Origin: Oceanospirillaceae bacterium
GTDB lineage: Bacteria > Pseudomonadota > Gammaproteobacteria > Pseudomonadales > Balneatricaceae
NCBI GenBank assembly: GCA_013215505.1
Contig: JABSQZ010000001.1
Span: 124,001-188,000 of the forward strand
DNA: 64,000 nt
Direction of reading: 5' to 3'
A program made the position numbers and the translations under genes. Shown piece by piece: positions 1 through 64,000 of the stretch; the stretch's first letter is position 1; each line of letters starts with the position of its first letter. Below the pieces are notes generated by a model. It was not told where the DNA came from, searched no databases, and saw nothing but the letters and a program-made list of their open reading frames with translations.

Positions 1-339
1 TATAAGAAGCGCAAAGAACAACGCAAATGCTGCCAGCTCAACAGTGGCTGGAAAAAGTTCAAAAAACTCTTCGAGTACCGGTCGACCTGTGACAATTGAT
101 TTTCCAAAATCACCTTGCAACAAGTCTTTCACGTACTCGAAATATTGTACGTATAAGGGCTGATCAAAGCCAAAGGCATGCATTAACTCTGCATACTTTT
201 CAGGAGACGGGCTGCGCTCTCCGGACATAACTAAAATGGGATCACCGGGTATGACTCGGATAAAAACAAACGCGGTTAAGGTTATACCTATGTATGTTGG
301 GATCAAGACCAACAGACGTCGGAATAGAAAACTGAACAT
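1..339 (-). CDS. dppB: Dipeptide ABC transporter permease DppB (partial)
   Basis: This is the first 113 codons of an inner-membrane permease of the DppB/OppB family; the rest lies beyond base 1. Translation begins at 339 with MFSFLFRRLLVLIPTYIGI. It has the hydrophobic first helix (about residues 8-30) and then a periplasmic region with IRVIPGDP, the family's conserved start of the first loop, and QPLYVQYFEYVKDLLQGDFG, also typical of the family. A second hydrophobic stretch begins near residue 100. It follows dppA on the same strand, so the pair is the start of a dpp operon importing dipeptides. The family and orientation are clear; the substrate is inferred from the dppA neighbour. Confidence 0.93.
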   Translation of the reverse strand, partial: MFSFLFRRLLVLIPTYIGITLTAFVFIRVIPGDPILVMSGERSPSPEKYAELMHAFGFDQPLYVQYFEYVKDLLQGDFGKSIVTGRPVLEEFFELFPATVELAAFALFFALLI

Positions 340-378
340 TTTTTTGTCCTGTAGGAAAAAATTTAATTCTATAGAAAA

Positions 379-407
379 AAACAAACCGGCAAAGAGCCGG
401 TTTGTTT
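379..407 (-). terminator. Stem-loop between dppA and dppB, probably an attenuator
   Basis: A perfect 12-bp stem (379-390 pairing with 396-407) closes a 5-base loop. On the minus strand it is followed by a run of T residues (A-run at 375-380 on the plus strand), the form of a rho-independent terminator. It lies just after the dppA stop and before dppB. It probably lets only part of transcription pass into the permease genes, so that the binding protein is made in excess. That role is inferred from the general pattern of binding-protein transporter operons. Confidence 0.75.
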
Positions 408-423
408 GGAGATCAAAATATTA

Positions 424-2016
424 TTATTTTAAATCAACGTTGTGGAAGAAATGTCCACCGAGAGGATCGATCTTGTAACCAGAAACTTTGTCGCTGATTG
501 GCATGAAAACAGTACTGTGAGCGATAGTTGCCCAAGGTGCTTCTTTCTTGAAGATCTTCTGTGCATTTTCGTAAGCTGTAGTACGTACTTCAGGGTCTGT
601 AGACAGAAGTGCGTCTTGTAGCTCTTGTTCGAACTCAGCATTACACCAGCGAGCACGGTTATCACCAGATTTCGCAGCTGCACAGCCTAGAAGAACACGT
701 AGGAAGTTATCCGGGTCACCATTGTCACCAGTCCAACCTAGAAGTACTGTATCGTGCTCACCTGCTTTAGAGCGCTTAAGGTACTCGCCCCACTCAAATG
801 TTACGATTTCAGCGTCAACACCGATTTTAGCCCAGTCAGCCTGGATAAGCTCAGCCATCTTCTTGGCATCAGGGTTGTATGGACGTTGTACAGGCATAGC
901 CCAGATGTTAGTTTTGAATCCAGAAATGCCGGCTTCTTTTAACAGCGCCTTGGCTTTTTCAACATCATAAGCATCATCAACCGTAGACTCATCATAAGAC
1001 CAGATTGTTGGTGGAATTGGGTTCTTAGCAACAGATGCTTCGCCGTTAAAGACTACCTGCTTGATAGCATCTTTGTTGATCGCGTAGTTAAGTGCTTTAC
1101 GTACACGAACATCTTTGAACTTGTCTTTCTCAGTGTTGTAAGCCAAGTAACCAACGTTCAGACCTTCCTGTTGCATCATATTGATGCCATCAGTATTTCT
1201 GATGTCAGCGATATCTGCAGGGTTAGGATAAGGCATGGCATGACATTCGCCCGCTTTCATCTTCTGGAAACGAACAGATGCGTCAGTAGTGATTGAGAAT
1301 ACTAAGTTATCAATCTTCGCTTGCTCACCCCAGTATTGAGTGTTCTTAGCATAGCGGATTACAGAGTCTTTCTTGTAACCAACAAACTGAAAAGGACCTG
1401 TTCCAACTGGCTTCTGGTTCAGATCACCAAGCTTGCCAGATGCAACTAATTGCGCGCCGTATTCAGCTGACTGGATAGAGGCGAAGGCCATAGCCATGTT
1501 GCTGACGATAGGAGCTTCTGGGTGATCAAGCATGAATTTAACCGTTAAATCATCAACTTTTACTACGTCGTTGATTAGGTTGCTCATATCCATAGCATTC
1601 CAGTAACCAAAGTTACCGTTATTTTCTTTGTAGTATGGATCTTCTTTATCCATCTGACGATTGAATGAGAAGATAATATCATCTGCGTTCATATCACGAG
1701 TAGGAGTAAAGTTTTTAGTCGTGTGGAACTTAACGCCTGGACGGAGCTTGAAAGTAAGCTCTAAACCGTCAACAGAAACATCCCAGCTCTCGGCAAGACC
1801 AGGAACAACCTCAGTTGTACCTACTTTGAAGTTAACCAGACCGTCGAACATAGTGTTGGCAGACGCATCAAATGTAGTACCTGATGTGTAAAGTGCCGCA
1901 TCAAAACCTTCCGGGCTACCTTCTGAACAATAGACAAGTGTCTTTGCCGCCATTGCCTGGCCTGACATGATCATACCACCGGCAAGTACCGCAGCTGCGA
2001 TTATACTTTTTTTCAT
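424..2016 (-). CDS. dppA: Dipeptide-binding periplasmic protein DppA
   Basis: A 530-residue solute-binding protein of the SBP_bac_5 family, which captures dipeptides (and in some bacteria haem) in the periplasm for DppBCDF. The signal peptide is residues 1-23 (MKKSII, hydrophobic core, cleavage after AMA). The mature start KTLVYCSEGSPEGFDAAL with SGTTFDAS is highly characteristic of DppA as opposed to OppA. Length is normal for the family. A good ribosome site (AGGATAAG) stands just before the ATG at 2016. It is the first gene of the dpp operon, with a stem-loop before dppB. Confidence 0.95.
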   Translation of the reverse strand: MKKSIIAAAVLAGGMIMSGQAMAAKTLVYCSEGSPEGFDAALYTSGTTFDASANTMFDGLVNFKVGTTEVVPGLAESWDVSVDGLELTFKLRPGVKFHTTKNFTPTRDMNADDIIFSFNRQMDKEDPYYKENNGNFGYWNAMDMSNLINDVVKVDDLTVKFMLDHPEAPIVSNMAMAFASIQSAEYGAQLVASGKLGDLNQKPVGTGPFQFVGYKKDSVIRYAKNTQYWGEQAKIDNLVFSITTDASVRFQKMKAGECHAMPYPNPADIADIRNTDGINMMQQEGLNVGYLAYNTEKDKFKDVRVRKALNYAINKDAIKQVVFNGEASVAKNPIPPTIWSYDESTVDDAYDVEKAKALLKEAGISGFKTNIWAMPVQRPYNPDAKKMAELIQADWAKIGVDAEIVTFEWGEYLKRSKAGEHDTVLLGWTGDNGDPDNFLRVLLGCAAAKSGDNRARWCNAEFEQELQDALLSTDPEVRTTAYENAQKIFKKEAPWATIAHSTVFMPISDKVSGYKIDPLGGHFFHNVDLK

Positions 2017-2675
2017 GACTTATCCTCATAAGAAACTAAATACCTAAGCTTTGTAAACTGATAATAACTTAAGGCACGTAATCATATAATTGTTTTTATT
2101 TCATGCTTAAACTGACTTTAAGCTAGCCAACATTCTGCATGAGAATAATTTTCTGTCAAGAGAAAGCTGGCGTTGAGAGTGAGATCCGCAGCCTGTTTTA
2201 AGGCTTTAGAAACAACCACCCTATATTGGACAAATTACGACCAGCCACATTCGACTGATTGTCGACAATATCCGTGTTTACCAACCTTGCGAAACAACGG
2301 CTGTTTGTTTGTTGCAAGTACTGTCATCGCCCATGATACCGCCGCATCGGAAATTCAGACATGTTTCTGTCGTTTTAGAAACATCACAATAAAGATATCA
2401 AAGAAGATTCTCATAATGAAAAAGCAAGCTTATTTAGATTATTTTTATTGATCGTATCTTTTGTTATTAATTTTTTTTATTAATCAATGCTAATTTTGCA
2501 TACCACTACGATTAACGACCATTCTGGTCACTGCACAGGCATTTCATGCCGCTTTGTGGGGCCTTGCTCTGGGCTGGTTACTGTAAAAATGCTCGGTAAT
2601 TCCGCATCCTCATCTCACCTTCTGCCTACAACTCACTACTTGCAACTTCCAATTCATTGCTCGCCACAGCAGCCA
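2017..2675. other. Gene-free stretch upstream of dppA
   Basis: About 660 bases separate the divergent end of dppA from the terminator of the bacterioferritin genes. The part next to dppA must hold its promoter, but I see no clear operator. Possible open frames here have no ribosome site and no recognisable protein character. Around 2625-2660 there is a weak 7-base periodicity (CAACT/ACTACTT-like units) resembling a decayed copy of the heptad arrays found further along the window. Confidence 0.4.
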
Positions 2676-2676
2676 C

Positions 2677-2700
2677 AAAAAAGCGAGCCTCAGCTCGCTT
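2677..2700 (-). terminator. Rho-independent terminator of the bacterioferritin pair
   Basis: An 8-bp perfect GC-rich stem (AAGCGAGC at 2681-2688 with GCTCGCTT at 2693-2700) and a 4-base loop, preceded on the plus strand by an A-run (2677-2682) that becomes the U-tract of a minus-strand transcript. It lies about 30 bases past the stop of the second bacterioferritin gene. Confidence 0.85.
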
Positions 2701-2730
2701 GGTTCTTGCACTAGTATATCAGTCAGTGCT

Positions 2731-3201
2731 TCAAGACGCCTGTGACTGTAAATAGTTTTGCAAGCCCATTTTGTCAATCAGGCCCAACTGTTTCTCCAGC
2801 CAGTAAGCATGATCTTCCTCTGTGTCTTCCAACAACTTCTCGAGAATCTCACGTGACTGATAATCTTGCTCGGTCTCACAGATAGCAATCGCTTTCTTCA
2901 GTGCCGTCACTACTGCATATTCAAAATTCAGATCGTTTTGCAACATTTCAGGTACATCTTTACCTATATGGATTGCCTCCCGGGTAACCATGTCGGGAAT
3001 ACCTTCCAGGAACAACATCCTGGCAATCAGTTTTGAAGCGTGCTCTTTTTCATCTTCAAACTCATGCGCAATACGTTCGTGGAGCTTTTCTAACCCCCAG
3101 TCTTCGTACATCCGCGAATGAATAAAATACTGATCCATAGCCGCCAACTCACCGGCGAGAAGTGTGTTTAGCTGTGCAATTACCTTGTCATTACCTTTCA
3201 T
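2731..3201 (-). CDS. bfr: Bacterioferritin, ferroxidase-type subunit
   Basis: A 156-residue ferritin-like four-helix protein that oxidises Fe(II) and stores it as a mineral core inside a 24-subunit cytoplasmic shell. By alignment to E. coli Bfr all six di-iron ligands are present: E18 ([12 protein letters not shown]), E51 and H54 ([10 protein letters not shown]), E94 (LNFEYAV), E127 and H130 (TEEDHAYW). The haem ligand Met52 is replaced by Lys. A GTG at 3204 also opens the frame, but the ATG at 3201 has an ideal GGAGG site inside the end of the upstream gene, so I start there. It is co-transcribed with the preceding bacterioferritin, which has the opposite residue pattern. Confidence 0.94.
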
Positions 3202-3203
3202 CA

Positions 3204-3674
3204 CTAATCCTCCATTTGAGATTGAATATAATTCTGAATGCCCGCTTCTGCAATTAAGTACTGCTGAGACTCAATCCAGTCCACGTGCTCTTCTTCATAT
3301 TCAAGAATATCTTCCAGCAGATCTCGGCTGACATAATCCGCTTGTGTTTCCGCCAAGGCGATACTGGCGCGAAGTATCTTCATTAACTCGTGTTGCAACT
3401 CCAAGTCGCAACTGAGCATCTCTGCGGTGTGCTCGCCGATACGTAACCTCTCCAGCTGCTGCAAATTAGGCAGCCCTTCCAGAAAAAGTATCCTTCCAAT
3501 CAAATCATCGGACTGTTTCATATCTTTGATTGATTTTTTGTAATCCTTCTCGTTTAGCTCTTCTAAACCCCAGTTTTTAAACATACGCGCATGTAAGAAA
3601 TACTGATTAATAGACGTTAATTTAATCGTCAGCACTTTGTTTAACTGAGCAACAACTGCTTTATCACCTTGCAT
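3204..3674 (-). CDS. bfr: Bacterioferritin, haem-binding subunit without ferroxidase centre
   Basis: A 156-residue bacterioferritin. The N-terminus ([35 protein letters not shown]) and the end (GIQNYIQSQ) are typical. The haem ligand Met52 is kept (IKDMKQSDD), but the di-iron ligands are mostly lost: E18 is Lys, E51 is Asp, H54 is Gln and E94 is Gln; only E127 and H130 remain. The protein therefore most likely binds haem between subunits and passes electrons but does not oxidise iron itself. It is immediately upstream of the ferroxidase-type subunit; the two probably co-assemble, as described for two-subunit bacterioferritins of Neisseria. Co-assembly is inference. Confidence 0.93.
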
Positions 3675-3851
3675 AATTGGCCCCTAAGATATTAATTCCT
3701 TTTTTAGCTGCCATACATTTTAGCACCGAAAAGACAAAAATCAATATTTTCGCCATTTAAATCAATTAGTTAGTAATTGATAATCTTTACTACTTAGCTT
3801 TACAAAGAACCTTTAGAAGCAAGGCAAAGTTACAAATACTTCTTGAAATTT

Positions 3852-3872
3852 AAATAATAATCGTTATTATTT
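3852..3872. promoter_or_regulatory. Fur-box-like palindrome
   Basis: A perfect 9-3-9 inverted repeat, AAATAATAA-TCG-TTATTATTT, resembling the Fur consensus of repeated NAT(A/T)AT hexamers. It lies between the divergently oriented bacterioferritin pair and bfd, about 50 bases upstream of bfd. In many gammaproteobacteria bfd is repressed by Fur under iron sufficiency, so iron control of bfd is likely; effects on the bfr pair are less certain because its start is about 180 bases away. Confidence 0.7.
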
Positions 3873-3922
3873 ACATATAGTTTTAACGTTCCACTTAACA
3901 GCCATGATTAGTAGTTGATTTT

Positions 3923-4099
3923 ATGTATATTTGTATTTGTAACGCAGTAACTGACAGCCAAATCAAACAATGTGTTACTCAAGGCGCACGATCAATTCGC
4001 GACTTAAACAAAGATTTTTGTATCGCCGACCAATGCGGTAAGTGCGCTTGTGCTGCAAAAAAAGTAATCAAATCGCAAATCAATACCATTTCCCTGTAA
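3923..4099 (+). CDS. bfd: Bacterioferritin-associated ferredoxin Bfd
   Basis: A 58-residue [2Fe-2S] protein that reduces the haem of bacterioferritin to release stored iron. It begins MYICICNAVTDSQI and contains the four cluster cysteines in the family pattern: CxC at residues 4 and 6, then CGKCAC about 33 residues later (DQCGKCACAAKK). Length is close to E. coli Bfd (64). Its position opposite two bacterioferritin genes fits the role. The Fur-like palindrome upstream suggests induction on iron limitation. Confidence 0.93.
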   Translation: MYICICNAVTDSQIKQCVTQGARSIRDLNKDFCIADQCGKCACAAKKVIKSQINTISL

Positions 4100-4246
4100 T
4101 TTTCGACTCCTCCCCCCTCTTGTTTTTTTGTCTACAAACTGTATTCATTGGCAGCCAGATCTACTAATACCCCGAACAACAAGGTAGAGTAGCGGGCAAA
4201 ATCTCTGTCCTTTTATCCTCCACCTATATAAAGGTTATCCGCGCCA

Positions 4247-5713
4247 ATGCAATCCCCTATTAAAAAGCCTATGTTAGATTTACAACCTCGGGAAATCTGG
4301 CAGCAATTTCAAGTTTTATGCGACACTCCCCGCCCCTCTTTTGAGGAAGAGGCTATTCGCCAACAGCTCTATGACTGGGCAATTCAGCGCAATTTATCAC
4401 CCTACATTGATACTTGCGGCAACCTACTGATCAAAAAGCCTGCCACGCCGGGCATGCAAGACCGCCCCACCATCGTCTTGCAGGGCCACTTGGATATAGT
4501 TGCGCAGAAAAACTCAGATTCAGACCACAACTTCAGCACAGATCCTATTCTGACAGTGATAGAGAACGGCTGGGTTACTGCCCTAGGTACCACTTTAGGC
4601 GCGGATAACGGCATTGGGGTTGCTGCAGCACTGGCTGTTCTGGCCAGTGATGATATAGCACATGGCGCCATCGAAGCCCTATTTACTATAGAAGAAGAGA
4701 CCAGCTTACGTGGAGCCACGGAGTTGGAACCCGGTATTCTGGCGGGCAAAATATTGCTCAATCTCGACTCCGAAGACAGCGGTGACGTTTACATTGGCTG
4801 TGCCGGGGGGGTCGACATCACTGGCAATAAGCAATTTGAAACCCACAACTGTGACAGCAGTGCCACTAGCTATGAGATTAAAATATCTGGATTGCGCGGA
4901 GGCCACTCCGGGCTGGACATCCATAAAGGTATCGGCAGCGCCAATGTGCTGCTGGCCAGACTTCTCTATTTACTGAATAGCGATACGAATTTTTCGCTGA
5001 CTGGTTTAAACGGCGGCACCTTGAGAAACGCCATCGCCCGCGAAGCTGTAGCAACTATTTTCTGTACAGAAATCGAAGTAGAGAAGATCACTGCCATTAT
5101 CGATCACACACTCAGCCTGTTTAAATCTGAGCTCAAAGGGGTTGATGACTATCTCAGTATTGACTTCAATAGCAGCGATAATAAATGTTCGCAAGTATTG
5201 ACTAAAGCTGATCAGAATCAACTGATAAACCTACTCTATAGTCTGCCTCACGGGGTAGACAGTATGAGTCGCGACTTACCGGGAGTCACCCACACCTCAA
5301 ACAACTTTGGCGTAGTCACCCTTACAGAAGGCACCCTTGAGGTCTGCTTACTGGCCAGGTCGCTTGCGGATTCCAAAACCCAAGCCATGGCAGACAAAGT
5401 AGCGGCCTGTTTACAGCTCGCGGGTATGCAATGCCAATTTGAAAGCCCTTACCCTGGCTGGCTACCCGATCCAAAGACCGGATTACTCAAGCAATTTCTG
5501 GATATTCACCAACAGGAAATGGGATTTTCAGCTGCCGTTAAAGTCATACATGCCGGTTTAGAGTGCGGCATTATCGGTGCCAAGTATCCCGGCATGGAGA
5601 TGGTTTCTTTTGGCCCCAATATTCGTGGCGCTCACTCCCCTGATGAGCGACTCGAGATAAGTTCAGTTAGCGACTTTTGGCGCCTGTTAGTAAAGCTATT
5701 AGCCAGTCTATAA
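4247..5713 (+). CDS. pepD: Aminoacyl-histidine dipeptidase PepD (M20C)
   Basis: A 488-residue cytosolic zinc dipeptidase of the M20 family, which cleaves dipeptides including Xaa-His. The first metal motif is seen as VLQGHLDIVAQK, followed by GTTLGADNGIGVAAALA (metal bridging Asp), the catalytic IEEETSLRGA, LNLDSEDSG, and the lid-domain sequence GLRGGHSGLDIHKGIGSAN. Near the C-terminus HAGLECGIIGAKYPGMEMVSFGP and GAHSPDERLEI are diagnostic of PepD. Length matches the family (about 485). A second in-frame ATG lies at 4271 (MLDLQPREIW) and could be the true start. It is likely a single-gene unit followed by another peptidase gene. Confidence 0.95.
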   Translation: MQSPIKKPMLDLQPREIWQQFQVLCDTPRPSFEEEAIRQQLYDWAIQRNLSPYIDTCGNLLIKKPATPGMQDRPTIVLQGHLDIVAQKNSDSDHNFSTDPILTVIENGWVTALGTTLGADNGIGVAAALAVLASDDIAHGAIEALFTIEEETSLRGATELEPGILAGKILLNLDSEDSGDVYIGCAGGVDITGNKQFETHNCDSSATSYEIKISGLRGGHSGLDIHKGIGSANVLLARLLYLLNSDTNFSLTGLNGGTLRNAIAREAVATIFCTEIEVEKITAIIDHTLSLFKSELKGVDDYLSIDFNSSDNKCSQVLTKADQNQLINLLYSLPHGVDSMSRDLPGVTHTSNNFGVVTLTEGTLEVCLLARSLADSKTQAMADKVAACLQLAGMQCQFESPYPGWLPDPKTGLLKQFLDIHQQEMGFSAAVKVIHAGLECGIIGAKYPGMEMVSFGPNIRGAHSPDERLEISSVSDFWRLLVKLLASL

Positions 5714-5809
5714 CCCAACAAACAAGCAACAGCATAGTTCTGTGAGCACTGGCTCAATTCGCCAGCGCTCACCCACAATTTTTTGCCCGACAACATACAG
5801 GTAAAGACC

Positions 5810-7027
5810 ATGAACATGACCCAAGGTGTAGGCGGCTCCGATGCAGCAACCGAATTAGCAAAATTAAGCAATGTTTGCCAGGACATCGGCGCCATTCACA
5901 GCAGTGAATTTCAACAGCGCATAGACAGAGCCCAGCAGTTAATGTCGCGAGATAATATAGCCGCCATTTACTTAAATGCTGGCACTAATTTGTTCTATTT
6001 TACTGGTACTCGCTGGTTTGCCAGCGAGAGAATGGTCGGTGCGATATTGCCAGCTAAAGGCCAAATCGTCTATATAGCTCCCTATTTTGAACAGGGCACT
6101 ATTTTACAATTCATGGGCATCAAAGGTGATATCCGTCCCTGGCAAGAGCATCAGAGCCCCTACCAATTGTTTTGTGACACACTGGCGGGCATGGGCATAG
6201 AGCGAGGAAATATCGGAATTGATGAATCCAGTCCTTTCTTTATCAGTAATGGTATTGATCTGGTCGGCAACCACTACCAATTAGTTAGCGCTAAAGAAAT
6301 CACCGCCGGCTGCAGAGCCATTAAGTCCAGTGCTGAACTGTGCCTGATGCAAAAAGCCAAAGACATCACTTTAGCAGTACAAAAAGCGGCGGCACGAATT
6401 TTGCGGATCGGTATCTCAACGGCAGAAGTCAGTGAATTTATTGATGCCGCACACCGAAAAATGGGTGCCCCTAAAGGCTCATATTTCTGCATCGTGCTGT
6501 TTGGCGTAGACTCTTCATTTCCCCATGGAGTAAAAGAGAGCCGGGATCTGGCAGAAAACGACATGGTGCTGATAGACACAGGCTGCATGGTAGAAAATTA
6601 CATTTCTGACATTACCAGGAGCTACGTATTCGGCGAGCCGAACCAGCGCCAGCGGATGCTCTGGCAAGTTGAATACAACGCGCAACAGGCTGCTTTTGCA
6701 GCTGCGGTTAACGGCGAGCCCTGCGCCAATGTGGATATAGCGGCCAGAGAATACCTGGCGTCGCAGGGGATGGGACCAGACTATCAAACTCCTGGCTGTC
6801 CGCACCGCACCGGCCACGGCATAGGGTTAGATATCCACGAGTGGCCCTACTTAAATCGCGCCGAAACAACTTTACTGGCGCCGGGCATGTGCTTCTCCAA
6901 CGAGCCGATGCTGGTGATGCCCGATGAATTCGGTATCCGCTTAGAGGACCATTTTTATATGACCGATGACGGTCCAAGATGGTTCACAGAACCCTCCCCT
7001 TCAATAGATAACCCTTTTGCATACTAA
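5810..7027 (+). CDS. M24 family Xaa-Pro aminopeptidase-like metallopeptidase
   Basis: A protein of about 405 residues with the creatinase/prolidase fold: an N-terminal creatinase-like domain (residues about 35-160) and a pita-bread catalytic domain. The five metal ligands of M24 are visible: Asp in VLIDTGCMVENY and in SDITRSYVFG, His in GHGIGLDIHEWPY, Glu in CFSNEPMLVMP and Glu in GIRLEDHFYMT. It should remove N-terminal residues before proline or split Xaa-Pro dipeptides. The frame is open upstream to a TTG at 5783, but the ATG at 5810 behind AGGTAAAG is preferred. It follows pepD with about 95 bases between, so the two form a peptide-breakdown pair. Confidence 0.9.
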   Translation: MNMTQGVGGSDAATELAKLSNVCQDIGAIHSSEFQQRIDRAQQLMSRDNIAAIYLNAGTNLFYFTGTRWFASERMVGAILPAKGQIVYIAPYFEQGTILQFMGIKGDIRPWQEHQSPYQLFCDTLAGMGIERGNIGIDESSPFFISNGIDLVGNHYQLVSAKEITAGCRAIKSSAELCLMQKAKDITLAVQKAAARILRIGISTAEVSEFIDAAHRKMGAPKGSYFCIVLFGVDSSFPHGVKESRDLAENDMVLIDTGCMVENYISDITRSYVFGEPNQRQRMLWQVEYNAQQAAFAAAVNGEPCANVDIAAREYLASQGMGPDYQTPGCPHRTGHGIGLDIHEWPYLNRAETTLLAPGMCFSNEPMLVMPDEFGIRLEDHFYMTDDGPRWFTEPSPSIDNPFAY

Positions 7028-7044
7028 GCACATAGCACTGAAAC

Positions 7045-7073
7045 CCCCTGAAGCGATACAGATCACTCAGGGG
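7045..7073 (+). terminator. Weak stem-loop after the M24 peptidase gene
   Basis: CCCCTGA (7045-7051) can pair with TCAGGGG (7067-7073) across a 15-base loop, shortly after the stop at 7027. A T-rich stretch follows only about 20 bases later, so this is a doubtful intrinsic terminator. Confidence 0.4.
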
Positions 7074-7140
7074 CCCTGTTATTAACTTGATTTTTTGCCT
7101 TTTCTGGGCGATTTTTAACTACAGATAATGTATATTTTCG

Positions 7141-7407
7141 TCAGTCATTGAGGCTAGACACAATTTCGAGGATGGATTCTCTATCGAGCTGCTTAACATT
7201 CAAGACTAAAAATAATTGAATGAACAAATCAGCCCCCATAATTCCCCGGTTTATCTTATTCCTCAAATTAGCACTGCTTTGCACAGTCCCATGCGCCGCT
7301 AATAATTGACTAAGATCCTCATACCTGATTTTGCGTTTTGACATTTCTGATTTAATAATCCGGCTTATCAGCTCTCTATAATCAGTAACAGGAGTATTTT
7401 CGGGCAT
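7141..7407 (-). CDS. DUF6471-type small helical protein
   Basis: An 88-residue soluble protein, all helical by eye, resembling DUF6471 proteins, which look like small helix-turn-helix DNA-binding proteins. Visible features are the N-terminal YRELISRIIKSEMSKRKIRYEDLSQLL and the conserved-looking NLRNKINRGIMGADLFIQLF segment. It stands alone on the minus strand, divergent from the yjf-type operon with 174 bases between. An effect on that operon is possible but there is no direct evidence. Function unknown. Confidence 0.7.
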   Translation of the reverse strand: MPENTPVTDYRELISRIIKSEMSKRKIRYEDLSQLLAAHGTVQSSANLRNKINRGIMGADLFIQLFLVLNVKQLDRESILEIVSSLND

Positions 7408-7581
7408 TTTTTGCTCACCTTTAAGTCTTGGGAAAGTGCTTTTGTAACGTATTATTTACAAAAACACAAAATAAATCACAAAAATAAGTTATTTTTACTT
7501 TACAGATCGTATTTATTATATATTATAAGCTTCGTCGGCACAGGTCGAGTGTGCTGATAAAAAACTTTAGGAGATGGACGT

Positions 7582-7971
7582 ATGAGTTGGGACCTTTCAA
7601 CAATAGAAGAGTCACTATCACAACAAAGTAATTGGGTTGTTCATTCTGAAAACGATTGCCTATTTATCACTAACGAAGATGGGCTGGATGCTTACGTTGC
7701 CGTCAGTGGCGCACAAATTGTGGTCGAATCAATTTTATTCGCCAGCAGTTCGGTAGCGGATGTTGCTGGACTAAACGAACAGATTTTGAAAACGCACCAA
7801 GTTTTCCCGCTGACCACTATCGGCATTACCCGTGTTGAAAATGAAGATTACTACATGGCGTTTGGCGCCCTGTCATCACAATCTAAAGAAGAGAGCATCA
7901 TCATCGAAGTGGAGACCTTATTTGATAATGTCGCCGCTTTTCTCGATGCCTACGAAGACTATTTAAAGTAA
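7582..7971 (+). CDS. yjfI: YjfI-like DUF2170 protein
   Basis: A 129-residue acidic soluble protein (MSWDLSTIEESL, repeated hydrophobic strands, C-terminal FLDAYEDYLK) matching the DUF2170/YjfI family in length and position. It is the first gene of an operon that continues with a PspA paralogue 12 bases later, as in E. coli yjfI-yjfJ. A strong ribosome site (AGGAG) precedes the ATG. Biochemical function is unknown; the constant linkage to PspA-type proteins suggests an envelope-stress role. Confidence 0.82.
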   Translation: MSWDLSTIEESLSQQSNWVVHSENDCLFITNEDGLDAYVAVSGAQIVVESILFASSSVADVAGLNEQILKTHQVFPLTTIGITRVENEDYYMAFGALSSQSKEESIIIEVETLFDNVAAFLDAYEDYLK

Positions 7972-7983
7972 GAGGAATCTGTA

Positions 7984-8670
7984 ATGAGTGTATGGAAAAG
8001 ACTGGTTAGCGCCGTTAAAGGCGGAGTAAACGAAGCAGCTGAAGCAGTTGCAGATAATCAGGCACTGCGTATTTTAGATCAGGAAATACGTGAAGCTAAA
8101 GAAGAGTTACGCAGCTCTGATCACTCCCTGACGCAGATTATGGCGAAGCGTAAATTAGCCCAGCAGAAAGTGGCCAGCTTTGAAAAATCTGTCGCTGAGT
8201 ACGAAACTCACGCCATGGCAGCCAATGAAAAAGGCGACCAGGCACTGGCGCTGGATTGTGCCCGTAAAGTTGTAGATTTAAGAGCACAGATGGATTCTGA
8301 ACAACAGTACGTTGATCAGTTCACGAAATCTGAAACCACTTTGCGCAGTAACATCAGTCAGGCGAAAAACAACCTGCGCCGTATGGAGCAACAAGTGGAC
8401 ATGGTCAAGGCCACAGCCTCAGTGCAAAAAGCCCAGGCGGCAGTTTCATCTAGACACTTAGGTGCCAATGGCAAGATGAAAACAGCGGCTGAATCTCTGT
8501 CCCGTATTCAGGACAAACAAAATCAACGCCAGGCAGAAATGGAAGCAGCATCTGAGTTAGCGGCGGATGAATCCGGTGACGAGTTGGAAAAACGCCTGCA
8601 AAGCGCTGGAATAACTGGATCCAACAGTTCAGCCGACGATGAACTGGCCAGGATACTCGGTAAAAAATAA
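7984..8670 (+). CDS. yjfJ: PspA/IM30 family protein (YjfJ-like)
   Basis: A 228-residue protein of the PspA/IM30 (bacterial ESCRT-III-like) family that coats and stabilises the inner membrane. The N-terminus MSVWKRLVSAVKGGVNEAAEA is the membrane-binding amphipathic helix followed by long coiled coils rich in Glu, Lys and Gln (residues about 25-160, with QDKQNQRQAEMEA later). The C-terminus SADDELARILGKK is typical of the YjfJ type. It is in tight operon with yjfI upstream and the K+ channel gene 5 bases downstream. It differs from classical PspA by the absence of pspB, pspC and pspF nearby. Confidence 0.88.
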   Translation: MSVWKRLVSAVKGGVNEAAEAVADNQALRILDQEIREAKEELRSSDHSLTQIMAKRKLAQQKVASFEKSVAEYETHAMAANEKGDQALALDCARKVVDLRAQMDSEQQYVDQFTKSETTLRSNISQAKNNLRRMEQQVDMVKATASVQKAQAAVSSRHLGANGKMKTAAESLSRIQDKQNQRQAEMEAASELAADESGDELEKRLQSAGITGSNSSADDELARILGKK

Positions 8671-8675
8671 CCGTA

Positions 8676-9710
8676 ATGACTGGATTCGATAGGCTCCGCA
8701 AGGTGCTTGTAAAATACTTTATAGAGTTGCGTTGGCACAGTCTGTTTGTCGCCATCGCGCTCTATTTTGTGCTCAGCTGGATAATTTTGGCACTGTGTGG
8801 CGAAACAGCCATCACTGCAGATGCCAACTTTATCTACTGGATCATGGTGACCGCATCCACTGTCGGTTACGGAGACCTCTCTCCAACGACATCCCAAGGT
8901 AAATATGCCACTGCGCTATTTGTCATCCCGTTTGGACTCAGCCTATTTGGCTTAGTCATAGGCCGTATCGCGTCATTTGTTTCCTATCAATGGCGCAAAG
9001 GGGTACAAGGTTTGAAGAAACTAAATTACCAAAATCACATTTTAATCATTGGCTGGAACGGCAACCGCACATTGCAATTAATCCGCCTATTATTGAAAGA
9101 GACAGAAGACAGCAGTAATCAGCAAAAAATTGCGCTCTGTGTTAAAGCAGACATAGAAAACCCACTGCCCGATAAAATAGGTTTTGCTAAAACCAGCAGT
9201 TTTAGTAACGCCATTGAAATGCAGCGCGCCTCAGTTGCCACTGCCAGTTGTATTATTATTGATAATCCGGAAGACGACATCACTATGACCACAGCGCTTT
9301 TTTGCGCACAGACTAATCCGGACGCGCACATTATTGCCTATTTTAAAGATGAACAGCTGGGCAGTTTATTAAAAAATCACTGTCCAAATATAGAGTGCAT
9401 GCCCTCTGTTGCCGTAGAAATGATAGCAAAGTCAGCGATGGATCCAGGCTCCAGCGTATTACATCATCAGTTGTTAGACTCAAATCGTGGCATGACCCAA
9501 TATTCGGTGCGCTATGATGCACCGGAACAAGTCCTGTTCGAAGCGCTTTTTTATCAATTCAAGCATCAATACAGCGCCACCTTAATTGGTGTATCTAGCA
9601 ACGGACCCGAGAGCATAGAGTTGAACCCGGCTCTGACTCATAGTGTAGAGCCAGGTTGCACCCTCTATTACATCGCGGCAAATCGCATTACCAATATAGC
9701 CTGGGGTTAA
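8676..9710 (+). CDS. Two-helix potassium channel with RCK domain
   Basis: A 344-residue inner-membrane K+ channel subunit. Two transmembrane helices (about residues 21-41 and 77-100) flank a pore loop with the exact selectivity filter TVGYGD (ASTVGYGDLSP). A cytosolic RCK/TrkA-N-like domain follows from about residue 118 (NHILIIGWNGNRTLQLI), with a Rossmann-like pattern in which the usual GxGxxG is changed to GWNGNR, so nucleotide binding may be altered. It lies between the PspA-like and DUF2491 genes, which the E. coli yjf operon does not have, although such channels are seen in related operons of other bacteria. It may respond to membrane damage or depolarisation; that is inference. Confidence 0.88.
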   Translation: MTGFDRLRKVLVKYFIELRWHSLFVAIALYFVLSWIILALCGETAITADANFIYWIMVTASTVGYGDLSPTTSQGKYATALFVIPFGLSLFGLVIGRIASFVSYQWRKGVQGLKKLNYQNHILIIGWNGNRTLQLIRLLLKETEDSSNQQKIALCVKADIENPLPDKIGFAKTSSFSNAIEMQRASVATASCIIIDNPEDDITMTTALFCAQTNPDAHIIAYFKDEQLGSLLKNHCPNIECMPSVAVEMIAKSAMDPGSSVLHHQLLDSNRGMTQYSVRYDAPEQVLFEALFYQFKHQYSATLIGVSSNGPESIELNPALTHSVEPGCTLYYIAANRITNIAWG

Positions 9711-9895
9711 AATTAACCCGCGCATTTGCGACCAGCAAGAATCAAATAGCATACAGAGCCTGAAGCGTCGTCATGGCAGCAAAAAGCACTATACTCACAA
9801 GGGCTGAAAGCCATAGCCGCCCGCACTAATAACTAAGTCCTCAATTGGCAGGTAGCAGTTCACTGAGGCAGATAAAACCACCTTGGAGCAGCAGA

Positions 9896-10549
9896 ATGTT
9901 TAAAAAATGGTTTGGTAAAAAAGAAACCCCTGAAATCAAAGACCTAGCGCCTGAAATAATGGGTCTGCGTATAGGTGGCGCCTTTGAGCTGGACAGTTTA
10001 AAGCTGCGTTTAATTGAACCGGATCTTGTTATTGAAGGCGCTGCTACCACCCATCTGATTCAGGCTGTCGGTGTGGTAAAACTGGATGATACGACTACAG
10101 TATTACGCTACTACACCGATGATGACGCATTCATCCAGGTTCTGCTGGAAGGCGGCATGACAGAAAACCATATCAGCGACGTTAAACTTTGGTATTTTTA
10201 TGATACCCAGAGTATCAGCAGCCAGAGTCAGTGGGATCGCATCTTAGACACAGGTATCAGCCAGAGTGAAATTCAACTTGAGGGCAATCACTACCAACCT
10301 GTGTGGCAAAATGCTGAAGGCGCCACTGCCGCGCCTGTAGCAATGACCGAAAGAACCTACACCCAGGACAGTAGCAACTCCGAAACCGATCAATTTTGCA
10401 TGCTCTATGAGCGGCAAATCAAGGATGAAATGTATGAATACGTGATGTACTTCGGTGAGGAAAAAATCATTGAGAATCGTGCTGACCGCTGCATGGTTAA
10501 AACCACTGGCTTCGATTTACAGCCTGCGGACATTGATATTATTGGATAA
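9896..10549 (+). CDS. yjfK: YjfK-like DUF2491 protein
   Basis: A 217-residue soluble protein of the DUF2491/YjfK family, starting MFKKWFGKKE and containing acidic beta-rich segments (LDDTTTVLRYYTDDDAFIQVLLEGG; VKLWYFYDTQSISSQSQWDRIL; YERQIKDEMYEYVMYFGEEKI). The frame opens earlier at 9845 but the ATG at 9896 has GGAG in place. It occupies the yjfK position between the channel gene and yjfL. Function unknown; family members always travel with PspA and DUF350 genes. Confidence 0.82.
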   Translation: MFKKWFGKKETPEIKDLAPEIMGLRIGGAFELDSLKLRLIEPDLVIEGAATTHLIQAVGVVKLDDTTTVLRYYTDDDAFIQVLLEGGMTENHISDVKLWYFYDTQSISSQSQWDRILDTGISQSEIQLEGNHYQPVWQNAEGATAAPVAMTERTYTQDSSNSETDQFCMLYERQIKDEMYEYVMYFGEEKIIENRADRCMVKTTGFDLQPADIDIIG

Positions 10550-10674
10550 TTAGTCGCCAATGACATAAAATTCGCTGCAATACAAAAACAAAGCGGCACT
10601 ATTTGCACAAAAAGCAATAACTGCCGCGAATGCAACCCCACTTGTGAAACACCCGATATATAGGAGCATCGATT

Positions 10675-11091
10675 ATGGAAGCGATACAAGCTTCACTGCT
10701 AGGCCTGCTTGATTTTGCCATCTACTTTGGCGTCTCAATTTTACTGTTGCTAACCTTTAAGTTTGTCTACACTTTAATTACTCCTCACGATGAGTGGAAA
10801 TTAGTCAAGGAAGAACAAAATACTGCTGCAGCCATCGGATTCATGGGAGCCGTGATCGGTTTTTCACTGGCGCTGGCCAGTGCTGCATCTAACTCTGAAT
10901 CACTGATCGACTTTGTTGTCTGGGGTCTGGTTGCCTTAGTTGCGCAAACTATTGCCTTCGCTATTGTGCGCTTCATCTTTATGCCAAAAATCGTACAGCG
11001 GATCAACGACAACGAAGTATCGGCAGGCATCGTCTTAGCGGGTACATCGGTTGCTGTAGGTTTATTAAATGCTGCATGTATGACTTACTAG
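10675..11091 (+). CDS. yjfL: YjfL-like DUF350 membrane protein
   Basis: A 138-residue inner-membrane protein with four hydrophobic helices (about residues 8-30, 52-72, 78-98, 116-136), the DUF350 pattern of two tandem two-helix repeats (AAIGFMGAVIGFSLALASAA and SAGIVLAGTSVAVGLLNAACM). AGGAG precedes the ATG. It lies between yjfK and yjfM, ten bases before the latter. Molecular role unknown. Confidence 0.87.
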   Translation: MEAIQASLLGLLDFAIYFGVSILLLLTFKFVYTLITPHDEWKLVKEEQNTAAAIGFMGAVIGFSLALASAASNSESLIDFVVWGLVALVAQTIAFAIVRFIFMPKIVQRINDNEVSAGIVLAGTSVAVGLLNAACMTY

Positions 11092-11101
11092 CCGGGAGTT
11101 A

Positions 11102-11716
11102 ATGATGAAAAGGACACAGAGCATAGACTTAGGGGTAATGCGCAAGGCACCAAAGCTTTTTGCCTTCAGACCTCTGGCGTTGGCGGTCACCGCTGGAACA
11201 CTAATTGGCTGCAGCGACGACAGGCAAGAAGCGCAAGTTTACAGAAGTGTAGATGACTGCATTTCCGGTAATCCGGGTCAAACCGAACAGTGCGAAATAG
11301 CCTACAAACAGGCCGAACAAGAGGCCATTAAGAGTGGCCCTAAATACAGCAATTTACGTGCTTGCGTGGAAGATTTTGGCGCTAACAACTGTCAATCTTT
11401 CCCGGTGCAGAATAACCAGAGTATCTTCATGCCATTGATGGCCGGTTACATGTTCGGCTCAATGATGAATAGTGGCTTTCGCTCGGCTCCCCTATATACC
11501 TCCTACTCCAGAAGGTCTCCCGCCTATGGAAAATGGACTTCAACCGACGGCAGTTTGTACGGCAGTGCCAACTCAAATAAAGTCAGGGTCAACGACAAAG
11601 CCTTTAAACCTAAGCCGACAGTGCGACGCACTATGTCACGGGGCGGTTTTGGCTCAACTATAGCGGCTAAATCTAGCTTTGGCGGCAGAACGTCGCGCAG
11701 TAGCTGGGGCGGCTAA
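11102..11716 (+). CDS. yjfM: YjfM-like DUF1190 lipoprotein
   Basis: A 204-residue exported protein of the DUF1190 family. The N-terminal signal ends in a lipobox-like LIGC (TAGTLIGCSDD), so the mature protein is probably an outer- or inner-membrane lipoprotein. The conserved core has paired cysteines (VDDCISGNPGQTEQCEIAYKQAEQEA, RACVEDFGANNCQSF). The C-terminal half is low-complexity, rich in Ser, Gly and Arg (SRGGFGSTIAAKSSFGGRTSRSS), as usual in this family. It immediately precedes yjfC with no gap, indicating translational coupling. Confidence 0.85.
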   Translation: MMKRTQSIDLGVMRKAPKLFAFRPLALAVTAGTLIGCSDDRQEAQVYRSVDDCISGNPGQTEQCEIAYKQAEQEAIKSGPKYSNLRACVEDFGANNCQSFPVQNNQSIFMPLMAGYMFGSMMNSGFRSAPLYTSYSRRSPAYGKWTSTDGSLYGSANSNKVRVNDKAFKPKPTVRRTMSRGGFGSTIAAKSSFGGRTSRSSWGG

Positions 11717-12880
11717 ATGTTCAGATCTATCATTAAACAACGTCCCAACTGGCGCGAAAGCGCCGCGGAATATGGCTTCACTTTCCATACCATGCACGGA
11801 GAGGCCTATTGGGACGAAACCGCCTACTACCAATTTTCACTGCAGCAGATTGAGCGCGATATAGAAGCTCCCACCGAAGAGCTGCATCAAATGTGCCTCA
11901 GTGTGGTGGATAAAGTTATCGCCGACCCACAGTTAATGCAAAGATTTCAAATCCCCGAGCAACACTGGGATTATATCCGCAACTCCTGGCTGGCAGGTGA
12001 TCCATCTCTGTACGCGAGGATGGATTTAGTCTACGGCGGCAGTGGCTACGCCAAACTCTATGAAAACAATGCCGATACCCCAACCAGCTTGTACGAAACA
12101 GGATTTTGGCAGTGGCTGTGGCTCCAAGACCAGGTCAACGCCGGAGCGCTAAACCGGCGCGCCGATCAGTACAACTCACTGCAAGAAAAGATTATTAATC
12201 GCTTTGCTCAGCTTAAACTCGAGCACCCCGGAGAAATTTTATATTTTTCCTGCTGTAAAGATACCGACGAAGACCGCGGTACTGTGCAATATTTGGAAGA
12301 TTGCGCCACGGCGGCGGGGATAGAATGTAAGTTTATCTACGTTGAAGATATTGGCCTCTCAGCCGATGATTGCTTTACCGATCTGGAAAATTTAAAAATC
12401 AGCTGGATGTTTAAACTCTATCCCTGGGAATTTATGCTTCGCGAAGAGTACGGCGATGTATTAGAGGCAGCGGCCGTCTCCTGGATAGAGCCACCCTGGA
12501 AGGCGATACTGTCCAACAAGGCTCTGCTGCCGATGCTCTGGAAAATGTTCCCACAACATCCAAATTTACTGCCGAGTTTCTTTGAAGATGAATTAAAAAA
12601 TAGCCAGTTAGTCAATTATGTGAAAAAGCCGATCTTTGCCCGTGAAGGTGCCAACATCAGTATTCACTTAGCCGGTAAAGAAGTGTATTCATCCGACGGT
12701 CCCTACGGCGATGAGGGTTATATATACCAGGCCTACAGCCCACTGCCGGCCTTTGGTGATAACTTCACCTTAATTGGCTCCTGGCTGGTTGGTGACCAGG
12801 CAGCGGGAATATCGGTGCGCGAAGATAAAAACAAAGTGACCCAAGATTTATCCCGCTTTTTGCCACACATCATTTTGTAA
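11717..12880 (+). CDS. yjfC: Glutathionylspermidine synthase-like ATP-grasp protein (YjfC)
   Basis: A 387-residue cytosolic protein related to the synthetase domain of glutathionylspermidine synthase (GspS). Typical features are RPNWRESAAEYGFTFHTMHGEAYWDE near the start, MDLVYGGSGYAKLYENNADTPTSLYETGFWQW (substrate site, nearly invariant in the family), SCCKDTDEDRGTVQYLEDCA, WMFKLYPWEFM, IEPPWKAILSNKALLPMLW and KKPIFAREGANIS. There is no amidase domain, so it resembles E. coli YjfC/YgiC rather than bifunctional Gsp. It probably ligates an amine or peptide with ATP, but the substrate of this subgroup is unknown. Confidence 0.88.
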   Translation: MFRSIIKQRPNWRESAAEYGFTFHTMHGEAYWDETAYYQFSLQQIERDIEAPTEELHQMCLSVVDKVIADPQLMQRFQIPEQHWDYIRNSWLAGDPSLYARMDLVYGGSGYAKLYENNADTPTSLYETGFWQWLWLQDQVNAGALNRRADQYNSLQEKIINRFAQLKLEHPGEILYFSCCKDTDEDRGTVQYLEDCATAAGIECKFIYVEDIGLSADDCFTDLENLKISWMFKLYPWEFMLREEYGDVLEAAAVSWIEPPWKAILSNKALLPMLWKMFPQHPNLLPSFFEDELKNSQLVNYVKKPIFAREGANISIHLAGKEVYSSDGPYGDEGYIYQAYSPLPAFGDNFTLIGSWLVGDQAAGISVREDKNKVTQDLSRFLPHIIL

Positions 12881-12910
12881 ACTCCACTCACAGTTTATTG
12901 GAACAGTCAT

Positions 12911-13468
12911 ATGAACAGCCCGAGCAAGTTAACTATGCGTCAGCAAATCAACTTAGTGATCAGCTTGTCACTGATAATCGCCGGCATAGAGATCCTAAAC
13001 TTGCTCAGCGGCCGAGTACTGAATAACTTTGGTCTTATCCCCCGTGAACTAAGTGGTTTGCTGGGGATTGTCACTTCTCCTTTACTGCACAATAATTTGT
13101 GGCACTTCTTTTCCAATATCCTGCCCTTTGCCCTGTTCAGTTTTCTGTTGTTGCAACACGGCACTCGTCGCTATCTACAAGTCAGCCTGATCTGCATATT
13201 TGGCAGTGGTTTACTGGTTTGGATATTTGGCCGCACTGCCATTCATGTAGGCGCCAGCGGTTTAATCTACGGCTATTTTGGCTATTTATTACTGGCAGGC
13301 ATTCTCTCGGGAAAAATTAAACTGATTGCTATTTCCCTGTTTGTCGGTATCAGCTACGGCGGCTTAGTATTTGGCGTTTTGCCCCTGCGCAGCTACATTT
13401 CCTGGGAGAGCCACTTGTTCGGTCTATTGGTAGGTCTTAGCTGCGCTTATTATTTCCACAAAAAGTAG
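12911..13468 (+). CDS. Rhomboid family intramembrane serine protease
   Basis: A 185-residue six-helix membrane protein. The catalytic serine lies in HVGASGLIYGYFGYL (GxSG motif) and the catalytic histidine in SWESHLFGLLVG; HNNLWHFFSNILPFALF is the conserved HxxxN segment of transmembrane helix 2. It cleaves transmembrane substrates within the inner membrane. It follows yjfC by 30 bases on the same strand and may be the last gene of the envelope-stress operon; rhomboids in this place suggest turnover of a membrane partner, which is inference. Confidence 0.88.
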   Translation: MNSPSKLTMRQQINLVISLSLIIAGIEILNLLSGRVLNNFGLIPRELSGLLGIVTSPLLHNNLWHFFSNILPFALFSFLLLQHGTRRYLQVSLICIFGSGLLVWIFGRTAIHVGASGLIYGYFGYLLLAGILSGKIKLIAISLFVGISYGGLVFGVLPLRSYISWESHLFGLLVGLSCAYYFHKK

Positions 13469-13578
13469 TCCGCCGGAAAACTTTTAGCTGTCCCCTTACT
13501 CCCCAATAGTATGCCAGGATCTGTTCCAGGCCATTAAAAGCCACTTTGCGGTTGCTATCAACGGCGATTTGCTATATC

Positions 13579-13595
13579 GTATATTTATAATATAC
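13579..13595. promoter_or_regulatory. Candidate operator of the ArsR/BigR-type regulator
   Basis: GTATATT-TAT-AATATAC is a perfect 7-3-7 inverted repeat about 34 bases before the first YeeE/YedE gene. BigR/SqrR-type repressors bind AT-rich dyads in the promoters of sulfide-response genes, and a regulator of that group is encoded downstream (14559-14873), so this is its probable site. Confidence 0.6.
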
Positions 13596-13628
13596 AATAT
13601 ATTCTCCCTTAATAACCACAGGTTTATT

Positions 13629-14054
13629 ATGATTGACTACACACAATTCACCCCGCTTAGCGCATTACTCGGTGGCGCTCTGATCGGCTGTTCAGCTTTT
13701 TTGCTGTTGTATCTGAATGGCCGCATCAGTGGCATTTCTGGCATAACCAGCCGTTTACTGGAAAAACCTAAGCAATCAACCACAGCCTCCTGGCTGTTTG
13801 TCGCAGGCCTTATAGCCGGCTCTGCCCTGGCCAGCAGCGCCTTTTCCCTACCAGTTCCAAAAATCGATAATAGCTGGCCTCTGATCATCGCCTCCGGACT
13901 GCTTGTAGGCTTTGGCAGCGTTTACGGTTCTGGCTGTACTAGCGGACACGGCGTTTGTGGCCTGGCCAGGTTATCTAAACGCTCTCTGGTAAGTGTACCT
14001 ATTTTCATGCTGGCCGCGGTGCTCAGCTACTATTTGTTAAGCCTGGCGTCTTAA
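13629..14054 (+). CDS. YeeE/YedE (DUF395) half-transporter, first subunit
   Basis: A 141-residue membrane protein with about four hydrophobic helices, corresponding to the N-terminal half of YeeE/YedE sulfur-transport proteins. The signature GFGSVYGSGCTSGHGVCGLARLSKRSL carries the conserved cysteines thought to handle thiosulfate or other sulfane sulfur. The open frame extends upstream to 13569, but the ATG at 13629 begins the homologous region. It lies 15 bases before a second half-transporter, the usual split arrangement next to BigR-type regulators. Confidence 0.88.
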   Translation: MIDYTQFTPLSALLGGALIGCSAFLLLYLNGRISGISGITSRLLEKPKQSTTASWLFVAGLIAGSALASSAFSLPVPKIDNSWPLIIASGLLVGFGSVYGSGCTSGHGVCGLARLSKRSLVSVPIFMLAAVLSYYLLSLAS

Positions 14055-14069
14055 ATGGGAGAGTCAATT

Positions 14070-14522
14070 ATGTTAAATCCAACCAACAATCGCTATCTAT
14101 CTATGTTTTCAACATTCACCTGCGGGTTATTATTTGCGGTAGGTTTACAGTTAGCAGCTATGACCCACCCCAGCAAAATTCAAGGCTTCTTAAACGTCAG
14201 CGGTCTTTGGGACCCCAGTTTAGCACTGGTATTATTTGCCGCTACCGGGATATTTAGCCTCGGCTTTTGGAGCATTATCAAAGCCAGGATCAACAATCAG
14301 AAATCGCCAATACTGGCCAGTTCATTCCAAATTCCGACAGCCACTTTAATCGATAAACAGCTAATTATAGGCTCGGTAATCTTTGGTATCGGCTGGGGGC
14401 TGTCAGGTTTTTGCCCGGGACCCGCCATCGCCAATCTCATTTACCTGGATATTAAAATCTTTGCCTTCATAATCGCCATGTTACTGGGGATGGCCATAGC
14501 TAAGCGGCTGAAAAAGCAATAA
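14070..14522 (+). CDS. YeeE/YedE (DUF6691) half-transporter, second subunit
   Basis: A 150-residue membrane protein with four helices, the partner half of the preceding gene. It contains the typical IFGIGWGLSGFCPGPAIANL with the conserved cysteine and ends in AIAKRLKKQ. An ATG at 14055 is also in frame, but GGGAG places the start at 14070. With the first half it should form one sulfur-compound channel in the inner membrane. Confidence 0.88.
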   Translation: MLNPTNNRYLSMFSTFTCGLLFAVGLQLAAMTHPSKIQGFLNVSGLWDPSLALVLFAATGIFSLGFWSIIKARINNQKSPILASSFQIPTATLIDKQLIIGSVIFGIGWGLSGFCPGPAIANLIYLDIKIFAFIIAMLLGMAIAKRLKKQ

Positions 14523-14558
14523 ACTACTGTCCTTTTAACGCAGATTGAACCCAGTATA

Positions 14559-14873
14559 ATGATAGATTCATCTAAACTAGCAGCCAACAGCGCCAAGGCA
14601 GTGACACTGCTTAAGGCGCTGGCCAATAAACAGCGGCTGATGATTCTCTGCGCCCTACAGGGTGGAGAACTGAGTGTCAGCCAGCTTAACGAGTTGATCC
14701 CCATCCCCCAGTCATCACTCTCGCAACAATTGGCCTGGCTGCGAAAAGAGCAGTTTGTACAGACTCGCCGAGAAGCGCAAAGTATTTTCTATGCGCTGGA
14801 CAGTTGGGAAGTGCAACAATTGATCAATACTCTGCATCAGATTTACTGTAGCGATGATCAGCTGCAAAAATAA
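14559..14873 (+). CDS. ArsR-family regulator of the BigR/SqrR sulfide-sensing type
   Basis: A 104-residue winged-helix repressor. The recognition region is SVSQLNELIPIPQSSLSQQLAWLRKEQFVQTRREAQSIFYAL, very like BigR and YgaV. Two cysteines, C31 (LMILC) and C97 (HQIYC), are 66 residues apart, which is the spacing of the sensing pair in BigR (42/108) and SqrR (41/107). These form a disulfide or polysulfide bridge on exposure to sulfane sulfur and release DNA. It closes the operon of the two YeeE/YedE halves and probably represses it through the palindrome at 13579. Confidence 0.88.
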   Translation: MIDSSKLAANSAKAVTLLKALANKQRLMILCALQGGELSVSQLNELIPIPQSSLSQQLAWLRKEQFVQTRREAQSIFYALDSWEVQQLINTLHQIYCSDDQLQK

Positions 14874-15060
14874 ATCCGATACGTTTAATACCCCACCACA
14901 ATATTGCGGTTCACTGCCTACGATGCAGACCTAAAACAGGCGGTTAAGCGCCCTGATCTCTCGCTCAAATTCAACTGACATTTTTTCTTAAAGTTGCATC
15001 AATGCGCATGTACCCGCCGGCTAATAACCTCTTCTTAACTGCACCAGCAATTATTCACAA

Positions 15061-15078
15061 ATGTTCGTTTGAACAATA
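15061..15078. promoter_or_regulatory. GlpR-like dyad 1 upstream of ugpB
   Basis: ATGTTCGTTTGAACAAT is an imperfect dyad (TGTTC-N4-GAACA) resembling GlpR operators. A related sequence occurs 62 bases downstream, close to six helical turns. The operon encodes a DeoR/GlpR-family regulator, which is the likely ligand. Confidence 0.55.
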
Positions 15079-15122
15079 TTAAGCGTGTTTTTGCTCATAA
15101 TTGATAGATAATTAGTTTTACA

Positions 15123-15140
15123 ATATTCGTTCGATCATAT
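15123..15140. promoter_or_regulatory. GlpR-like dyad 2 upstream of ugpB
   Basis: ATATTCGTTCGATCATAT aligns with dyad 1 through AT(G/A)TTCGTT(T/C)GA(A/T)CA with the same spacing. The pair suggests cooperative binding of one repressor across the ugp promoter region. Confidence 0.55.
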
Positions 15141-15187
15141 TGCATTATAATCTTATCTTGAGTTACTATCGGATGGGGTCACAAAAA

Positions 15188-15215
15188 TGACTTATAAATG
15201 TCATCCTAATGTCAT
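15188..15215 (+). promoter_or_regulatory. Tandem PhoB (Pho) boxes upstream of ugpB
   Basis: TGACTT at 15188, TGTCAT at 15199 and TGTCAT at 15210 recur with an exact 11-base period, the arrangement of direct-repeat half-sites bound by PhoB. A further TGTCAC lies at 15244. They lie about 180 bases before ugpB. In E. coli the ugp operon is part of the Pho regulon, so phosphate starvation is the likely inducer here. Confidence 0.7.
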
Positions 15216-15392
15216 CAATAGTTTCTATTCTTCAGCCAGTTATGTCACTGCTAAGCCATTTAGTACTGTGTTAATCAGCTGAAAATTAATTTTATTAATC
15301 GACTTCACAATTAGGCCTGCTGATACCAAAGATTTAGCTTGATGATAACCACAAAAATAATTGCTAATGATAGCTATTCAAGGAGATTTCCA

Positions 15393-16697
15393 ATGCTTAA
15401 CAAATCTATTATTGCGGCCTCAATCACGGCAGCACTACTCTCTGGGGCAGCGAATGCCGCAGTTGAAGTTAATTGGTGGCATGCAATGGGCGGCACCAAC
15501 ACTGAAAGAGTCAACAAAATTGCCGCTGACTTCAATGCACTGCAATCTGATTTTACAATCAATGCCGTATACAAAGGCAATTATACTGAGACTATGACTG
15601 CAGCGATCGCCGCTTTCAGAGCCAAAAAGCAGCCGCATATAGTGCAAGTATTTGAAGTCGGCACTGCGACTATGATGGCAGCTAAAGGTGCTGTTTATCC
15701 AGTTGAACAGGTGATGAACGATTCAGGTGTGACACTGAACAAATCTGACTACTTGCCTGCGGTTATTTCCTACTACCAGACACCAGAGGGCGAGTTACTG
15801 TCAATGCCTTTTAACAGTTCGACTCCGGTACTTTGGTACAACCAGGACGCTCTTGCCAAAGCCGGTGTTACAGATGCCCCTAAAACCTGGGATGAAGTTT
15901 CCAGCGTTTCTAAAAAGTTGGTCGATAGCGGCATGAAATGTGGTATCGCTGTTGGCTGGCAGTCATGGGGACTGATCGAAAACTACAGTGCCTGGAACAA
16001 TATTGAGCTTGGCACTAAGCAAAATGGTTATGCAGGTCTGGACACTGAACTAACTTTTAACAACAAGCACGTCACTGCTAATCTACAGCGCCTGGCGGAT
16101 ATGCAAAAAGATGGCAGCTTCACTTACGGAGGCCGTCGCGGTGAAAGTTTAGCGATGTTCACCAACGGTGATTGTGGTATGTGGATTAACTCATCCGCCT
16201 ATTATGGTTCTATCAAAGGTCAGGCTAAATTTAAGTTCGCACAGGCAATGATGCCTTACGATTCAACTGTTGCAAGCGGACCTCAGAATTCGATCATTGG
16301 CGGTGCTACGCTATGGACATTACGTGGCCATGACAAGGAAGACTACAAAGGTGTAGCAGAGTTTATGAAGTACTTATCCTCTGCCGAAGTACAAGCTTGG
16401 TGGCACCAGCAGACTGGCTATGTACCTATCACCACTTCTGCCTACAAACTGAGTCAAGAGCAAGGTTTCTACCAGGAAAACCCAGGCACCGACACTGCTA
16501 TCAAGCAGTTGAGCCTGAACACTCCAACCGCGAACTCTCGCGGTATACGCTTTGGTAACTTCGTGCAAATTCGCGACATTATCAACGCCGAGATGGAAAT
16601 GATCTGGAATGGCTCTAAAAGCGCGGAAACTGCGATGAACGATGCGGTATCTCAAGGTAACAAACTATTACGTAAGTTTGAAAAAGCCAATAAGTAA
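15393..16697 (+). CDS. ugpB: sn-Glycerol-3-phosphate-binding periplasmic protein UgpB
   Basis: A 434-residue solute-binding protein (SBP_bac_1) that delivers glycerol-3-phosphate or glycerophosphodiesters to UgpAEC. The signal peptide is MLNKSIIAASITAALLSGAANA. The mature start VEVNWWHAMGG, the KGNYTETMTAAIAAFRAKKQPHIVQVFEVGTATMMAAKGA segment and the WNNIELGTKQNGYAGLDTEL region are characteristic of UgpB. The frame is open from 15339, but AAGGAGA places the start at 15393. It heads the operon, with Pho boxes and GlpR-like dyads upstream. The 250 bases to ugpA include an inverted repeat (16716-16723 with 16773-16780) that may reduce downstream expression. Confidence 0.95.
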   Translation: MLNKSIIAASITAALLSGAANAAVEVNWWHAMGGTNTERVNKIAADFNALQSDFTINAVYKGNYTETMTAAIAAFRAKKQPHIVQVFEVGTATMMAAKGAVYPVEQVMNDSGVTLNKSDYLPAVISYYQTPEGELLSMPFNSSTPVLWYNQDALAKAGVTDAPKTWDEVSSVSKKLVDSGMKCGIAVGWQSWGLIENYSAWNNIELGTKQNGYAGLDTELTFNNKHVTANLQRLADMQKDGSFTYGGRRGESLAMFTNGDCGMWINSSAYYGSIKGQAKFKFAQAMMPYDSTVASGPQNSIIGGATLWTLRGHDKEDYKGVAEFMKYLSSAEVQAWWHQQTGYVPITTSAYKLSQEQGFYQENPGTDTAIKQLSLNTPTANSRGIRFGNFVQIRDIINAEMEMIWNGSKSAETAMNDAVSQGNKLLRKFEKANK

Positions 16698-16947
16698 TAG
16701 CAGCTAAAAGTAGCAGCAGCGGTGCTAGCCAAGCGCAGCTCAGAAGTAACCACTTATTCTGATCTGTGCAGTACCGCTGCAACTACTATAAGCCACTCAA
16801 ACGCCCACTAAAACTATAAACCGATGGGTTAAGAGCGCTCTAACAGGCCGGGAATTAATCCCGCTGCCCACTGCTCGCTCAATCCACTTTTTTCAGGCTA
16901 CGGACATTCTGTTGCCAGCACCTTAGCAATTCAGCGTAGGAATCTCG

Positions 16948-17829
16948 ATGCAAAAACGCGTCCACTACAACAGCTCGTATTTGCCTTATTTATTGGTTGC
17001 GCCGCAAATAATTATTACCTTAGTATTTTTTATTTGGCCCGCCATGCAGGCACTTTATCAATCCTTTTTACTCGAAGATGCCTTTGGCCTGTCCAGTGAG
17101 TTTGTCTGGTTTGATAACTTTGTAGAACTTTATGACAATCCGAGGTATTTAGACTCTTTTGTCAGAACGGCCTTTTTCTCTTTCGCAGTGGCAGGCCTGT
17201 CGATGGGAGTGGCACTGTTTTTTGCAGCTCTGGCTGATCGAGTGGTTAAAGGTGCTCAGGGCTATAGAACACTATTGATCATCCCCTATGCGGTGGCACC
17301 GGTACTGGCCGGTACCCTGTGGTTATTTTTGTTTAATCCAACCTTGGGAATTATGACCTATTTCCTGGATATGGTGGGTATTAACTGGAACCATAAACTC
17401 GATAGTTCTCAGGCGATGGGGCTAGTGATACTGGCAGCTGCCTGGAAACAAATTAGCTATAACTTCCTATTTTTTGTCGCCGCCATGCACTCTATTCCGA
17501 AATCTTTAATTGAGGCTGCGGCCATCGACGGGGCCGGGCCCGCACACCGATTCCGTACTATTATATTCCCGTTAATTTCACCGACCACATTTTTCCTGTT
17601 AGTGGTCAATATCATTTACGCTTTTTTTGATACCTTCGGCATCATCCACGCCGTGACAGCGGGCGGCCCGGGCAACTCCACTGAAATATTAGTGTACAAA
17701 GTATTCAATGATGGTTTTGTCGGGCTCGACTTAGGCGGCTCAGCAGCTCAGTCAGTGATTCTGATGTTTATCGTTATCGGTTTAACGGTTGTCCAGTTTA
17801 AATACATAGAACGCAAGGTGGAATACTAA
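16948..17829 (+). CDS. ugpA: Glycerol-3-phosphate ABC transporter permease UgpA
   Basis: A 293-residue permease with six transmembrane helices ([22 protein letters not shown] first). The cytoplasmic EAA loop that contacts the ATPase is [25 protein letters not shown]. The [23 protein letters not shown] segment is typical of UgpA. It overlaps ugpE by one base, so the two are translationally coupled. Confidence 0.95.
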
Positions 17830-18668
17830 TGGTAGAGAATAGACCTATGACGACTTTCATCAGTCACAGCGTACTGATTATCGGCGTCGCATTAATAGTA
17901 TTCCCCATTTGGATCATGCTGGTTGCCTCCTCTCACGATGCATTGCGACTGACTGAAGTACCGCTGCCCTTACTGCCGGGCGATCAGTTTTGGGAAAACA
18001 TCAAACTGCTGTTTAGCAGCAAGACTTTCGGCGCGCCGATTCACTTGTCGCTGCTTAACAGTTTAGTCATGGCGATGATGATCAGCCTGGGAAAAATATC
18101 TATCTCAGTGATATCCGCATTCGCTATCGTCTACTTTAAATTTCGTTTTCGGATGTTCTTTTTCTGGATGATATTTGTCACTTTGATGTTACCGGTTGAA
18201 GTGCGGATACTGCCCACTTATGAAGTAGTCGCCAGTCTGGGTATGTTAGATTCCTATCTGGGACTCAGTGTACCGCTGATCGCCTCAGCCACTGCCACAT
18301 TCATGTTCCGCCAGACCTTTCTGACTATTCCCGATGAGTTAATGGAAGCCTCAAGAATTGACGGTGCCAGCCCAATGCGCTTCTTTTTTGATGTGGTCAT
18401 CCCCATGTCCAGAACTAACATAGCGGCCCTGTTTGTGATTTTATTTATCTATGGCTGGAACCAGTACCTGTGGCCGCTGTTGATCACTACAGACCCGGAC
18501 ATGTACACCGTCGTGATGAGCATCAAGCAGATGCTGGAATCTGGCGAGAGCGAACCCATGTGGCACATGATCATGCTCACAGCGCTGTTCGCTATGTTGC
18601 CACCGGTGCTAGTGGTTATATTTATGCAAAAAATATTTGTCAAAGGCCTGACCGATTCGGAGAAGTAA
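17829..18668 (+). CDS. ugpE: Glycerol-3-phosphate ABC transporter permease UgpE
   Basis: A 279-residue permease with six helices. The EAA motif reads MEASRIDGASPMRFFFDVVIPMSRTN, and NQYLWPLLITTDPDMYTVVMSIKQML matches UgpE closely. Its start overlaps the stop of ugpA and its stop is one base before ugpC. Confidence 0.95.
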   Translation: MVENRPMTTFISHSVLIIGVALIVFPIWIMLVASSHDALRLTEVPLPLLPGDQFWENIKLLFSSKTFGAPIHLSLLNSLVMAMMISLGKISISVISAFAIVYFKFRFRMFFFWMIFVTLMLPVEVRILPTYEVVASLGMLDSYLGLSVPLIASATATFMFRQTFLTIPDELMEASRIDGASPMRFFFDVVIPMSRTNIAALFVILFIYGWNQYLWPLLITTDPDMYTVVMSIKQMLESGESEPMWHMIMLTALFAMLPPVLVVIFMQKIFVKGLTDSEK

Positions 18669-18669
18669 A

Positions 18670-19728
<1,059 letters not shown>

Positions 19729-19743
19729 GCGACGGCAATTAAC

Positions 19744-20511
19744 ATGATAGTAACACCTATAACGGCCCACCGCGGCCTCTCCAGCTTAGCGCCAGAAAAT
19801 ACTTTGTCAGCCTTGCGCTTGGCCGCCGAGCACGGCGTGCAATGGGTGGAAATTGACGCGATTGCCTGTGGCGATGGCACTATCGTCATGTGGCACGACA
19901 ACAGTGTCGATCGCTGCTCCGATGGCGTCGGCGCAATGTCGCAATACAATGCCCAGAGCATTCAACAACTCGACTGTGGCTCATGGTTTTCCGAGGCGTA
20001 CCGCGGTGAAAAAATGGCCACTATTGAAGAGGCGATTCTGCTGATTGAAGAGCTTGGTTTAGGCTTAAACTTGGAATTTAAGCTCTATGAAAATAGCGTA
20101 AAAACAGTGGTTGCACCGGTATTAGCACTGTTGAATAAGCACTGGAGCAATTTTGACAAACTGATTATTTCCAGCTTTGATCAAGCGGCTCTGGAATATT
20201 GCCACGACCAGCAGCCTAGCTTGCAGCTGGCAAAGCTGTATGAAAAGATCCCCGGGAACTGGTTGCAACAGATGCAGGCGATCAATGCCGTTACTTGCCA
20301 CTGCGATTACCAACATCTGCAACAATCACAAGTACAAGCATTGCACCGCGCAGGTTATGAAGTCTACTGCTACACCCCCAACCAAAGCGTGGATGTTGAA
20401 TCGCATTGGAGCTGGGGTATCGAAGGCATTATCACTGACTATCCACAGAAGTTCCAAGATCATTTAAGTACCCCTGTGGACAGCGAGCCCCATGCCGGAA
20501 AGGGCCTGTGA
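19744..20511 (+). CDS. ugpQ: Glycerophosphodiester phosphodiesterase UgpQ
   Basis: A 255-residue cytosolic TIM-barrel enzyme that hydrolyses glycerophosphodiesters to glycerol-3-phosphate and an alcohol. The catalytic motif HRGLSSLAPENTLSAL is at the start, with EIDAIACGDGTIVMWHDNSVDR giving the second histidine and metal ligands and LNLEFKLYE the further acidic residue. It follows ugpC directly, as in E. coli, so phospholipid head-group debris is imported and split. Confidence 0.94.
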   Translation: MIVTPITAHRGLSSLAPENTLSALRLAAEHGVQWVEIDAIACGDGTIVMWHDNSVDRCSDGVGAMSQYNAQSIQQLDCGSWFSEAYRGEKMATIEEAILLIEELGLGLNLEFKLYENSVKTVVAPVLALLNKHWSNFDKLIISSFDQAALEYCHDQQPSLQLAKLYEKIPGNWLQQMQAINAVTCHCDYQHLQQSQVQALHRAGYEVYCYTPNQSVDVESHWSWGIEGIITDYPQKFQDHLSTPVDSEPHAGKGL

Positions 20512-21281
20512 AACTCAATAGCAGACAACAGCAAATACTACAGCTAATCAGCGCTGAGCAATTTGTCAGCGTTGAATTTTTAACCCAACATTTCCAGGTA
20601 GCGGCGCAGACGGTGCGCCGGGATATTACCCAGCTCTGTGATCTGGGCCTGGCCAGGCGCCATCACGGCGGTGCTGGACAACTGCCGAGTGCGGAAAACT
20701 TATCTTTTGGCAATCGGCGGATCATTAACGCTAACGCTAAACAGTTAATCGCCCTGCGGATCGCCGCACAGATCCCCGATAACGCATCCCTCGCACTGGG
20801 CATAGGCACTACCATTGAGGCTGTGGCCAAGGCCCTGCTCAACAAAAAAGGCCTGAGGATCATCACCAACAATTTAAACGTCGCCAGCATCTTCTTTCAG
20901 ACCAGTGATGCTCAAGTACTGGTCAGTGGCGGCAAACTGCGTCCTCTGGATCAAGATTTAGTCGGTGATCAAGTGGTCAGTTTTTATAATAGTTACTACA
21001 CCGATTTTGCCATTATCAGTGTCGGCGCTTTAGACCAGCAGCGTGGCTTGATGGATTTTGACATGGACAATGTCGCTATTACTCAAAGCATATTAAAAAA
21101 CTGTAGAAAAAACATTCTGGCGGCTGATGACAGTAAATGGAACAAGAAAGCCTTTGCCAGTGTTGCCACATTTACCAGCATAGATGCATTCTATACCAAC
21201 CAACTACCTGCTCCCGATATCTGTCAGAGCCTTGAAAGTAAAAAAGTCCAGATCATCGTCTGTGACCAGGAAAAACACTAA
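20508..21281 (+). CDS. DeoR-family regulator, GlpR-like
   Basis: A 257-residue repressor. The helix-turn-helix is residues 5-57 (RQQQILQLISAEQFVSVEFLTQHFQVAAQTVRRDITQL then CDLGLARRHHGGA) and a DeoR sensor domain follows with ALGIGTTIEAVAKALL and TNNLNVASIF, similar to GlpR. The start is a GTG overlapping the ugpQ stop. It most likely senses glycerol-3-phosphate or a related sugar phosphate and binds the two dyads before ugpB; both points are inference from family and context. Confidence 0.87.
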   Translation: MKLNSRQQQILQLISAEQFVSVEFLTQHFQVAAQTVRRDITQLCDLGLARRHHGGAGQLPSAENLSFGNRRIINANAKQLIALRIAAQIPDNASLALGIGTTIEAVAKALLNKKGLRIITNNLNVASIFFQTSDAQVLVSGGKLRPLDQDLVGDQVVSFYNSYYTDFAIISVGALDQQRGLMDFDMDNVAITQSILKNCRKNILAADDSKWNKKAFASVATFTSIDAFYTNQLPAPDICQSLESKKVQIIVCDQEKH

Positions 21282-22067
21282 ATGTCCCAACCCACTGCCC
21301 TACCAAAAAAAATAGATCAGATAAAATTTGTACTCAGCGATGTCGATGACACTCTGACCAGTAACGGCCAGTTGCGTCCAGAGACTTATCAGGCAATGCA
21401 CCGCCTGGTCGCTGCCGGAATCATCTTCATTCCGATCACTGGCGGCTGTGCTGGCTGGTGCGACTCATTTTCCAGGCTCTGGCCCGCCGCTGCGGTCATC
21501 GGTGAAAATGGTGGTTTCTATTTAAAGCGCCAGGAAAACAATCACATTGACTACCATTTTTGGCAGAGTGAGGCCGAGCGTCAGCGCAACAGCCAAAAAC
21601 TACTGCAGATAGCCGAAGAGGCCATTGCTCAGGTCCCTGAAGTACGCCTGGCAAAAGATCAGTGTTATCGACTAGTGGATGTCGCTATAGATTACAATCA
21701 GGATATATCTGGCATTGACAAGCAACAATTGGCGAAGATATTGGCGGTTTTTCACCGCCACGGCGTCAATGCCAAGGCCAGCTCTATTCACGTCAATGCC
21801 TGGATTGGCGATTACAATAAAAAAGCCATGGCCTGCCGGCTATTGGCCGATGAGTTCCAGTTATCAGCAGAACAAATGCAGCAGCAAGTATTGTTTATCG
21901 GCGATTCGTTAAACGATGAGACTATGTTTGAGTTTTTCCCCAACAGTGTCGGTGTTGCCAACATTGAGCAGCAGCTAACGCAGCTGCAGGCAAAACCTAA
22001 ATGGATAACGCAGGCGAGCTATGGCCAGGGCTTTGAACAGATGGTAGATGCGGTACTGAGAGCATAA
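21282..22067 (+). CDS. HAD-IIB sugar or glycerol phosphatase-like hydrolase
   Basis: A 261-residue cytosolic HAD-superfamily hydrolase with the catalytic DVDDTLTSNG (nucleophile and acid Asp), motif II Thr in IFIPITGG, the IIB cap domain in the middle (residues about 90-190), and motif IV GDSLNDETMFEF. The Cof/mannosyl-3-phosphoglycerate phosphatase group is closest by eye. It is the last gene of the ugp operon, directly after the regulator. A role in dephosphorylating imported glycerol-3-phosphate or a sugar phosphate is possible but not shown by the sequence. Confidence 0.8.
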   Translation: MSQPTALPKKIDQIKFVLSDVDDTLTSNGQLRPETYQAMHRLVAAGIIFIPITGGCAGWCDSFSRLWPAAAVIGENGGFYLKRQENNHIDYHFWQSEAERQRNSQKLLQIAEEAIAQVPEVRLAKDQCYRLVDVAIDYNQDISGIDKQQLAKILAVFHRHGVNAKASSIHVNAWIGDYNKKAMACRLLADEFQLSAEQMQQQVLFIGDSLNDETMFEFFPNSVGVANIEQQLTQLQAKPKWITQASYGQGFEQMVDAVLRA

Positions 22068-22099
22068 TATTGCTCTCAGATGCAGCCAGCACTTAGCTG

Positions 22100-22585
22100 T
22101 CAATCGTATTTGTCTTCTAACAGTGAATCCAGCGGGTAACCGCGAAATGACTTATCCGTGCTCAGCACTATATGACTACTCAAATTTACCATCCCCGGGA
22201 TGATATCTAACAGCTGATCTACGATCTGATTGAAGCGGATCATATCAGCCGCCGCCACCCGCAAGAACATATCAAAGCCGCCGGAAACAGTATAACACTC
22301 GACTAACTCGGGGATGGCTTTGGCGCAGCTCAAGAAGCTCTGAAAGCCATCGGTACTTTGATCTTGTAATTTGACGGTAATAATTGCCATGACACTGCGA
22401 CAGGCTTTATCTAAGTTAACAACGCCAATGTAGGGACCTATTAATCCCGCTTGCTCTAATTTTTTTACCCGGTTCAAACAAGAACTCGGAGACAGATTTA
22501 TTTTTTGTGCCAACTCCTGATTGGTTATCCGGGCATCGCTCTGTAGCAACGAAAGAATATTTCGATTAATTTTGTCTAAACGCAT
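22100..22585 (-). CDS. Lrp/AsnC family transcriptional regulator
   Basis: A 161-residue regulator with an N-terminal helix-turn-helix (RLDKINRNILSLLQSDARITNQELAQKINLSPSSCLNRVKKLEQAGLI) and a C-terminal RAM ligand-binding domain (VMAIITVKLQDQ; PELVECYTVSGGFDMFLRVAAADM). It is divergent from astA with 279 bases between. Lrp-type regulators commonly control the amino-acid catabolic gene beside them, so an arginine- or amino-acid-responsive control of astA is likely. Confidence 0.92.
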   Translation of the reverse strand: MRLDKINRNILSLLQSDARITNQELAQKINLSPSSCLNRVKKLEQAGLIGPYIGVVNLDKACRSVMAIITVKLQDQSTDGFQSFLSCAKAIPELVECYTVSGGFDMFLRVAAADMIRFNQIVDQLLDIIPGMVNLSSHIVLSTDKSFRGYPLDSLLEDKYD

Positions 22586-22864
22586 TTAACTCACCCATAA
22601 GTCTAACCTGAATAATATTTGCATATATTAATCTTTGCGTCCCAACTGTCAAGCCCGTACTTAAAGGGTTAGCCTAAAATAGACGGATTATCAAGCTGCT
22701 ATGCAAATCAATTTCAAACAGAATTATATTCGGCATAAAGAATTTTAATGCTATTTAATTTAAATTCAAAGGCAATTTAAACAACTCATTTTGCCAGATT
22801 TTCTTTAAACTGTATGGATACTATATAAAGCTGCAAGCGAAATTGCACTGCTGGAGAGCCATTA

Positions 22865-23926
22865 ATGTTGTTCATTCGTCCTAGTAAACTTAACGATATA
22901 GATGCGCTGTTAGCCATCTCCAATAACGTCGGAGATGGCATGACTTCTATGCCTAAATGCGCCAAGAGCTGGGAGCTTAAACTTCAATCGTCAGAGCGGG
23001 CATTTAGCCGCCAAAACGGCCCTCAACAATGCTGTTATTTTATGGTATTGGAAGACAGCGAAACCGGCACCATCGCTGGTACTACGGCTATTTATAACGG
23101 CATAGGTACAACTCAGCCTTTTTATTCCTATCAGCGCTCAACCATCACAAACAAAAGTATCACTTTAAATACCAGCAAACAAAACGAAACTTTGACTTTA
23201 GTGGAACATTTTAAAGGTGCCACTGAAGTCGGGTCTCTGTTCTTGCTGCCACAATACCGCAAACCGGGTGTCGGTCAAATGCTGGCGCGCGCACGCTATT
23301 TGTTAATGGCGGATGCCTCCGAGCGATTCTCAGAGCGAGTCATGGCCGAGCTGCGAGGTTGGTTTAATGAAGCCGGTGACTCACCACTGTGGCAGGCATT
23401 GGGCAGTAAGTTTTTTGATATGCCTTTTCAAAGCGCTGTCACCATCGCCGCCACTGAGGGCCCTGCCTTCATCACTGAATTAATGCCCAAGCACCCTATT
23501 TACGTAGACTTGCTACCGCAGGCGGCCAGGGAAGTACTGAGCAAACCCAACGACTCCTCTGCCCCGGCGCTGCGGATGCTGGAAAAAGAAGGTTTCAAAC
23601 ACAGTGGCCTGATTGATCTGTTTGACGGCGGCCCATCAGTCGATATAAAGCTCAGCGACATCAAAACCATTAAAGACAGCCGCATCAGCCAATTTGCCAG
23701 TACCGATAAATTAAATACCGGTGATCAGGACTTTTATATCACTAACACTGCACTGCAAGATTTCTGTATGACCATGGCTAAAGGGCGGATCTCTGACAAC
23801 GGCACTTTGCTGCTAGCTCAAGAGACCATAGACTTGTTAAAGCTGACACAGCACAGCAGTTCAGTGCGTTTTGTCACTGTTATGCACTCTAAAAAGTCCA
23901 GCAGCTTAGACTCTCGGGCGGCTTGA
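22865..23926 (+). CDS. astA: Arginine N-succinyltransferase AstA
   Basis: A 353-residue GNAT-fold enzyme that transfers succinyl from succinyl-CoA to arginine, the first step of the AST pathway of arginine breakdown. The start MLFIRPSKLNDIDALLAISNNVGDGMTSMP matches the family; EVGSLFLLPQYRKPGVGQMLARARYLLMA is the CoA-binding part and VMAELRGWFNEAGDSPLWQALGSKFF the active-site region. Length is as usual (about 340-350). No other ast genes adjoin it, so the rest of the pathway must be elsewhere. Confidence 0.93.
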   Translation: MLFIRPSKLNDIDALLAISNNVGDGMTSMPKCAKSWELKLQSSERAFSRQNGPQQCCYFMVLEDSETGTIAGTTAIYNGIGTTQPFYSYQRSTITNKSITLNTSKQNETLTLVEHFKGATEVGSLFLLPQYRKPGVGQMLARARYLLMADASERFSERVMAELRGWFNEAGDSPLWQALGSKFFDMPFQSAVTIAATEGPAFITELMPKHPIYVDLLPQAAREVLSKPNDSSAPALRMLEKEGFKHSGLIDLFDGGPSVDIKLSDIKTIKDSRISQFASTDKLNTGDQDFYITNTALQDFCMTMAKGRISDNGTLLLAQETIDLLKLTQHSSSVRFVTVMHSKKSSSLDSRAA

Positions 23927-24046
23927 TCTGAGTGCACAAACACTAGGCTCTGGGTAATTTTTCTCAGCACAGCAAATAAATCTGCAGTTCAGACTTCTAA
24001 GCGGTCTAATACTGCAACATAAACACTGGGCTCAGTGGTAGGTACA

Positions 24047-24084
24047 AAAAAGGGTGTATTTCTCAACAGAAACACACCCTTTTT
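24047..24084. terminator. Bidirectional rho-independent terminator
   Basis: A long stem (24047-24063 with 24068-24084) with a single A-C mismatch and loop CAAC, flanked by A-run on one side and T-run on the other. It stands between the convergent astA and kdsB genes and can stop transcripts from both sides. Confidence 0.9.
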
Positions 24085-24233
24085 ATTGTTCGTCAATCCG
24101 CTAATAACATAACCCATGCTATTGCATGCGATATTTTCAGCGCCAATCGACGATTGAACTGGTCCTGTAACCACCACCTGGACAGCGCAATACTAATCCA
24201 AGATCAGCAGTGACACGCACAATTGCATTCGCC

Positions 24234-25001
24234 TTAGTGCAGTTTAGCCATATTAGCCAGCAGACGCTCTAAGTCTTCTGGTGTATCAATACCCGCTGGC
24301 GGTGTTTCCAGCGCTGTGGCAACATGGATGCGCTCTCCGTACCACATCGCTCGCAACTGCTCCAGACACTCGGTCTGCTCTACTGCAGCCGGACTCCAGT
24401 TAACATATTTATTTAACAGTGCGGCTCGATAGGCATAAATACCAATATGCCGCTGCCAAGCAAAGCCCTGAGGCATTTGAGCTGGCTGCTGTTGGTTGAA
24501 GGCCTCCCGCGGCCAGGGAACTGGGGCGCGACTAAAATATAACGCCAAACCATTTATATCGGTCAGTACTTTGACAGTATTAGGGTTCAGCAGCACATTT
24601 AAGTCGCTGATTGGCTCACTTAAAGTGGCAATGCTGGCCAGCGCCTGGGCACTTAAGTTTTCTGCGACTTGATTGATAATTGAAGCGGGAATCATCGGCT
24701 CATCCCCCTGCACATTAACCACCAACTCATCATCCCCCAGGCCCAGCTGTGCGACCACTTCCTGTAACCTGTCTGTGCCGGTCGGGTGATCGGCACGGGT
24801 CATACACACTTGCGCACCAAAGTTTTTCGCCGCTGTGGCAATACGCGGATCATCAGTGGCGATCACGACTCTTTTAGCGGCGCTGCTGATCGAGCGCTCG
24901 TAGACGTGCTGAATCATAGGCTTGCCGGCAATATCCGCCAGCGGCTTGCCGGGGAAGCGAGTTGAGGCGTAGCGTGCCGGTATGACAATGGTGAAATCCA
25001 T
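24234..25001 (-). CDS. kdsB: 3-Deoxy-manno-octulosonate cytidylyltransferase KdsB
   Basis: A 255-residue cytosolic enzyme activating KDO with CTP for lipopolysaccharide core synthesis. Signature sequences are [35 protein letters not shown] at the nucleotide site, [27 protein letters not shown], and [13 protein letters not shown] and [12 protein letters not shown]. The ATG at 25001 overlaps the stop of the Trm112-type gene. It is the last gene of the comEC-to-kdsB run. Confidence 0.96.
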
Positions 25002-25189
25002 TACTTTTTTAATCTCTCATCGGTGCTTAAAGTGCGGGCCTCTGTCTCTAACATAACCGGAATGCCATCTTTGATCGGATAGGCTAAGCCACTGCTGCGA
25101 CAGATCAGCTCATTTTTCTCCCGGTCCCATTCCACAGGTGCTTTGGATACCGGACAAACCAATATATCAAGTAACTTTTTGTCCATCAT
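25001..25189 (-). CDS. Trm112-family small protein (YcaR-like)
   Basis: A 62-residue protein of the Trm112/YcaR family ([45 protein letters not shown]). One cysteine of the usual zinc-type CxxC is replaced (CPVSK), as in many gammaproteobacterial members. It sits between lpxK and kdsB, its standard place. Confidence 0.93.
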
Positions 25190-25240
25190 CTCTCTCTCTT
25201 TTAGTTGTTTGCAAACTGAGCAGCAGATAATTAGCTCAGT

Positions 25241-26257
25241 TTAATTGTTTGCTTTAGCCGCTCGCACAGTCTCTAACTGCCGGCACAGCTTATCGATAAA
25301 TATTGACTCTAACTGCGCAGTGATGCGCAGATAATAACAATTTTCGGCGGCGAATTGACGGCATTTTACCGCATCTTTTTCAGTCATACAGACAATATCG
25401 GCAGGCTCGAAATTAATATCTGCCGGGCTGTATTGGTAGTGATCCGCAAAGCTATGCTCGATGACCTGTAACTTCAGCTGCTGCAAAGTGTCAAAGAATC
25501 GCTGTGGGTTGCCAATCCCGGCGATAGCATGAATTTTGCCATGATGGTCATCAGCTGTGAGCATGGCGGCAAACCTATCTAAGCTAAAATATTGATTGTC
25601 TTTGACTCTATACCAGCCACAAGGGGCTATTTGCATCTGATGACTGTTATTAAAACTAAATTCGCCAGTGCCATTTAACAGTACATAATCAACGCATTCT
25701 AAGCGACTTTGGGACTCTCTTAAGGGCCCCACTGGCAGACAGTGACCATTACCTAAGCCGCGGCTGGCATCGATAACCGCAATTTCAATATCACGACCCA
25801 TTTGATAATGTTGCAAGCCATCGTCAGATAAAATCAGATCACATTCATTGTTGGCCAGTAAATACTGGCAGGCTCGCACTCTATTCGGGTCTATGACTAA
25901 ATTCACCCCAGTGCGCTGCACTATCATTAGCGGTTCATCCGGAGCCTCTGCTGCAGTATCTGAGGCTTTTACCTGATAGGGAAAATCCGCTCGGTGCGCG
26001 CCGTATCCGCGACTGACTACACCTAACTTATAGCCTCTATTCTGTAATATTTGTATCAGCTCTATCGTCAACGGACTCTTACCTGTTCCGCCCACCGAAA
26101 TATTACCAACAATCAGTAGCGGACAGGGAGCTTGCCACTGCTTTTTCTGATGTCTGAGTTTATTGTAGCTGGCAATAGTGACAAACAGCCACTCCAGTGG
26201 CAATAACAGCAAATTCCAGCTCGCTCTGCGGTTGTACCAGCTACGCTGCAGCCCCAT
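25241..26257 (-). CDS. lpxK: Tetraacyldisaccharide 4'-kinase LpxK
   Basis: A 338-residue inner-membrane-associated kinase that phosphorylates the 4' position of the lipid A precursor. The Walker A motif is GNISVGGTGKSPLTIEL, typical for LpxK; further markers are SRGYGAH, DEPLMIVQRTGV, LILSDDGLQHYQMGRDIEIAVID and GNGHCLPVGPLRES. An N-terminal hydrophobic segment (LLLLPLEWLFVTIASY) anchors it. It lies 2 bases after exbD. Confidence 0.96.
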   Translation of the reverse strand: MGLQRSWYNRRASWNLLLLPLEWLFVTIASYNKLRHQKKQWQAPCPLLIVGNISVGGTGKSPLTIELIQILQNRGYKLGVVSRGYGAHRADFPYQVKASDTAAEAPDEPLMIVQRTGVNLVIDPNRVRACQYLLANNECDLILSDDGLQHYQMGRDIEIAVIDASRGLGNGHCLPVGPLRESQSRLECVDYVLLNGTGEFSFNNSHQMQIAPCGWYRVKDNQYFSLDRFAAMLTADDHHGKIHAIAGIGNPQRFFDTLQQLKLQVIEHSFADHYQYSPADINFEPADIVCMTEKDAVKCRQFAAENCYYLRITAQLESIFIDKLCRQLETVRAAKANN

Positions 26258-26259
26258 CG

Positions 26260-26703
26260 CTATTGCGTCTCGTTGGTCAAGGTAGTGATCTGTAATTTAC
26301 TAAAACCCAACTGTCCGGCAATATCCATAGTGGATACCACAAATTGATGAGCAGTAGCTGCATCGGCGGTTATGGTTAAACTGGGGTTAATGTCTGTCTT
26401 TGCTGCGCGCAGCATGCTCTGCAACTGTGTTTGCAGCGCCGCCCTGATCGTCGACAAATCATTATTGCCCAAAGTAATATTCGCCACTTTGAAGATTCCA
26501 TTGGCATCAATCAGCACTTCCAGGTTGTAATCATTGGCCGATATTTGTTCGCTGGGACTTGCTTCAGGCAAGTTAATTCCCAGTCTGGATTCTTTGGTAA
26601 AAGTGGTCGATACCATAAAAAATATCAGTAGCAGGAACACCACATCGATCAATGGGGTCATGTTGACATCAATATCTTGACGCACCCGGCGCTTAAACTT
26701 CAT
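26260..26703 (-). CDS. ExbD/TolR family energy-transducing protein
   Basis: A 147-residue protein with one N-terminal transmembrane helix (residues about 15-36) carrying the essential aspartate in the MTPLIDVVFLLLIFFMV motif, followed by a periplasmic domain. With the ExbB/TolQ-like partner upstream it forms a proton-driven motor. This copy in the comEC-lpxK cluster is the conserved ExbB2/ExbD2 type, whose client protein is not known. Confidence 0.92.
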   Translation of the reverse strand: MKFKRRVRQDIDVNMTPLIDVVFLLLIFFMVSTTFTKESRLGINLPEASPSEQISANDYNLEVLIDANGIFKVANITLGNNDLSTIRAALQTQLQSMLRAAKTDINPSLTITADAATAHQFVVSTMDIAGQLGFSKLQITTLTNETQ

Positions 26704-26736
26704 CTTTCAAAACCCATTGGCAGATTCACTAATGGC

Positions 26737-27351
26737 TTAATCAACATCCGCTTCACCGTGAATACTGTCGACTAATTTTACCGCTTGCTGTTCCATCTCC
26801 AGTACCAGTGAATCCACCTTACGGTGAAAATAGCGGTGAAATATTAAAGTGGGGATAGCCACAAAGAGTCCGGCGGCCGTGGTAATGAGGGCCTCAGAAA
26901 TACCGCCTGCCAATACCGCTGCATTGCCGCTACCCTCCAGCATAATTGCGGTAAACACTTTTATCATACCTATTACTGTGCCCAACAAACCCAGCAGTGG
27001 GGTGATCGCAGCAATAGTACCGAGTGCGGTTAGATAGCGCTCTAATTCATGAACGACAGTCGCCGCCGCCTCTTCAATGCTCTCCTGCATCCGCTCGCGC
27101 GACAGGCTAGCACTGTTCAGTCCGGCGATGATGATAGCACCTAGCGGACTGGAATTTTTTATATCCGACATGCGCTCATTGGTCATTTGATCGCTTTTTA
27201 TCCACAGCCAAACGCTGGACATGAGTTCACTGGGAGAAACCTTGGATGCCCTTAAGGTCACCGCTCTCTCCAGACTAATTGCCAGAGATAAAACTGAGCA
27301 AATAATGATAGGCAGCATTAGCCAGCCCCCGGAAAATAACACTTCTAACAC
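26737..27351 (-). CDS. ExbB/TolQ family proton channel protein
   Basis: A 204-residue inner-membrane protein with three transmembrane helices: an N-terminal one (GGWLMLPIIICSVLSLAISLERA) and a pair in the second half (LGTIAAITPLLGLLGTVIGMIKVF and GGISEALITTAAGLFVAIPTLIFH) containing the conserved threonine. It precedes exbD by 33 bases. A gene-free 190 bases separate it from comEC. Confidence 0.93.
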   Translation of the reverse strand: MLEVLFSGGWLMLPIIICSVLSLAISLERAVTLRASKVSPSELMSSVWLWIKSDQMTNERMSDIKNSSPLGAIIIAGLNSASLSRERMQESIEEAAATVVHELERYLTALGTIAAITPLLGLLGTVIGMIKVFTAIMLEGSGNAAVLAGGISEALITTAAGLFVAIPTLIFHRYFHRKVDSLVLEMEQQAVKLVDSIHGEADVD

Positions 27352-27541
27352 TTAACATCCCCTAATCACTATTAGCTGAACTGCCGCAGGCATTGACTCA
27401 AGTACAAATTGATAAATTGTCGCCAGTATAAAGGCTTTAGCTGAATTTGGCTTGTTTAATATCTGTTTTACATACTGACAATGATTTTTACCCGCGAAGC
27501 TGCAAACAGCTCCGCTATTTTCCCTGCAGACGCTGCAGTGC

Positions 27542-29830
27542 TCACCACCAATAGCGTTTATGTTGTTGCTTGTAACTGTCGATTGAGCACCCTGAAGCCG
27601 ACGATTGCACAACAATAGTCCCCAGTAAATCGGTGCGGTAGATTTCGACTCCGGCCGAACTCAACCTGGACAATACCCTGGGGTGCGGATGACCATATCT
27701 ATTGTAATAGCTGTTACTTATCAGCGCCGCGGAAAAGCTTTCACGCTCTAAAAATCCGGCACTGGTCGAAGTATTACTGCCGTGATGTCCGACTATCACT
27801 AACCGCTGTTGCGCATTAATCACGCTGGCCAATAGCAGCTCTTCAATTTCTTTCTCCGCATCACCCATAATAATAACTTGGCACTGCGCATTGCCCAACT
27901 CCAGGACACAAGATTGGTTATTGGCGGTATAGGTGTCGCTGCCAATCGGCTGACGGTAGTGAAACTGCACCCCGTCCCAGGTCCAGTTATCAGCACTGCG
28001 ACATGCTGAACTACTATCTGCCACACTGGCAGCCATCCCCCTGTGGATTGCTGTTGGCAGGTAGTCCTGTTGCAACTCTGGCACCCCACCACTGTGATCA
28101 TTATCACTGTGGCTGACGACCAGCAGATCTAGTTTAGCAACGCCACTGCTGATCAGCTGTGGCTTGATCACTGCCGAGTAATAACTGAAACCACTGGCAA
28201 ATGCCGCCCCGGTATCAAACAGTATATTATGTTGTTGGGTTTGGATTAACACTGCCAAGCCCTGGCCTACATCCATCAAGGTCAGCGTAAATTGTTGCTG
28301 TTGCAGCGACTCCTCTCTGGGAGGATAGAAGATTACCAGCCAGGCACTCAGGGCAATACATTTTAGCCACCTGGAGATTGGTAGCATCCAGCACAGACAG
28401 CCCAACGCCAAAATTAGCAGCCAGTGATCGGCAACCCCTTGGACGCTCAGCAAAAAATGATCAGTGTAGCTTTGCAACAGCGCCAGTAGCGCCCAATAAT
28501 AATCCAGAGCAGCAGCCAACAACTGCAACACTTGTTGCACATTCAGCAGCGCCAGTAACAGAGCGGGGATTAGCAAGACTAACAATAGCGAGATGAAAGC
28601 AATTGCAAAAAGGTTAATCAGCGGCGCGATCATCGAGACCTGCTGAAAATACAGCAACAACAAGGGCATAAGCCCTAGCCAAACCCAACACTGGCTTCTA
28701 ATCAGTAAACTGTAATTGGATTTTACCGACCTGAAGCCCTGCAGAGAAATTAAACTGGCGACCGCGGCAAATGACAGCCACAGCCCTGGCTCAACAACAC
28801 TCAGAGGCTGCCAGCTGATAATCAACAGCAGCGCCAACCACCAGCGCTGCCATAAATTACTCCTGACACTGAACCACTGTCCGGCCAGCAACACCAAAGC
28901 CATCAGCCAGGCGCGCTGTGTCGACAAGCTTGCCCCGGCCATCAACAAATAACAAAAGCTTAAGCTCAGCGCTCCCAGCTCGGGGAGAAAAGGCAGCGAG
29001 TAGCGACACCCGGCCCAGAGTAGAGCAGCGCGCACCCCAAACAGCAACCACCAGCCGATGGCTACCATAATCCCTATATGTAGACCGCTAACCACCAGCA
29101 AATGCACAGTACCGGTACTGCGCATTTGTTGCCATTGATCTTTGGAGATCGCCGATTTATCCCCTAATAGCAACGCGAACAAACTGGCTTTAGCCACTGC
29201 GCTGATATCTTGCTGGGTTATCCAACGCTTAAACTTGTGGCGCAGCCCAGAGCGCACTGAGAAATCTTTCTGCACAGCTACTATTTTACGGACGTAGCCT
29301 CGAGCATTAATGCCGTTGTTTAACGCCCACAACTTTGCATCAAAACTATCGACGCTATAATTCGCTCTAAAACTGCGCAGCTTTACTGCAGCTAGCAACA
29401 GATCTCCGGCATTGGGCTGATAGTCAGAGTTATACAGCGCTAAACTAATTTTCCCCGGGGGTAATGCCCGACCACTGCATTCGCCTTTAGCCAATTTAAT
29501 GATGAAACGGCTATAAACTTCACCAATTTGTGGCAGGCCGACCACTACCCCCTGTACCTGGCACAGCCGCTGCCCAGTGTCTGAAAATTGTTGTGCCAGC
29601 AGGTAGCGCCCATGCACTGCTGCTAAGCCAAAACCAGTGATAAACACAGCTAGCTGTAACACCCTTTGCGGATAATTTTTTGTCTGAGTGTCCCGCTTTA
29701 GGAAAAAACCCAGCAGCGCGGTAAAAAGCCCCAGCAGCAGAATCAACTGACAAATCAGCAAACTCGGCAATTGCGTTAAATAGGCGACACTGACAACGGA
29801 AAACAGATAAATAACACTGAACACAGGCAT
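27542..29830 (-). CDS. comEC: ComEC/Rec2 DNA-uptake channel
   Basis: A 762-residue inner-membrane protein that carries single-stranded DNA into the cytoplasm during natural transformation. Residues 1-50 contain hydrophobic helices; a DUF4131-type OB region follows (CQVQGVVVGLPQIGEVYSRFII). The Competence domain spans about 215-490 (GTVHLLVVSGLHIGIMVAIGWWLLFG is its signature). A metallo-beta-lactamase domain forms the C-terminus (MDVGQGLAVLIQTQQHNILFDTGA; VVSHSDNDHSGGVPEL; GHHGSNTS). All metal motifs are present, so the gene looks intact. Confidence 0.94.
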   Translation of the reverse strand: MPVFSVIYLFSVVSVAYLTQLPSLLICQLILLLGLFTALLGFFLKRDTQTKNYPQRVLQLAVFITGFGLAAVHGRYLLAQQFSDTGQRLCQVQGVVVGLPQIGEVYSRFIIKLAKGECSGRALPPGKISLALYNSDYQPNAGDLLLAAVKLRSFRANYSVDSFDAKLWALNNGINARGYVRKIVAVQKDFSVRSGLRHKFKRWITQQDISAVAKASLFALLLGDKSAISKDQWQQMRSTGTVHLLVVSGLHIGIMVAIGWWLLFGVRAALLWAGCRYSLPFLPELGALSLSFCYLLMAGASLSTQRAWLMALVLLAGQWFSVRSNLWQRWWLALLLIISWQPLSVVEPGLWLSFAAVASLISLQGFRSVKSNYSLLIRSQCWVWLGLMPLLLLYFQQVSMIAPLINLFAIAFISLLLVLLIPALLLALLNVQQVLQLLAAALDYYWALLALLQSYTDHFLLSVQGVADHWLLILALGCLCWMLPISRWLKCIALSAWLVIFYPPREESLQQQQFTLTLMDVGQGLAVLIQTQQHNILFDTGAAFASGFSYYSAVIKPQLISSGVAKLDLLVVSHSDNDHSGGVPELQQDYLPTAIHRGMAASVADSSSACRSADNWTWDGVQFHYRQPIGSDTYTANNQSCVLELGNAQCQVIIMGDAEKEIEELLLASVINAQQRLVIVGHHGSNTSTSAGFLERESFSAALISNSYYNRYGHPHPRVLSRLSSAGVEIYRTDLLGTIVVQSSASGCSIDSYKQQHKRYWW

Positions 29831-30079
29831 AGATCACTCCTGTTATTTTTTCAGATTTCAAACATAGTTTATGAAATTTAGAGCTGTTATAAAAAAATAA
29901 ATATTTAAAAAACAAACACCTGAATGGGAACCACGAAACGCAGCCCAACAAAACTTGGCATTTTTTATAATTTATATAAAACACTGTGACTTATATTGAT
30001 CGCAGCCACTTTTTTAGTTGGCCTGATGCCAGATGATGTGCATAATACAGGGCTATCGTATTACAAAGTTCTTGCCTAT

Positions 30080-30598
30080 ATGCCCCGTAAATTTATAAAA
30101 AAACATATGCCCAGCGAGCGGACTTTTAAAGAACATCGCAGCTTGAGATGGCTCAGTAAATATTTACAGCATCCATCGCTGTGGCATCTGAATAGAAAAT
30201 CTGTTGCTCGAGCTTTTCTGGTGGGTATATTTTGCGCTTTCCTGCCTATTCCGATGCAGATGTTAGTGGCCGCTTTTCTGGCAATTATAATCAGATCAAA
30301 TTTGGCGATTTCGGTGAGCTTAGTTTGGATTACTAACCCTATCACTATGCCACCGATATTCTATTTTACTTACAAAGTGGGTACTTTTGTCTTAGGTAGC
30401 CAGGCGTTAGATCATAACATGACTTTTAGTTACGAGTATGTAAAGACCCATTTAGTCGCGGTATTGTGGCCTCTTCTTACCGGATCACTCATTTGTGCCA
30501 CTGTATTTTCGCTGATTTTCTATGTCGCAATCAACAGGTTTTGGATCTGGCATGTGCGCAGTAACTGGAGGAAACGCACTAAGGGAAACGGTAAATAA
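30080..30598 (+). CDS. DUF2062 membrane protein
   Basis: A 172-residue protein with three hydrophobic helices and the DUF2062 core (SVARAFLVGIFCAFLPIPMQMLVAAFLAIIIRSNLAISVSLVWITNPITMPPIFYFTYKVG). Frame is open upstream to 29996, but MPRKFIKKHMPSERTFKEHRSL fits family starts. It is divergent from comEC and convergent with lolD. Members are constantly found beside comEC and lolCDE in gammaproteobacteria; function unknown. Confidence 0.9.
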   Translation: MPRKFIKKHMPSERTFKEHRSLRWLSKYLQHPSLWHLNRKSVARAFLVGIFCAFLPIPMQMLVAAFLAIIIRSNLAISVSLVWITNPITMPPIFYFTYKVGTFVLGSQALDHNMTFSYEYVKTHLVAVLWPLLTGSLICATVFSLIFYVAINRFWIWHVRSNWRKRTKGNGK

Positions 30599-30701
30599 CC
30601 CACTAGACACAAACAAACCGCTTATAAAAGTAACTTGACAGGGACTATAGCAGTTGGCCGATCGACCAACTGTAATGATTACAAGCTCAAGACCAGCACT
30701 G

Positions 30702-31382
30702 CTAAGTGCGCTCAGTTAACTTGCCATCTTCCAGAAATAAGATTCTATCCATGCGTTGCGCCAATTTCTCATCGTGAGTTACTACCACAAAAGATATTTG
30801 ATACTCAGCATTTAGCTTATCCATCAGCGCCTGAATTTCCAGTGCGGTATGGTTATCCAAATTGCCAGTCGGCTCGTCCATCAGCACGCAGGCAGGTTTA
30901 GTCACCAGCGCGCGCGCAATAGCAACCCGCTGCCTTTCACCGCCACTCAACTGCGACGGTTTATGTTGTAACCGCTGCGCTAATCCAACAGCACTGAGCA
31001 ACTGCTCTGATTTCTCCAGCACTTGCTGTTTCGACTCTCCGGCTAACAACAGCGGCATGGCGACATTCTCTAACGCGGTAAACTCGGGCAGCAAGTGATG
31101 AAATTGATAGACAAAACCCAATTGCTGATTGCGAATTTTAGTGCGCTTGCGCTCAGTGGTCTGGTACAGCGATTCACCGGCTAAGTGCACGGTCCCCGCA
31201 GTGGGAGATTCCAGACCGCCTATAGTATTTAGCAAGGTAGTCTTACCGGAGCCCGAGGCGCCCATAATGGCGACACGCTCACCTTTGGAAATACTAAAAC
31301 AGACATTCTCTAACACATGCAGATCAGTACCGGCCTCGCTGAATACCCGACTGACTCCCTGACAAACTAACACTTTACTCAT
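30702..31382 (-). CDS. lolD: Lipoprotein-releasing ABC transporter ATPase LolD
   Basis: A 226-residue ATPase that powers release of lipoproteins from the inner membrane to LolA. Walker A is GASGSGKTTLLNTIGGLE, the Q-loop GFVYQFHHLLPEFTALENVAMPLLL is LolD-specific, the signature is LSGGERQRVAIARAL and Walker B VLMDEPTGNLD. It overlaps the end of the permease gene by 8 bases. Confidence 0.96.
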   Translation of the reverse strand: MSKVLVCQGVSRVFSEAGTDLHVLENVCFSISKGERVAIMGASGSGKTTLLNTIGGLESPTAGTVHLAGESLYQTTERKRTKIRNQQLGFVYQFHHLLPEFTALENVAMPLLLAGESKQQVLEKSEQLLSAVGLAQRLQHKPSQLSGGERQRVAIARALVTKPACVLMDEPTGNLDNHTALEIQALMDKLNAEYQISFVVVTHDEKLAQRMDRILFLEDGKLTERT

Positions 31383-32616
31383 AGCGCAATGCCTCTGCAG
31401 GTTCGGTGCGGGATGCTTTGTAAGCGGGGTACAGAGTCGCCAGAAAACTGATCAGTAATGCTACTATGACAATCGTCGAGACATCGCTCCAGTTTATTTC
31501 GGAAGGCAGATAGCTGATAAAATACACATCGGCACTCAACACTTCAAAACCAAATAATTGCTCAAAGTATTCCACCAGATCGCTAATAGTCAATGCTAAC
31601 GCGATACCTAACAAGGTACCCATCAACGTACCCAAAATACCAATCACCGCCCCCTGCACCATAAAAATCCGCATGATCAGCCCGCGACTGGCCCCTAAGG
31701 TACGCAATATAGCGATATCTGATTTTTTGTCTGTCACTACCATGACAAGTGTAGAGACTATATTAAAGGCCGCCACAAACACGATCAGAAACAACAGTAG
31801 CCCCACCATACGTTTCTCCATTTGAATCGCCGCGAACAGATTGCCTTGAGTGCGGGTCCAATCGGAAATATAAAAATAGCCATTCAGTTGCGCGGCAATA
31901 TCACGGACCGTCGACCTGGCTTCAAACAAGTCATCTAAGGTCAGCCTAATCCCCTCAACCCCTTGCATCCGTTTGATTCTGGCGGCATCTGCAATATGGA
32001 TATAGGCGAGCGAACTGTCTAATTCAGCGCCCACTTCAAAGGTACCTACAAAGGTAAAGCGCTTCAATCTTGGGATAACTCCAGCGATACTCACCGAAGC
32101 TTCAGGTAACACTAAAGTCACTTTATCACCCAGGCGTAACCCCAAGTTACTGGCGAGGTTTTTACCTAAAAATATATTGTATTTTCCCGCTTGCAACTGC
32201 TGCCAGTCGCCACTTTTAATATGCTTGGTCACTATAGAAGCGTTTGCCTCGGCCTCGGGGTCAATCCCCTGTACAAAGGCGGGTTTGACGCGACCGGCGT
32301 TGGTTAACATGCCCTCTGCGCGGATAAAGGGTGCAGTGGCAATAACTCTGGGGTCTTTAGCTGCCTGCTTTGCCAATGCCCGCCAATCAGATATTGGCTT
32401 TTCATAAGCGGTAATAGTGGCGTGCGGCACCATACCTAAGATACGTTCACGCAACTCGCGGTCGAAACCGTTCATCACAGAAAGCACTACGATTAATGCT
32501 GCGACACCCAACATCAAGCCCAACATTGAGACCAGCGAGATAAAGGAAATAAAATTATTGTTGCGCTTAGCTGCGGTATAACGCAGGCCAACATACAGGG
32601 AGAATGGTTTAAACAT
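31375..32616 (-). CDS. lolC: Lipoprotein-releasing permease LolC/LolE family
   Basis: A 413-residue inner-membrane permease with four transmembrane helices (about 24-46, 273-295, 317-345, 377-400) and a large periplasmic domain between the first two. FSLYVGLRYTAAKRNNNFISFISLVSMLGLMLGVAALIVVLSVMNGF is the family start. In Pseudomonas and E. coli a second permease gene (lolE) accompanies lolC and lolD, but none is present here, so this may be a LolF-type single permease or lolE may be elsewhere. Confidence 0.93.
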   Translation of the reverse strand: MFKPFSLYVGLRYTAAKRNNNFISFISLVSMLGLMLGVAALIVVLSVMNGFDRELRERILGMVPHATITAYEKPISDWRALAKQAAKDPRVIATAPFIRAEGMLTNAGRVKPAFVQGIDPEAEANASIVTKHIKSGDWQQLQAGKYNIFLGKNLASNLGLRLGDKVTLVLPEASVSIAGVIPRLKRFTFVGTFEVGAELDSSLAYIHIADAARIKRMQGVEGIRLTLDDLFEARSTVRDIAAQLNGYFYISDWTRTQGNLFAAIQMEKRMVGLLLFLIVFVAAFNIVSTLVMVVTDKKSDIAILRTLGASRGLIMRIFMVQGAVIGILGTLMGTLLGIALALTISDLVEYFEQLFGFEVLSADVYFISYLPSEINWSDVSTIVIVALLISFLATLYPAYKASRTEPAEALRYE

Positions 32617-32766
32617 GGTGGCGAATTAGAACACAAAAAACTACACAACTCTAACAAATCTAACAATTAATTCGCTAACGTCGACCGCTTAACCCAAGGT
32701 CGTTACTTGCCCATCGCAAGATATGGTCTACATTGCCAGTATAGAGAAGTCTTTCGCCAGGTAGTA

Positions 32767-34179
32767 ATGATGAGCCAAGAAAACAATACAGCAGCAACGC
32801 CTAGAGCAAACTTAGAGTTAGCGGCGCAGGCAGAGCCCGAGCCAGAGTGCTGGAATATATTATGTGTCGACGATGAACAAAATATTCTGAATGCTTTAAA
32901 GCGCGTATTGCGCGGCCCACAGTATAAAGTTTACTGTGCTTTTAGTGCCGAGTTGGGTTTAAGTATCATGGCTCAACAGTCCATTGATCTGATTATCTGT
33001 GATATGCGTATGGGAGCAATGAACGGGGTAGAAATGCTAGCCAAAGTCCATAGAGACTACCCTACTACCGTCAGAATTTTGCTGACCGGCTATGCCGACA
33101 AAACATCGACCATAGATGCGGTCAATGTCGGTCATGTGCACCGTTATCTGGAAAAGCCCTGGGATAATCAAAAACTCTTAGAAGTGCTCGAACAAGAGCT
33201 GGCACAGTTTAAGCTGCAACGCAAAAACGACAAGCTAGCCGCTCAGATTAAAGCGCAAAACCAGCAGTTACTGGACCTTAACCAGAGCCTGGAAGACAAA
33301 GTCAAACTGCGTACCCAGCAAATACAATTGGCCTTAGATAAGCTCACTGGCGCCAGAGATAAATCGGTCGCGGATCACCGGGCGACTCTGCAGGTGTTCT
33401 ATAATTTATTGAGTACCCAGCCGCAATTAGGAGGAAAAAAAGCCCGTGATATCAGTCAGCTATGCTTGCTGTTAGCGAATAAATTGCAATTGCCAAATAC
33501 TCAGGTAGTGCAGATAAAGCTCGCCGGGCTATTACATCAGCTGGGGTTACTCTGCGTCGATAGCCAGCTGTACAATCAACCTTTTGAGCAGCTCAACAGC
33601 GAACAGCAACAAAGCTACTTAAAACATCCGCAGCTCGCGTACAACGCTATGTCTCCGGTGCGCTACCTGGCTCTTGCCAGTGAGATTATTTTGCATCAAT
33701 ACCAACACTTCAACGTTAATGGTAACGGTAACGAGGCAACTAAATTAGGCTCATCCATATTAGCTATCGCCCGGGACTACATCAATGCCATTAGCGGCAG
33801 CGATAAAACCGCCAGGATGAGTCCCCGCTCAGCACTTGATAATTTAAACGCAGCAGCGGGCCACCAGTATGACCCATCCATACTGGAGCATCTACCCGAT
33901 CTGATTGGCCAGCTGGATCAGCCATTACAGAGCGATGACGAACAATTATTGGCGCTGCAATCACTAGTGCCAGCAATGACCTTATCCCGAGATATATTTA
34001 ATCATCAAGATTTGCTATTACTGCCCGAGGGACACGTATTAACCGCTCAGTGTATAGAGCGGCTCAACAGTTATCTCGACTCTGTCCATCCTCTACTGAA
34101 TATTTTTGTACGCAGGGATACTCAAGGGCAACAGCTTGGAGCTAGCGCTACTACAATTTCAGACCTTCCGATTGCATAG
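32767..34179 (+). CDS. Response regulator with a degenerate HD-GYP domain
   Basis: A 470-residue cytosolic protein. A receiver domain (about residues 29-145) has the acidic pair in VDDEQN, phospho-acceptor D79 (DLIICDMRMG) and K in LEKPWDNQKLLE; a coiled coil follows (150-210). The C-terminal helical part (about 215-430) aligns with HD-GYP c-di-GMP phosphodiesterases, but the HD pair reads LHQLGLL and the HHE/GYP region reads LHQYQHFNVNGNGNE, so metal and substrate residues are lost. It probably acts by binding rather than catalysis. Two ATG codons at 32767 and 32770 are possible starts. Its 3' end overlaps the opposing epimerase gene by 29 bases. Confidence 0.8.
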   Translation: MMSQENNTAATPRANLELAAQAEPEPECWNILCVDDEQNILNALKRVLRGPQYKVYCAFSAELGLSIMAQQSIDLIICDMRMGAMNGVEMLAKVHRDYPTTVRILLTGYADKTSTIDAVNVGHVHRYLEKPWDNQKLLEVLEQELAQFKLQRKNDKLAAQIKAQNQQLLDLNQSLEDKVKLRTQQIQLALDKLTGARDKSVADHRATLQVFYNLLSTQPQLGGKKARDISQLCLLLANKLQLPNTQVVQIKLAGLLHQLGLLCVDSQLYNQPFEQLNSEQQQSYLKHPQLAYNAMSPVRYLALASEIILHQYQHFNVNGNGNEATKLGSSILAIARDYINAISGSDKTARMSPRSALDNLNAAAGHQYDPSILEHLPDLIGQLDQPLQSDDEQLLALQSLVPAMTLSRDIFNHQDLLLLPEGHVLTAQCIERLNSYLDSVHPLLNIFVRRDTQGQQLGASATTISDLPIA

Positions 34180-35083
34180 TGGCTGAAAGCCCCTTGCCCA
34201 GACTAGTGCCCGTAGATAACCCCATTAGCAACTGAGCTTTCTTCGGATCACCGAGGGAAGTTGCAATATCACCGCTGCGAGCTTTTGCATAGTCTATTTG
34301 TAGTTGCTCTCTGGCAATCATCGACAGTGTTTTTGCCAACTGCAGTATGGAAGTGGATTTACCAGTACAGACATTGAATATATCCCCTTTAGTGCGCAGT
34401 GACTGCATTGTGATGGTCAGATAATTAACCACATCAGCGACATACACAAAATCCCGGGTCTGTTGGCCGTCGCCAAAAATAGTAATAGGTAACCCCTGCA
34501 AAATGCGATCGATAAAAATGGAAATAACCCCGGAGTAAGGTGAATCTGGATTCTGTCTGGGCCCATAGACATTAAAAAATCGCAGACCCACTGTGGGAAC
34601 TCTATGGACTAACCAGGCCACCCGGGCGTGTAACTCTGTCCCCAGCTTGTCTGCCCCGTAGGCACTGACTGGTCGAGGCTGAGAGCTTTCCTGTAATGGA
34701 ATACTGGCATTATCTCCATAGATAGCAGCAGAAGAGGCATAAACGACCGGTATGGCTGGGTGCTGTTCACAAGCTCTGGCCGCTTCGAAAACGTTGACCG
34801 ACCCCTGCTGATTTACCTTGTGAGATCCCACCCAATCACTAGTAGAGCGTTCTACTGAGGCAATAGCCGCCAAGTGGAAACAACCATCCACATTGACCAT
34901 CATCTCACTAACAACCCTGCTATCTGTAACATCGGCGACGATCAACTCAGCTCCGGGGGCTAAATTGCGCTTGAAACCCGAAGACAAATTATCCAACACT
35001 AACACTTGATGGTTTTGGGAAATTAATTTTTCACACAAATGAAATCCAATAAAACCACAACCACCTGTTACTAAAAATTTCAT
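34151..35083 (-). CDS. NAD-dependent sugar epimerase/dehydratase
   Basis: A 310-residue extended short-chain dehydrogenase of the UDP-hexose 4-epimerase type. The NAD site is FLVTGGCGFIGFHLCEKL, the catalytic residues are Ser in VYASSAAIYGD and YGADK, and VGLRFFNVYGPRQNPDSPYSGVISIF resembles WbpP/GalE-like enzymes. It likely supplies a nucleotide sugar for the exopolysaccharide whose genes begin 300 bases upstream on the opposite strand. The convergent overlap with the neighbouring response-regulator gene is unusual. Confidence 0.88.
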   Translation of the reverse strand: MKFLVTGGCGFIGFHLCEKLISQNHQVLVLDNLSSGFKRNLAPGAELIVADVTDSRVVSEMMVNVDGCFHLAAIASVERSTSDWVGSHKVNQQGSVNVFEAARACEQHPAIPVVYASSAAIYGDNASIPLQESSQPRPVSAYGADKLGTELHARVAWLVHRVPTVGLRFFNVYGPRQNPDSPYSGVISIFIDRILQGLPITIFGDGQQTRDFVYVADVVNYLTITMQSLRTKGDIFNVCTGKSTSILQLAKTLSMIAREQLQIDYAKARSGDIATSLGDPKKAQLLMGLSTGTSLGKGLSATMQSEGLKL

Positions 35084-35196
35084 GGCACCCTCCTCTTTAA
35101 TTATTCGTCACTATTTACAAAGCAAGATTCCAGCCAAAACTAATTACTCTTAATTTCAATGTCTTAGATTTTATTTTAGTAAAAACCCCAAATTGA

Positions 35197-35211
35197 TTCT
35201 CAATATGCGAG
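35197..35211 (+). promoter_or_regulatory. SypG-type enhancer before the exosortase-containing operon
   Basis: TTCTCAATATGCGAG fits the Vibrio fischeri syp enhancer TTCTCANNNTGCDWN (quoted from memory) at every defined position. Its core TCTCA-N3-TGCGA recurs in front of two other operons of this locus. It lies about 130 bases upstream of a sigma-54-like -24/-12 pair. Confidence 0.7.
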
Positions 35212-35326
35212 TCGTAACTTTAAAAATACCCGAACAGTGCAAGACGCGACGAAGATCCGTAAAAGAAAACCCCAGCTAGCCAAGGTACATTATTAATTAT
35301 TTGGTTTTAATACAAAAAAACATCTC

Positions 35327-35342
35327 CGGTTTGATTCTTGCA
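35327..35342 (+). promoter_or_regulatory. Candidate sigma-54 promoter of the glycosyltransferase-exosortase operon
   Basis: CGGTTTGATTCTTGCA has GG and GC exactly 10 bases apart and a perfect -12 TTGCA, but a weak -24 element. It lies 44 bases before the first gene of the operon. Support comes mainly from the enhancer upstream. Confidence 0.55.
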
Positions 35343-35385
35343 TCGATCAGTAAAATTTCCAGAGAGCAATGCCTAGGAGTACAAA

Positions 35386-36441
35386 ATGATAGCCATGCAC
35401 AAGGTGAAAATTTTCCAGCTATTAGACAGTAGGTCTGCGGGGGGTATAGAAACTCACGTTGTTAAACTCAGCGCCTGGTTGCAACAGCATCACTACAACT
35501 GCGAAATCATATTCTGCCATTTCTATGGTGAGCATCCGCTGACAGCGCAGTTAAACCGAGCCGGGATAAAATACCGATATCTACCCAATATGTACTCACT
35601 GCTAACCTTATTACGAGCACAGCCTTGCCTGTTGGCCACACACGGTTACAAGGCGGGAATTTTTGGCAGACTAATCGCCAAATTTAGTAAAGTACCGGTT
35701 GTCTCTACTTACCACTCGGGAGATAGCGGTAGCGGTCGATTAAAAATCTACAGCAAACTGGATGACCTGACTGCCAGCTGGGCAGATGCTGTGATCAGTG
35801 TCAGTCGCGGCATTAGTCGGCGCCTAAACATTAAGGCGAGTTACATTCCAAACTTTATGCAGCCAGTGGAGAGCTCACATTTTTCCTCTTGCACACCGAG
35901 CAACCAGGAAATAGCGTTTGTCGGCAGACTGTCATTCGAAAAGGGCCCGGATATATTCGCGAAAGTAACCGCCGAACTGCCATCGGCCCAGCCCATTAGT
36001 TGCTACGGTGAAGGACCTCTGGCGGCAAGTTTGGAAAGCGATAATCCACATATACGCTTTCGCGGACACTGCCAGATGTCCGAGCACTGGCCAAAGATTG
36101 GCTTGCTCTGTATCACCAGCCGCTTTGAAGGCCTGCCATTTGTTGCTCTAGAGGCAATGTCCCGGGGAATCCCGGTGATCAGTTTCAGAACCGGGGGCCT
36201 GGTGGAATTAATTGACCATAATATCAATGGTTGGTTAATTGACCCTCTGGATAATCATGCATTTAAGACAGCCATAGACGACTGGATAAAGTTACCAATG
36301 CAGCAAAGAGCCTTAATCAACCAGGCAGCTAAAGTGCAAATAGCCACTCATTATTGCGCTGACTCGGTTATCCCGAAAATTGTCTTCCAGTACCAATTGG
36401 CTATCCAGAAACAGTTGTCTGGCTGCAATGAAATTAGTTAA
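35386..36441 (+). CDS. Glycosyltransferase family 4
   Basis: A 351-residue cytosolic GT-B enzyme for exopolysaccharide assembly. The N-terminal KIFQLLDSRSAGGIETHVVKLSAWL and the C-terminal GRLSFEKGPDIFAKV, CITSRFEGLPFVALEAMSRGIPVISFRTGGLVELI are typical of GT4, including the E-x7-E motif. AGGAG precedes the ATG at 35386. It starts the operon that runs to the polymerase gene at 41628 and overlaps the exosortase gene by 14 bases. Confidence 0.92.
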   Translation: MIAMHKVKIFQLLDSRSAGGIETHVVKLSAWLQQHHYNCEIIFCHFYGEHPLTAQLNRAGIKYRYLPNMYSLLTLLRAQPCLLATHGYKAGIFGRLIAKFSKVPVVSTYHSGDSGSGRLKIYSKLDDLTASWADAVISVSRGISRRLNIKASYIPNFMQPVESSHFSSCTPSNQEIAFVGRLSFEKGPDIFAKVTAELPSAQPISCYGEGPLAASLESDNPHIRFRGHCQMSEHWPKIGLLCITSRFEGLPFVALEAMSRGIPVISFRTGGLVELIDHNINGWLIDPLDNHAFKTAIDDWIKLPMQQRALINQAAKVQIATHYCADSVIPKIVFQYQLAIQKQLSGCNEIS

Positions 36442-37285
36442 CTCCAGCTACTCTCCGTATTTCTGGCTATCTCTGCTGGCCGCTGGCAACGCTTTGTTAC
36501 CAAGCATATTAGCCCAAGTGTTCGCTGTCGGTTTTTTAACAGCCCTCACAACTGGGTTCCAGCAAAACGCTATTATCTGGTTGGCCATTACCGCCAGTTG
36601 CTACTTGCGTTGGCGGGCAGTTTCAACACGGCAGCTAAGACCGGTTGTAGCCGACAACTCATTGGCTGAACGAAGTTATCGAAAACAACACCTGATTTGT
36701 CTGCTGCTGGCGCTTTTATTAGTCATTCCCAGCGCTACTTTGAGCTGGTTGATTTGCGCTTTGGCAGCCCTTGCTTGGCGGCTTAACAGTCGGATTAAAA
36801 CTAGTGACTACAGTGCTGCAGTGTTAATGATTGCGCTGGCACTACGCGAACCTGTCAGCCAGCTTTCTCTGAGTCTGTTTGCAGAGCAAATATTAGGTTT
36901 TGACAGCTTCCTTTCATCACTATTGCTAAGTGGAAAAATACCTAGTGCGCAAATGGGCAACATTATTGCCAGTAACAACTTTAACTTATTAATTTTAACC
37001 GGGTGTTCTGCATTCAATAATGCATCTTTAGCACTGCTATTGTGGCTGACTATCTGCTTATTCTTGCATCAAGAAGCCACTGCTGCTGATAGCTGGCGAG
37101 TATTGATACTGCTGGTTTTAGTCGTATTAAGTAACAGCTTACGGCTATCACTAATGACCGAATCTATCGAAGATTATCAATATTTTCATCGCGGTACAGG
37201 TGCCACTGTATTTAACGATATCAGCACTTTATTACCATTGCTGTGCACTAATTGGAGAAGACATAGATGTCCACACACCCGCTGA
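36428..37285 (+). CDS. Divergent exosortase family transpeptidase
   Basis: A 285-residue, multi-helix inner-membrane protein. The three exosortase catalytic residues can be placed: Cys193 in NLLILTGCSAFNNASLALL, Arg239 in VLSNSLRLSLM and His254 in YQYFHRGTGATVF, with the spacing and surrounding pattern of EpsH/exosortases (CSG, N-x-x-R, H-x-x-G). The first 120 residues hold extra helices and are not conserved to the eye. The ATG at 36428 overlaps the preceding gene by 14 bases. It should cleave and transfer proteins with a C-terminal sorting signal, and the protein at 37797 carries a suitable tail. Family assignment is by motif only and should be confirmed by profile search. Confidence 0.75.
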   Translation: MKLVNSSYSPYFWLSLLAAGNALLPSILAQVFAVGFLTALTTGFQQNAIIWLAITASCYLRWRAVSTRQLRPVVADNSLAERSYRKQHLICLLLALLLVIPSATLSWLICALAALAWRLNSRIKTSDYSAAVLMIALALREPVSQLSLSLFAEQILGFDSFLSSLLLSGKIPSAQMGNIIASNNFNLLILTGCSAFNNASLALLLWLTICLFLHQEATAADSWRVLILLVLVVLSNSLRLSLMTESIEDYQYFHRGTGATVFNDISTLLPLLCTNWRRHRCPHTR

Positions 37286-37770
37286 TTCCAGCGCATTGCT
37301 GGTTGCTACTCGCCCTGTCGCCAGCATTGGCTTTGGCGCCTGCCACCAGGGTATTGAAATTAACGGCAGACCAAGCCTCGCCAACCTTTGATTACACTTT
37401 GCTGGCAGAGGCCTCACAACATTTAATGACCCCGATAGGCAGTATCGCAGCGGCTAATCTCGGCCCTTATATCATAGCCGGTTTCAAGGCACTCAATTGC
37501 CCCGGTAACATCGCCATATTGCCCCTTTTCAGAAATGCTGAAGGCGCTCATATTTTAAGATTACTGGCTCAGGGAGAGGTTGTTCATGGCGTTATATTCA
37601 AAGGTTTGATTTATCCTCAATTTCCACAATTTAGCTACACAGTCAGTCAACTTGAACAGAAATTCAAAACGGTTTTGGGGTTTGATGACAAAGTATTACA
37701 ACCACTGGCCTTTGCCGAAACTGGCAACTGTCAACTCGCCACAAATTTAGCTCTGGCGCTCCCAAAATAG
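37267..37770 (+). CDS. Unknown exported protein linked to exosortase
   Basis: A 167-residue protein with an N-terminal hydrophobic segment (HCWLLLALSPALALAPA, signal peptide or anchor) and a periplasmic domain of about 130 residues with two cysteines (LNCPGN, GNCQLA). It overlaps the end of the exosortase gene by 19 bases, the position often held by EpsI, but I do not see EpsI/DUF3485 motifs. I do not recognise the family. It may help exosortase or the sorted protein. Confidence 0.75.
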   Translation: MSTHPLIPAHCWLLLALSPALALAPATRVLKLTADQASPTFDYTLLAEASQHLMTPIGSIAAANLGPYIIAGFKALNCPGNIAILPLFRNAEGAHILRLLAQGEVVHGVIFKGLIYPQFPQFSYTVSQLEQKFKTVLGFDDKVLQPLAFAETGNCQLATNLALALPK

Positions 37771-37796
37771 TACAACCCATCTAAACGGAGAAAGAA

Positions 37797-38801
37797 ATGA
37801 AAATAGCAAACAAATATTTATGTAGCATTTTGTTTAATTTTAGCCTCATTTCCAGCTTGTCTGCTGCCGAAGATCTGACTGCTAACATCGTCAATATAGA
37901 TCTGAACCCTGGGCTGCTCTTAGAAATAAATACCGCGCTACCGGAACAAAGTGTCGTCAACCAGGAATTCCTTAATCCCAGTTATGACCCCAATATACTG
38001 TTGCAAGAAGAGGCTAATGTTGGCATCACATTTATTGATGAGGGCGCTGGATATCGTAATTCTCTGGGCTACTTCACCTTTGAGCAACAATCATTCGACG
38101 CACTTACCTTTGCGGAGATAGACACTAATAACTCCGGGCATATCGGTATTGATGAGCTGCAAAGCATTGCGGGGGTGAATGCTTCAATGATCTTCAACAA
38201 TGCCTCCAAATCAGGCGCTGGCGGGAGCCTGAATGCCGGAGACACAGTATCGTTGAACGGCGCTGAGATCACTGCTAGCGGCGACAATAATTATACAATG
38301 AATGGCACAGAGCTGTTTGCAGAAGGCACTAACTTAGGATTTTTCTTGATGCAAAATGCCTGGCAAAACAACCAAGTGCAAGGCTGGGACAACAACAGCG
38401 ATCCGCTGACTTTTTATTCACTGGATTTCCTGAATCCGGAAAACAGTGCAGCAAATACTCTGGATAACCCCGCCGAGAACTCACGCCACCTGGCAATGAT
38501 GACGTCCTCTGGTCCGAATAGCCAAGTGATTCTGGGGTTTGAAGACCTGGTGCGCCCAGGCGGTGACAATGATTTCAACGATGCGCTATTTATCGTACAA
38601 ACCGATCCTATCTCCAGTATGTTTGTCAATGTTCCCAGTACAGGTGAAGTTATCGCACTTCAGGCAGCGCCCGCCCAGTTACTGGGAGGCAGAATATCGA
38701 TTGCCTTTTTTGCCATGCTGCTGTTAATGGCTGTTCGCATTAAACACTGGCTGCCCCCGCTACGCAGCAGAGAGATTTGCGGGGTGGCGTATGGCAAATA
38801 A
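37797..38801 (+). CDS. DUF4114/EF-hand surface protein, likely exosortase substrate
   Basis: A 334-residue secreted protein. Residues 1-23 form a signal peptide (ending SLSAAE). An EF-hand-like calcium loop DTNNSGHIGIDE occurs near residue 107, and the C-terminal domain has the DUF4114 signature (VILGFEDLVRPGGDNDFNDALFIV), another probable calcium site. The tail reads VPSTGEVIAL, then a hydrophobic helix (ISIAFFAMLLLMAV) and basic residues (RIKHW, PPLRSR), the three-part form of PEP-CTERM-like sorting signals, here closest to the VPDSG type. The gene follows the exosortase gene and unknown gene in the same operon. It is probably displayed on or released with the exopolysaccharide; that is inference. 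Confidence 0.8.
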   Translation: MKIANKYLCSILFNFSLISSLSAAEDLTANIVNIDLNPGLLLEINTALPEQSVVNQEFLNPSYDPNILLQEEANVGITFIDEGAGYRNSLGYFTFEQQSFDALTFAEIDTNNSGHIGIDELQSIAGVNASMIFNNASKSGAGGSLNAGDTVSLNGAEITASGDNNYTMNGTELFAEGTNLGFFLMQNAWQNNQVQGWDNNSDPLTFYSLDFLNPENSAANTLDNPAENSRHLAMMTSSGPNSQVILGFEDLVRPGGDNDFNDALFIVQTDPISSMFVNVPSTGEVIALQAAPAQLLGGRISIAFFAMLLLMAVRIKHWLPPLRSREICGVAYGK

Positions 38802-40260
38802 ACCCAATCGTAGCCTACTGCTGTCGATCAAACGCAATATTACTGAGCTGCCCAAACCTCTGCTCCAAAGTATGATTTACGCGGGCGCACTTGTTATTGG
38901 CAAAGGTCTCTCTCTGATCATGGTTCCGGTCAGCACCCATTATTTATCCCTTGAGGACTATGGCAGGCTAGATATCCTGCAAACCCTGGCTGATCTGCTG
39001 AGCATAGTCATCGGCATGGGTCTGGCAGAAACCTTGTACCGCTTTGCCTCATCTTCTCCAAACAGTGATGAACAGCGTGAAGCGGCGGCCAATATCTTTG
39101 CTATAGCACTGCTACTATCTGGCTGCACTCTTGTCGTAAGCCAGCTTTTTGCCGAACAAATTGCCTCCTGGCTTCCGGGGAATATATCTGTTGTTGATAC
39201 CCGTCTGATACTGGCAAGCCTGGCCGTTGGCGGGGTTATCTTGCTGCCCCTGAGCTGGCTGAGAATCACTGATCAGGCCTGGCGATTTTTATTCTGCAGC
39301 GCCACTATGGCCGGCATGCAAGTCACCTTAGGCGTGGTATTTCTAATCCTGGGATTCGCCGTAACCGGCATTTTAACAGCGACTTTAATCGCCTGTTTAT
39401 CGCTGGGTTGCTACTTAGTCTACCGCCAGTACAAAGATGTCGGCTGTAGATTAAATTTTAGACTGTTTAAAAAATACTCGGTCTATGGCGGCCCACTAGT
39501 CTTTGTCGGCATTGCAGGTTTTGTGCTTGGCAGTTTTGATCGCTGGCTGTTGGCGGCAGCGATAGGTACCGCAGAAATGGCGCAATACGCTCTGGCCTGT
39601 AAATTTGGTTTAATTACCGCGGTTTTAATCCAACCTTATGATTTGTGGTGGCACGCCAAGCGCTTTCAGTGTCTGCAGCAGCGTAATGGCAGGAAAACCT
39701 GCGCCAAGTATGCATCTATAGGCATTACCATTGCACTGTTCAGTGCACTGCTGATAAGCTTCGCAGGCCCCTTGTTAGTGCGTATTCTCACTCCGCAAAG
39801 CTATCATCCATCAATCGCTTACATCCCCTACCTGGCGATGTTAGCCGCCGTTCACAATATCACCGCGACCCTCAGTTTTGGCATGCTCAGCGCCAATACC
39901 ACCTGGCGCCCCGCCATCATTGACGGCACGGCCGCAGCCATTGGACTGATTGGCTATTTAATACTGATCCCCATCTGGCAGATATGGGGAGCGATCAGTG
40001 CTACCGCCATCGCCCTAACCTTGAGATTAATCATCTCTTATCAATTAAGTCAGAAGACCTTACCCCTACCTTATCCCGTTACTGCATTGTTAATACAAAC
40101 TTGCATCGCCGTGCTGGCCATTCTCTGGCTACCAAACACAGCACTGACGTTGGTCAATGTCATCATAAGCCTCGCTCTGTTAATACTGTTTATCGCCAGT
40201 GCCTACCGCCTAAGATTATTGCCGATCACAGATAGCTACAACTCAACAACGAGGTGGTAA
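38791..40260 (+). CDS. Polysaccharide flippase, MATE/Wzx type (SypK-like position)
   Basis: A 489-residue inner-membrane protein with 12-14 hydrophobic helices, homologous to oligosaccharide flippases (MIYAGALVIGKGLSLIMVPVSTHYLSLEDYGRLDILQTLADLLSIVIGMGLAETLYRF is the classic Wzx start). It moves lipid-linked repeat units to the periplasmic face. Its start overlaps the previous gene by 11 bases and its end abuts the polymerase gene. Confidence 0.92.
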   Translation: MANKPNRSLLLSIKRNITELPKPLLQSMIYAGALVIGKGLSLIMVPVSTHYLSLEDYGRLDILQTLADLLSIVIGMGLAETLYRFASSSPNSDEQREAAANIFAIALLLSGCTLVVSQLFAEQIASWLPGNISVVDTRLILASLAVGGVILLPLSWLRITDQAWRFLFCSATMAGMQVTLGVVFLILGFAVTGILTATLIACLSLGCYLVYRQYKDVGCRLNFRLFKKYSVYGGPLVFVGIAGFVLGSFDRWLLAAAIGTAEMAQYALACKFGLITAVLIQPYDLWWHAKRFQCLQQRNGRKTCAKYASIGITIALFSALLISFAGPLLVRILTPQSYHPSIAYIPYLAMLAAVHNITATLSFGMLSANTTWRPAIIDGTAAAIGLIGYLILIPIWQIWGAISATAIALTLRLIISYQLSQKTLPLPYPVTALLIQTCIAVLAILWLPNTALTLVNVIISLALLILFIASAYRLRLLPITDSYNSTTRW

Positions 40261-41628
40261 ATGCGTCGACTAACGGGAGAAAGCCGAACTGCCCAGGCAA
40301 CAATTGCCATCACTAGCTGCGCCATCCTGGCGGTCTTCTGGCATTTGCTGTCGTCACTGCAAGGAGCGGTGTTAGCACTACTGCCGCTCCTGTTAGTATT
40401 GGCCTTAAAAGCCCCCTTTATTCTCTGTCTGACGTTTATCGCCTTCTCTTTCTTTAGGCTGCATGAAATTTTCCCTGTGCTCTCATCACTACATATACCG
40501 CAGCTGCTGGCGATAGCCATATTGTTTTCTCTGAGCTGTAACATCTGGCTGGGCAATATTAAGATATTCTTCACCCGTGAGTTAGCGCTTTTTAGCTTTT
40601 TTACTTTCCTGGTCGCTGTCGGTGCGTTTATGGCCACCAACCGACAACTGGCTCTGGACAACTTAACCGGCTCGTTTATCAAAATAGCGGTGATGGTATT
40701 GGCCATCAGCTGGCTATTAGAAAAAAAATCTCAGTTTAAAATACTCATTTTCACTATGCTCGCCTGTGGATTAATCACCAGCGCAGCAACTTTATACAAT
40801 AAAATCAACGGACTGGAGCTTGTCGAGGGTACCAGAGTAACAATTGGCAGAAGTATAGGTTCGATGCTCGGAGACCCAAATGACCTGGCGTTAGTCTTGC
40901 TATTCCCAGCCGGCTTTTGTCTGGCGCTGTTTTTTAGCCGGGGAATAGCTGGCTATATAAAATACTTCGCGCTATTAATTTTTATCTGTATTTTCAGTGC
41001 CATTATCGCCACTCAAAGTCGTGGTGGATTGCTCGGAATCACGGCTGTTTGCGGCTTATTTGCCTGGAAAAAAATACAGAGTAAAGCTTTGATATTTCTT
41101 TTCATCGGCGTATTACTGATTGCTTTAGTGGCTCTGGCCGGGTTAGATCAACGCGCATCGGGTGCCGTCAATGAGATGGCCATTGATGACTCCGCTATGG
41201 GTAGAATTTACGCCTGGCAAGCAGCCTTTAATATGGCTCTGGATCACCCGATAGCAGGGGTGGGTTTGGACAACTTTATTGCCAATTATTTTGCCTACAG
41301 CGCCATGTGGGACGGACAAAATCACGCAGTCCACAGCACTTGGTTCGGGGTCCTGGCAGAGACAGGCATCTTAGGCTTCAGTGTCTTTGTCAGTATTATC
41401 TATCGGCTCTACCGACTCAGCCAACAATCTTTAAAGAGCCTGGACAACACCGATGAAAACTTAGGTCCCTATATAAATGTCTGCGCTCAATCTACTCAGG
41501 CCGGACTGTTAAGTTTTTGTGTATCAGGAAGCTTTTTGACCATGGGTTTCACCTGGCCAATCTATATTTTACTGGCGATTAGCATCGGCCTCGCTGACTA
41601 TATTAAAAGACAGCGGCGGGAGGGATAG
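40261..41628 (+). CDS. O-antigen ligase/Wzy-type polymerase (SypL-like position)
   Basis: A 455-residue membrane protein with about 11-12 helices and the Wzy_C/WaaL region (AIIATQSRGGLLGI, then the periplasmic loop HPIAGVGLDNFIANYFAYSAMWDGQNHAVHSTWFGVLAETG). It polymerises or ligates exopolysaccharide repeats in the periplasm. It is the last gene of the first operon; a heptad repeat array follows ten bases later. Confidence 0.9.
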   Translation: MRRLTGESRTAQATIAITSCAILAVFWHLLSSLQGAVLALLPLLLVLALKAPFILCLTFIAFSFFRLHEIFPVLSSLHIPQLLAIAILFSLSCNIWLGNIKIFFTRELALFSFFTFLVAVGAFMATNRQLALDNLTGSFIKIAVMVLAISWLLEKKSQFKILIFTMLACGLITSAATLYNKINGLELVEGTRVTIGRSIGSMLGDPNDLALVLLFPAGFCLALFFSRGIAGYIKYFALLIFICIFSAIIATQSRGGLLGITAVCGLFAWKKIQSKALIFLFIGVLLIALVALAGLDQRASGAVNEMAIDDSAMGRIYAWQAAFNMALDHPIAGVGLDNFIANYFAYSAMWDGQNHAVHSTWFGVLAETGILGFSVFVSIIYRLYRLSQQSLKSLDNTDENLGPYINVCAQSTQAGLLSFCVSGSFLTMGFTWPIYILLAISIGLADYIKRQRREG

Positions 41629-41637
41629 TCATCAGTG

Positions 41638-41679
41638 GTAAGTCGTAAGTCGTAAGTCGTAAGTCGTAAGTCGTAAGTA
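41638..41679. repeat. Heptad array (GTAAGTC)5 plus a partial unit
   Basis: Five perfect tandem copies of GTAAGTC followed by GTAAGTA. It begins ten bases after the polymerase gene. The same heptad occurs on the opposite strand at 58474 (GACTTAC), and related heptads at 45720 and 53205. Confidence 0.95.
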
Positions 41680-41831
41680 AAAATAGGGAGTCGTAGCCGT
41701 AGGCCGTAACTATATTTTGTTAGACCGCCTGTAAATAGTTTTATATTAAAGTGTCTTTTAACTAAGCGAATTGAGTGACTGCTGAGATGGACATATTTGT
41801 GGTGGCTAGACTTGAACAGACGGAGTCAAAT

Positions 41832-42146
41832 TTACAACTCAATCTGTTCTTGCTTTCCAACTATTGGATTCGATGTACTACAGACTAGTTTACACAGGTG
41901 TGCAGTGGCAGTCTGCAATGTGTCAGCTCCAGACGATTTAACACAATAAAAGTATGGGATGCAGTTGCCTAAAATTGCTCGTTCTATATCTGGCTTCATG
42001 CAGAAATTATCAGGATCAAGTCTTCCTTTTTGCTTTAAAGTCGAAAGGCAGATTTGATTACTTTTGTATGGAGGTTGTGAATATTGAGCAAAAGAAAAAG
42101 TCTGTCTCTCAATTCCCACAACTGTCAGCTTATCGACTAGGTCCAT
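41832..42146 (-). CDS. Hypothetical small protein
   Basis: A 104-residue reading frame with balanced composition, several cysteines and no membrane segment (MDLVDKLTVVGIERQTF start). It overlaps the end of the upstream small gene by 17 bases, with a weak AAAGGT ribosome site. I do not recognise it. The overlap suggests coupling, but it could be non-coding. Confidence 0.45.
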   Translation of the reverse strand: MDLVDKLTVVGIERQTFSFAQYSQPPYKSNQICLSTLKQKGRLDPDNFCMKPDIERAILGNCIPYFYCVKSSGADTLQTATAHLCKLVCSTSNPIVGKQEQIEL

Positions 42147-42450
42147 TTTTATTGTGACCTTTAGACAATTTATTAGCGATGGCTAATAATGCGGGTGATA
42201 TGTCGTCAGCGCCCTCTTTAAGTAATCTGCTCACGTCACCAGACGAGAACAATCCACGCACTGACTTAATACCTAATTCGCGCACAAAATCTTTTGTTTT
42301 ACCAGTGCTGCCTGTTTCAATATACTTTAAAACAATTCTTTCATTATTACTGGTTGGAGGTGTTTTTAGAACCTCAATTTCTTCGTTTAGTATCGAAACT
42401 TGATCTTCTAAAATTTGGATCCGCTCTTCAATGCTGCTATATGCTTTCAT
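42130..42450 (-). CDS. Hypothetical coiled-coil protein
   Basis: A 106-residue protein with an N-terminal coiled coil (SIEERIQILEDQVSILNEEIEVLK) and a C-terminal helical part (FVRELGIKSVRGLFSSGDVSRLLKEGADDISPALLAIANKLSKG). Composition is that of a real protein; the C-terminal part could bind DNA or a partner. Not recognised. It lies in the probable insertion between heptad arrays. Confidence 0.6.
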   Translation of the reverse strand: MKAYSSIEERIQILEDQVSILNEEIEVLKTPPTSNNERIVLKYIETGSTGKTKDFVRELGIKSVRGLFSSGDVSRLLKEGADDISPALLAIANKLSKGHNKNGPSR

Positions 42451-42974
42451 AGTTACGTTGTCTTACTTCAATTTAGTTAAATTAGTATCGAATCATATTA
42501 TTAAACAATAAATTCTTATCAATGCTTAGGGAATATATATGTTCCTTAGTCTATCAGACTTAACGTAGGCTTCTAGCCAAAGTTAGGATTTGAAGGTAAC
42601 TCTTCTCTTTTTTATACAACAGGACGGTAACAGAGGACAGGCTCTTTTTAAATTACGCCAAAACAACCTCATGCCAGCTCCTCTCGCTGATTTAAAGAGG
42701 AACACAGCACCGCTTTTATTCGCCTTGAAGACCACCCTTGTGGCTATGTAGAAGTCAAGAAGCTGTGTATGAATCACTATTAGGTGATGCCCGTTCTCTA
42801 TACACAGGCTAAATGAACTGGTAGTTTGATCACTACAAAGTGAATGTCCGCTTTGTGTTGTGAATTCAATGGATCAGTGCAACGTTTTAGACTGCCTGCC
42901 CTAACTTTTAAATCGTCGAGTCTAAACTAATATTTCAATCTGCCAAATCAAGTACTGCCTATTACAACAAATCG
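42451..42974. other. Gene-poor AT-rich stretch
   Basis: About 520 bases without a convincing gene. A minus-strand frame at 42583-42777 lacks a ribosome site and has odd, Cys/Arg-rich composition. I see no terminator or clear regulatory element. It fits decayed DNA within an inserted segment. Confidence 0.4.
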
Positions 42975-43547
42975 TTAGACATGATCTCTAAATAGCTGAT
43001 CTAGATGCTGTAAGTTGTAATTATCCAATGCATAATTCATTCTCGATGCGCTAGCGAGGCCAAATAAGATTATGCTGAGCATATCGATTGTTGCGCTTAT
43101 ATCGCTGGTCTGCATTTGAGGGTATTTTTCCACTATTGTCTGCTCAAGTGTTTTGCTGAATTTCAAGTTACTTTGCTTAACCTGAACCTGTAATCGGTTA
43201 CTCAGCTTTTCGTTTTCCAAACTACAATTAATCAAAAAACAACCATTAGGTAAATTTTTTGATTTAAATCTCTGTTTTGAAAACGCCAAAAAAGCATTGA
43301 CACAGTCACTGATTTTATTACCCTTAAAACTAGCCAGCATCTCACTCTCGTATTCTTTATCGTATAACTCTATACATTTCGAGATCAGCTCATCCTTGTT
43401 CCCATAAGCACTATAGAGACTCGTTTTACTTAACTTTAAATACTCAGCAATGAAATCCAGGGATAAATTGGTAGAACCGTTTTTCCAAACAAGATGCAGA
43501 ATCTTTGTTAACACTTCTTCTTTGTCGAAATTTCTAGGTCTAGCCAT
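42975..43547 (-). CDS. TetR family transcriptional regulator
   Basis: A 190-residue repressor with an N-terminal helix-turn-helix (MARPRNFDKEEVLTKILHLVWKNGSTNLSLDFIAEYLKLSKTSLYSAYGNKDELI) and an all-helical ligand domain. A dyad with GTTACGTAC...ACAGTAC lies about 20 bases upstream of its start and again before the DUF1330 gene, so it probably represses itself and that gene. The ligand is unknown; the nearby oxidoreductase suggests an electrophile or quinone. Confidence 0.9.
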   Translation of the reverse strand: MARPRNFDKEEVLTKILHLVWKNGSTNLSLDFIAEYLKLSKTSLYSAYGNKDELISKCIELYDKEYESEMLASFKGNKISDCVNAFLAFSKQRFKSKNLPNGCFLINCSLENEKLSNRLQVQVKQSNLKFSKTLEQTIVEKYPQMQTSDISATIDMLSIILFGLASASRMNYALDNYNLQHLDQLFRDHV

Positions 43548-43568
43548 TGGATTGATCCCGCAGAATTA

Positions 43569-43588
43569 GTTACGTACCACACAGTACT
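43569..43588. promoter_or_regulatory. TetR operator candidate 1
   Basis: GTTACGTACCACACAGTACT, upstream of tetR, matches the reverse complement of the site at 44241-44260 in 17 of 20 positions. Two copies of an unusual 20-mer before two genes of the same strand mark a shared operator. Confidence 0.7.
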
Positions 43589-43622
43589 CAACTGGCAAAT
43601 AAAAATCAATTGCGTTTTATTA

Positions 43623-43922
43623 CTAGAGAACATGCGAACCAGTCCAGCAGCCCTCTGCTTTAGATGTATTCTCGACCCTACAAGTCATACTCAGATAACG
43701 GCTCCTAAAACCAGCATCGACTAGTCCTGGCAGATGTGGATAAAGAGCGATGCGTGAAGCAATAGCCCTTGGACAAACAGTGACATAAAACCAACACACT
43801 GCTGCTCCAGCCCCAACTATGATTCCTTTAATGCTTACAGAGAGAAAAGAAAATATGTCCGTAAATTTCTTAGTTTGCTCACTAGTGATAGACACTAAGA
43901 TTGTATGAGTGCAGCAGATCAA
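43623..43922 (-). CDS. Hypothetical membrane protein
   Basis: A 99-residue frame starting at an ATGA overlap with the end of the DUF1330 gene. It contains one hydrophobic helix (IKGIIVGAGAAVCWFYVTV) and a cysteine-rich remainder. The overlap supports coupling, but no family is recognised and it may be spurious. Confidence 0.4.
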   Translation of the reverse strand: MICCTHTILVSITSEQTKKFTDIFSFLSVSIKGIIVGAGAAVCWFYVTVCPRAIASRIALYPHLPGLVDAGFRSRYLSMTCRVENTSKAEGCWTGSHVL

Positions 43923-44218
43923 TTGTTATATTCTGACAATATAGTGGTTGCTGCAACCGCACCCTGGTAGTAATTTTTTTTGATCAGTAAGTAATCAGTA
44001 TTGTTAAAAAACAACTCTTTGCAGTTCTTGTCCTTGAAATAGATGACGAAGTCACGGTTGATTACATTTGACGTTTCTGACTTCAAAGTTTCATTCACCC
44101 AAAAGTCATAACGAAAACCGCCGTGATGCTTTTTTAACAGAGGCGTCATTGCCTCTCGGTATTTTCGATACTGCTCAGCATCTGTAACATTTAACCCAAC
44201 TAATAATTCACAACGCAT
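43919..44218 (-). CDS. DUF1330-like small protein
   Basis: A 99-residue ferredoxin-like-fold protein resembling DUF1330 (ELLVGLNVTDAEQYRKYREAMTPLLKKHHGGFRYDFWV; RDFVIYFKDKNCKELFFNNTDYLLIKKNYYQGAV). An ATG at 44230 is also in frame, but it contains the AAGG that serves the ATG at 44218. A TetR-type operator lies immediately upstream. Function unknown; related dimeric alpha-beta-barrel proteins bind or oxidise small aromatic compounds. Confidence 0.72.
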   Translation of the reverse strand: MRCELLVGLNVTDAEQYRKYREAMTPLLKKHHGGFRYDFWVNETLKSETSNVINRDFVIYFKDKNCKELFFNNTDYLLIKKNYYQGAVAATTILSEYNN

Positions 44219-44240
44219 ATTGACCTTCATATTTTAATTA

Positions 44241-44260
44241 TGTACTGTTTAGTACGTAAC
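44241..44260. promoter_or_regulatory. TetR operator candidate 2
   Basis: TGTACTGTTTAGTACGTAAC, between the DUF1330 gene and the divergent oxidoreductase gene. It is the reverse complement of the site before tetR with three mismatches. Confidence 0.7.
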
Positions 44261-44552
44261 TATATCTCAATCAATTAACAATGGCCAGCCCTAGTACTTT
44301 TCAGCTATTTAGATACACAGTGCACGCAACCAATGATTGATTTCAACAACTGCATGCACCAACTTAAGCTAATAAATACCCGCCATACAGTTATCTGCTT
44401 TGGGGGATGCAACAGCCAAAAATTTCTGATTCTTCAGGCCAAACGTCTTAAGTTGTTGGCGTCTTGTTAATTTGAGCCAGTAGATCATAGGTACAGGTTT
44501 CATAACTCATTTAACGAAGCTTATCGCCTCTAATAAAAGGACCGTCTTTACC

Positions 44553-45503
44553 ATGAAAAAAGTTCAAATTAACAAATTTGGCTCAGCCCATGTTGCAGAA
44601 ATGATCAATGCTCCAATACCTGTACCTAAAGCGGGTCAACTTTTGGTGAAATTAAAAGCCTGCTCGGTGAACCCCGTTGATGCTCAGATCAGGCAAGGGC
44701 ATTATCGGGATTTTACCCCACTACCTTTTAATCTTGGTTTTGATGGCGCGGGCATTGTTGAAGCTGCCGCTGACGACGTCGTTAATTTCAGAGTGGGTGA
44801 TTCTGTCTATTTTGTGTCGAGTATTTTGAATGGTGAAGGTACCTATGCCCAATATTGTATCGTTGATGCTGAATTGGCGGCATTGATTCCCGACACCCTG
44901 GATTTTAACCAGGCAGCCGCTTTGTCTCTGGTGGGGTCCGCCGCCTGGGAATCTCTAATAGACAGAGGTAGGCTTCAGGCCGGGGAAACGGTGCTAATAC
45001 ATGCAGGTGCAGGAGGCGTCGGCCATATCGCTATCCAGATAGCCAAAGCCATTGGTGCAAAGGTGATTGCTACAGCCAAACAAGATAATTTAGAGTGTTT
45101 GAAAAGTCTAGGAGCTGATATTGCACTCGACTATCAAGATGAAAATTTCAACCGCCAACTATCCATGGCGGCAGGTACCGGTGTTGAGCTGGTTCTGGAC
45201 ACCGTTGCAGGCAATACCATTGCAGATTCGGCTCAAGTGCTCGCTGAACGAGGCAGAATTGTGTCTTTGGCGGATTACTGCCCAGCACAAAACTTACTGG
45301 CATTATGGCCCAAAAATGCCGAGATCCATTTAGTATTTATGACACCCTCCAGTAAGTGGCTTAATAATCTCAATAAGTTGGTAGATCAGGGAAAAATGAG
45401 AGTGATCATAGATAAAATCTTCCCGTTCGAGAAGGTTGTAGAAGCACATGAATATTTACAACATAACGGTCGGGTTGGGAAAATTATTTTAGCAATCAGC
45501 TAA
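44553..45503 (+). CDS. NADP-dependent quinone oxidoreductase-like zinc-free alcohol dehydrogenase
   Basis: A 316-residue medium-chain dehydrogenase. It has the GroES-like start (MKKVQINKFGSAHVAEMINAPIPVPKAGQLLVKLKACSVNPVDAQIRQGHY), NADPH site ETVLIHAGAGGVGHIAIQIAKAIGAKVIATA and C-terminal QHNGRVGKIILAI. It lacks zinc-binding cysteines, as expected for QOR-type enzymes. It reduces quinones or enones. It is divergent from the DUF1330-TetR group and may be under the same TetR control. Confidence 0.92.
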   Translation: MKKVQINKFGSAHVAEMINAPIPVPKAGQLLVKLKACSVNPVDAQIRQGHYRDFTPLPFNLGFDGAGIVEAAADDVVNFRVGDSVYFVSSILNGEGTYAQYCIVDAELAALIPDTLDFNQAAALSLVGSAAWESLIDRGRLQAGETVLIHAGAGGVGHIAIQIAKAIGAKVIATAKQDNLECLKSLGADIALDYQDENFNRQLSMAAGTGVELVLDTVAGNTIADSAQVLAERGRIVSLADYCPAQNLLALWPKNAEIHLVFMTPSSKWLNNLNKLVDQGKMRVIIDKIFPFEKVVEAHEYLQHNGRVGKIILAIS

Positions 45504-45719
45504 TCGAGAGAACGAATAAGTTGGCGATTGTTTGTTTAGGTTACAAGCCGCCAACTTAAACGCATTGATAAGACACTTGTTTTAACAGTTTACGGATGTT
45601 CCAACCGCGTAAAGTCTGGAGATTGGTCTGGCGTTAACAGCCTTAAATTCAGGTCAAATACTCCCAATGCCTAATGTTTTTTAGTGACATAAAGACAGCG
45701 TCGTGGGAAAGGGGGGATT

Positions 45720-45793
45720 AGTCGTAAGTCGCAAGTTATAAGTAGCGAGTAAAATTATGAGGTGTGAGGTGTGAGGTGTGAGGTGTGAGGTGT
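45720..45793. repeat. Mixed heptad array, GTAAGTC-like then (GAGGTGT)5
   Basis: Degenerate GTAAGTC-like units (45720-45752) are followed by five perfect copies of GAGGTGT (45759-45793). It lies just upstream of the enhancer and promoter of the acetyltransferase gene and marks the far end of the segment that begins with the array at 41638. The remaining bases of this 450-base gene-free interval show nothing else recognisable. Confidence 0.92.
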
Positions 45794-45804
45794 AGCCACT
45801 GTGT

Positions 45805-45819
45805 GTCGCAAACTGAGAG
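45805..45819 (-). promoter_or_regulatory. SypG-type enhancer before the SypM-like gene
   Basis: Read on the minus strand, CTCTCAGTTTGCGAC fits TTCTCANNNTGCDWN with one mismatch and has the exact core TCTCA-N3-TGCGA shared with two other operons. It lies about 60 bases upstream of a sigma-54 promoter. Confidence 0.7.
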
Positions 45820-45878
45820 TTTTGCAGTATGTTTATATTTTTGCATAGAAATACCCAACAAAATTAACATCTTAATAT

Positions 45879-45895
45879 TTGGCACGCTACATGCA
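45879..45895 (+). promoter_or_regulatory. Sigma-54 promoter of the SypM-like operon
   Basis: TTGGCACGCTACATGCA contains a perfect -24 TTGGCACG and a good -12 TGCA, with GG and GC 10 bases apart. It is the best sigma-54 promoter in the window and stands about 60 bases before the acetyltransferase start. Confidence 0.85.
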
Positions 45896-45956
45896 GTAGT
45901 CATTAAAAAGATCCGACTACTTTTAGTCTGAACGCTTCTGCTAATGGGGAATCACT

Positions 45957-46688
45957 ATGAGGGAACAGATACAACAATTGAAGTTGTGGATTAAAACATC
46001 AGAGCAACCGCTGGCCCTGAGCTGCCTAAAGCTGTACCGCGGATTAATTTATTTGGAGATTCCATCTCCCAAGTGGCTATTTAAAATCGTCGCTTTTGTG
46101 CATTTTTCAATAGCGGCCTGTTTTGCAAATTTTCTCAGGGTCTTTTACTGGACGCCGATGTTTAAAAGCAGCTTGGCCGAGGCTTGTTCTAAGCTGTATT
46201 TATACGGGGGTATGCCGATGATAATGGGGCCTTTGCAAATCCGCATTGGTAATAATTGCCGTATCAATGGTCAGACGACCTTTTGCGGGCGCTGTAATGA
46301 CTCCGCCCCACCATTGTTATCTATAGGTAATAACGTCGACATATCCTGGCAGACCACTATCGCCGTGGGCAGCCAGGTGATTATCGGCAATAACGTGCGC
46401 ATAGCAGCAAAAGGTTTTCTGGTGGGCTATCCAGGTCACCCCATAGATCCCCATGACCGAGCCCGGGGACTTGCAGACACTGATGAGCAAATCGGTGCTA
46501 TTGTCTTAGAAGACGATGTCTGGCTTGCATCAAATGTGACTGTTTTAGCTAACGTTACTATCGGCGCAGGGACTGTGGTCGCCACTGGTAGTATCGTCAC
46601 TAAAGACTTACCTGCCGGCGTGTTAGCCGCTGGAGTACCGGCCAAAATAATCAAATCGCTGCTGGAAACTAACCATAGTCAACTTTAG
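45957..46688 (+). CDS. Hexapeptide-repeat acetyltransferase (SypM-like)
   Basis: A 243-residue left-handed beta-helix acyltransferase of the WbbJ/CysE type. Hexapeptide repeats are visible from about residue 95 (IRIGNNCRINGQTTFC, LSIGNNVDISWQTTIAVGSQVIIGNNVRIAAKG) and the C-terminal coil LEDDVWLASNVTVLANVTIGAGTVVATGSIVTKDLPAGVLAAGVPAKII is classical. A hydrophobic N-terminal region may attach it to the membrane. It probably O-acetylates the exopolysaccharide, as proposed for SypM. Confidence 0.88.
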   Translation: MREQIQQLKLWIKTSEQPLALSCLKLYRGLIYLEIPSPKWLFKIVAFVHFSIAACFANFLRVFYWTPMFKSSLAEACSKLYLYGGMPMIMGPLQIRIGNNCRINGQTTFCGRCNDSAPPLLSIGNNVDISWQTTIAVGSQVIIGNNVRIAAKGFLVGYPGHPIDPHDRARGLADTDEQIGAIVLEDDVWLASNVTVLANVTIGAGTVVATGSIVTKDLPAGVLAAGVPAKIIKSLLETNHSQL

Positions 46689-46760
46689 CTACTATGATTA
46701 AAAAACCCCCTTAAGTGGCTTAGGTCGCTCATCAAAAAACGCGTTTTTCTGGAGATCTTA

Positions 46761-47876
46761 ATGAATATAGATATGTTGGTTTTTGGTGAAGATTGGGGCG
46801 CTCATCCCAGTAGCACTCAGCACTTAATCAACCATTTATTAGCTGAACAACAAATTCTTTGGATAAATTCTCTGGGCTTAAGAAGACCTAAATTAGATTG
46901 TCGGGATTTTTTTAGAGTCTGTAAAAAGCTCGCGGCCATGAGTCGACGCCAGGCGTTTGAACAATTACAACAGCAGCCTAAGTTACTCAACCCCATCAGC
47001 CTCTGCTGGCCAGGTAACAAAACCATACGTCAGCTCAACCGTCGGTTGTTACTTAAGCAGATCAGTCCTTTAGTGAAAGCCTCAGCCGTGCAGCCAATCC
47101 TCTGGACCTCCCTACCCTCAGCCGTTGACTTGGTCGGTCACTTAGGCGAACGAGCCTGTATCTATTACTGCGGGGATGATTTCTCTGCACTGGCGGGAGT
47201 CGATCATCAACCTGTCAGCGAAATGGAAGCCGAATTGGCTGAAAAAGCACATCTCATTATTACCGCCAGTGACAAGCTAGCACTAAAATTTCCCCAGGCT
47301 AAAACTGTCACTCTCACTCACGGTGTTGATTATCACCATTTTGCCACCCCGGTTAACGCGGCAAAAGATCTCCCCAGCGGGCTCACCGCAGGATTTTATG
47401 GCAGTATATCCTCATGGTTTGATCAACAGTTGATGTATCAAGTCGCCAGGCGGCTGCCAAATTGGAAATTTATTATAATCGGGCCAATACAGACGGATGT
47501 GTCACTGCTACAAAAATTGTCCAATGTCTACCTACTGGGGCCACGTCCCTATCGGCAATTGCCTAGCTATAGCCAACACTGGTATGTAAGTATTTTGCCC
47601 TTTAGTAAAAATCGACAAATTGAAGCCTGCAACCCACTTAAGTTACGTGAATATTTAGCGGCTGGCAGGCCGATAGTCAGCACGGCTTTCCCGGCGTTAA
47701 AAGGTTTCGAGGCACTGATTAATATTGCCGACAGTGCCGATCAATTTGCCGACCAACTTCAACATTGCCTGCTCTATCAAGATGAAGAGCAAAAACAAGC
47801 GCGTCAGGCCCGCGTCATCGATGCCAGCTGGCAGGCGAAAGCGCAGCAGTTAAAACAACTATTAATTGAGCTGTAA
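46761..47876 (+). CDS. Glycosyltransferase, GT4-like (SypN-like)
   Basis: A 371-residue GT-B-type enzyme. N-terminal MLVFGEDWGAHPSSTQHLINHLL and C-terminal GFYGSISSWFDQQLMYQVARRLPNWKFIIIGP with LKLREYLAAGRPIVSTAFPALKGFE are typical of glycosyltransferases of capsule and biofilm clusters (TuaH-like). It follows the acetyltransferase in the M-N order of syp. Sugar specificity cannot be read. Confidence 0.87.
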   Translation: MNIDMLVFGEDWGAHPSSTQHLINHLLAEQQILWINSLGLRRPKLDCRDFFRVCKKLAAMSRRQAFEQLQQQPKLLNPISLCWPGNKTIRQLNRRLLLKQISPLVKASAVQPILWTSLPSAVDLVGHLGERACIYYCGDDFSALAGVDHQPVSEMEAELAEKAHLIITASDKLALKFPQAKTVTLTHGVDYHHFATPVNAAKDLPSGLTAGFYGSISSWFDQQLMYQVARRLPNWKFIIIGPIQTDVSLLQKLSNVYLLGPRPYRQLPSYSQHWYVSILPFSKNRQIEACNPLKLREYLAAGRPIVSTAFPALKGFEALINIADSADQFADQLQHCLLYQDEEQKQARQARVIDASWQAKAQQLKQLLIEL

Positions 47877-48015
47877 AAACTCCCCACAGAGTATGCATTT
47901 GGCTGGCCTCTAAAGAGGCTCCACCCGACACATCATCCCCTAGCTAACCTGGCAATTATCGACATTCACTCACTACCGGTCTTAACAGAGATGCTTTTGT
48001 AACTGTTCAAACTGA

Positions 48016-48030
48016 CTCGCAGTTTGCGAA
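48016..48030 (-). promoter_or_regulatory. SypG-type enhancer before the SypB-like gene
   Basis: On the minus strand TTCGCAAACTGCGAG fits TTCTCANNNTGCDWN with one mismatch. The site is a perfect dyad, TCGCA-N3-TGCGA, and stands about 85 bases upstream of a sigma-54-like element. Confidence 0.6.
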
Positions 48031-48113
48031 AACTGCTATTTTGGTATTTTACAGCAAGCAACAAATCAACTTAACCTCTTGTTATTAAATCAAATAAAAA
48101 AACAAACCAGTAT

Positions 48114-48129
48114 TGGCCTAAACAATGCA
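48114..48129 (+). promoter_or_regulatory. Sigma-54 promoter candidate of the SypB-O-P-Q-R operon
   Basis: TGGCCTAAACAATGCA has TGGC and TGCA with GG and GC 10 bases apart. It is about 65 bases before the lipoprotein gene. The rest of the 317-base gap holds only AT-rich sequence. Confidence 0.6.
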
Positions 48130-48193
48130 TTATTTGTTATATGGATCATTTTATCGCTGTTATTTGCAGGTCAATAATCACGAGGAGTTAAAA

Positions 48194-48688
48194 ATGCAAA
48201 GTTATCAGATTAAGACATGGCTATTATTTTGTTGCTTGAGTTCACTGCTCGGCTGTGCCAATAATTATCCGCTGCTACAACAGCAAATGGCGACTGATGC
48301 CACTTTGGATCGCAGTGGCAGCCAGCGAATATCAGTGAACACTTTATTGCAAAATGCCGCAACAGGCACTATCGCTAAAGTGTCACAGAAAACTGTTGCT
48401 GTGCCCTTAAAATTACAATTTCAGGGCACCAACATTGAGTTAAGCAACGTCCAACAACAACGTTTAAGACTTTATGCCAACGCTCTATCGGCCCCTGTTC
48501 TGCGTGTTCATTGCGGGGCTGTCAATAACAGTGCCGCATTACAAGGGGCTGCAATCGCCCTGCGTCGCTGTCAGAAAGTACAGCAATTTCTCTCTAGCAT
48601 CGAACAACAATCGCAAGCTGTGGTGCAAGCGGATGCTCCGCTGCAGATAATCACCATCGCCGCCGCCAATCGCCAGTCAGGGTTATAA
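48194..48688 (+). CDS. OmpA-like lipoprotein (SypB-like)
   Basis: A 164-residue lipoprotein with lipobox LLGC (Cys21) after the signal peptide. The C-terminal 90 residues look like a shortened OmpA/Pal peptidoglycan-binding domain: LQFQGTNIELSNVQQQRLRLYANAL, then CGAVNNSAALQGAAIALRRCQKVQQFLSS in place of the usual GHTD...RA-x-V. The key aspartate is lost, so binding may be weak. AGGAG places the start at 48194. SypB of V. fischeri is an OmpA-like protein in the same kind of locus. Confidence 0.78.
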   Translation: MQSYQIKTWLLFCCLSSLLGCANNYPLLQQQMATDATLDRSGSQRISVNTLLQNAATGTIAKVSQKTVAVPLKLQFQGTNIELSNVQQQRLRLYANALSAPVLRVHCGAVNNSAALQGAAIALRRCQKVQQFLSSIEQQSQAVVQADAPLQIITIAAANRQSGL

Positions 48689-48690
48689 CA

Positions 48691-50139
48691 GTGAACCGTG
48701 CCGGTATTAGTAAGAATCTGGGGGCCATTTGTTGGGCCGCCTGGCGCCGGCGCTATTTAATTGCCCTGCCAATTGTGCTGATGCCTTTTGTCGGACTCAG
48801 TGTTGGACTGCTTGCCACAAAACACTATGAGACCTCTACTACTTTACTTTTCCAGGAAGCCTCTCAGCACAACCCCTTTCTGGAAGACCTGTCCATTGCC
48901 ATCAATTTAAAAGCGCGAATGGTGTCATTAAATGCACTGTTGCACAGCCGGCATATTTTGGCGGGTGTAGCCTGGAAAATGGACATGATTACTGCAGACA
49001 TGAGCAAAGAAGATAAAGCTCTGGTTATCAGCACTTTATCTAAATCTTTAAGTGCTGAGTTAGTCGGCGAAAATATCATAAAAATTAAATATAAGACCCG
49101 AGTGAAAGAGAACATCATCGATATTTTAAACACTGTCAGTTTAAGTTTTATCGAGAGGGTACTAGCCCCGCAGCGCTCTTCTATCATTCAATCAGAAAAT
49201 TTTCTGGCAAAAGAGTTAGAGAGACGTAAAGCTGACTTATCGTTAGCGGATCAGGCCCTGGCGGATTATAAAAACCGTTTTGCCAGTGAATTACCGACTC
49301 TGCACGCCGGCAACGTGCATCGTCTGAACGAGTTACAAATGAGCTTGGCGGAAAAGAAAGTTGCTCTGGAAGGCGCCCGGGCGGCTAAAAAAAGTTTAGC
49401 CAATCGGCTCTCTCAAACTAACCCGGTGGTGGGAAAAATCGAAGAGCGCATCATCAATTTAATGGCCGAACTCACGCAACTGCGCGCCCGATATACTGAT
49501 CAGCACAGCCAAGTACAACATATTCTAGTCAACTTGCATTCCCTGGAGAAAGAGCGGAATCGGCTACTGGCCAAGACACAAATTGTAACCAACGACAATT
49601 TAGATAAAGCCAAATTAGAGCGGCTGTGGGCCATTGCAACAACGACCACGACGGACCCCGAGCAAAAACACCAGCCACTGTTAATTGTGCAGCTGCAGCG
49701 ACTGCAGCAAGGCGATGATCAAGTGCAACGTTTAAGCATAGAAGTGCTATCGCTGCAGAGCGCTATTGAGAAATTGCAGAAAAGAGTCGATGGCTTCGGT
49801 GCTCATGAACAACATTTAAATGAGCTAAAGAGGCAGATTTTAGTGCGACAAAATATCTATCAGGATTTAGCTGAGCGTCACGAATTGGCCAGAGTCACAG
49901 AGTCATTAGGCAAAAGTGAAGAAAACGATCGGGTGAAATTGATAGATGCACCCTTTGAACCTCTGGCACCGAGTAACTTACCTTTAACGCTGTTTTTACT
50001 GGCGGGATTTATTTGTGGATGCGCACTGGGCTCAGGTCTGGCATTAATTGCTGAGTTACTGGATACCAGTATCAGACGTAAAGACACCGTCAGCAGCATA
50101 TTACAGACAGTGGTGATTAGTAGAGTACCGCCACAGTGA
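48691..50139 (+). CDS. Wzz-type chain-length/polysaccharide co-polymerase (SypO-like)
   Basis: A 482-residue inner-membrane protein with a GTG start. One helix near the N-terminus (YLIALPIVLMPFVGLSVGLLA), a long periplasmic coiled-coil region (residues about 165-395), and a C-terminal helix (LTLFLLAGFICGCALGSGLALIAELL). It has no fused kinase domain. It controls polymer length together with the Wzy enzyme. It lies 2 bases after the lipoprotein gene. Confidence 0.88.
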   Translation: MNRAGISKNLGAICWAAWRRRYLIALPIVLMPFVGLSVGLLATKHYETSTTLLFQEASQHNPFLEDLSIAINLKARMVSLNALLHSRHILAGVAWKMDMITADMSKEDKALVISTLSKSLSAELVGENIIKIKYKTRVKENIIDILNTVSLSFIERVLAPQRSSIIQSENFLAKELERRKADLSLADQALADYKNRFASELPTLHAGNVHRLNELQMSLAEKKVALEGARAAKKSLANRLSQTNPVVGKIEERIINLMAELTQLRARYTDQHSQVQHILVNLHSLEKERNRLLAKTQIVTNDNLDKAKLERLWAIATTTTTDPEQKHQPLLIVQLQRLQQGDDQVQRLSIEVLSLQSAIEKLQKRVDGFGAHEQHLNELKRQILVRQNIYQDLAERHELARVTESLGKSEENDRVKLIDAPFEPLAPSNLPLTLFLLAGFICGCALGSGLALIAELLDTSIRRKDTVSSILQTVVISRVPPQ

Positions 50140-50159
50140 CTTGATTAAGGAGACTGAAC

Positions 50160-51239
50160 ATGAAAAAAACCATCTTACAAGTTGTACAACATTTACGTCC
50201 TGGTGGCATAGAGACAATGGCACTGGAATTAATGAAACAATTAAGCCCTGACCATACTGTACATTTGGTGAGTCTGGAGGGTAACTATCAAGAGGCTGTG
50301 AGCGCCTGGCCGAGGTTGGCCAGTGTCAAAACTCAGCTGCATTTTCTGAACAAAAAACCCGGGGTCAGTGTCGTCACACTTTGGCATCTATGCCGCCTAA
50401 TCAAAGCGTTGGGAGTCAGCGCAATACACAGTCACCACAGTGGCCCACTACTTTACGCAGGTCTCGCTGGAAAAATCACAGCAATCAACACCCATATACA
50501 CACAGAACACGACGTCTGGCACTTAATGAAGCTAAAAAACCGGCGCTTACACCGGGTTTTACTGAAAGTGATTAAGCCAATCTTAGTGGCGGATTGCAAT
50601 CAAGTTGCCAGCCAATTGCATCACTATTTCCCGACAACACCGGTACAAGTGATCAGCAATGGTATTGACATGCAACATTTTGTTCCGGCTTTTGGCGAAC
50701 AGAAGCTGTTATTGCGTAGACGCTTAGGCTTACCTGAAAAGAGTTTTCTAATCGGCTGCGCTGCCAGATTGGAACAAGTTAAAAACCACAATATGTTGCT
50801 AGAGGTCTTTCGAAAACTAGCCGGGGATTCAATTTTAGTATTGGCAGGTAATGGCTCACTGCATCAGTCCCTGGCAGCCAAGTGCAAAAAAATGGGCATC
50901 GCCAACAAAGTGTTTTTTTTAGGTAATCAGGATGAGATGCTGCCCTTCTATCAGGCACTGGATTTGTTTTGTCTGGTATCCCATAACGAGGGGCTACCTT
51001 TATCACCCATTGAAGCTCAAGCCTGTGCTATTCCGGTCATATTAACGGATGTGGGAGGCTGTCACAGTATTGTCTGTCCAAGAACCGGCACTTTGATAGA
51101 GGCGGGAAATGCCCGGATGTTAGAAAAAGCTATTGTGCAACAACTTCAAGGTCACCGGGACGGCTCCCCGAGGCCCTTCGCCATGGCGGTTGGTGATCTA
51201 CAGGAAACCGTTAATAGCTATCGCAGCTTGTTAACCTAA
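50160..51239 (+). CDS. Glycosyltransferase family 4 (SypP-like)
   Basis: A 359-residue GT-B enzyme: QVVQHLRPGGIETMALELMKQL at the start, HSHHSGPLLYAGLAGK, IGCAARLEQVKNHNMLLEVFRKL, and VSHNEGLPLSPIEAQACAIPVILTDVGG with the conserved E-x7-E-like site. GGAG before the ATG. Part of the B-O-P-Q-R operon. Confidence 0.92.
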   Translation: MKKTILQVVQHLRPGGIETMALELMKQLSPDHTVHLVSLEGNYQEAVSAWPRLASVKTQLHFLNKKPGVSVVTLWHLCRLIKALGVSAIHSHHSGPLLYAGLAGKITAINTHIHTEHDVWHLMKLKNRRLHRVLLKVIKPILVADCNQVASQLHHYFPTTPVQVISNGIDMQHFVPAFGEQKLLLRRRLGLPEKSFLIGCAARLEQVKNHNMLLEVFRKLAGDSILVLAGNGSLHQSLAAKCKKMGIANKVFFLGNQDEMLPFYQALDLFCLVSHNEGLPLSPIEAQACAIPVILTDVGGCHSIVCPRTGTLIEAGNARMLEKAIVQQLQGHRDGSPRPFAMAVGDLQETVNSYRSLLT

Positions 51240-51255
51240 AACGGAGGAAGTCACT

Positions 51256-52422
51256 ATGTTTATTGCATTGTTATCACTGACCTTAGCGCTGTGGCTACTG
51301 ATTTTGTATCACCATATAATTTACCCTCTTATACTACTCAGAGTCTGCAAGGCAGCACCTAAGTCAGTCATAAAGAAAAGCACGGGGACATTTAATACCC
51401 TTGATGTTTTACCCAGTATCAGTTTATTAGTGCCTGCTTATAATGAGGCTGATTACATTGCTGATAAGATCAGAAACCTCGCTAGCTTAGATTACCCCAG
51501 TGACAAATTATCTATTCTGATCGTCTGTGATGGTTGCACTGACAATACTGTGCAAATAGCTCAGCAGTGCATGACTGAGCCGGAAAACAGACACTTAAAT
51601 ATCAGTGTGCTAAAGCTTGCAAAAAACATCGGTAAAACTGCTATTTTAAATCGCTTTATACCGCAACTACCGGGTGAAATTGTCGCACTCACTGACACTT
51701 CGGCACTGTTATCCATGGATGCCTTATTAATCGCCGCTAAGTGTTTTTGGCAAACAGATGTAGATATAGTCGCAGCCAGTTACCAACTCCTGGCCCCAGG
51801 CTGTGCCGGTGAGTCTCTGTACTGGCAATATCAGAGCCGCATAAAACAGGCGGAGGCCAATACAGGAAACCCTATAGGCATGCATGGAGCCCTGTATTTT
51901 TTTCGAGCCAAAAATTTTATTTCCCTACCAACAGATACCATAAACGATGATTTTATCTTGCCGATGTTGATGGTTGAGAAGGGAAAAACAGCTATCTATT
52001 GCAGTACTATCGTGGCCCTGGAATTGGAACAAACCGACAGTGTCATGGACCATAAACGCCGAATGCGCATCGCGGCGGGAAATATCCAACAGTTGATCTA
52101 CTGCAGCGGGTTATTGCGTCCTATATTTAAAGGCACAGCGGTAAATTTTTTCAGCGGTAAAGTACTGCGGGCATTAATGCCACTGATATTACTGGCGCAA
52201 ATGTGCTTGTGCCTGATTCTCGCCCTGCTAAGTCCGGTATTTTTATCCCTGGCCCTGTTGCAACTCAGTGCCATTTTACTGGCATGGCTGAGCATAAAAC
52301 TGCAGCGGGTACCTATCCCAATATTATGCAAATTATTGTTTTACCTGATCAATGGTTATAGATACGGCTTACTGGGTAGCTGGCATTACCTAAGAGCCGC
52401 AAAATCTGGCCATTGGCATTAA
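51256..52422 (+). CDS. Membrane glycosyltransferase family 2 (SypQ-like)
   Basis: A 388-residue processive-type GT2 with an N-terminal helix (LSLTLALWLLILYHHIIYPLILL), catalytic domain (SISLLVPAYNEADYIADKIRNL; ILIVCDGCTDNTVQIA; ALTDTSALLS; INDDFILPMLMVEKG; DHKRRMRIAAGNIQQL) and two to three C-terminal helices (ALMPLILLAQMCLCLILALL). It adds a sugar at the cytoplasmic face of the inner membrane. Confidence 0.91.
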   Translation: MFIALLSLTLALWLLILYHHIIYPLILLRVCKAAPKSVIKKSTGTFNTLDVLPSISLLVPAYNEADYIADKIRNLASLDYPSDKLSILIVCDGCTDNTVQIAQQCMTEPENRHLNISVLKLAKNIGKTAILNRFIPQLPGEIVALTDTSALLSMDALLIAAKCFWQTDVDIVAASYQLLAPGCAGESLYWQYQSRIKQAEANTGNPIGMHGALYFFRAKNFISLPTDTINDDFILPMLMVEKGKTAIYCSTIVALELEQTDSVMDHKRRMRIAAGNIQQLIYCSGLLRPIFKGTAVNFFSGKVLRALMPLILLAQMCLCLILALLSPVFLSLALLQLSAILLAWLSIKLQRVPIPILCKLLFYLINGYRYGLLGSWHYLRAAKSGHWH

Positions 52423-52443
52423 AGTAACAACAGGAGAATTACC

Positions 52444-53091
52444 ATGATTCCTAAGCGAAGCGAATATATACCCAATATTGTATTAAATCTTAAACGTGCT
52501 ACAGATATAGCTTGCGCCCTGGCGGGCCTCGGCCTGGGCATACTGATACTGCCAGTCATTGTTTTGTGCATAAAACTGGAGTCATCCGGACCGATTTTCT
52601 TTCGCCAGTTGCGGATCGGTAAAGCCAGCGAAACTTGTACCGAAATATTCTGGATGTACAAATTGAGAACCATGCAAGACAACGCCGAGAAAAACACCGG
52701 CGCTGTCTGGGCCAGTGCTGCAGATCCAAGAATAACGAAGGTAGGACAATTTTTGCGCAAGACTCGTCTGGATGAGCTACCACAGCTATACAACGTTTTA
52801 CGCGGTGATATGTCTATTATTGGCCCCCGACCGGAACGACCTGGTTTTTACGCTAAACTGGAGCGCGCCATACCCTACTTCTGCGAGCGCACTTGGGGTT
52901 TAAAACCCGGTATTACCGGCTTAGCTCAAGTAAACCAAGGATATGATCGCAATATTGAAGACGTGCGCAATAAAGTCGCCTTTGATCACATATACGCACT
53001 AAGCCTCTCTTCCATATTTCCCTGGCTAATAATGGACGCCAGTATCCTCGTTCGTACTCTGTGGGTAATGATCAGTGGCAGGGGCCAATAA
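52444..53091 (+). CDS. Undecaprenyl-phosphate sugar transferase (SypR-like)
   Basis: A 215-residue initiating phosphoglycosyltransferase of the monotopic bacterial sugar transferase family. One membrane hairpin (CALAGLGLGILILPVIVLCIKLES) is followed by the catalytic signatures FWMYKLRTMQDNAE, FLRKTRLDELPQLYNVLRGDMSIIGPRPERPGF and GLKPGITGLAQVN. It primes repeat-unit synthesis on the lipid carrier. It is the last gene of its operon; 500 gene-free bases follow. Confidence 0.95.
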   Translation: MIPKRSEYIPNIVLNLKRATDIACALAGLGLGILILPVIVLCIKLESSGPIFFRQLRIGKASETCTEIFWMYKLRTMQDNAEKNTGAVWASAADPRITKVGQFLRKTRLDELPQLYNVLRGDMSIIGPRPERPGFYAKLERAIPYFCERTWGLKPGITGLAQVNQGYDRNIEDVRNKVAFDHIYALSLSSIFPWLIMDASILVRTLWVMISGRGQ

Positions 53092-53204
53092 CTTAGTCTT
53101 TACTGTCTATATCTTCAACAATCTACTACCTGCTAGCTCTTTACGCTGCTTTACTGGTAGTAGAACTTTACAGTTCTACCTGACCACTTCAACTCGCTAC
53201 TCGA

Positions 53205-53295
53205 TACTTCCTACTTCCTACTTCCTACTTCCGTCTTCCGTCTTCCGTCTTCCGTCTTCCGTCTTCCGACTTCTGACTTCCGACTTCCGACTTTT
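53205..53295. repeat. Heptad array of 13 units, TACTTCC/GTCTTCC/GACTTCC
   Basis: Four copies of TACTTCC, five of GTCTTCC, then GACTTCT, two of GACTTCC and GACTTTT, in perfect 7-base register over 91 bases. It lies between the SypR-like gene and the enhancer of the SypA-like gene. The block structure shows that variants have been amplified within the array. Confidence 0.95.
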
Positions 53296-53299
53296 TTCC

Positions 53300-53326
53300 T
53301 TCTCAATTTGATTCTCAATTTGCGAT
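53300..53326 (+). promoter_or_regulatory. Paired SypG-type enhancers before the SypA-like gene
   Basis: TTCTCAATTTGCGAT (53312-53326) matches TTCTCANNNTGCDWN at all defined positions. A second, partial copy TTCTCAATTTGATTC (53300-53314) overlaps it at a 12-base offset. A sigma-54 promoter lies about 75 bases downstream. Confidence 0.75.
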
Positions 53327-53398
53327 CGGGCCATAAACCACTCTTAAAAAACCTCCTCAAACCCGGATATTTGCTATGTTTTCAACAAGTTAATTTTG

Positions 53399-53414
53399 TG
53401 GCATCCATTATGCA
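53399..53414 (+). promoter_or_regulatory. Sigma-54 promoter of the SypA-C-D operon
   Basis: TGGCATCCATTATGCA has TGGCA and TGCA with GG and GC exactly 10 bases apart. It would give a leader of about 165 bases before the STAS gene; that leader shows no further feature. Confidence 0.7.
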
Positions 53415-53591
53415 TGATCTAAATAACCTCTGGATAAATTATGTTAAGTAATCACAGCCTCGAGGCAACCAACCTGAGGGTCACTGCAATACGTTGAATG
53501 CCCTCCTGTGTCTTGGTCATTACTTTGATTTGATAGTGCATTTATTCATAATTTATCCGGGGGTACCAAAAGTCAGTGGGAGGATCACAGT

Positions 53592-53909
53592 ATGACTAAT
53601 GTACAGAAACAGCAACTTAATAAACTTGAACTTCGCATGTGCATCAACGGAGACTTAGACGCTGCGGCCATTGCATATTTAAGGCAAGACTTCGATCTTT
53701 TGGCCAGGTCTTCCTGTGATATACAGTTAGAATTTTCCAACGTGCCTTTTATTGATTCATCGGGAGTCGGCGCCATCGTCTTTTTATTTAAGCGCATGCG
53801 GGTCGAGAATAGAAATCTAAAAATCATCGGTGCACAGGGACAACCTTTAAAACTGCTACAGCATTTAAGAGTTGACCGCACCATTGATATAAACAGGTCC
53901 CTGCCTTGA
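53592..53909 (+). CDS. STAS-domain anti-sigma-antagonist-like protein (SypA-like)
   Basis: A 105-residue single STAS domain. The phosphorylation loop reads PFIDSSGVGAIVFLFKRM with Ser56 and Ser57. As I recall, the regulatory serine of V. fischeri SypA is also Ser56. In that system the unphosphorylated protein promotes biofilm formation and SypE controls its state. The kinase/phosphatase partner here is the minus-strand gene at 56930. It heads an operon with the export protein. Confidence 0.9.
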   Translation: MTNVQKQQLNKLELRMCINGDLDAAAIAYLRQDFDLLARSSCDIQLEFSNVPFIDSSGVGAIVFLFKRMRVENRNLKIIGAQGQPLKLLQHLRVDRTIDINRSLP

Positions 53910-54072
53910 ACAACATGCCGATAAATTCGCAATCTTATCAACAAACGTACGCAGGCACAGCGGACTAGTTCACAGCTTTCCTAAACCCAGGCCTATTAGC
54001 GATCAACACTAGTACTCAGTGTTACCCGCTCGGCAGACCGGCTGAGTTATTAACCTTTAACAGGAGCAGACG

Positions 54073-56172
54073 ATGATTTGCATACTATTAAGAACTTTAC
54101 TACTGCTGGGGATATTAGTTACCCAACCTCTGATGGCAGAGCAATTACTTCCCGGAGATATAGTAAAAATTAAGTTTCCTGGCGAGCAAGCCTTCAATCA
54201 AAGTTTCCAACTCGACCTTAACGGTAATATCACCTTACCTGAAATTGGCGCCATAAACCTTAAAGACAAAAGCATTCACCGGGCAAAAATCATCTTGGTC
54301 AGGCACTTAAAAACTGTCTATAAAGATCTGTCAAAGTTCAGTATCCGGCTTCAGGAGCGACGCCTGTCAGTAAGAGTACTGGGCTATGTCAAGACTCCTG
54401 GCCCTGTAGACTTGCCCGCTAACTCCAACGTGCAAATGGCCATTAATAGTGCCGGCGGTTTAGCCCAGGGAGCGCAATTAAACAAGCTGCAAATTAGGCG
54501 CGGCAGTGAAGTGCTCAGCTTCGACTTTAAACGCTACTTAGATACCGGTGACTCAAGCTTGTTACCTAAGCTGCAACCTTTAGATACTGTCTTTGTTCCC
54601 GCCTCACCGCTTATTGGTAACGTGCAAGTAGATTTTGACGCAAGAACCTTGCTGGCCTCTGGTGATGCCGGTGGTACCAAAGATTCAGTCACTGTATTTG
54701 GCGAAGTGCATCGCCCTGGTACTTTTGGCTACAAAGGTGACACAAATATAGTCGAGATGATTATGCGCTCCGGCGGGGTGACACGCTACGCGGGTATCGA
54801 ACAAATCAGGGTTATCCACAAAGGCGAGCCCTTCCCTTTTAACATGCGCGAATACTTGGACACTGGAGACAAAAAATTAATGCCACAAGTTCATCGCGGC
54901 GATGTCATCTTTGTCCCGCAAGCCTCAGATCAAGTACAAAGCGGAGTGCGTACCGCCTATGTCATAGGTGAAGTATTTAAACCTGGAGCATTGGAGATAA
55001 AACCTGGTACCAGTTTTTTCGATTTACTGGCGACTGCCGGTGGTCCCACTCGCTTTGCAGAGACCCGACAGATACGTATATTACACAGTAACGGCCGGGT
55101 AAGTCGCTTTGATTTACAACGTCATACTGAGGGGAACTCAAGGGGCAAGCTTCCACAGATAAACCCAGGTGATGCCATCTTAGTACCGGAAAAAACCGAT
55201 ATGAATGAAAAAAGTTGGCTCAAAATCGCCCCTAACCGTGCCGTGCGAATTATCGGTGCGGTCAATCGACCTGGCCGTTACGAATGGGCCAATGAAATGA
55301 CCTTATTGGATCTGGTGGCGCATGCCGGTGGTCCAGTCGCTGCAGCTGACACTTCACATTTACAAGTACTACACACAGGTAAAAACATGTTAGCGACAAC
55401 TGAAACTTTTGACCTGAAGAAATTTTTAGAAAGGGGTGGAGATATCCGCTCAGTACCTAAAATTCGTGCCGGTGACACTGTCGTTATTCCTGAGTTGCCT
55501 AAAGACCCCAACGACAACCGCTCACAGTGGGTGCGTCAATCCAGTGACAGATCTATCTATATTCTGGGTGAAGTAGGTGCGCCGGGAAGATACGCATTTA
55601 ACGAGGAATTGGACTTCTTAGATATTTTAGCGGCGGCCCAAGGTCCTACCCAGCATGCCGACTTGGCAAACATTCGCATTACTCACCGACGCAATGGGGA
55701 CAACAAAGTGTCTTCATTAAACCTGCATTTATTCTTTCAAAGCGGTAACGAAAAGCTGTTGCCAACGGTCTTAAATCAGGATGTTATTTTTATCCCCGGA
55801 CGCAATCGTGCCTGGCTGGAAAAACCTAAAGAGTCAGTAGTGAGAGTCTTAGGAGCCGTTGCCAGACCCGGTCGCTACACCTTTGCCAGCCATATGACAG
55901 TGTTAGATTTACTGGCCGAGGCCGGGGGCCCGCACGATCAGGCGCTGCAGCACAAGATAATGATTATCTCTGCCCAGGGCGCTAAAAACAAATCGGTGCG
56001 GTTCAACTTAGTGGCATTTTCCAAATCGGCCGACTTCAGTAAATTACCTGCCATTAAAGCCGGCGACACTTTATACGTGCCCAGTAGGGAACAGAGTAGC
56101 TGGTATCGATTTGTCAGCACTTTGCGCGAGTCCATGACTGTTATCTCTTTTGCCCACTTAGTCGGCATTTAA
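54073..56172 (+). CDS. Polysaccharide export protein with six SLBB repeats (SypC-like)
   Basis: A 699-residue exported protein. The signal peptide (LLRTLLLLGILVTQPLMA) has no lipobox cysteine. A Poly_export domain (LLPGDIVKIKFPGEQAFNQSFQLDLNGNITLPEIG) is followed by six SLBB units, each starting near V-x-G-x-V-x-x-PG (VRVLGYVKTPG, VTVFGEVHRPG, AYVIGEVFKPG, VRIIGAVNRPG, IYILGEVGAPG, VRVLGAVARPG). Wza-type proteins of about 380 residues usually have two or three such units. It likely forms or lines the periplasmic part of the export channel; with no lipid anchor the outer-membrane portal may be another protein. Confidence 0.9.
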   Translation: MICILLRTLLLLGILVTQPLMAEQLLPGDIVKIKFPGEQAFNQSFQLDLNGNITLPEIGAINLKDKSIHRAKIILVRHLKTVYKDLSKFSIRLQERRLSVRVLGYVKTPGPVDLPANSNVQMAINSAGGLAQGAQLNKLQIRRGSEVLSFDFKRYLDTGDSSLLPKLQPLDTVFVPASPLIGNVQVDFDARTLLASGDAGGTKDSVTVFGEVHRPGTFGYKGDTNIVEMIMRSGGVTRYAGIEQIRVIHKGEPFPFNMREYLDTGDKKLMPQVHRGDVIFVPQASDQVQSGVRTAYVIGEVFKPGALEIKPGTSFFDLLATAGGPTRFAETRQIRILHSNGRVSRFDLQRHTEGNSRGKLPQINPGDAILVPEKTDMNEKSWLKIAPNRAVRIIGAVNRPGRYEWANEMTLLDLVAHAGGPVAAADTSHLQVLHTGKNMLATTETFDLKKFLERGGDIRSVPKIRAGDTVVIPELPKDPNDNRSQWVRQSSDRSIYILGEVGAPGRYAFNEELDFLDILAAAQGPTQHADLANIRITHRRNGDNKVSSLNLHLFFQSGNEKLLPTVLNQDVIFIPGRNRAWLEKPKESVVRVLGAVARPGRYTFASHMTVLDLLAEAGGPHDQALQHKIMIISAQGAKNKSVRFNLVAFSKSADFSKLPAIKAGDTLYVPSREQSSWYRFVSTLRESMTVISFAHLVGI

Positions 56173-56184
56173 CGGGAGTCTGCT

Positions 56185-56892
56185 GTGATAGATTTACAAC
56201 AAAGTGCCGAATTAGAAACCATTTACGCGCATATCATTCGCTTGTCGCTGCAGCAAATCGCCATTTGCTCACTGCAAGGGCAATCGGGAAACACTACTTT
56301 AGCCCTGGCGCTGGCCAGGCGGGCAGCCAGCTCGGGCAAAAAAGTACTGTTAATTGAACTGAATATCAGTCATCCGAAACTGCACACATTACCCGGAGTA
56401 AAACCCAGTGAGTGGTTGCCCTTGGAGCAGAGTTGGCAGCGCTCAATGCAGCTCAACGTCACTGACTTTCTGTCAATTTTAGTGACTCCCAGAGAGTCGG
56501 GCCATCAGGTAGAGTTTCATGATTTAGACAAGATGAAGAGTTTTTTTAAACAGACCAGTGAAAAATTTGATTTAGTACTCTGCGATTGCGCCCCGCTACT
56601 ACATAACAGCGGTGGAGAGATCGCGGGAGGACTAATTTGTTCAGCTTGCGACAGTACCATACTGAATATTTTGACAAATATAAATACCGAGGGACAACTT
56701 GAAGAAGCCAGGGAAATACTTACAGCTAACGGTGCCAACCTGGCTGGTATAGTGATGAATGACCAGTTCGCCCCCAGCTTAAAAAACGAGCTAATTAGGG
56801 AGAGCCATAGGTTTAATCGCTGGCTGCCACGCTTAATGAATACAGTGCGGATTAAATTGCGCCACAGTGATTTTTTGAATCAAGATTTGTAG
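56185..56892 (+). CDS. BY-kinase/MinD-like P-loop protein with lost Walker A lysine (SypD-like)
   Basis: A 235-residue cytosolic protein related to CpsD/Wzc-type tyrosine autokinases. The fold pattern is clear (LQQIAICSLQGQSGNTTLALALARRAASSGKKVLLIELN; FDLVLCDCAPLL; GANLAGIVMNDQ). However, the P-loop reads GQSGNTT with Asn36 instead of the essential Lys, and the Walker A' Asp-x-Asp is Glu-Leu-Asn. The C-terminus has no tyrosine cluster. It therefore probably lacks kinase activity and acts as a structural partner of the Wzz protein. GTG start, 13 bases after the export gene. Confidence 0.82.
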   Translation: MIDLQQSAELETIYAHIIRLSLQQIAICSLQGQSGNTTLALALARRAASSGKKVLLIELNISHPKLHTLPGVKPSEWLPLEQSWQRSMQLNVTDFLSILVTPRESGHQVEFHDLDKMKSFFKQTSEKFDLVLCDCAPLLHNSGGEIAGGLICSACDSTILNILTNINTEGQLEEAREILTANGANLAGIVMNDQFAPSLKNELIRESHRFNRWLPRLMNTVRIKLRHSDFLNQDL

Positions 56893-56929
56893 CTGTCGGC
56901 CAGCTGTTTTACCGCTGCCTGTCGGAAAA

Positions 56930-58441
56930 TCAGCCGGCAAAGTTCGGGTCTAACTGCAACAGCACTAAAGTGCAGTCATCTCGCAGTAACTCTCGGTCAT
57001 AGACGCTCTGCATAAGATAATCCGCCGCTTGTTGCAGCGGTAATTGAGCGCTGTACTGCAGTTTATTAAGCATTTCAGGGCTCATTTCTTCTCCCGCATC
57101 CAAAAAACCATCCGAGTACAATAACAGCCTCTGCCCGATCGCCAGTTGAACTTTTTGCTCTCTGTATCCCGCCTGAGAAAGACCCAATAATGGCCCCTGC
57201 ACTGCCACTGACTGAATAGCTTCTGAGCTAATTAGCAGCGGTTCGGGATGTCCGGCGCTGGCTATATTTAATTGCTTAGCACTAAAGTTAATCACCGCAA
57301 TAGTCGCCAGCGTCTCACAGAGCACCGGATCATCGGCAAAGCCGTTGGACAGCAGGTCAAGCAGTTTACAGGGTGCCAGCTGTTGTTGGGACAACAGTGA
57401 ACACAGCCCCCGCAAATAGCCCGCCAGGGCATAGACATAAGTCTTCGCTTGTAATCCATGGCCCATTAAATCCGCCATCAACAACTGCGATTGGTGTAAA
57501 AGAACAAAGTCCCCTCCTCCCTCCTGTGGGATACAGTGGCGCAGTGCACAGTCAAAAGCGCCTATTTTACGTGGTAACTGGGGCTGTAAACCCAAAGTTG
57601 CCCGGGCAAAAAGCTCCTTATGCATCTGCTGGGATAAATAACTTTGCCGCTCAATGGTCTTTTCAATCAACTGAATCAGCTGCTGTCGCTGCACCGGTTT
57701 TTCTACAAAGGCATCGATGGGACGCGATAATGCCTCACTGATTAACTGCTTATCTGCACAGCCAGATAAGTATATAAATGCGGTGCAGGCAACCGCCGGA
57801 ACGTGTTGTAACAGATCAAATAAGTAGCCTCCGCCGCCGCCCGGCATATTGATATCGCAGATCACTAAATCCGGCTGATGGCGCAATAATAATTCGTAGC
57901 CGCGACTGACGCTGCCAGCTTGATATAGCTGATAGTCATCTTGCAGGTAAGCTGTCAGCACCGCCTGGTAGACCTGATCATCATCGACCAATAAAATACT
58001 CTTGGCTTTATTTTGCACGCGATCAGCAAAGTAGTATTTGCACGCCATTAAATTTAAGCCGTCATCACGATAACAACCTGGAACATAAAATAGCTCATCG
58101 AACAGCGAATCAATCAGCTTTAGACCCATGCCACTCTCAGCGGCACTCATAGGCTGCTTAGAATTGATGTACTGGCTGAAGTTGCGAAAGCTGGCACCGT
58201 CATCGTAAAGCTCCAGACTCAGGTAGTGCTCATTGACCAGTAACTGCACCGAGGCATTTTTAGCTTTAGTCAGAGGATAACGACACAGATTGACAATCAA
58301 CTCAGAGATTGCCAGTTGAAAATTTTCAATGATCTGCTGTGGTATTGACTGCTCGGCCAATTTAACCGCCAGTAATTGCCGGTACTGCTGCGCTGACTCA
58401 AGAGCGGGCTCAAAGCTCCAGCGGGCAAACACTTTTTCCAT
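56930..58441 (-). CDS. Kinase-receiver-PP2C partner-switch regulator (SypE-like)
   Basis: A 503-residue cytosolic regulator with three parts. Residues 1-140 form an RsbW-like serine kinase/HATPase (QLAISELIVNLCRYPL with Glu47 and Asn51; SGMGLKLIDSLFDELFY). Residues 147-262 are a receiver with Asp196 (DLVICDINMPG). Residues about 295-500 are a SpoIIE/PP2C phosphatase (GGGDFVLL, MADLMGHGLQAK, LLLYSDGFLDAG, RDDCTLVLL) with all metal aspartates. The order matches SypE, which both phosphorylates and dephosphorylates SypA. A GTG at 58462 is in frame, but GAGG favours the ATG at 58441. Confidence 0.92.
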   Translation of the reverse strand: MEKVFARWSFEPALESAQQYRQLLAVKLAEQSIPQQIIENFQLAISELIVNLCRYPLTKAKNASVQLLVNEHYLSLELYDDGASFRNFSQYINSKQPMSAAESGMGLKLIDSLFDELFYVPGCYRDDGLNLMACKYYFADRVQNKAKSILLVDDDQVYQAVLTAYLQDDYQLYQAGSVSRGYELLLRHQPDLVICDINMPGGGGGYLFDLLQHVPAVACTAFIYLSGCADKQLISEALSRPIDAFVEKPVQRQQLIQLIEKTIERQSYLSQQMHKELFARATLGLQPQLPRKIGAFDCALRHCIPQEGGGDFVLLHQSQLLMADLMGHGLQAKTYVYALAGYLRGLCSLLSQQQLAPCKLLDLLSNGFADDPVLCETLATIAVINFSAKQLNIASAGHPEPLLISSEAIQSVAVQGPLLGLSQAGYREQKVQLAIGQRLLLYSDGFLDAGEEMSPEMLNKLQYSAQLPLQQAADYLMQSVYDRELLRDDCTLVLLQLDPNFAG

Positions 58442-58473
58442 TTTTACAAATCCTCTATGCACCCTCAGTGTAC

Positions 58474-58529
58474 GACTTACGACTTACAACTTACAACTTA
58501 CGACTTACGACTTACAACTTACAACTTAG
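58474..58529. repeat. Heptad array, (GACTTAC)2(AACTTAC)2 repeated twice
   Basis: Eight units in perfect 7-base register forming a 28-base higher-order repeat, with a final unit AACTTAG. The basic unit is the reverse complement of the array at 41638. It begins about 30 bases upstream of the SypE-like start, so it lies in that gene's promoter or leader. Confidence 0.95.
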
Positions 58530-58715
58530 GTTGCCTGACCTATACAGGCATGGGGTATTGCACTGAGTTAGCAATTCGATAGATAGGTACTCTTGAACTA
58601 TAGTATAGCTATGCCCGGATACTTTTTAATCAATCAAATAGCGATAGAGCATGCGCATCAATCCGTTACTGTCTCTGGCCAGTATAAATCGCCAGCCAGT
58701 GCAGCACTTTCAGTA

Positions 58716-58757
58716 GCTCTGAAAGGTCGATTATAGCTCTGCAAAGACCTTTAGAGC
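58716..58757. other. Strong inverted repeat in the leader of the SypG-like gene
   Basis: GCTCTGAAAGGTC (58716-58728) pairs with GACCTTTAGAGC (58746-58757) with one bulged base. It lies 75 bases before the sigma-54 activator gene and lacks a T-run. It may be a leader hairpin or protein site. The remainder of this 390-base interval, apart from the heptad array, shows nothing recognisable. Confidence 0.6.
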
Positions 58758-58831
58758 CTGCACAGACAACCGACTTGTAAAGATTTTCCAGCGTTACTTT
58801 AAAACACCCCGATGTTTAGTTTTAAGGACAG

Positions 58832-60280
58832 ATGATGACCCAGAAAAAAATGACTTTTGTATTACTCATCGAAGATGATCCCACATTAATGAGTATCTAT
58901 AAGGCCTATTTGTCAGCATTGCCTTATCAGCTATCTCTTGCCGAAACCGGAGAGCGCGCCCTAAAAATCTTAGCCAGTGAACACATTGATTTGATTCTGC
59001 TGGACATACAACTTCCGGATATGACTGGCCTCGACATCCTTAAACATCTGCAGCAATGCCAACACCCGGCCGATGTCATAGTGACCACTAGCGATTGTTC
59101 GATGAATACCGCTATCGAAGCAATGAAGCTGGGAGCCAGAGATTATCTGTTAAAGCCATTTGATAAAGATCGCTTAATAACCACTTTAAAAAATACTAGC
59201 GACAGTCAAAAACTCAAACAAATTGTCGATATCTACCAGGATAAAATTGATCGCAGTCAGTTCTGCGGCTTCATTGGCTCCTCCCTGGCAATGCAACAGG
59301 TCTATCAATTAATTGACAGCGCGGCGAGTTCCAAAGCCACCATTTTTATTACCGGCGACAGCGGTACCGGTAAAGAAGTCTGCGCCGAGGCTGCGCATCA
59401 ACGCAGTAATCGAAGCGATCAGCCTTTTATCGCCTTAAACTGTGCCGCTATCCCCAGCGAGCTAATTGAGAGTGAAATATTTGGACATGTGAAAGGTGCT
59501 TTTACCGGGGCACTTGCTAGCCGGGATGGATTGGCCAAAGCCGCTGATGGCGGTACTTTATTTCTCGATGAAATATGTGAAATGGAATTGTCGTTACAAT
59601 CAAAGCTGTTGAGATTTTTACAGACCGGTACCCTGCAAAAAGTGGGCAGTGACACAACCGAAAAAGTGGATGTGCGCATAATCTGCGCCACCAACAAAGA
59701 CCCGTTAACAGAAATTGAGCGGGGTAATTTTCGCGAAGACTTATTTTACCGCTTACATGTATTGCCGATACACTTACCACCATTGAGAGACCGGGAGAGT
59801 GATGTGATTGAAATCGCACGGCATTTCCTGGCCCAGTACACCCGTGAAGAGCAAAAAGATTTCAGCGATTTTGAACCGCAGACTGAATATATTTTAAGCC
59901 AGTATCACTGGCCCGGTAATATACGGCAACTGCAAAATGTGATTCGCAATATCGTGGTGCTGTGCAATGCGCAAACTGTCAGCGCAGAGATGCTACCTGC
60001 GCCACTGGACAAATTTCTACTCGAAGTAGACCCCAACATCGGCAGGCTAAAGAGAGTAGAAGAAAACACTGTACAGCAACAAGTTAGCCCCAGCGGCCCA
60101 AAGGCAGATAATTCTCGACTGTCGACGAATTTAGCCGAGCAGATCCAGCCACTGTCGATACTGGAACGCGAGGCCATTGAACACGCCATTTTGCTCTGTC
60201 AGGGGAATGTGCCAAAAGCCGCTCACTACCTAGGTATCAGTGCGGCGACCGTTTACCGCAAGCGCAACAGCTGGCGTTAA
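58832..60280 (+). CDS. Sigma-54-dependent response regulator (SypG-like)
   Basis: A 482-residue NtrC-type activator. The receiver domain (about 9-125) has Asp58 (DLILLDIQLPD). The AAA+ domain (about 150-390) has GDSGTGKEVCAEAAH, the sigma-54 contact loop VKGAFTGALAS, LFLDEICEM and RIICATNKD, and the R-finger region LFYRLHVLPIHLPPLRDRESD. The C-terminal Fis-type helix-turn-helix is GNVPKAAHYLGISAATVYRKRNSW. It is the expected activator of the four sigma-54 promoters in this locus and lacks such a site itself, as far as I can see. Confidence 0.95.
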   Translation: MMTQKKMTFVLLIEDDPTLMSIYKAYLSALPYQLSLAETGERALKILASEHIDLILLDIQLPDMTGLDILKHLQQCQHPADVIVTTSDCSMNTAIEAMKLGARDYLLKPFDKDRLITTLKNTSDSQKLKQIVDIYQDKIDRSQFCGFIGSSLAMQQVYQLIDSAASSKATIFITGDSGTGKEVCAEAAHQRSNRSDQPFIALNCAAIPSELIESEIFGHVKGAFTGALASRDGLAKAADGGTLFLDEICEMELSLQSKLLRFLQTGTLQKVGSDTTEKVDVRIICATNKDPLTEIERGNFREDLFYRLHVLPIHLPPLRDRESDVIEIARHFLAQYTREEQKDFSDFEPQTEYILSQYHWPGNIRQLQNVIRNIVVLCNAQTVSAEMLPAPLDKFLLEVDPNIGRLKRVEENTVQQQVSPSGPKADNSRLSTNLAEQIQPLSILEREAIEHAILLCQGNVPKAAHYLGISAATVYRKRNSWR

Positions 60281-60313
60281 AAATCACCCCTGTGGAGCAT
60301 CAACCTAAAGCCT

Positions 60314-62995
60314 TCAATGGCTGTTTCTGCCCTGCATATACTGCCCTAATGCCGCTAAACTCTGCTCTGCCACTGACTTAAACTGCTTTAACAACATTGG
60401 CAGGTTAGCAGGTTGCCCCCGTTTCGGTGCTCTGAGCTTAGCTTCAAGTTGCCGGGCCATGACACTTAACTGCACTAAACCGTACAGGGCACTGCTACTG
60501 CCAATAGTGTGAAATTGTCGTTGTAAATCTTGCATCGAGTCACTACTGATCGGCTGTTGAGTGTCCAGTGCACTTATCTTCAGCAATCGACTTTGTATAT
60601 CCGCAAGAAAAATATCGACCAGCGGCCGCAGTTGTTGCTCACTGGTATCAGCCGCTAACTTTTCAACACAGCACCAATCTACCTCGGGTGCGTCTATGTT
60701 GTTGCACAATTCAATCGCTGCAGTACTAGCTACCCCAACAGGGGTCTGAGTGGCGGGTAGATATTTAGCGATAATGGCCAACATCGCCTGTTTATCGATG
60801 GGTTTTTCGATCACATCCCACATACCCGCAGCAATAAACCGCTGCTTATCCTCCGCCATCGCGTAGGCAGTCAGGGCTAAGATCGGGGTATCAACAAAAT
60901 TTTCCAGCTGTTTAATTTTACTGCAGGCGGTGATTCCATCCATCCCCGGCATAGAGATATCCAGCAACACCATACTAAACTTTTCCCTTTTACAGTCGCT
61001 AATTGCCTGTTGACCACTACTGGCAACACTGACTGTTAAGCCGGCACTTTTTAACATTTCTCTGGCGACTAACAAATTAGTCTGGCTGTCGTCCACCAGC
61101 AATACCTTTTGCTGGGCATCAAACTGGAAATCAGTGTTAATTGTTTGCTCTGCTTTGGCAACAGATTGCAGTTGCAAACTAAAATAAAAACAACTGCCGT
61201 TGTCTTCACTACTGGTAAATTCAATGCAGCCACCCATTAACTGGATGATCCGCTGGCTGATGGCCAAACCTAATCCTGTGCCTGTTATACCCGGATGTTC
61301 ATGCGCACAATTAAACTCGTGAAAAATCTGTTGCTGCTGTGACTTAGCAATGCCCAGACCCGTATCGGTAACACTGAACTGATAGCCCTGCTCGCCCCGG
61401 CGCTGCAGTTTTAACAATACGCTTCCCGCCGGGGTAAACTTTAGCGCATTGGAGAGTAAATTAACCAATACCTGGCGCAGTCGCAGCTCATCGACCCATA
61501 CACTGTCGGTTATATCTTCATCAATCTGCAATTGCAGCGTCAACGCCTTATCAGCGGGTAAGATACTCAACATCTGCACTACCGAGCGCGCTAATTTGGG
61601 CAGTGAACTTGCTTTAGGCTGCAATTCAAACTTGTCAGCCTCTATTTTAGAAAAATCTAAGATATCAGTAATTATCCTCAACAAACTGTTACCGGATGCC
61701 GTGGCCGTCTCAATGTATTGCAATTGCAGCTCACTGAGTTGGCTCTGCTGCAGTAATTGCAGAAACCCCAATACTGAATTCAACGGGGTGCGAATCTCGT
61801 GGCTCATCATCGCTAAAAATCTGCCCCTGGCACTGGTAGCCTGCTGCGCCTGCTGCAGAGCTTGCTGCAACTGCAGTTGAATGGCCTTAGCACTGCTGAT
61901 ATCCAAGTGAAAACTGATCAGACAATCGTTATCTGCGCGTGTCTGGCGCACTTGAATCCAGCGCTGTTGGTCTAGTTGATACTGCATTTCAGACCCCTCG
62001 GCACTGGGCAAAACAAATGCCTTCAGCCATTGCTGTGGATCACCGCCTACTTCGGGAAACAACCCGCTATCCAGACAATCGAGTAGAAAATCCCGGTAGC
62101 TGATGCCCACTTTAGGCCCCGTTTGGCAGCGGCTATACAGATCAGTAAATTTCTGATTGCAGCGGATTAAAAATCCACTGGCACTAAAGAGCGCGAAGCT
62201 CTCCTGGCAGCTGTCCAGCGCCGCCAGTAACTGCTTGTTTTCAGTTTCAGTGATCGCCCAGCTAGATAGATCGGTAATCACCGCTAACCGCTGAGAAAAG
62301 CCCTGAGTGCTCATATCACTACTGCGCAATTGTAGCGGGAATACTTCACCGGTTTTTTTTAAACCAACCAGCTTAGTAGCTTGGTTATCGCTGCGGGCCA
62401 ACTGATATTGAGGAATCAACTGTTGTATATTGGTCGCCAACAACTCTGCTTCGCTGTAGCCAAAACAATCCAGCAGAGCCTGATTGACTGACTTGATTTG
62501 CCCTTGCTGGTCGTAACTTACAATGCCGTCCGGCACTGTATTGAGAATGGCCTGCAACCGTATCTGTTCTCGATTGCGCGGCTCGTTTACTGTTGATATT
62601 TGACTGTTATCAGCTTGAGTAAAATTAACCAGCTCTGTGCTCAGGGCATTTTGTACTTGTTGGCGCAGCTGGACATTGGACCAGGGCTTAGCCAAAAATT
62701 TATGTACCACGCCGCTTTGAATAGATTTGAGTACGGTGCTGAAATCCGCATGCCCACTGAGAATCAGCCGCTGTGTATCTGGCCATTGCCGGGCGACATC
62801 TGCTAACAGCTCTGTGCCCAGAACCTCTGGCATTGCATAGTCACAAAGCACTAACTGAATGGGTTGATCCGCTAAAATTTGCAGTGCCTGGCTGGCATTA
62901 GCAGCACAGAATATTTGAATATCCGGCGATTTCAATACCCGCTGTAATGCTTTTAATACCAGCGGCTCGTCATCGACAATTAGTACTTGTTTCAC
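60314..62995 (-). CDS. Soluble hybrid histidine kinase REC-PAS-PAS-HK-REC-Hpt (SypF position)
   Basis: An 893-residue kinase without transmembrane helices. Order: receiver 1-118 (Asp52 in LCDYAMP), PAS about 145-245, PAS-like about 255-370, a short coiled coil, HisKA with His399 (MMSHEIRTPLNSVLG), HATPase about 500-615 (VNLLSNALKFTP; DTGLGI; GTGLGLAIS), receiver 628-745 (Asp679 in LLDISMPGMDG) and Hpt with His829 (FHTIGSSSALYGL, where the usual Lys of HxxKG is Ile). It probably feeds phosphate to the SypE- and SypG-like regulators. V. fischeri SypF is membrane-bound, so the input here differs. Confidence 0.92.
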   Translation of the reverse strand: MKQVLIVDDEPLVLKALQRVLKSPDIQIFCAANASQALQILADQPIQLVLCDYAMPEVLGTELLADVARQWPDTQRLILSGHADFSTVLKSIQSGVVHKFLAKPWSNVQLRQQVQNALSTELVNFTQADNSQISTVNEPRNREQIRLQAILNTVPDGIVSYDQQGQIKSVNQALLDCFGYSEAELLATNIQQLIPQYQLARSDNQATKLVGLKKTGEVFPLQLRSSDMSTQGFSQRLAVITDLSSWAITETENKQLLAALDSCQESFALFSASGFLIRCNQKFTDLYSRCQTGPKVGISYRDFLLDCLDSGLFPEVGGDPQQWLKAFVLPSAEGSEMQYQLDQQRWIQVRQTRADNDCLISFHLDISSAKAIQLQLQQALQQAQQATSARGRFLAMMSHEIRTPLNSVLGFLQLLQQSQLSELQLQYIETATASGNSLLRIITDILDFSKIEADKFELQPKASSLPKLARSVVQMLSILPADKALTLQLQIDEDITDSVWVDELRLRQVLVNLLSNALKFTPAGSVLLKLQRRGEQGYQFSVTDTGLGIAKSQQQQIFHEFNCAHEHPGITGTGLGLAISQRIIQLMGGCIEFTSSEDNGSCFYFSLQLQSVAKAEQTINTDFQFDAQQKVLLVDDSQTNLLVAREMLKSAGLTVSVASSGQQAISDCKREKFSMVLLDISMPGMDGITACSKIKQLENFVDTPILALTAYAMAEDKQRFIAAGMWDVIEKPIDKQAMLAIIAKYLPATQTPVGVASTAAIELCNNIDAPEVDWCCVEKLAADTSEQQLRPLVDIFLADIQSRLLKISALDTQQPISSDSMQDLQRQFHTIGSSSALYGLVQLSVMARQLEAKLRAPKRGQPANLPMLLKQFKSVAEQSLAALGQYMQGRNSH

Positions 62996-63405
62996 TTTAA
63001 CGTCTCACTCCTGGTCGCGCTAAAACTTTTCTTCACTAGCCATTAACTAGCCGCGAAAAAGCCTGTAAATGCAGTTCAACAGCTAACCCCTCTTTAATTT
63101 TAGCCGTTACGCCTGCAGTCGCCATGTTTAATTTTTATACAACTAAATTAAGACTGTATGAATATTTTTTAATACCGTTTTCTCTTACAATCATCATTTT
63201 ATATATATTTGGCTCAGTTGTTCGACCTGATTCCTAAGTAGCTTTTACTTTTAAATAAATTATGTATGATATCTAGACAGCCCTTGCTAAGGGTATATTC
63301 AAAAACATGTAGTGCAGCGGGATCTAAACGAAAAGCAGATAATTAATAAACCAAACAGCCGTATAGATAAAGAATAGATAGCCGACATCGCAAAAGGATA
63401 TTTCG
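62996..63405. other. Divergent promoter region
   Basis: About 410 AT-rich bases between the hybrid kinase and the last gene. Promoters for both must lie here; I see no strong operator or terminator. Confidence 0.4.
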
Positions 63406-64000
63406 ATGGATAAATCCCTATACACTAAAAGTGATTCTTATTTCAAAGATGTCGTCGCGCTGCTGGTATTTAATTTTGTAATCTTTTTCCTTTTCATCCA
63501 GTGGGAGGTATTGGAATTTCTCTACCAGGCCTCGAGGGAATATGAACATTGGCAATTAGATGAAATTATACCTCTGGGCAGCAGTCTGGCGTTTAGTTTA
63601 TCTATCTTCGCCTACCGACGTATCAACGATGTGCATAAAATCAGTGCGGCGTACAGAAAGCTCGCCGATCAAAACCCTCTGGCCAATATTTTAAGCCGCA
63701 CAGCGGGAAAAGTATTACTGCAATCCTGGCATCAGCACGCCAGCTATACCGCTGAGCCTTTTTCTCTGGTGCGGCTAAAAATTACCGATGTTAAGCAAAT
63801 GCAGAGCACTTATGGCGACTGCGTTACCGAGGGCATATTCTTTAGTATTGGCCAGAGAATCATGCAAGACACACTGGTCAATAGCGAAATAGTTCAGTGG
63901 CACAGAGATTGTTTTTTGATTCTGTTACCCAACAGCGCGCAACTGGTCCTGGATTTCGCCAGTGCCTTACAGATTAGCTTAAATCGAGATCTGGCGGCGA
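63406..64000 (+). CDS. Membrane protein with degenerate GGDEF domain (partial)
   Basis: The first 198 codons of a protein that continues past the window. Two hydrophobic segments (VVALLVFNFVIFFLFI and IIPLGSSLAFSLSIFAY) precede a GGDEF-like domain starting near NPLANILSR. The core pattern FSLVRLKITDVKQMQSTYG corresponds to the usual strand and iD-x-FK helix, but the signature reads WHRDCFLILLP where RYGGDEFxxLLP is expected. Cyclase activity is therefore lost; it may bind c-di-GMP or another nucleotide, or head an EAL domain beyond the window. Located by translating directly from the ATG behind AAGGATATTTCG. Confidence 0.75.
   Translation, partial: MDKSLYTKSDSYFKDVVALLVFNFVIFFLFIQWEVLEFLYQASREYEHWQLDEIIPLGSSLAFSLSIFAYRRINDVHKISAAYRKLADQNPLANILSRTAGKVLLQSWHQHASYTAEPFSLVRLKITDVKQMQSTYGDCVTEGIFFSIGQRIMQDTLVNSEIVQWHRDCFLILLPNSAQLVLDFASALQISLNRDLAA

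Follow-up and report, generated by a model that had tools for sequence, protein, structure and literature searches.

The ugp operon of an Oceanospirillaceae bacterium is probably transcribed from two tandem promoters (a probability of about 0.7): the upstream one, P1, would be controlled by the operon's own DeoR-family protein through two inverted repeats (dyads), and the downstream one, P2, by PhoB. Such dual control had been proposed in an initial annotation of the DNA and appears to be the best-supported reading, as the presence of the dyads tracks that of the DeoR gene and the geometry of the promoter region is conserved. The operon lies in the 64-kb stretch of DNA analysed here (the window), around which the genome comprises 5.73 Mb. 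Its genes follow one another on the + strand:

15393-16697, + strand: ugpB, G3P-binding protein (NF008211, 528.9 against a cut-off of 411)
16948-17829, + strand: ugpA, permease (NF007852, above cut-off)
17829-18668, + strand: ugpE, permease (NF008210, above cut-off)
18670-19728, + strand: ugpC, ATPase (NF008653, above cut-off)
19744-20511, + strand: UgpQ-like glycerophosphodiester phosphodiesterase (PF03009; NF006989 below cut-off)
20508-21281, + strand: DeoR-family regulator (PF08220 and PF00455), with a GTG start overlapping the ugpQ stop
21282-22067, + strand: HAD-IIB phosphatase, the partner gene of DeoR (TIGR01484, above cut-off)

The regulator contains the helix–turn–helix domain (PF08220) and the DeoRC sensor domain (PF00455) of the DeoR family, both above cut-off; its nearest named match comes from an uncultured Oceanospirillaceae bacterium. 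The name UgpR, coined in this analysis, is used here for the DeoR protein of the ugp operon. The HAD gene is located near the DeoR gene in relatives too. No terminator-like hairpin was found between ugpB and ugpA, and ugpBAEC-ugpQ-deoR-HAD would form one operon with transcripts of operon length. Just upstream of the ugp region, positions 13569-14873 contain genes for two YeeE/YedE-like membrane proteins (assigned by eye) and an ArsR-type regulator resembling BigR (94.7 bits, under the cut-off of 155).

The region preceding ugpB contains the following elements:

15062-15075, + strand: dyad 1, TGTTCGTTTGAACA, with the core TTCGTTTGAA at 15064-15073; candidate operator for the operon's DeoR
15124-15137, + strand: dyad 2, TATTCGTTCGATCA, with the core at 15126-15135 bearing one mismatch; immediately precedes the P1 -35
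15140-15145, + strand: proposed P1 -35, TTGCAT, a poor consensus match; TTGC is invariant in 7/7 promoters
15164-15169, + strand: proposed P1 -10, TACTAT, 18 bp from the -35 in 7/7 promoters
15177-15192, + strand: weak PHO half-sites GGTCA (15177) and TGACT (15188), at 11-bp steps from the pair that follows
15199-15214, + strand: PHO box TGTCATCCTAATGTCA, an exact TGTCA pair with half-sites at 15199 and 15210
15226-15231, + strand: proposed PhoB-dependent P2 -10, TATTCT; the last TGTCA starts 16 nt before it

The two related dyads, 62 bp apart, are present where the initial annotation had placed them, and the elements and their geometry emerge from a comparison of seven promoters (the window, five genus mates and G034). 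Dyad 2 is an aligned block with invariant columns in all seven. The core of dyad 1 is exact in five (G000, G001, G004, G005 and G006) and carries one mismatch in G002; it was not seen at its place in G034. When cores with one mismatch are included, the two dyads of six genus genomes are 62, 62, 61, 61, 60 and 72 bp apart. The blocks conserved in the seven promoters, amid diverged flanks, comprise dyad 2 with CATATTGC or CACATTGC after it, TAGTAT/TACTAT always at 18 bp downstream of the TTGC hexamer, and AAnTGTCA; the layout is common to the six relatives in differing degree. A sigma-70 consensus scan of 14870-15400 gave no promoters (mean of 2.4 in shuffled sequences) and, since it missed P1 and the -35 is poor, the case for P1 is made by conservation. 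TTGCAT/TACTAT probably represents P1, and the PHO box with TATTCT probably represents P2.

Counts of the dyad were made at two scales. With up to one mismatch, TGTTCGNNYGAWCA has four matches in the window against a shuffle mean of 0.85, and the two ugp sites account for three of them, as one is counted on both strands. Genome-wide, TTCRTTYGAWCA occurs at six places, two of them at ugp, and the reversed control pattern at four, so that a single site is not significant. Three of the four matches away from ugp are inside ORFs; the fourth, TTCATTCGAACA at C22:82279-82290 (L207, genome G000), is found some 150 bp ahead of an ORF of 164 aa, acetyltransferase-like by eye, and may be a second target of the DeoR protein. 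Phasing of the dyad pairs on the helix, taken over all clades, was discarded as proof, the value of R being moderate (0.54-0.67) for 17 pairs, many of them closely related.

The PHO pair with up to one mismatch has eight matches in the window against 4.2 in shuffles, seven of 100 shuffles reaching eight. The genome-wide count of TGTCA-N6-TGTCA was rejected as proof because the reversed control pattern is at least as frequent (18 against 12). Both features are placed above chance because they are kept in relatives with diverged flanks and because a -10 lies 16 nt after the last half-site. Counts alone leave chance open; conservation confirms the dyads and PHO sites as real.

The three PhoB half-sites at an exact 11-bp spacing that had been reported earlier were recovered as TGACT at 15188, a weak site matching three of five bases, and TGTCA at 15199 and 15210; GGTCA at 15177 is a possible fourth. 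In six of the seven promoters, a TA-starting -10 hexamer (TATTCT, TACTCT, TAACCT or TACCCT) is located 16 nt after the last TGTCA, and G034 has CGCTCT at this position. A PstS-like gene of the same genome (PF12849 match; the name PstS was given by eye) has TGTCA-N6-TGTCA and then TAAAGT at the same 16 nt. The ugp region shows the 11-bp TGTCA spacing and the fixed-distance -10 of a Pho promoter, and PhoB is encoded in the genome (338.8 bits against a curated cut-off of 296.2). Triple TGTCA arrays with 11-bp spacing outside long ORFs were observed in G000 at C5:87702-87728 (L196/L197) and C12:233110-233136 (L198/L199); one precedes an EAL-type-like ORF and the other an HTH-regulator-like ORF (by eye).

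The relation between the dyads and the DeoR gene was examined in ugp operons drawn from a search of 293 genomes of the order (29 with ugpB at E 1e-120), a search of 57 genomes of relatives (13 with ugpB at E 1e-40) and a contig scan (ugpB in 5 of 80 loci). After removal of repeats and of G003, whose contig ends 82 bp upstream of ugpB, the set comprised 26 promoters with a DeoR gene and 15 without; L077 is on the same contig as G001 and was counted once, and G006, with ugpB and deoR on two contigs, was scored as DeoR-bearing. Dyad density over whole 20-kb loci was set aside as evidence (0.115 per kb for HAD-linked loci against 0.070 for the others) and, because it gave little contrast, promoter position alone was used. 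The motif TTCRNNYGAA, partly defined on this same set, is present within 400 bp upstream of ugpB in 25/26 loci with the DeoR gene against 3/15 without it (Fisher p = 7e-7, which is too small since the loci are related, many being Marinomonas-type). The 26 promoters contain 40 such sites, where a background of 0.018 per 400 bp, mostly from coding sequence, predicts about 0.5; with the middle changed to N0, N1, N3, N4 or N6, and with three permuted patterns, the count is 0-2 of 26. A GlpR dyad with a 4-bp middle was rejected at ugp, the N4 pattern being at background (2/26). The 12-bp form TTTCRNNYGAAA, at 9/10 or better, is found in 21/26 promoters with DeoR against 2/15 without, and the association of dyad and DeoR is present in four groups (f1, f6, f27 and Vreelandella).

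It is very improbable that PhoB alone matters and that the dyads are relics or bind something unrelated. The PHO sites and P2 are intact, and binding of DeoR to the dyads is a prediction; however, the dyads are kept amid diverged flanks at a near-fixed spacing, they follow the DeoR gene in the proportions just given, and they occur in all but one of the 26 DeoR-bearing promoters, 21 of which lack an exact PHO pair.

Two of the three dyad-bearing exceptions have a DeoR–HAD pair elsewhere, with one dyad (G011) and two dyads (G040) upstream. In G011 the pair is found on another contig and the dyad precedes the HAD gene; the DeoR protein of this pair is placed with UgpR in the tree, where it forms a long branch, and in pairwise comparison it is equally close to GlpR and UgpR. 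G040 has kept HAD in the ugp operon; its second HAD–DeoR pair, with a DeoR on the UgpR side of the tree, follows the genes of a phosphonate-type transporter, upstream of which are two TGTTCAATCGAACA dyads. G004 retains both dyads. Its HAD gene lies close to the end of a different contig, and its assembly, which is 98% complete, yielded a GlpR-type gene but no operon-type DeoR; the likely reason is that the gene was lost recently or falls in a gap of the assembly. G034 possesses the DeoR gene, a dyad only with one mismatch and degenerate PHO sites. G082 runs against the trend: it lacks a dyad at ugp despite an adjacent DeoR–HAD pair elsewhere, the DeoR of which clusters with the phosphonate-transporter type. 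In G029, likewise without a dyad at ugp, HAD is encoded elsewhere. No HAD relative at E 1e-15 was found in the genomes of the other ten DeoR-less promoters.

The dyads had been described in the initial annotation as GlpR-like, which is correct for the half-site and incorrect for the protein. Although the GlpR-like model NF008154 is the best NCBIfam model for the operon DeoR, the score of 212.6 bits is below the cut-off of 331, and a separate GlpR is encoded beside glpK in the same genome. Phylogeny also sets the two proteins apart. In a 58-row tree, from which L008 and L010 had been removed as duplicates of G019 and G010, a branch with support of 100/100 divides all 27 operon DeoR proteins from the 15 glpK-linked GlpR proteins; 16 rows are in neither group, the root is a midpoint, and the long branches that meet at the split advise caution. 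A further tree, with 23 rows and likewise midpoint-rooted, agrees on this separation. The operators differ as well. The glpD promoters of the genus have a direct repeat TTCG-N6-TTCG in 7/7 cases and the inverted dyad in none, whereas in the seven ugp promoters the direct repeat is missing and an exact inverted dyad is present in six. The direct repeat (L225-L231), located 113-206 bp before the start of the glpD match in all seven genus genomes, is likely to be a GlpR operator of direct-repeat geometry. Neither exact pattern, direct or inverted, was found in the glpK-glpR gap of five genus genomes. Score, trees and operator geometry together led us to reject the identification of the operon DeoR as GlpR.

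A weaker candidate for the ugp dyads is the glpK-linked GlpR paralogue, which, if it read them, would tie ugp to the general glycerol regulon. The helix–turn–helix stretches of the two proteins are similar (QTVRRD and QTIRRD, which we take to be the recognition helix), TGTTCG is also present at glpD, and G004 keeps its dyads with only a GlpR-type gene found. Inverted N2 dyads lie behind DeoR genes with no HAD neighbour in 35/67 loci, mostly with GlpR-type genes of Pseudomonas and Paraburkholderia (5 of 72 loci were too short and were left out); L097 has one dyad, and in L086 an inverted N2 dyad precedes a glycerol-phosphate-oxidase-like protein. GlpR-like proteins might in principle bind N2 dyads and, because such dyads also lie behind GlpR-type genes, dyad geometry is no proof of UgpR over GlpR. 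Against the paralogue stand the direct repeats at glpD, the tracking of the dyads with the operon DeoR and the separation in the trees, which make its role at ugp improbable.

In the preferred reading, P1 (-35 at 15140, -10 at 15164) would be controlled by the operon's own DeoR protein bound to two inverted repeats with the core TTCRNNYGAA. These are some six helical turns apart (about -107 and -45 relative to the predicted P1 start), and the nearer one adjoins the -35; a distance of 60-62 bp (72 bp in one genome) would suit cooperative or looped binding. The protein is most likely a repressor of P1, released by an organophosphate, most simply sn-glycerol-3-phosphate; the binding, the choice of repression over activation and the effector are inferred.

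An activating role of the DeoR protein at P1 is rather unlikely, though several features would suit it. Dyad 2, whose centre is at about -45 relative to the predicted P1 start, leaves the -35 and -10 uncovered; the -35 is poor, as expected for an activator-dependent promoter; and one of the 11 NCBIfam models matched by the protein is named an activator (L-fucose operon activator, NF007720). Four of the 11, however, are named repressors, and in 7 of 14 aligned Marinomonas-group rows dyad 2 lies between the -35 and -10 as read (an eighth has a weaker -10), which, on this placement, is a typical repressor position.

Under phosphate starvation, PhoB would occupy the 11-bp-phased half-sites, which begin at the P1 start and extend towards the P2 -10 at 15226, and would switch P2 on whatever the state of P1. 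Lying across the beginning of the P1 transcript, it may also block elongation from P1.

The DeoR layer looks older than the strong PHO layer, which would be specific to this genus, because the exact PHO pair is found by a strict pattern in only 5 of the 26 DeoR-operon promoters, all five in this genus. This order is tentative, since the strict pattern is blind to the E. coli ugp PHO sites (a looser pattern, run on the seven promoters and E. coli, detects them) and since the Marinomonas-type promoters have a possible degenerate site: in L157, L158, L161-L163, L165, L166 and L117, a ATCATNAAA-NTGNAA block is kept behind dyad 2 upstream of ugpB, with a TATAGT-like hexamer about 16 nt later, and is possibly a degenerate PHO box.

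The DeoR sensor, the HAD phosphatase and the 2-bp-spaced dyad may constitute a portable cassette placed on different organic-phosphorus ABC transporters, an idea that we regard as speculative and somewhat doubtful. Its hosts would be Ugp here and in Marinomonas and Vreelandella, and a phosphonate-type transporter in G040 and probably Marinobacter. DeoR would sense the imported organophosphate and the phosphatase would set the level of the signal, the PhoB promoter having been added behind in this genus. If so, cassette and PhoB promoter would make an OR gate of substrate and phosphate hunger on ugp, a route for scavenging phospholipid breakdown products. If the dual control proposed here is right, the region would offer a testable operator code, a two-operator promoter and a candidate organophosphate sensor. 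The joint occurrence of this DeoR and a HAD phosphatase next to different organic-phosphorus transporters is a wider lead.

Phosphonate-type operons resemble the ugp operon in having HAD and DeoR adjacent and TGTTCAATYGAACA dyads upstream of the transporter (L210 of G040; L094, L096 and L113 of Marinobacter). Unlike Ugp, the transporter of L210 is of the phosphate/phosphite/phosphonate type (TIGR01098, PhnC, PhnE); for the Marinobacter loci the call is based on an ATPase match and positions. The arrangement of HAD, DeoR and transporter genes in G040 is at L210:5435-10900, and the DeoR proteins of L210, L094 and L096 are on the UgpR side of the tree. UgpR is like E. coli GlpR in its family, in the half-site TGTTCG and in having NF008154 as best model, but the E. 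coli glpD operator has a 4-bp middle (TTCGATAACGAA) instead of the 2 bp of the ugp dyads; neither exact pattern was found in the glpT-glpA and glpF regions of E. coli.

The tandem promoters of E. coli ugpBAECQ were reportedly described by Kasahara et al. in 1991. E. coli ugp is known to be read from one promoter under CRP and, downstream of it, a second that carries multiple PHO boxes (PMC4415409). The likeness consists of two promoters before ugpB, a carbon-side regulator upstream and PHO boxes downstream; here too, the PHO boxes lie between the upstream promoter and ugpB. The upstream controller is cAMP-CRP in E. coli and apparently of DeoR type here. E. coli has no deoR or HAD gene behind ugpQ, and no TTCRNNYGAA at 7/8 or better was found within 400 bp of its ugpB. 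The CRP-like pattern TGTGA-N6-TCACA with up to two mismatches was absent within 420 bp of ugpB in all seven promoters, but it is a weak pattern, with only two 2-mismatch matches in the E. coli control. The earlier remark that E. coli lacks this form of control is right in that no DeoR acts upstream there, but tandem dual control as such is already known, with CRP in the upstream position. No paper on a DeoR regulator of ugp was found by title or abstract start among the open-access papers listed, which is no proof of absence. If the proposed scheme is true, control would be substrate-specific here, as against general carbon control in E. coli, and the operon would represent known parts in a new combination, with a dedicated DeoR-type regulator in the place of CRP at ugp.
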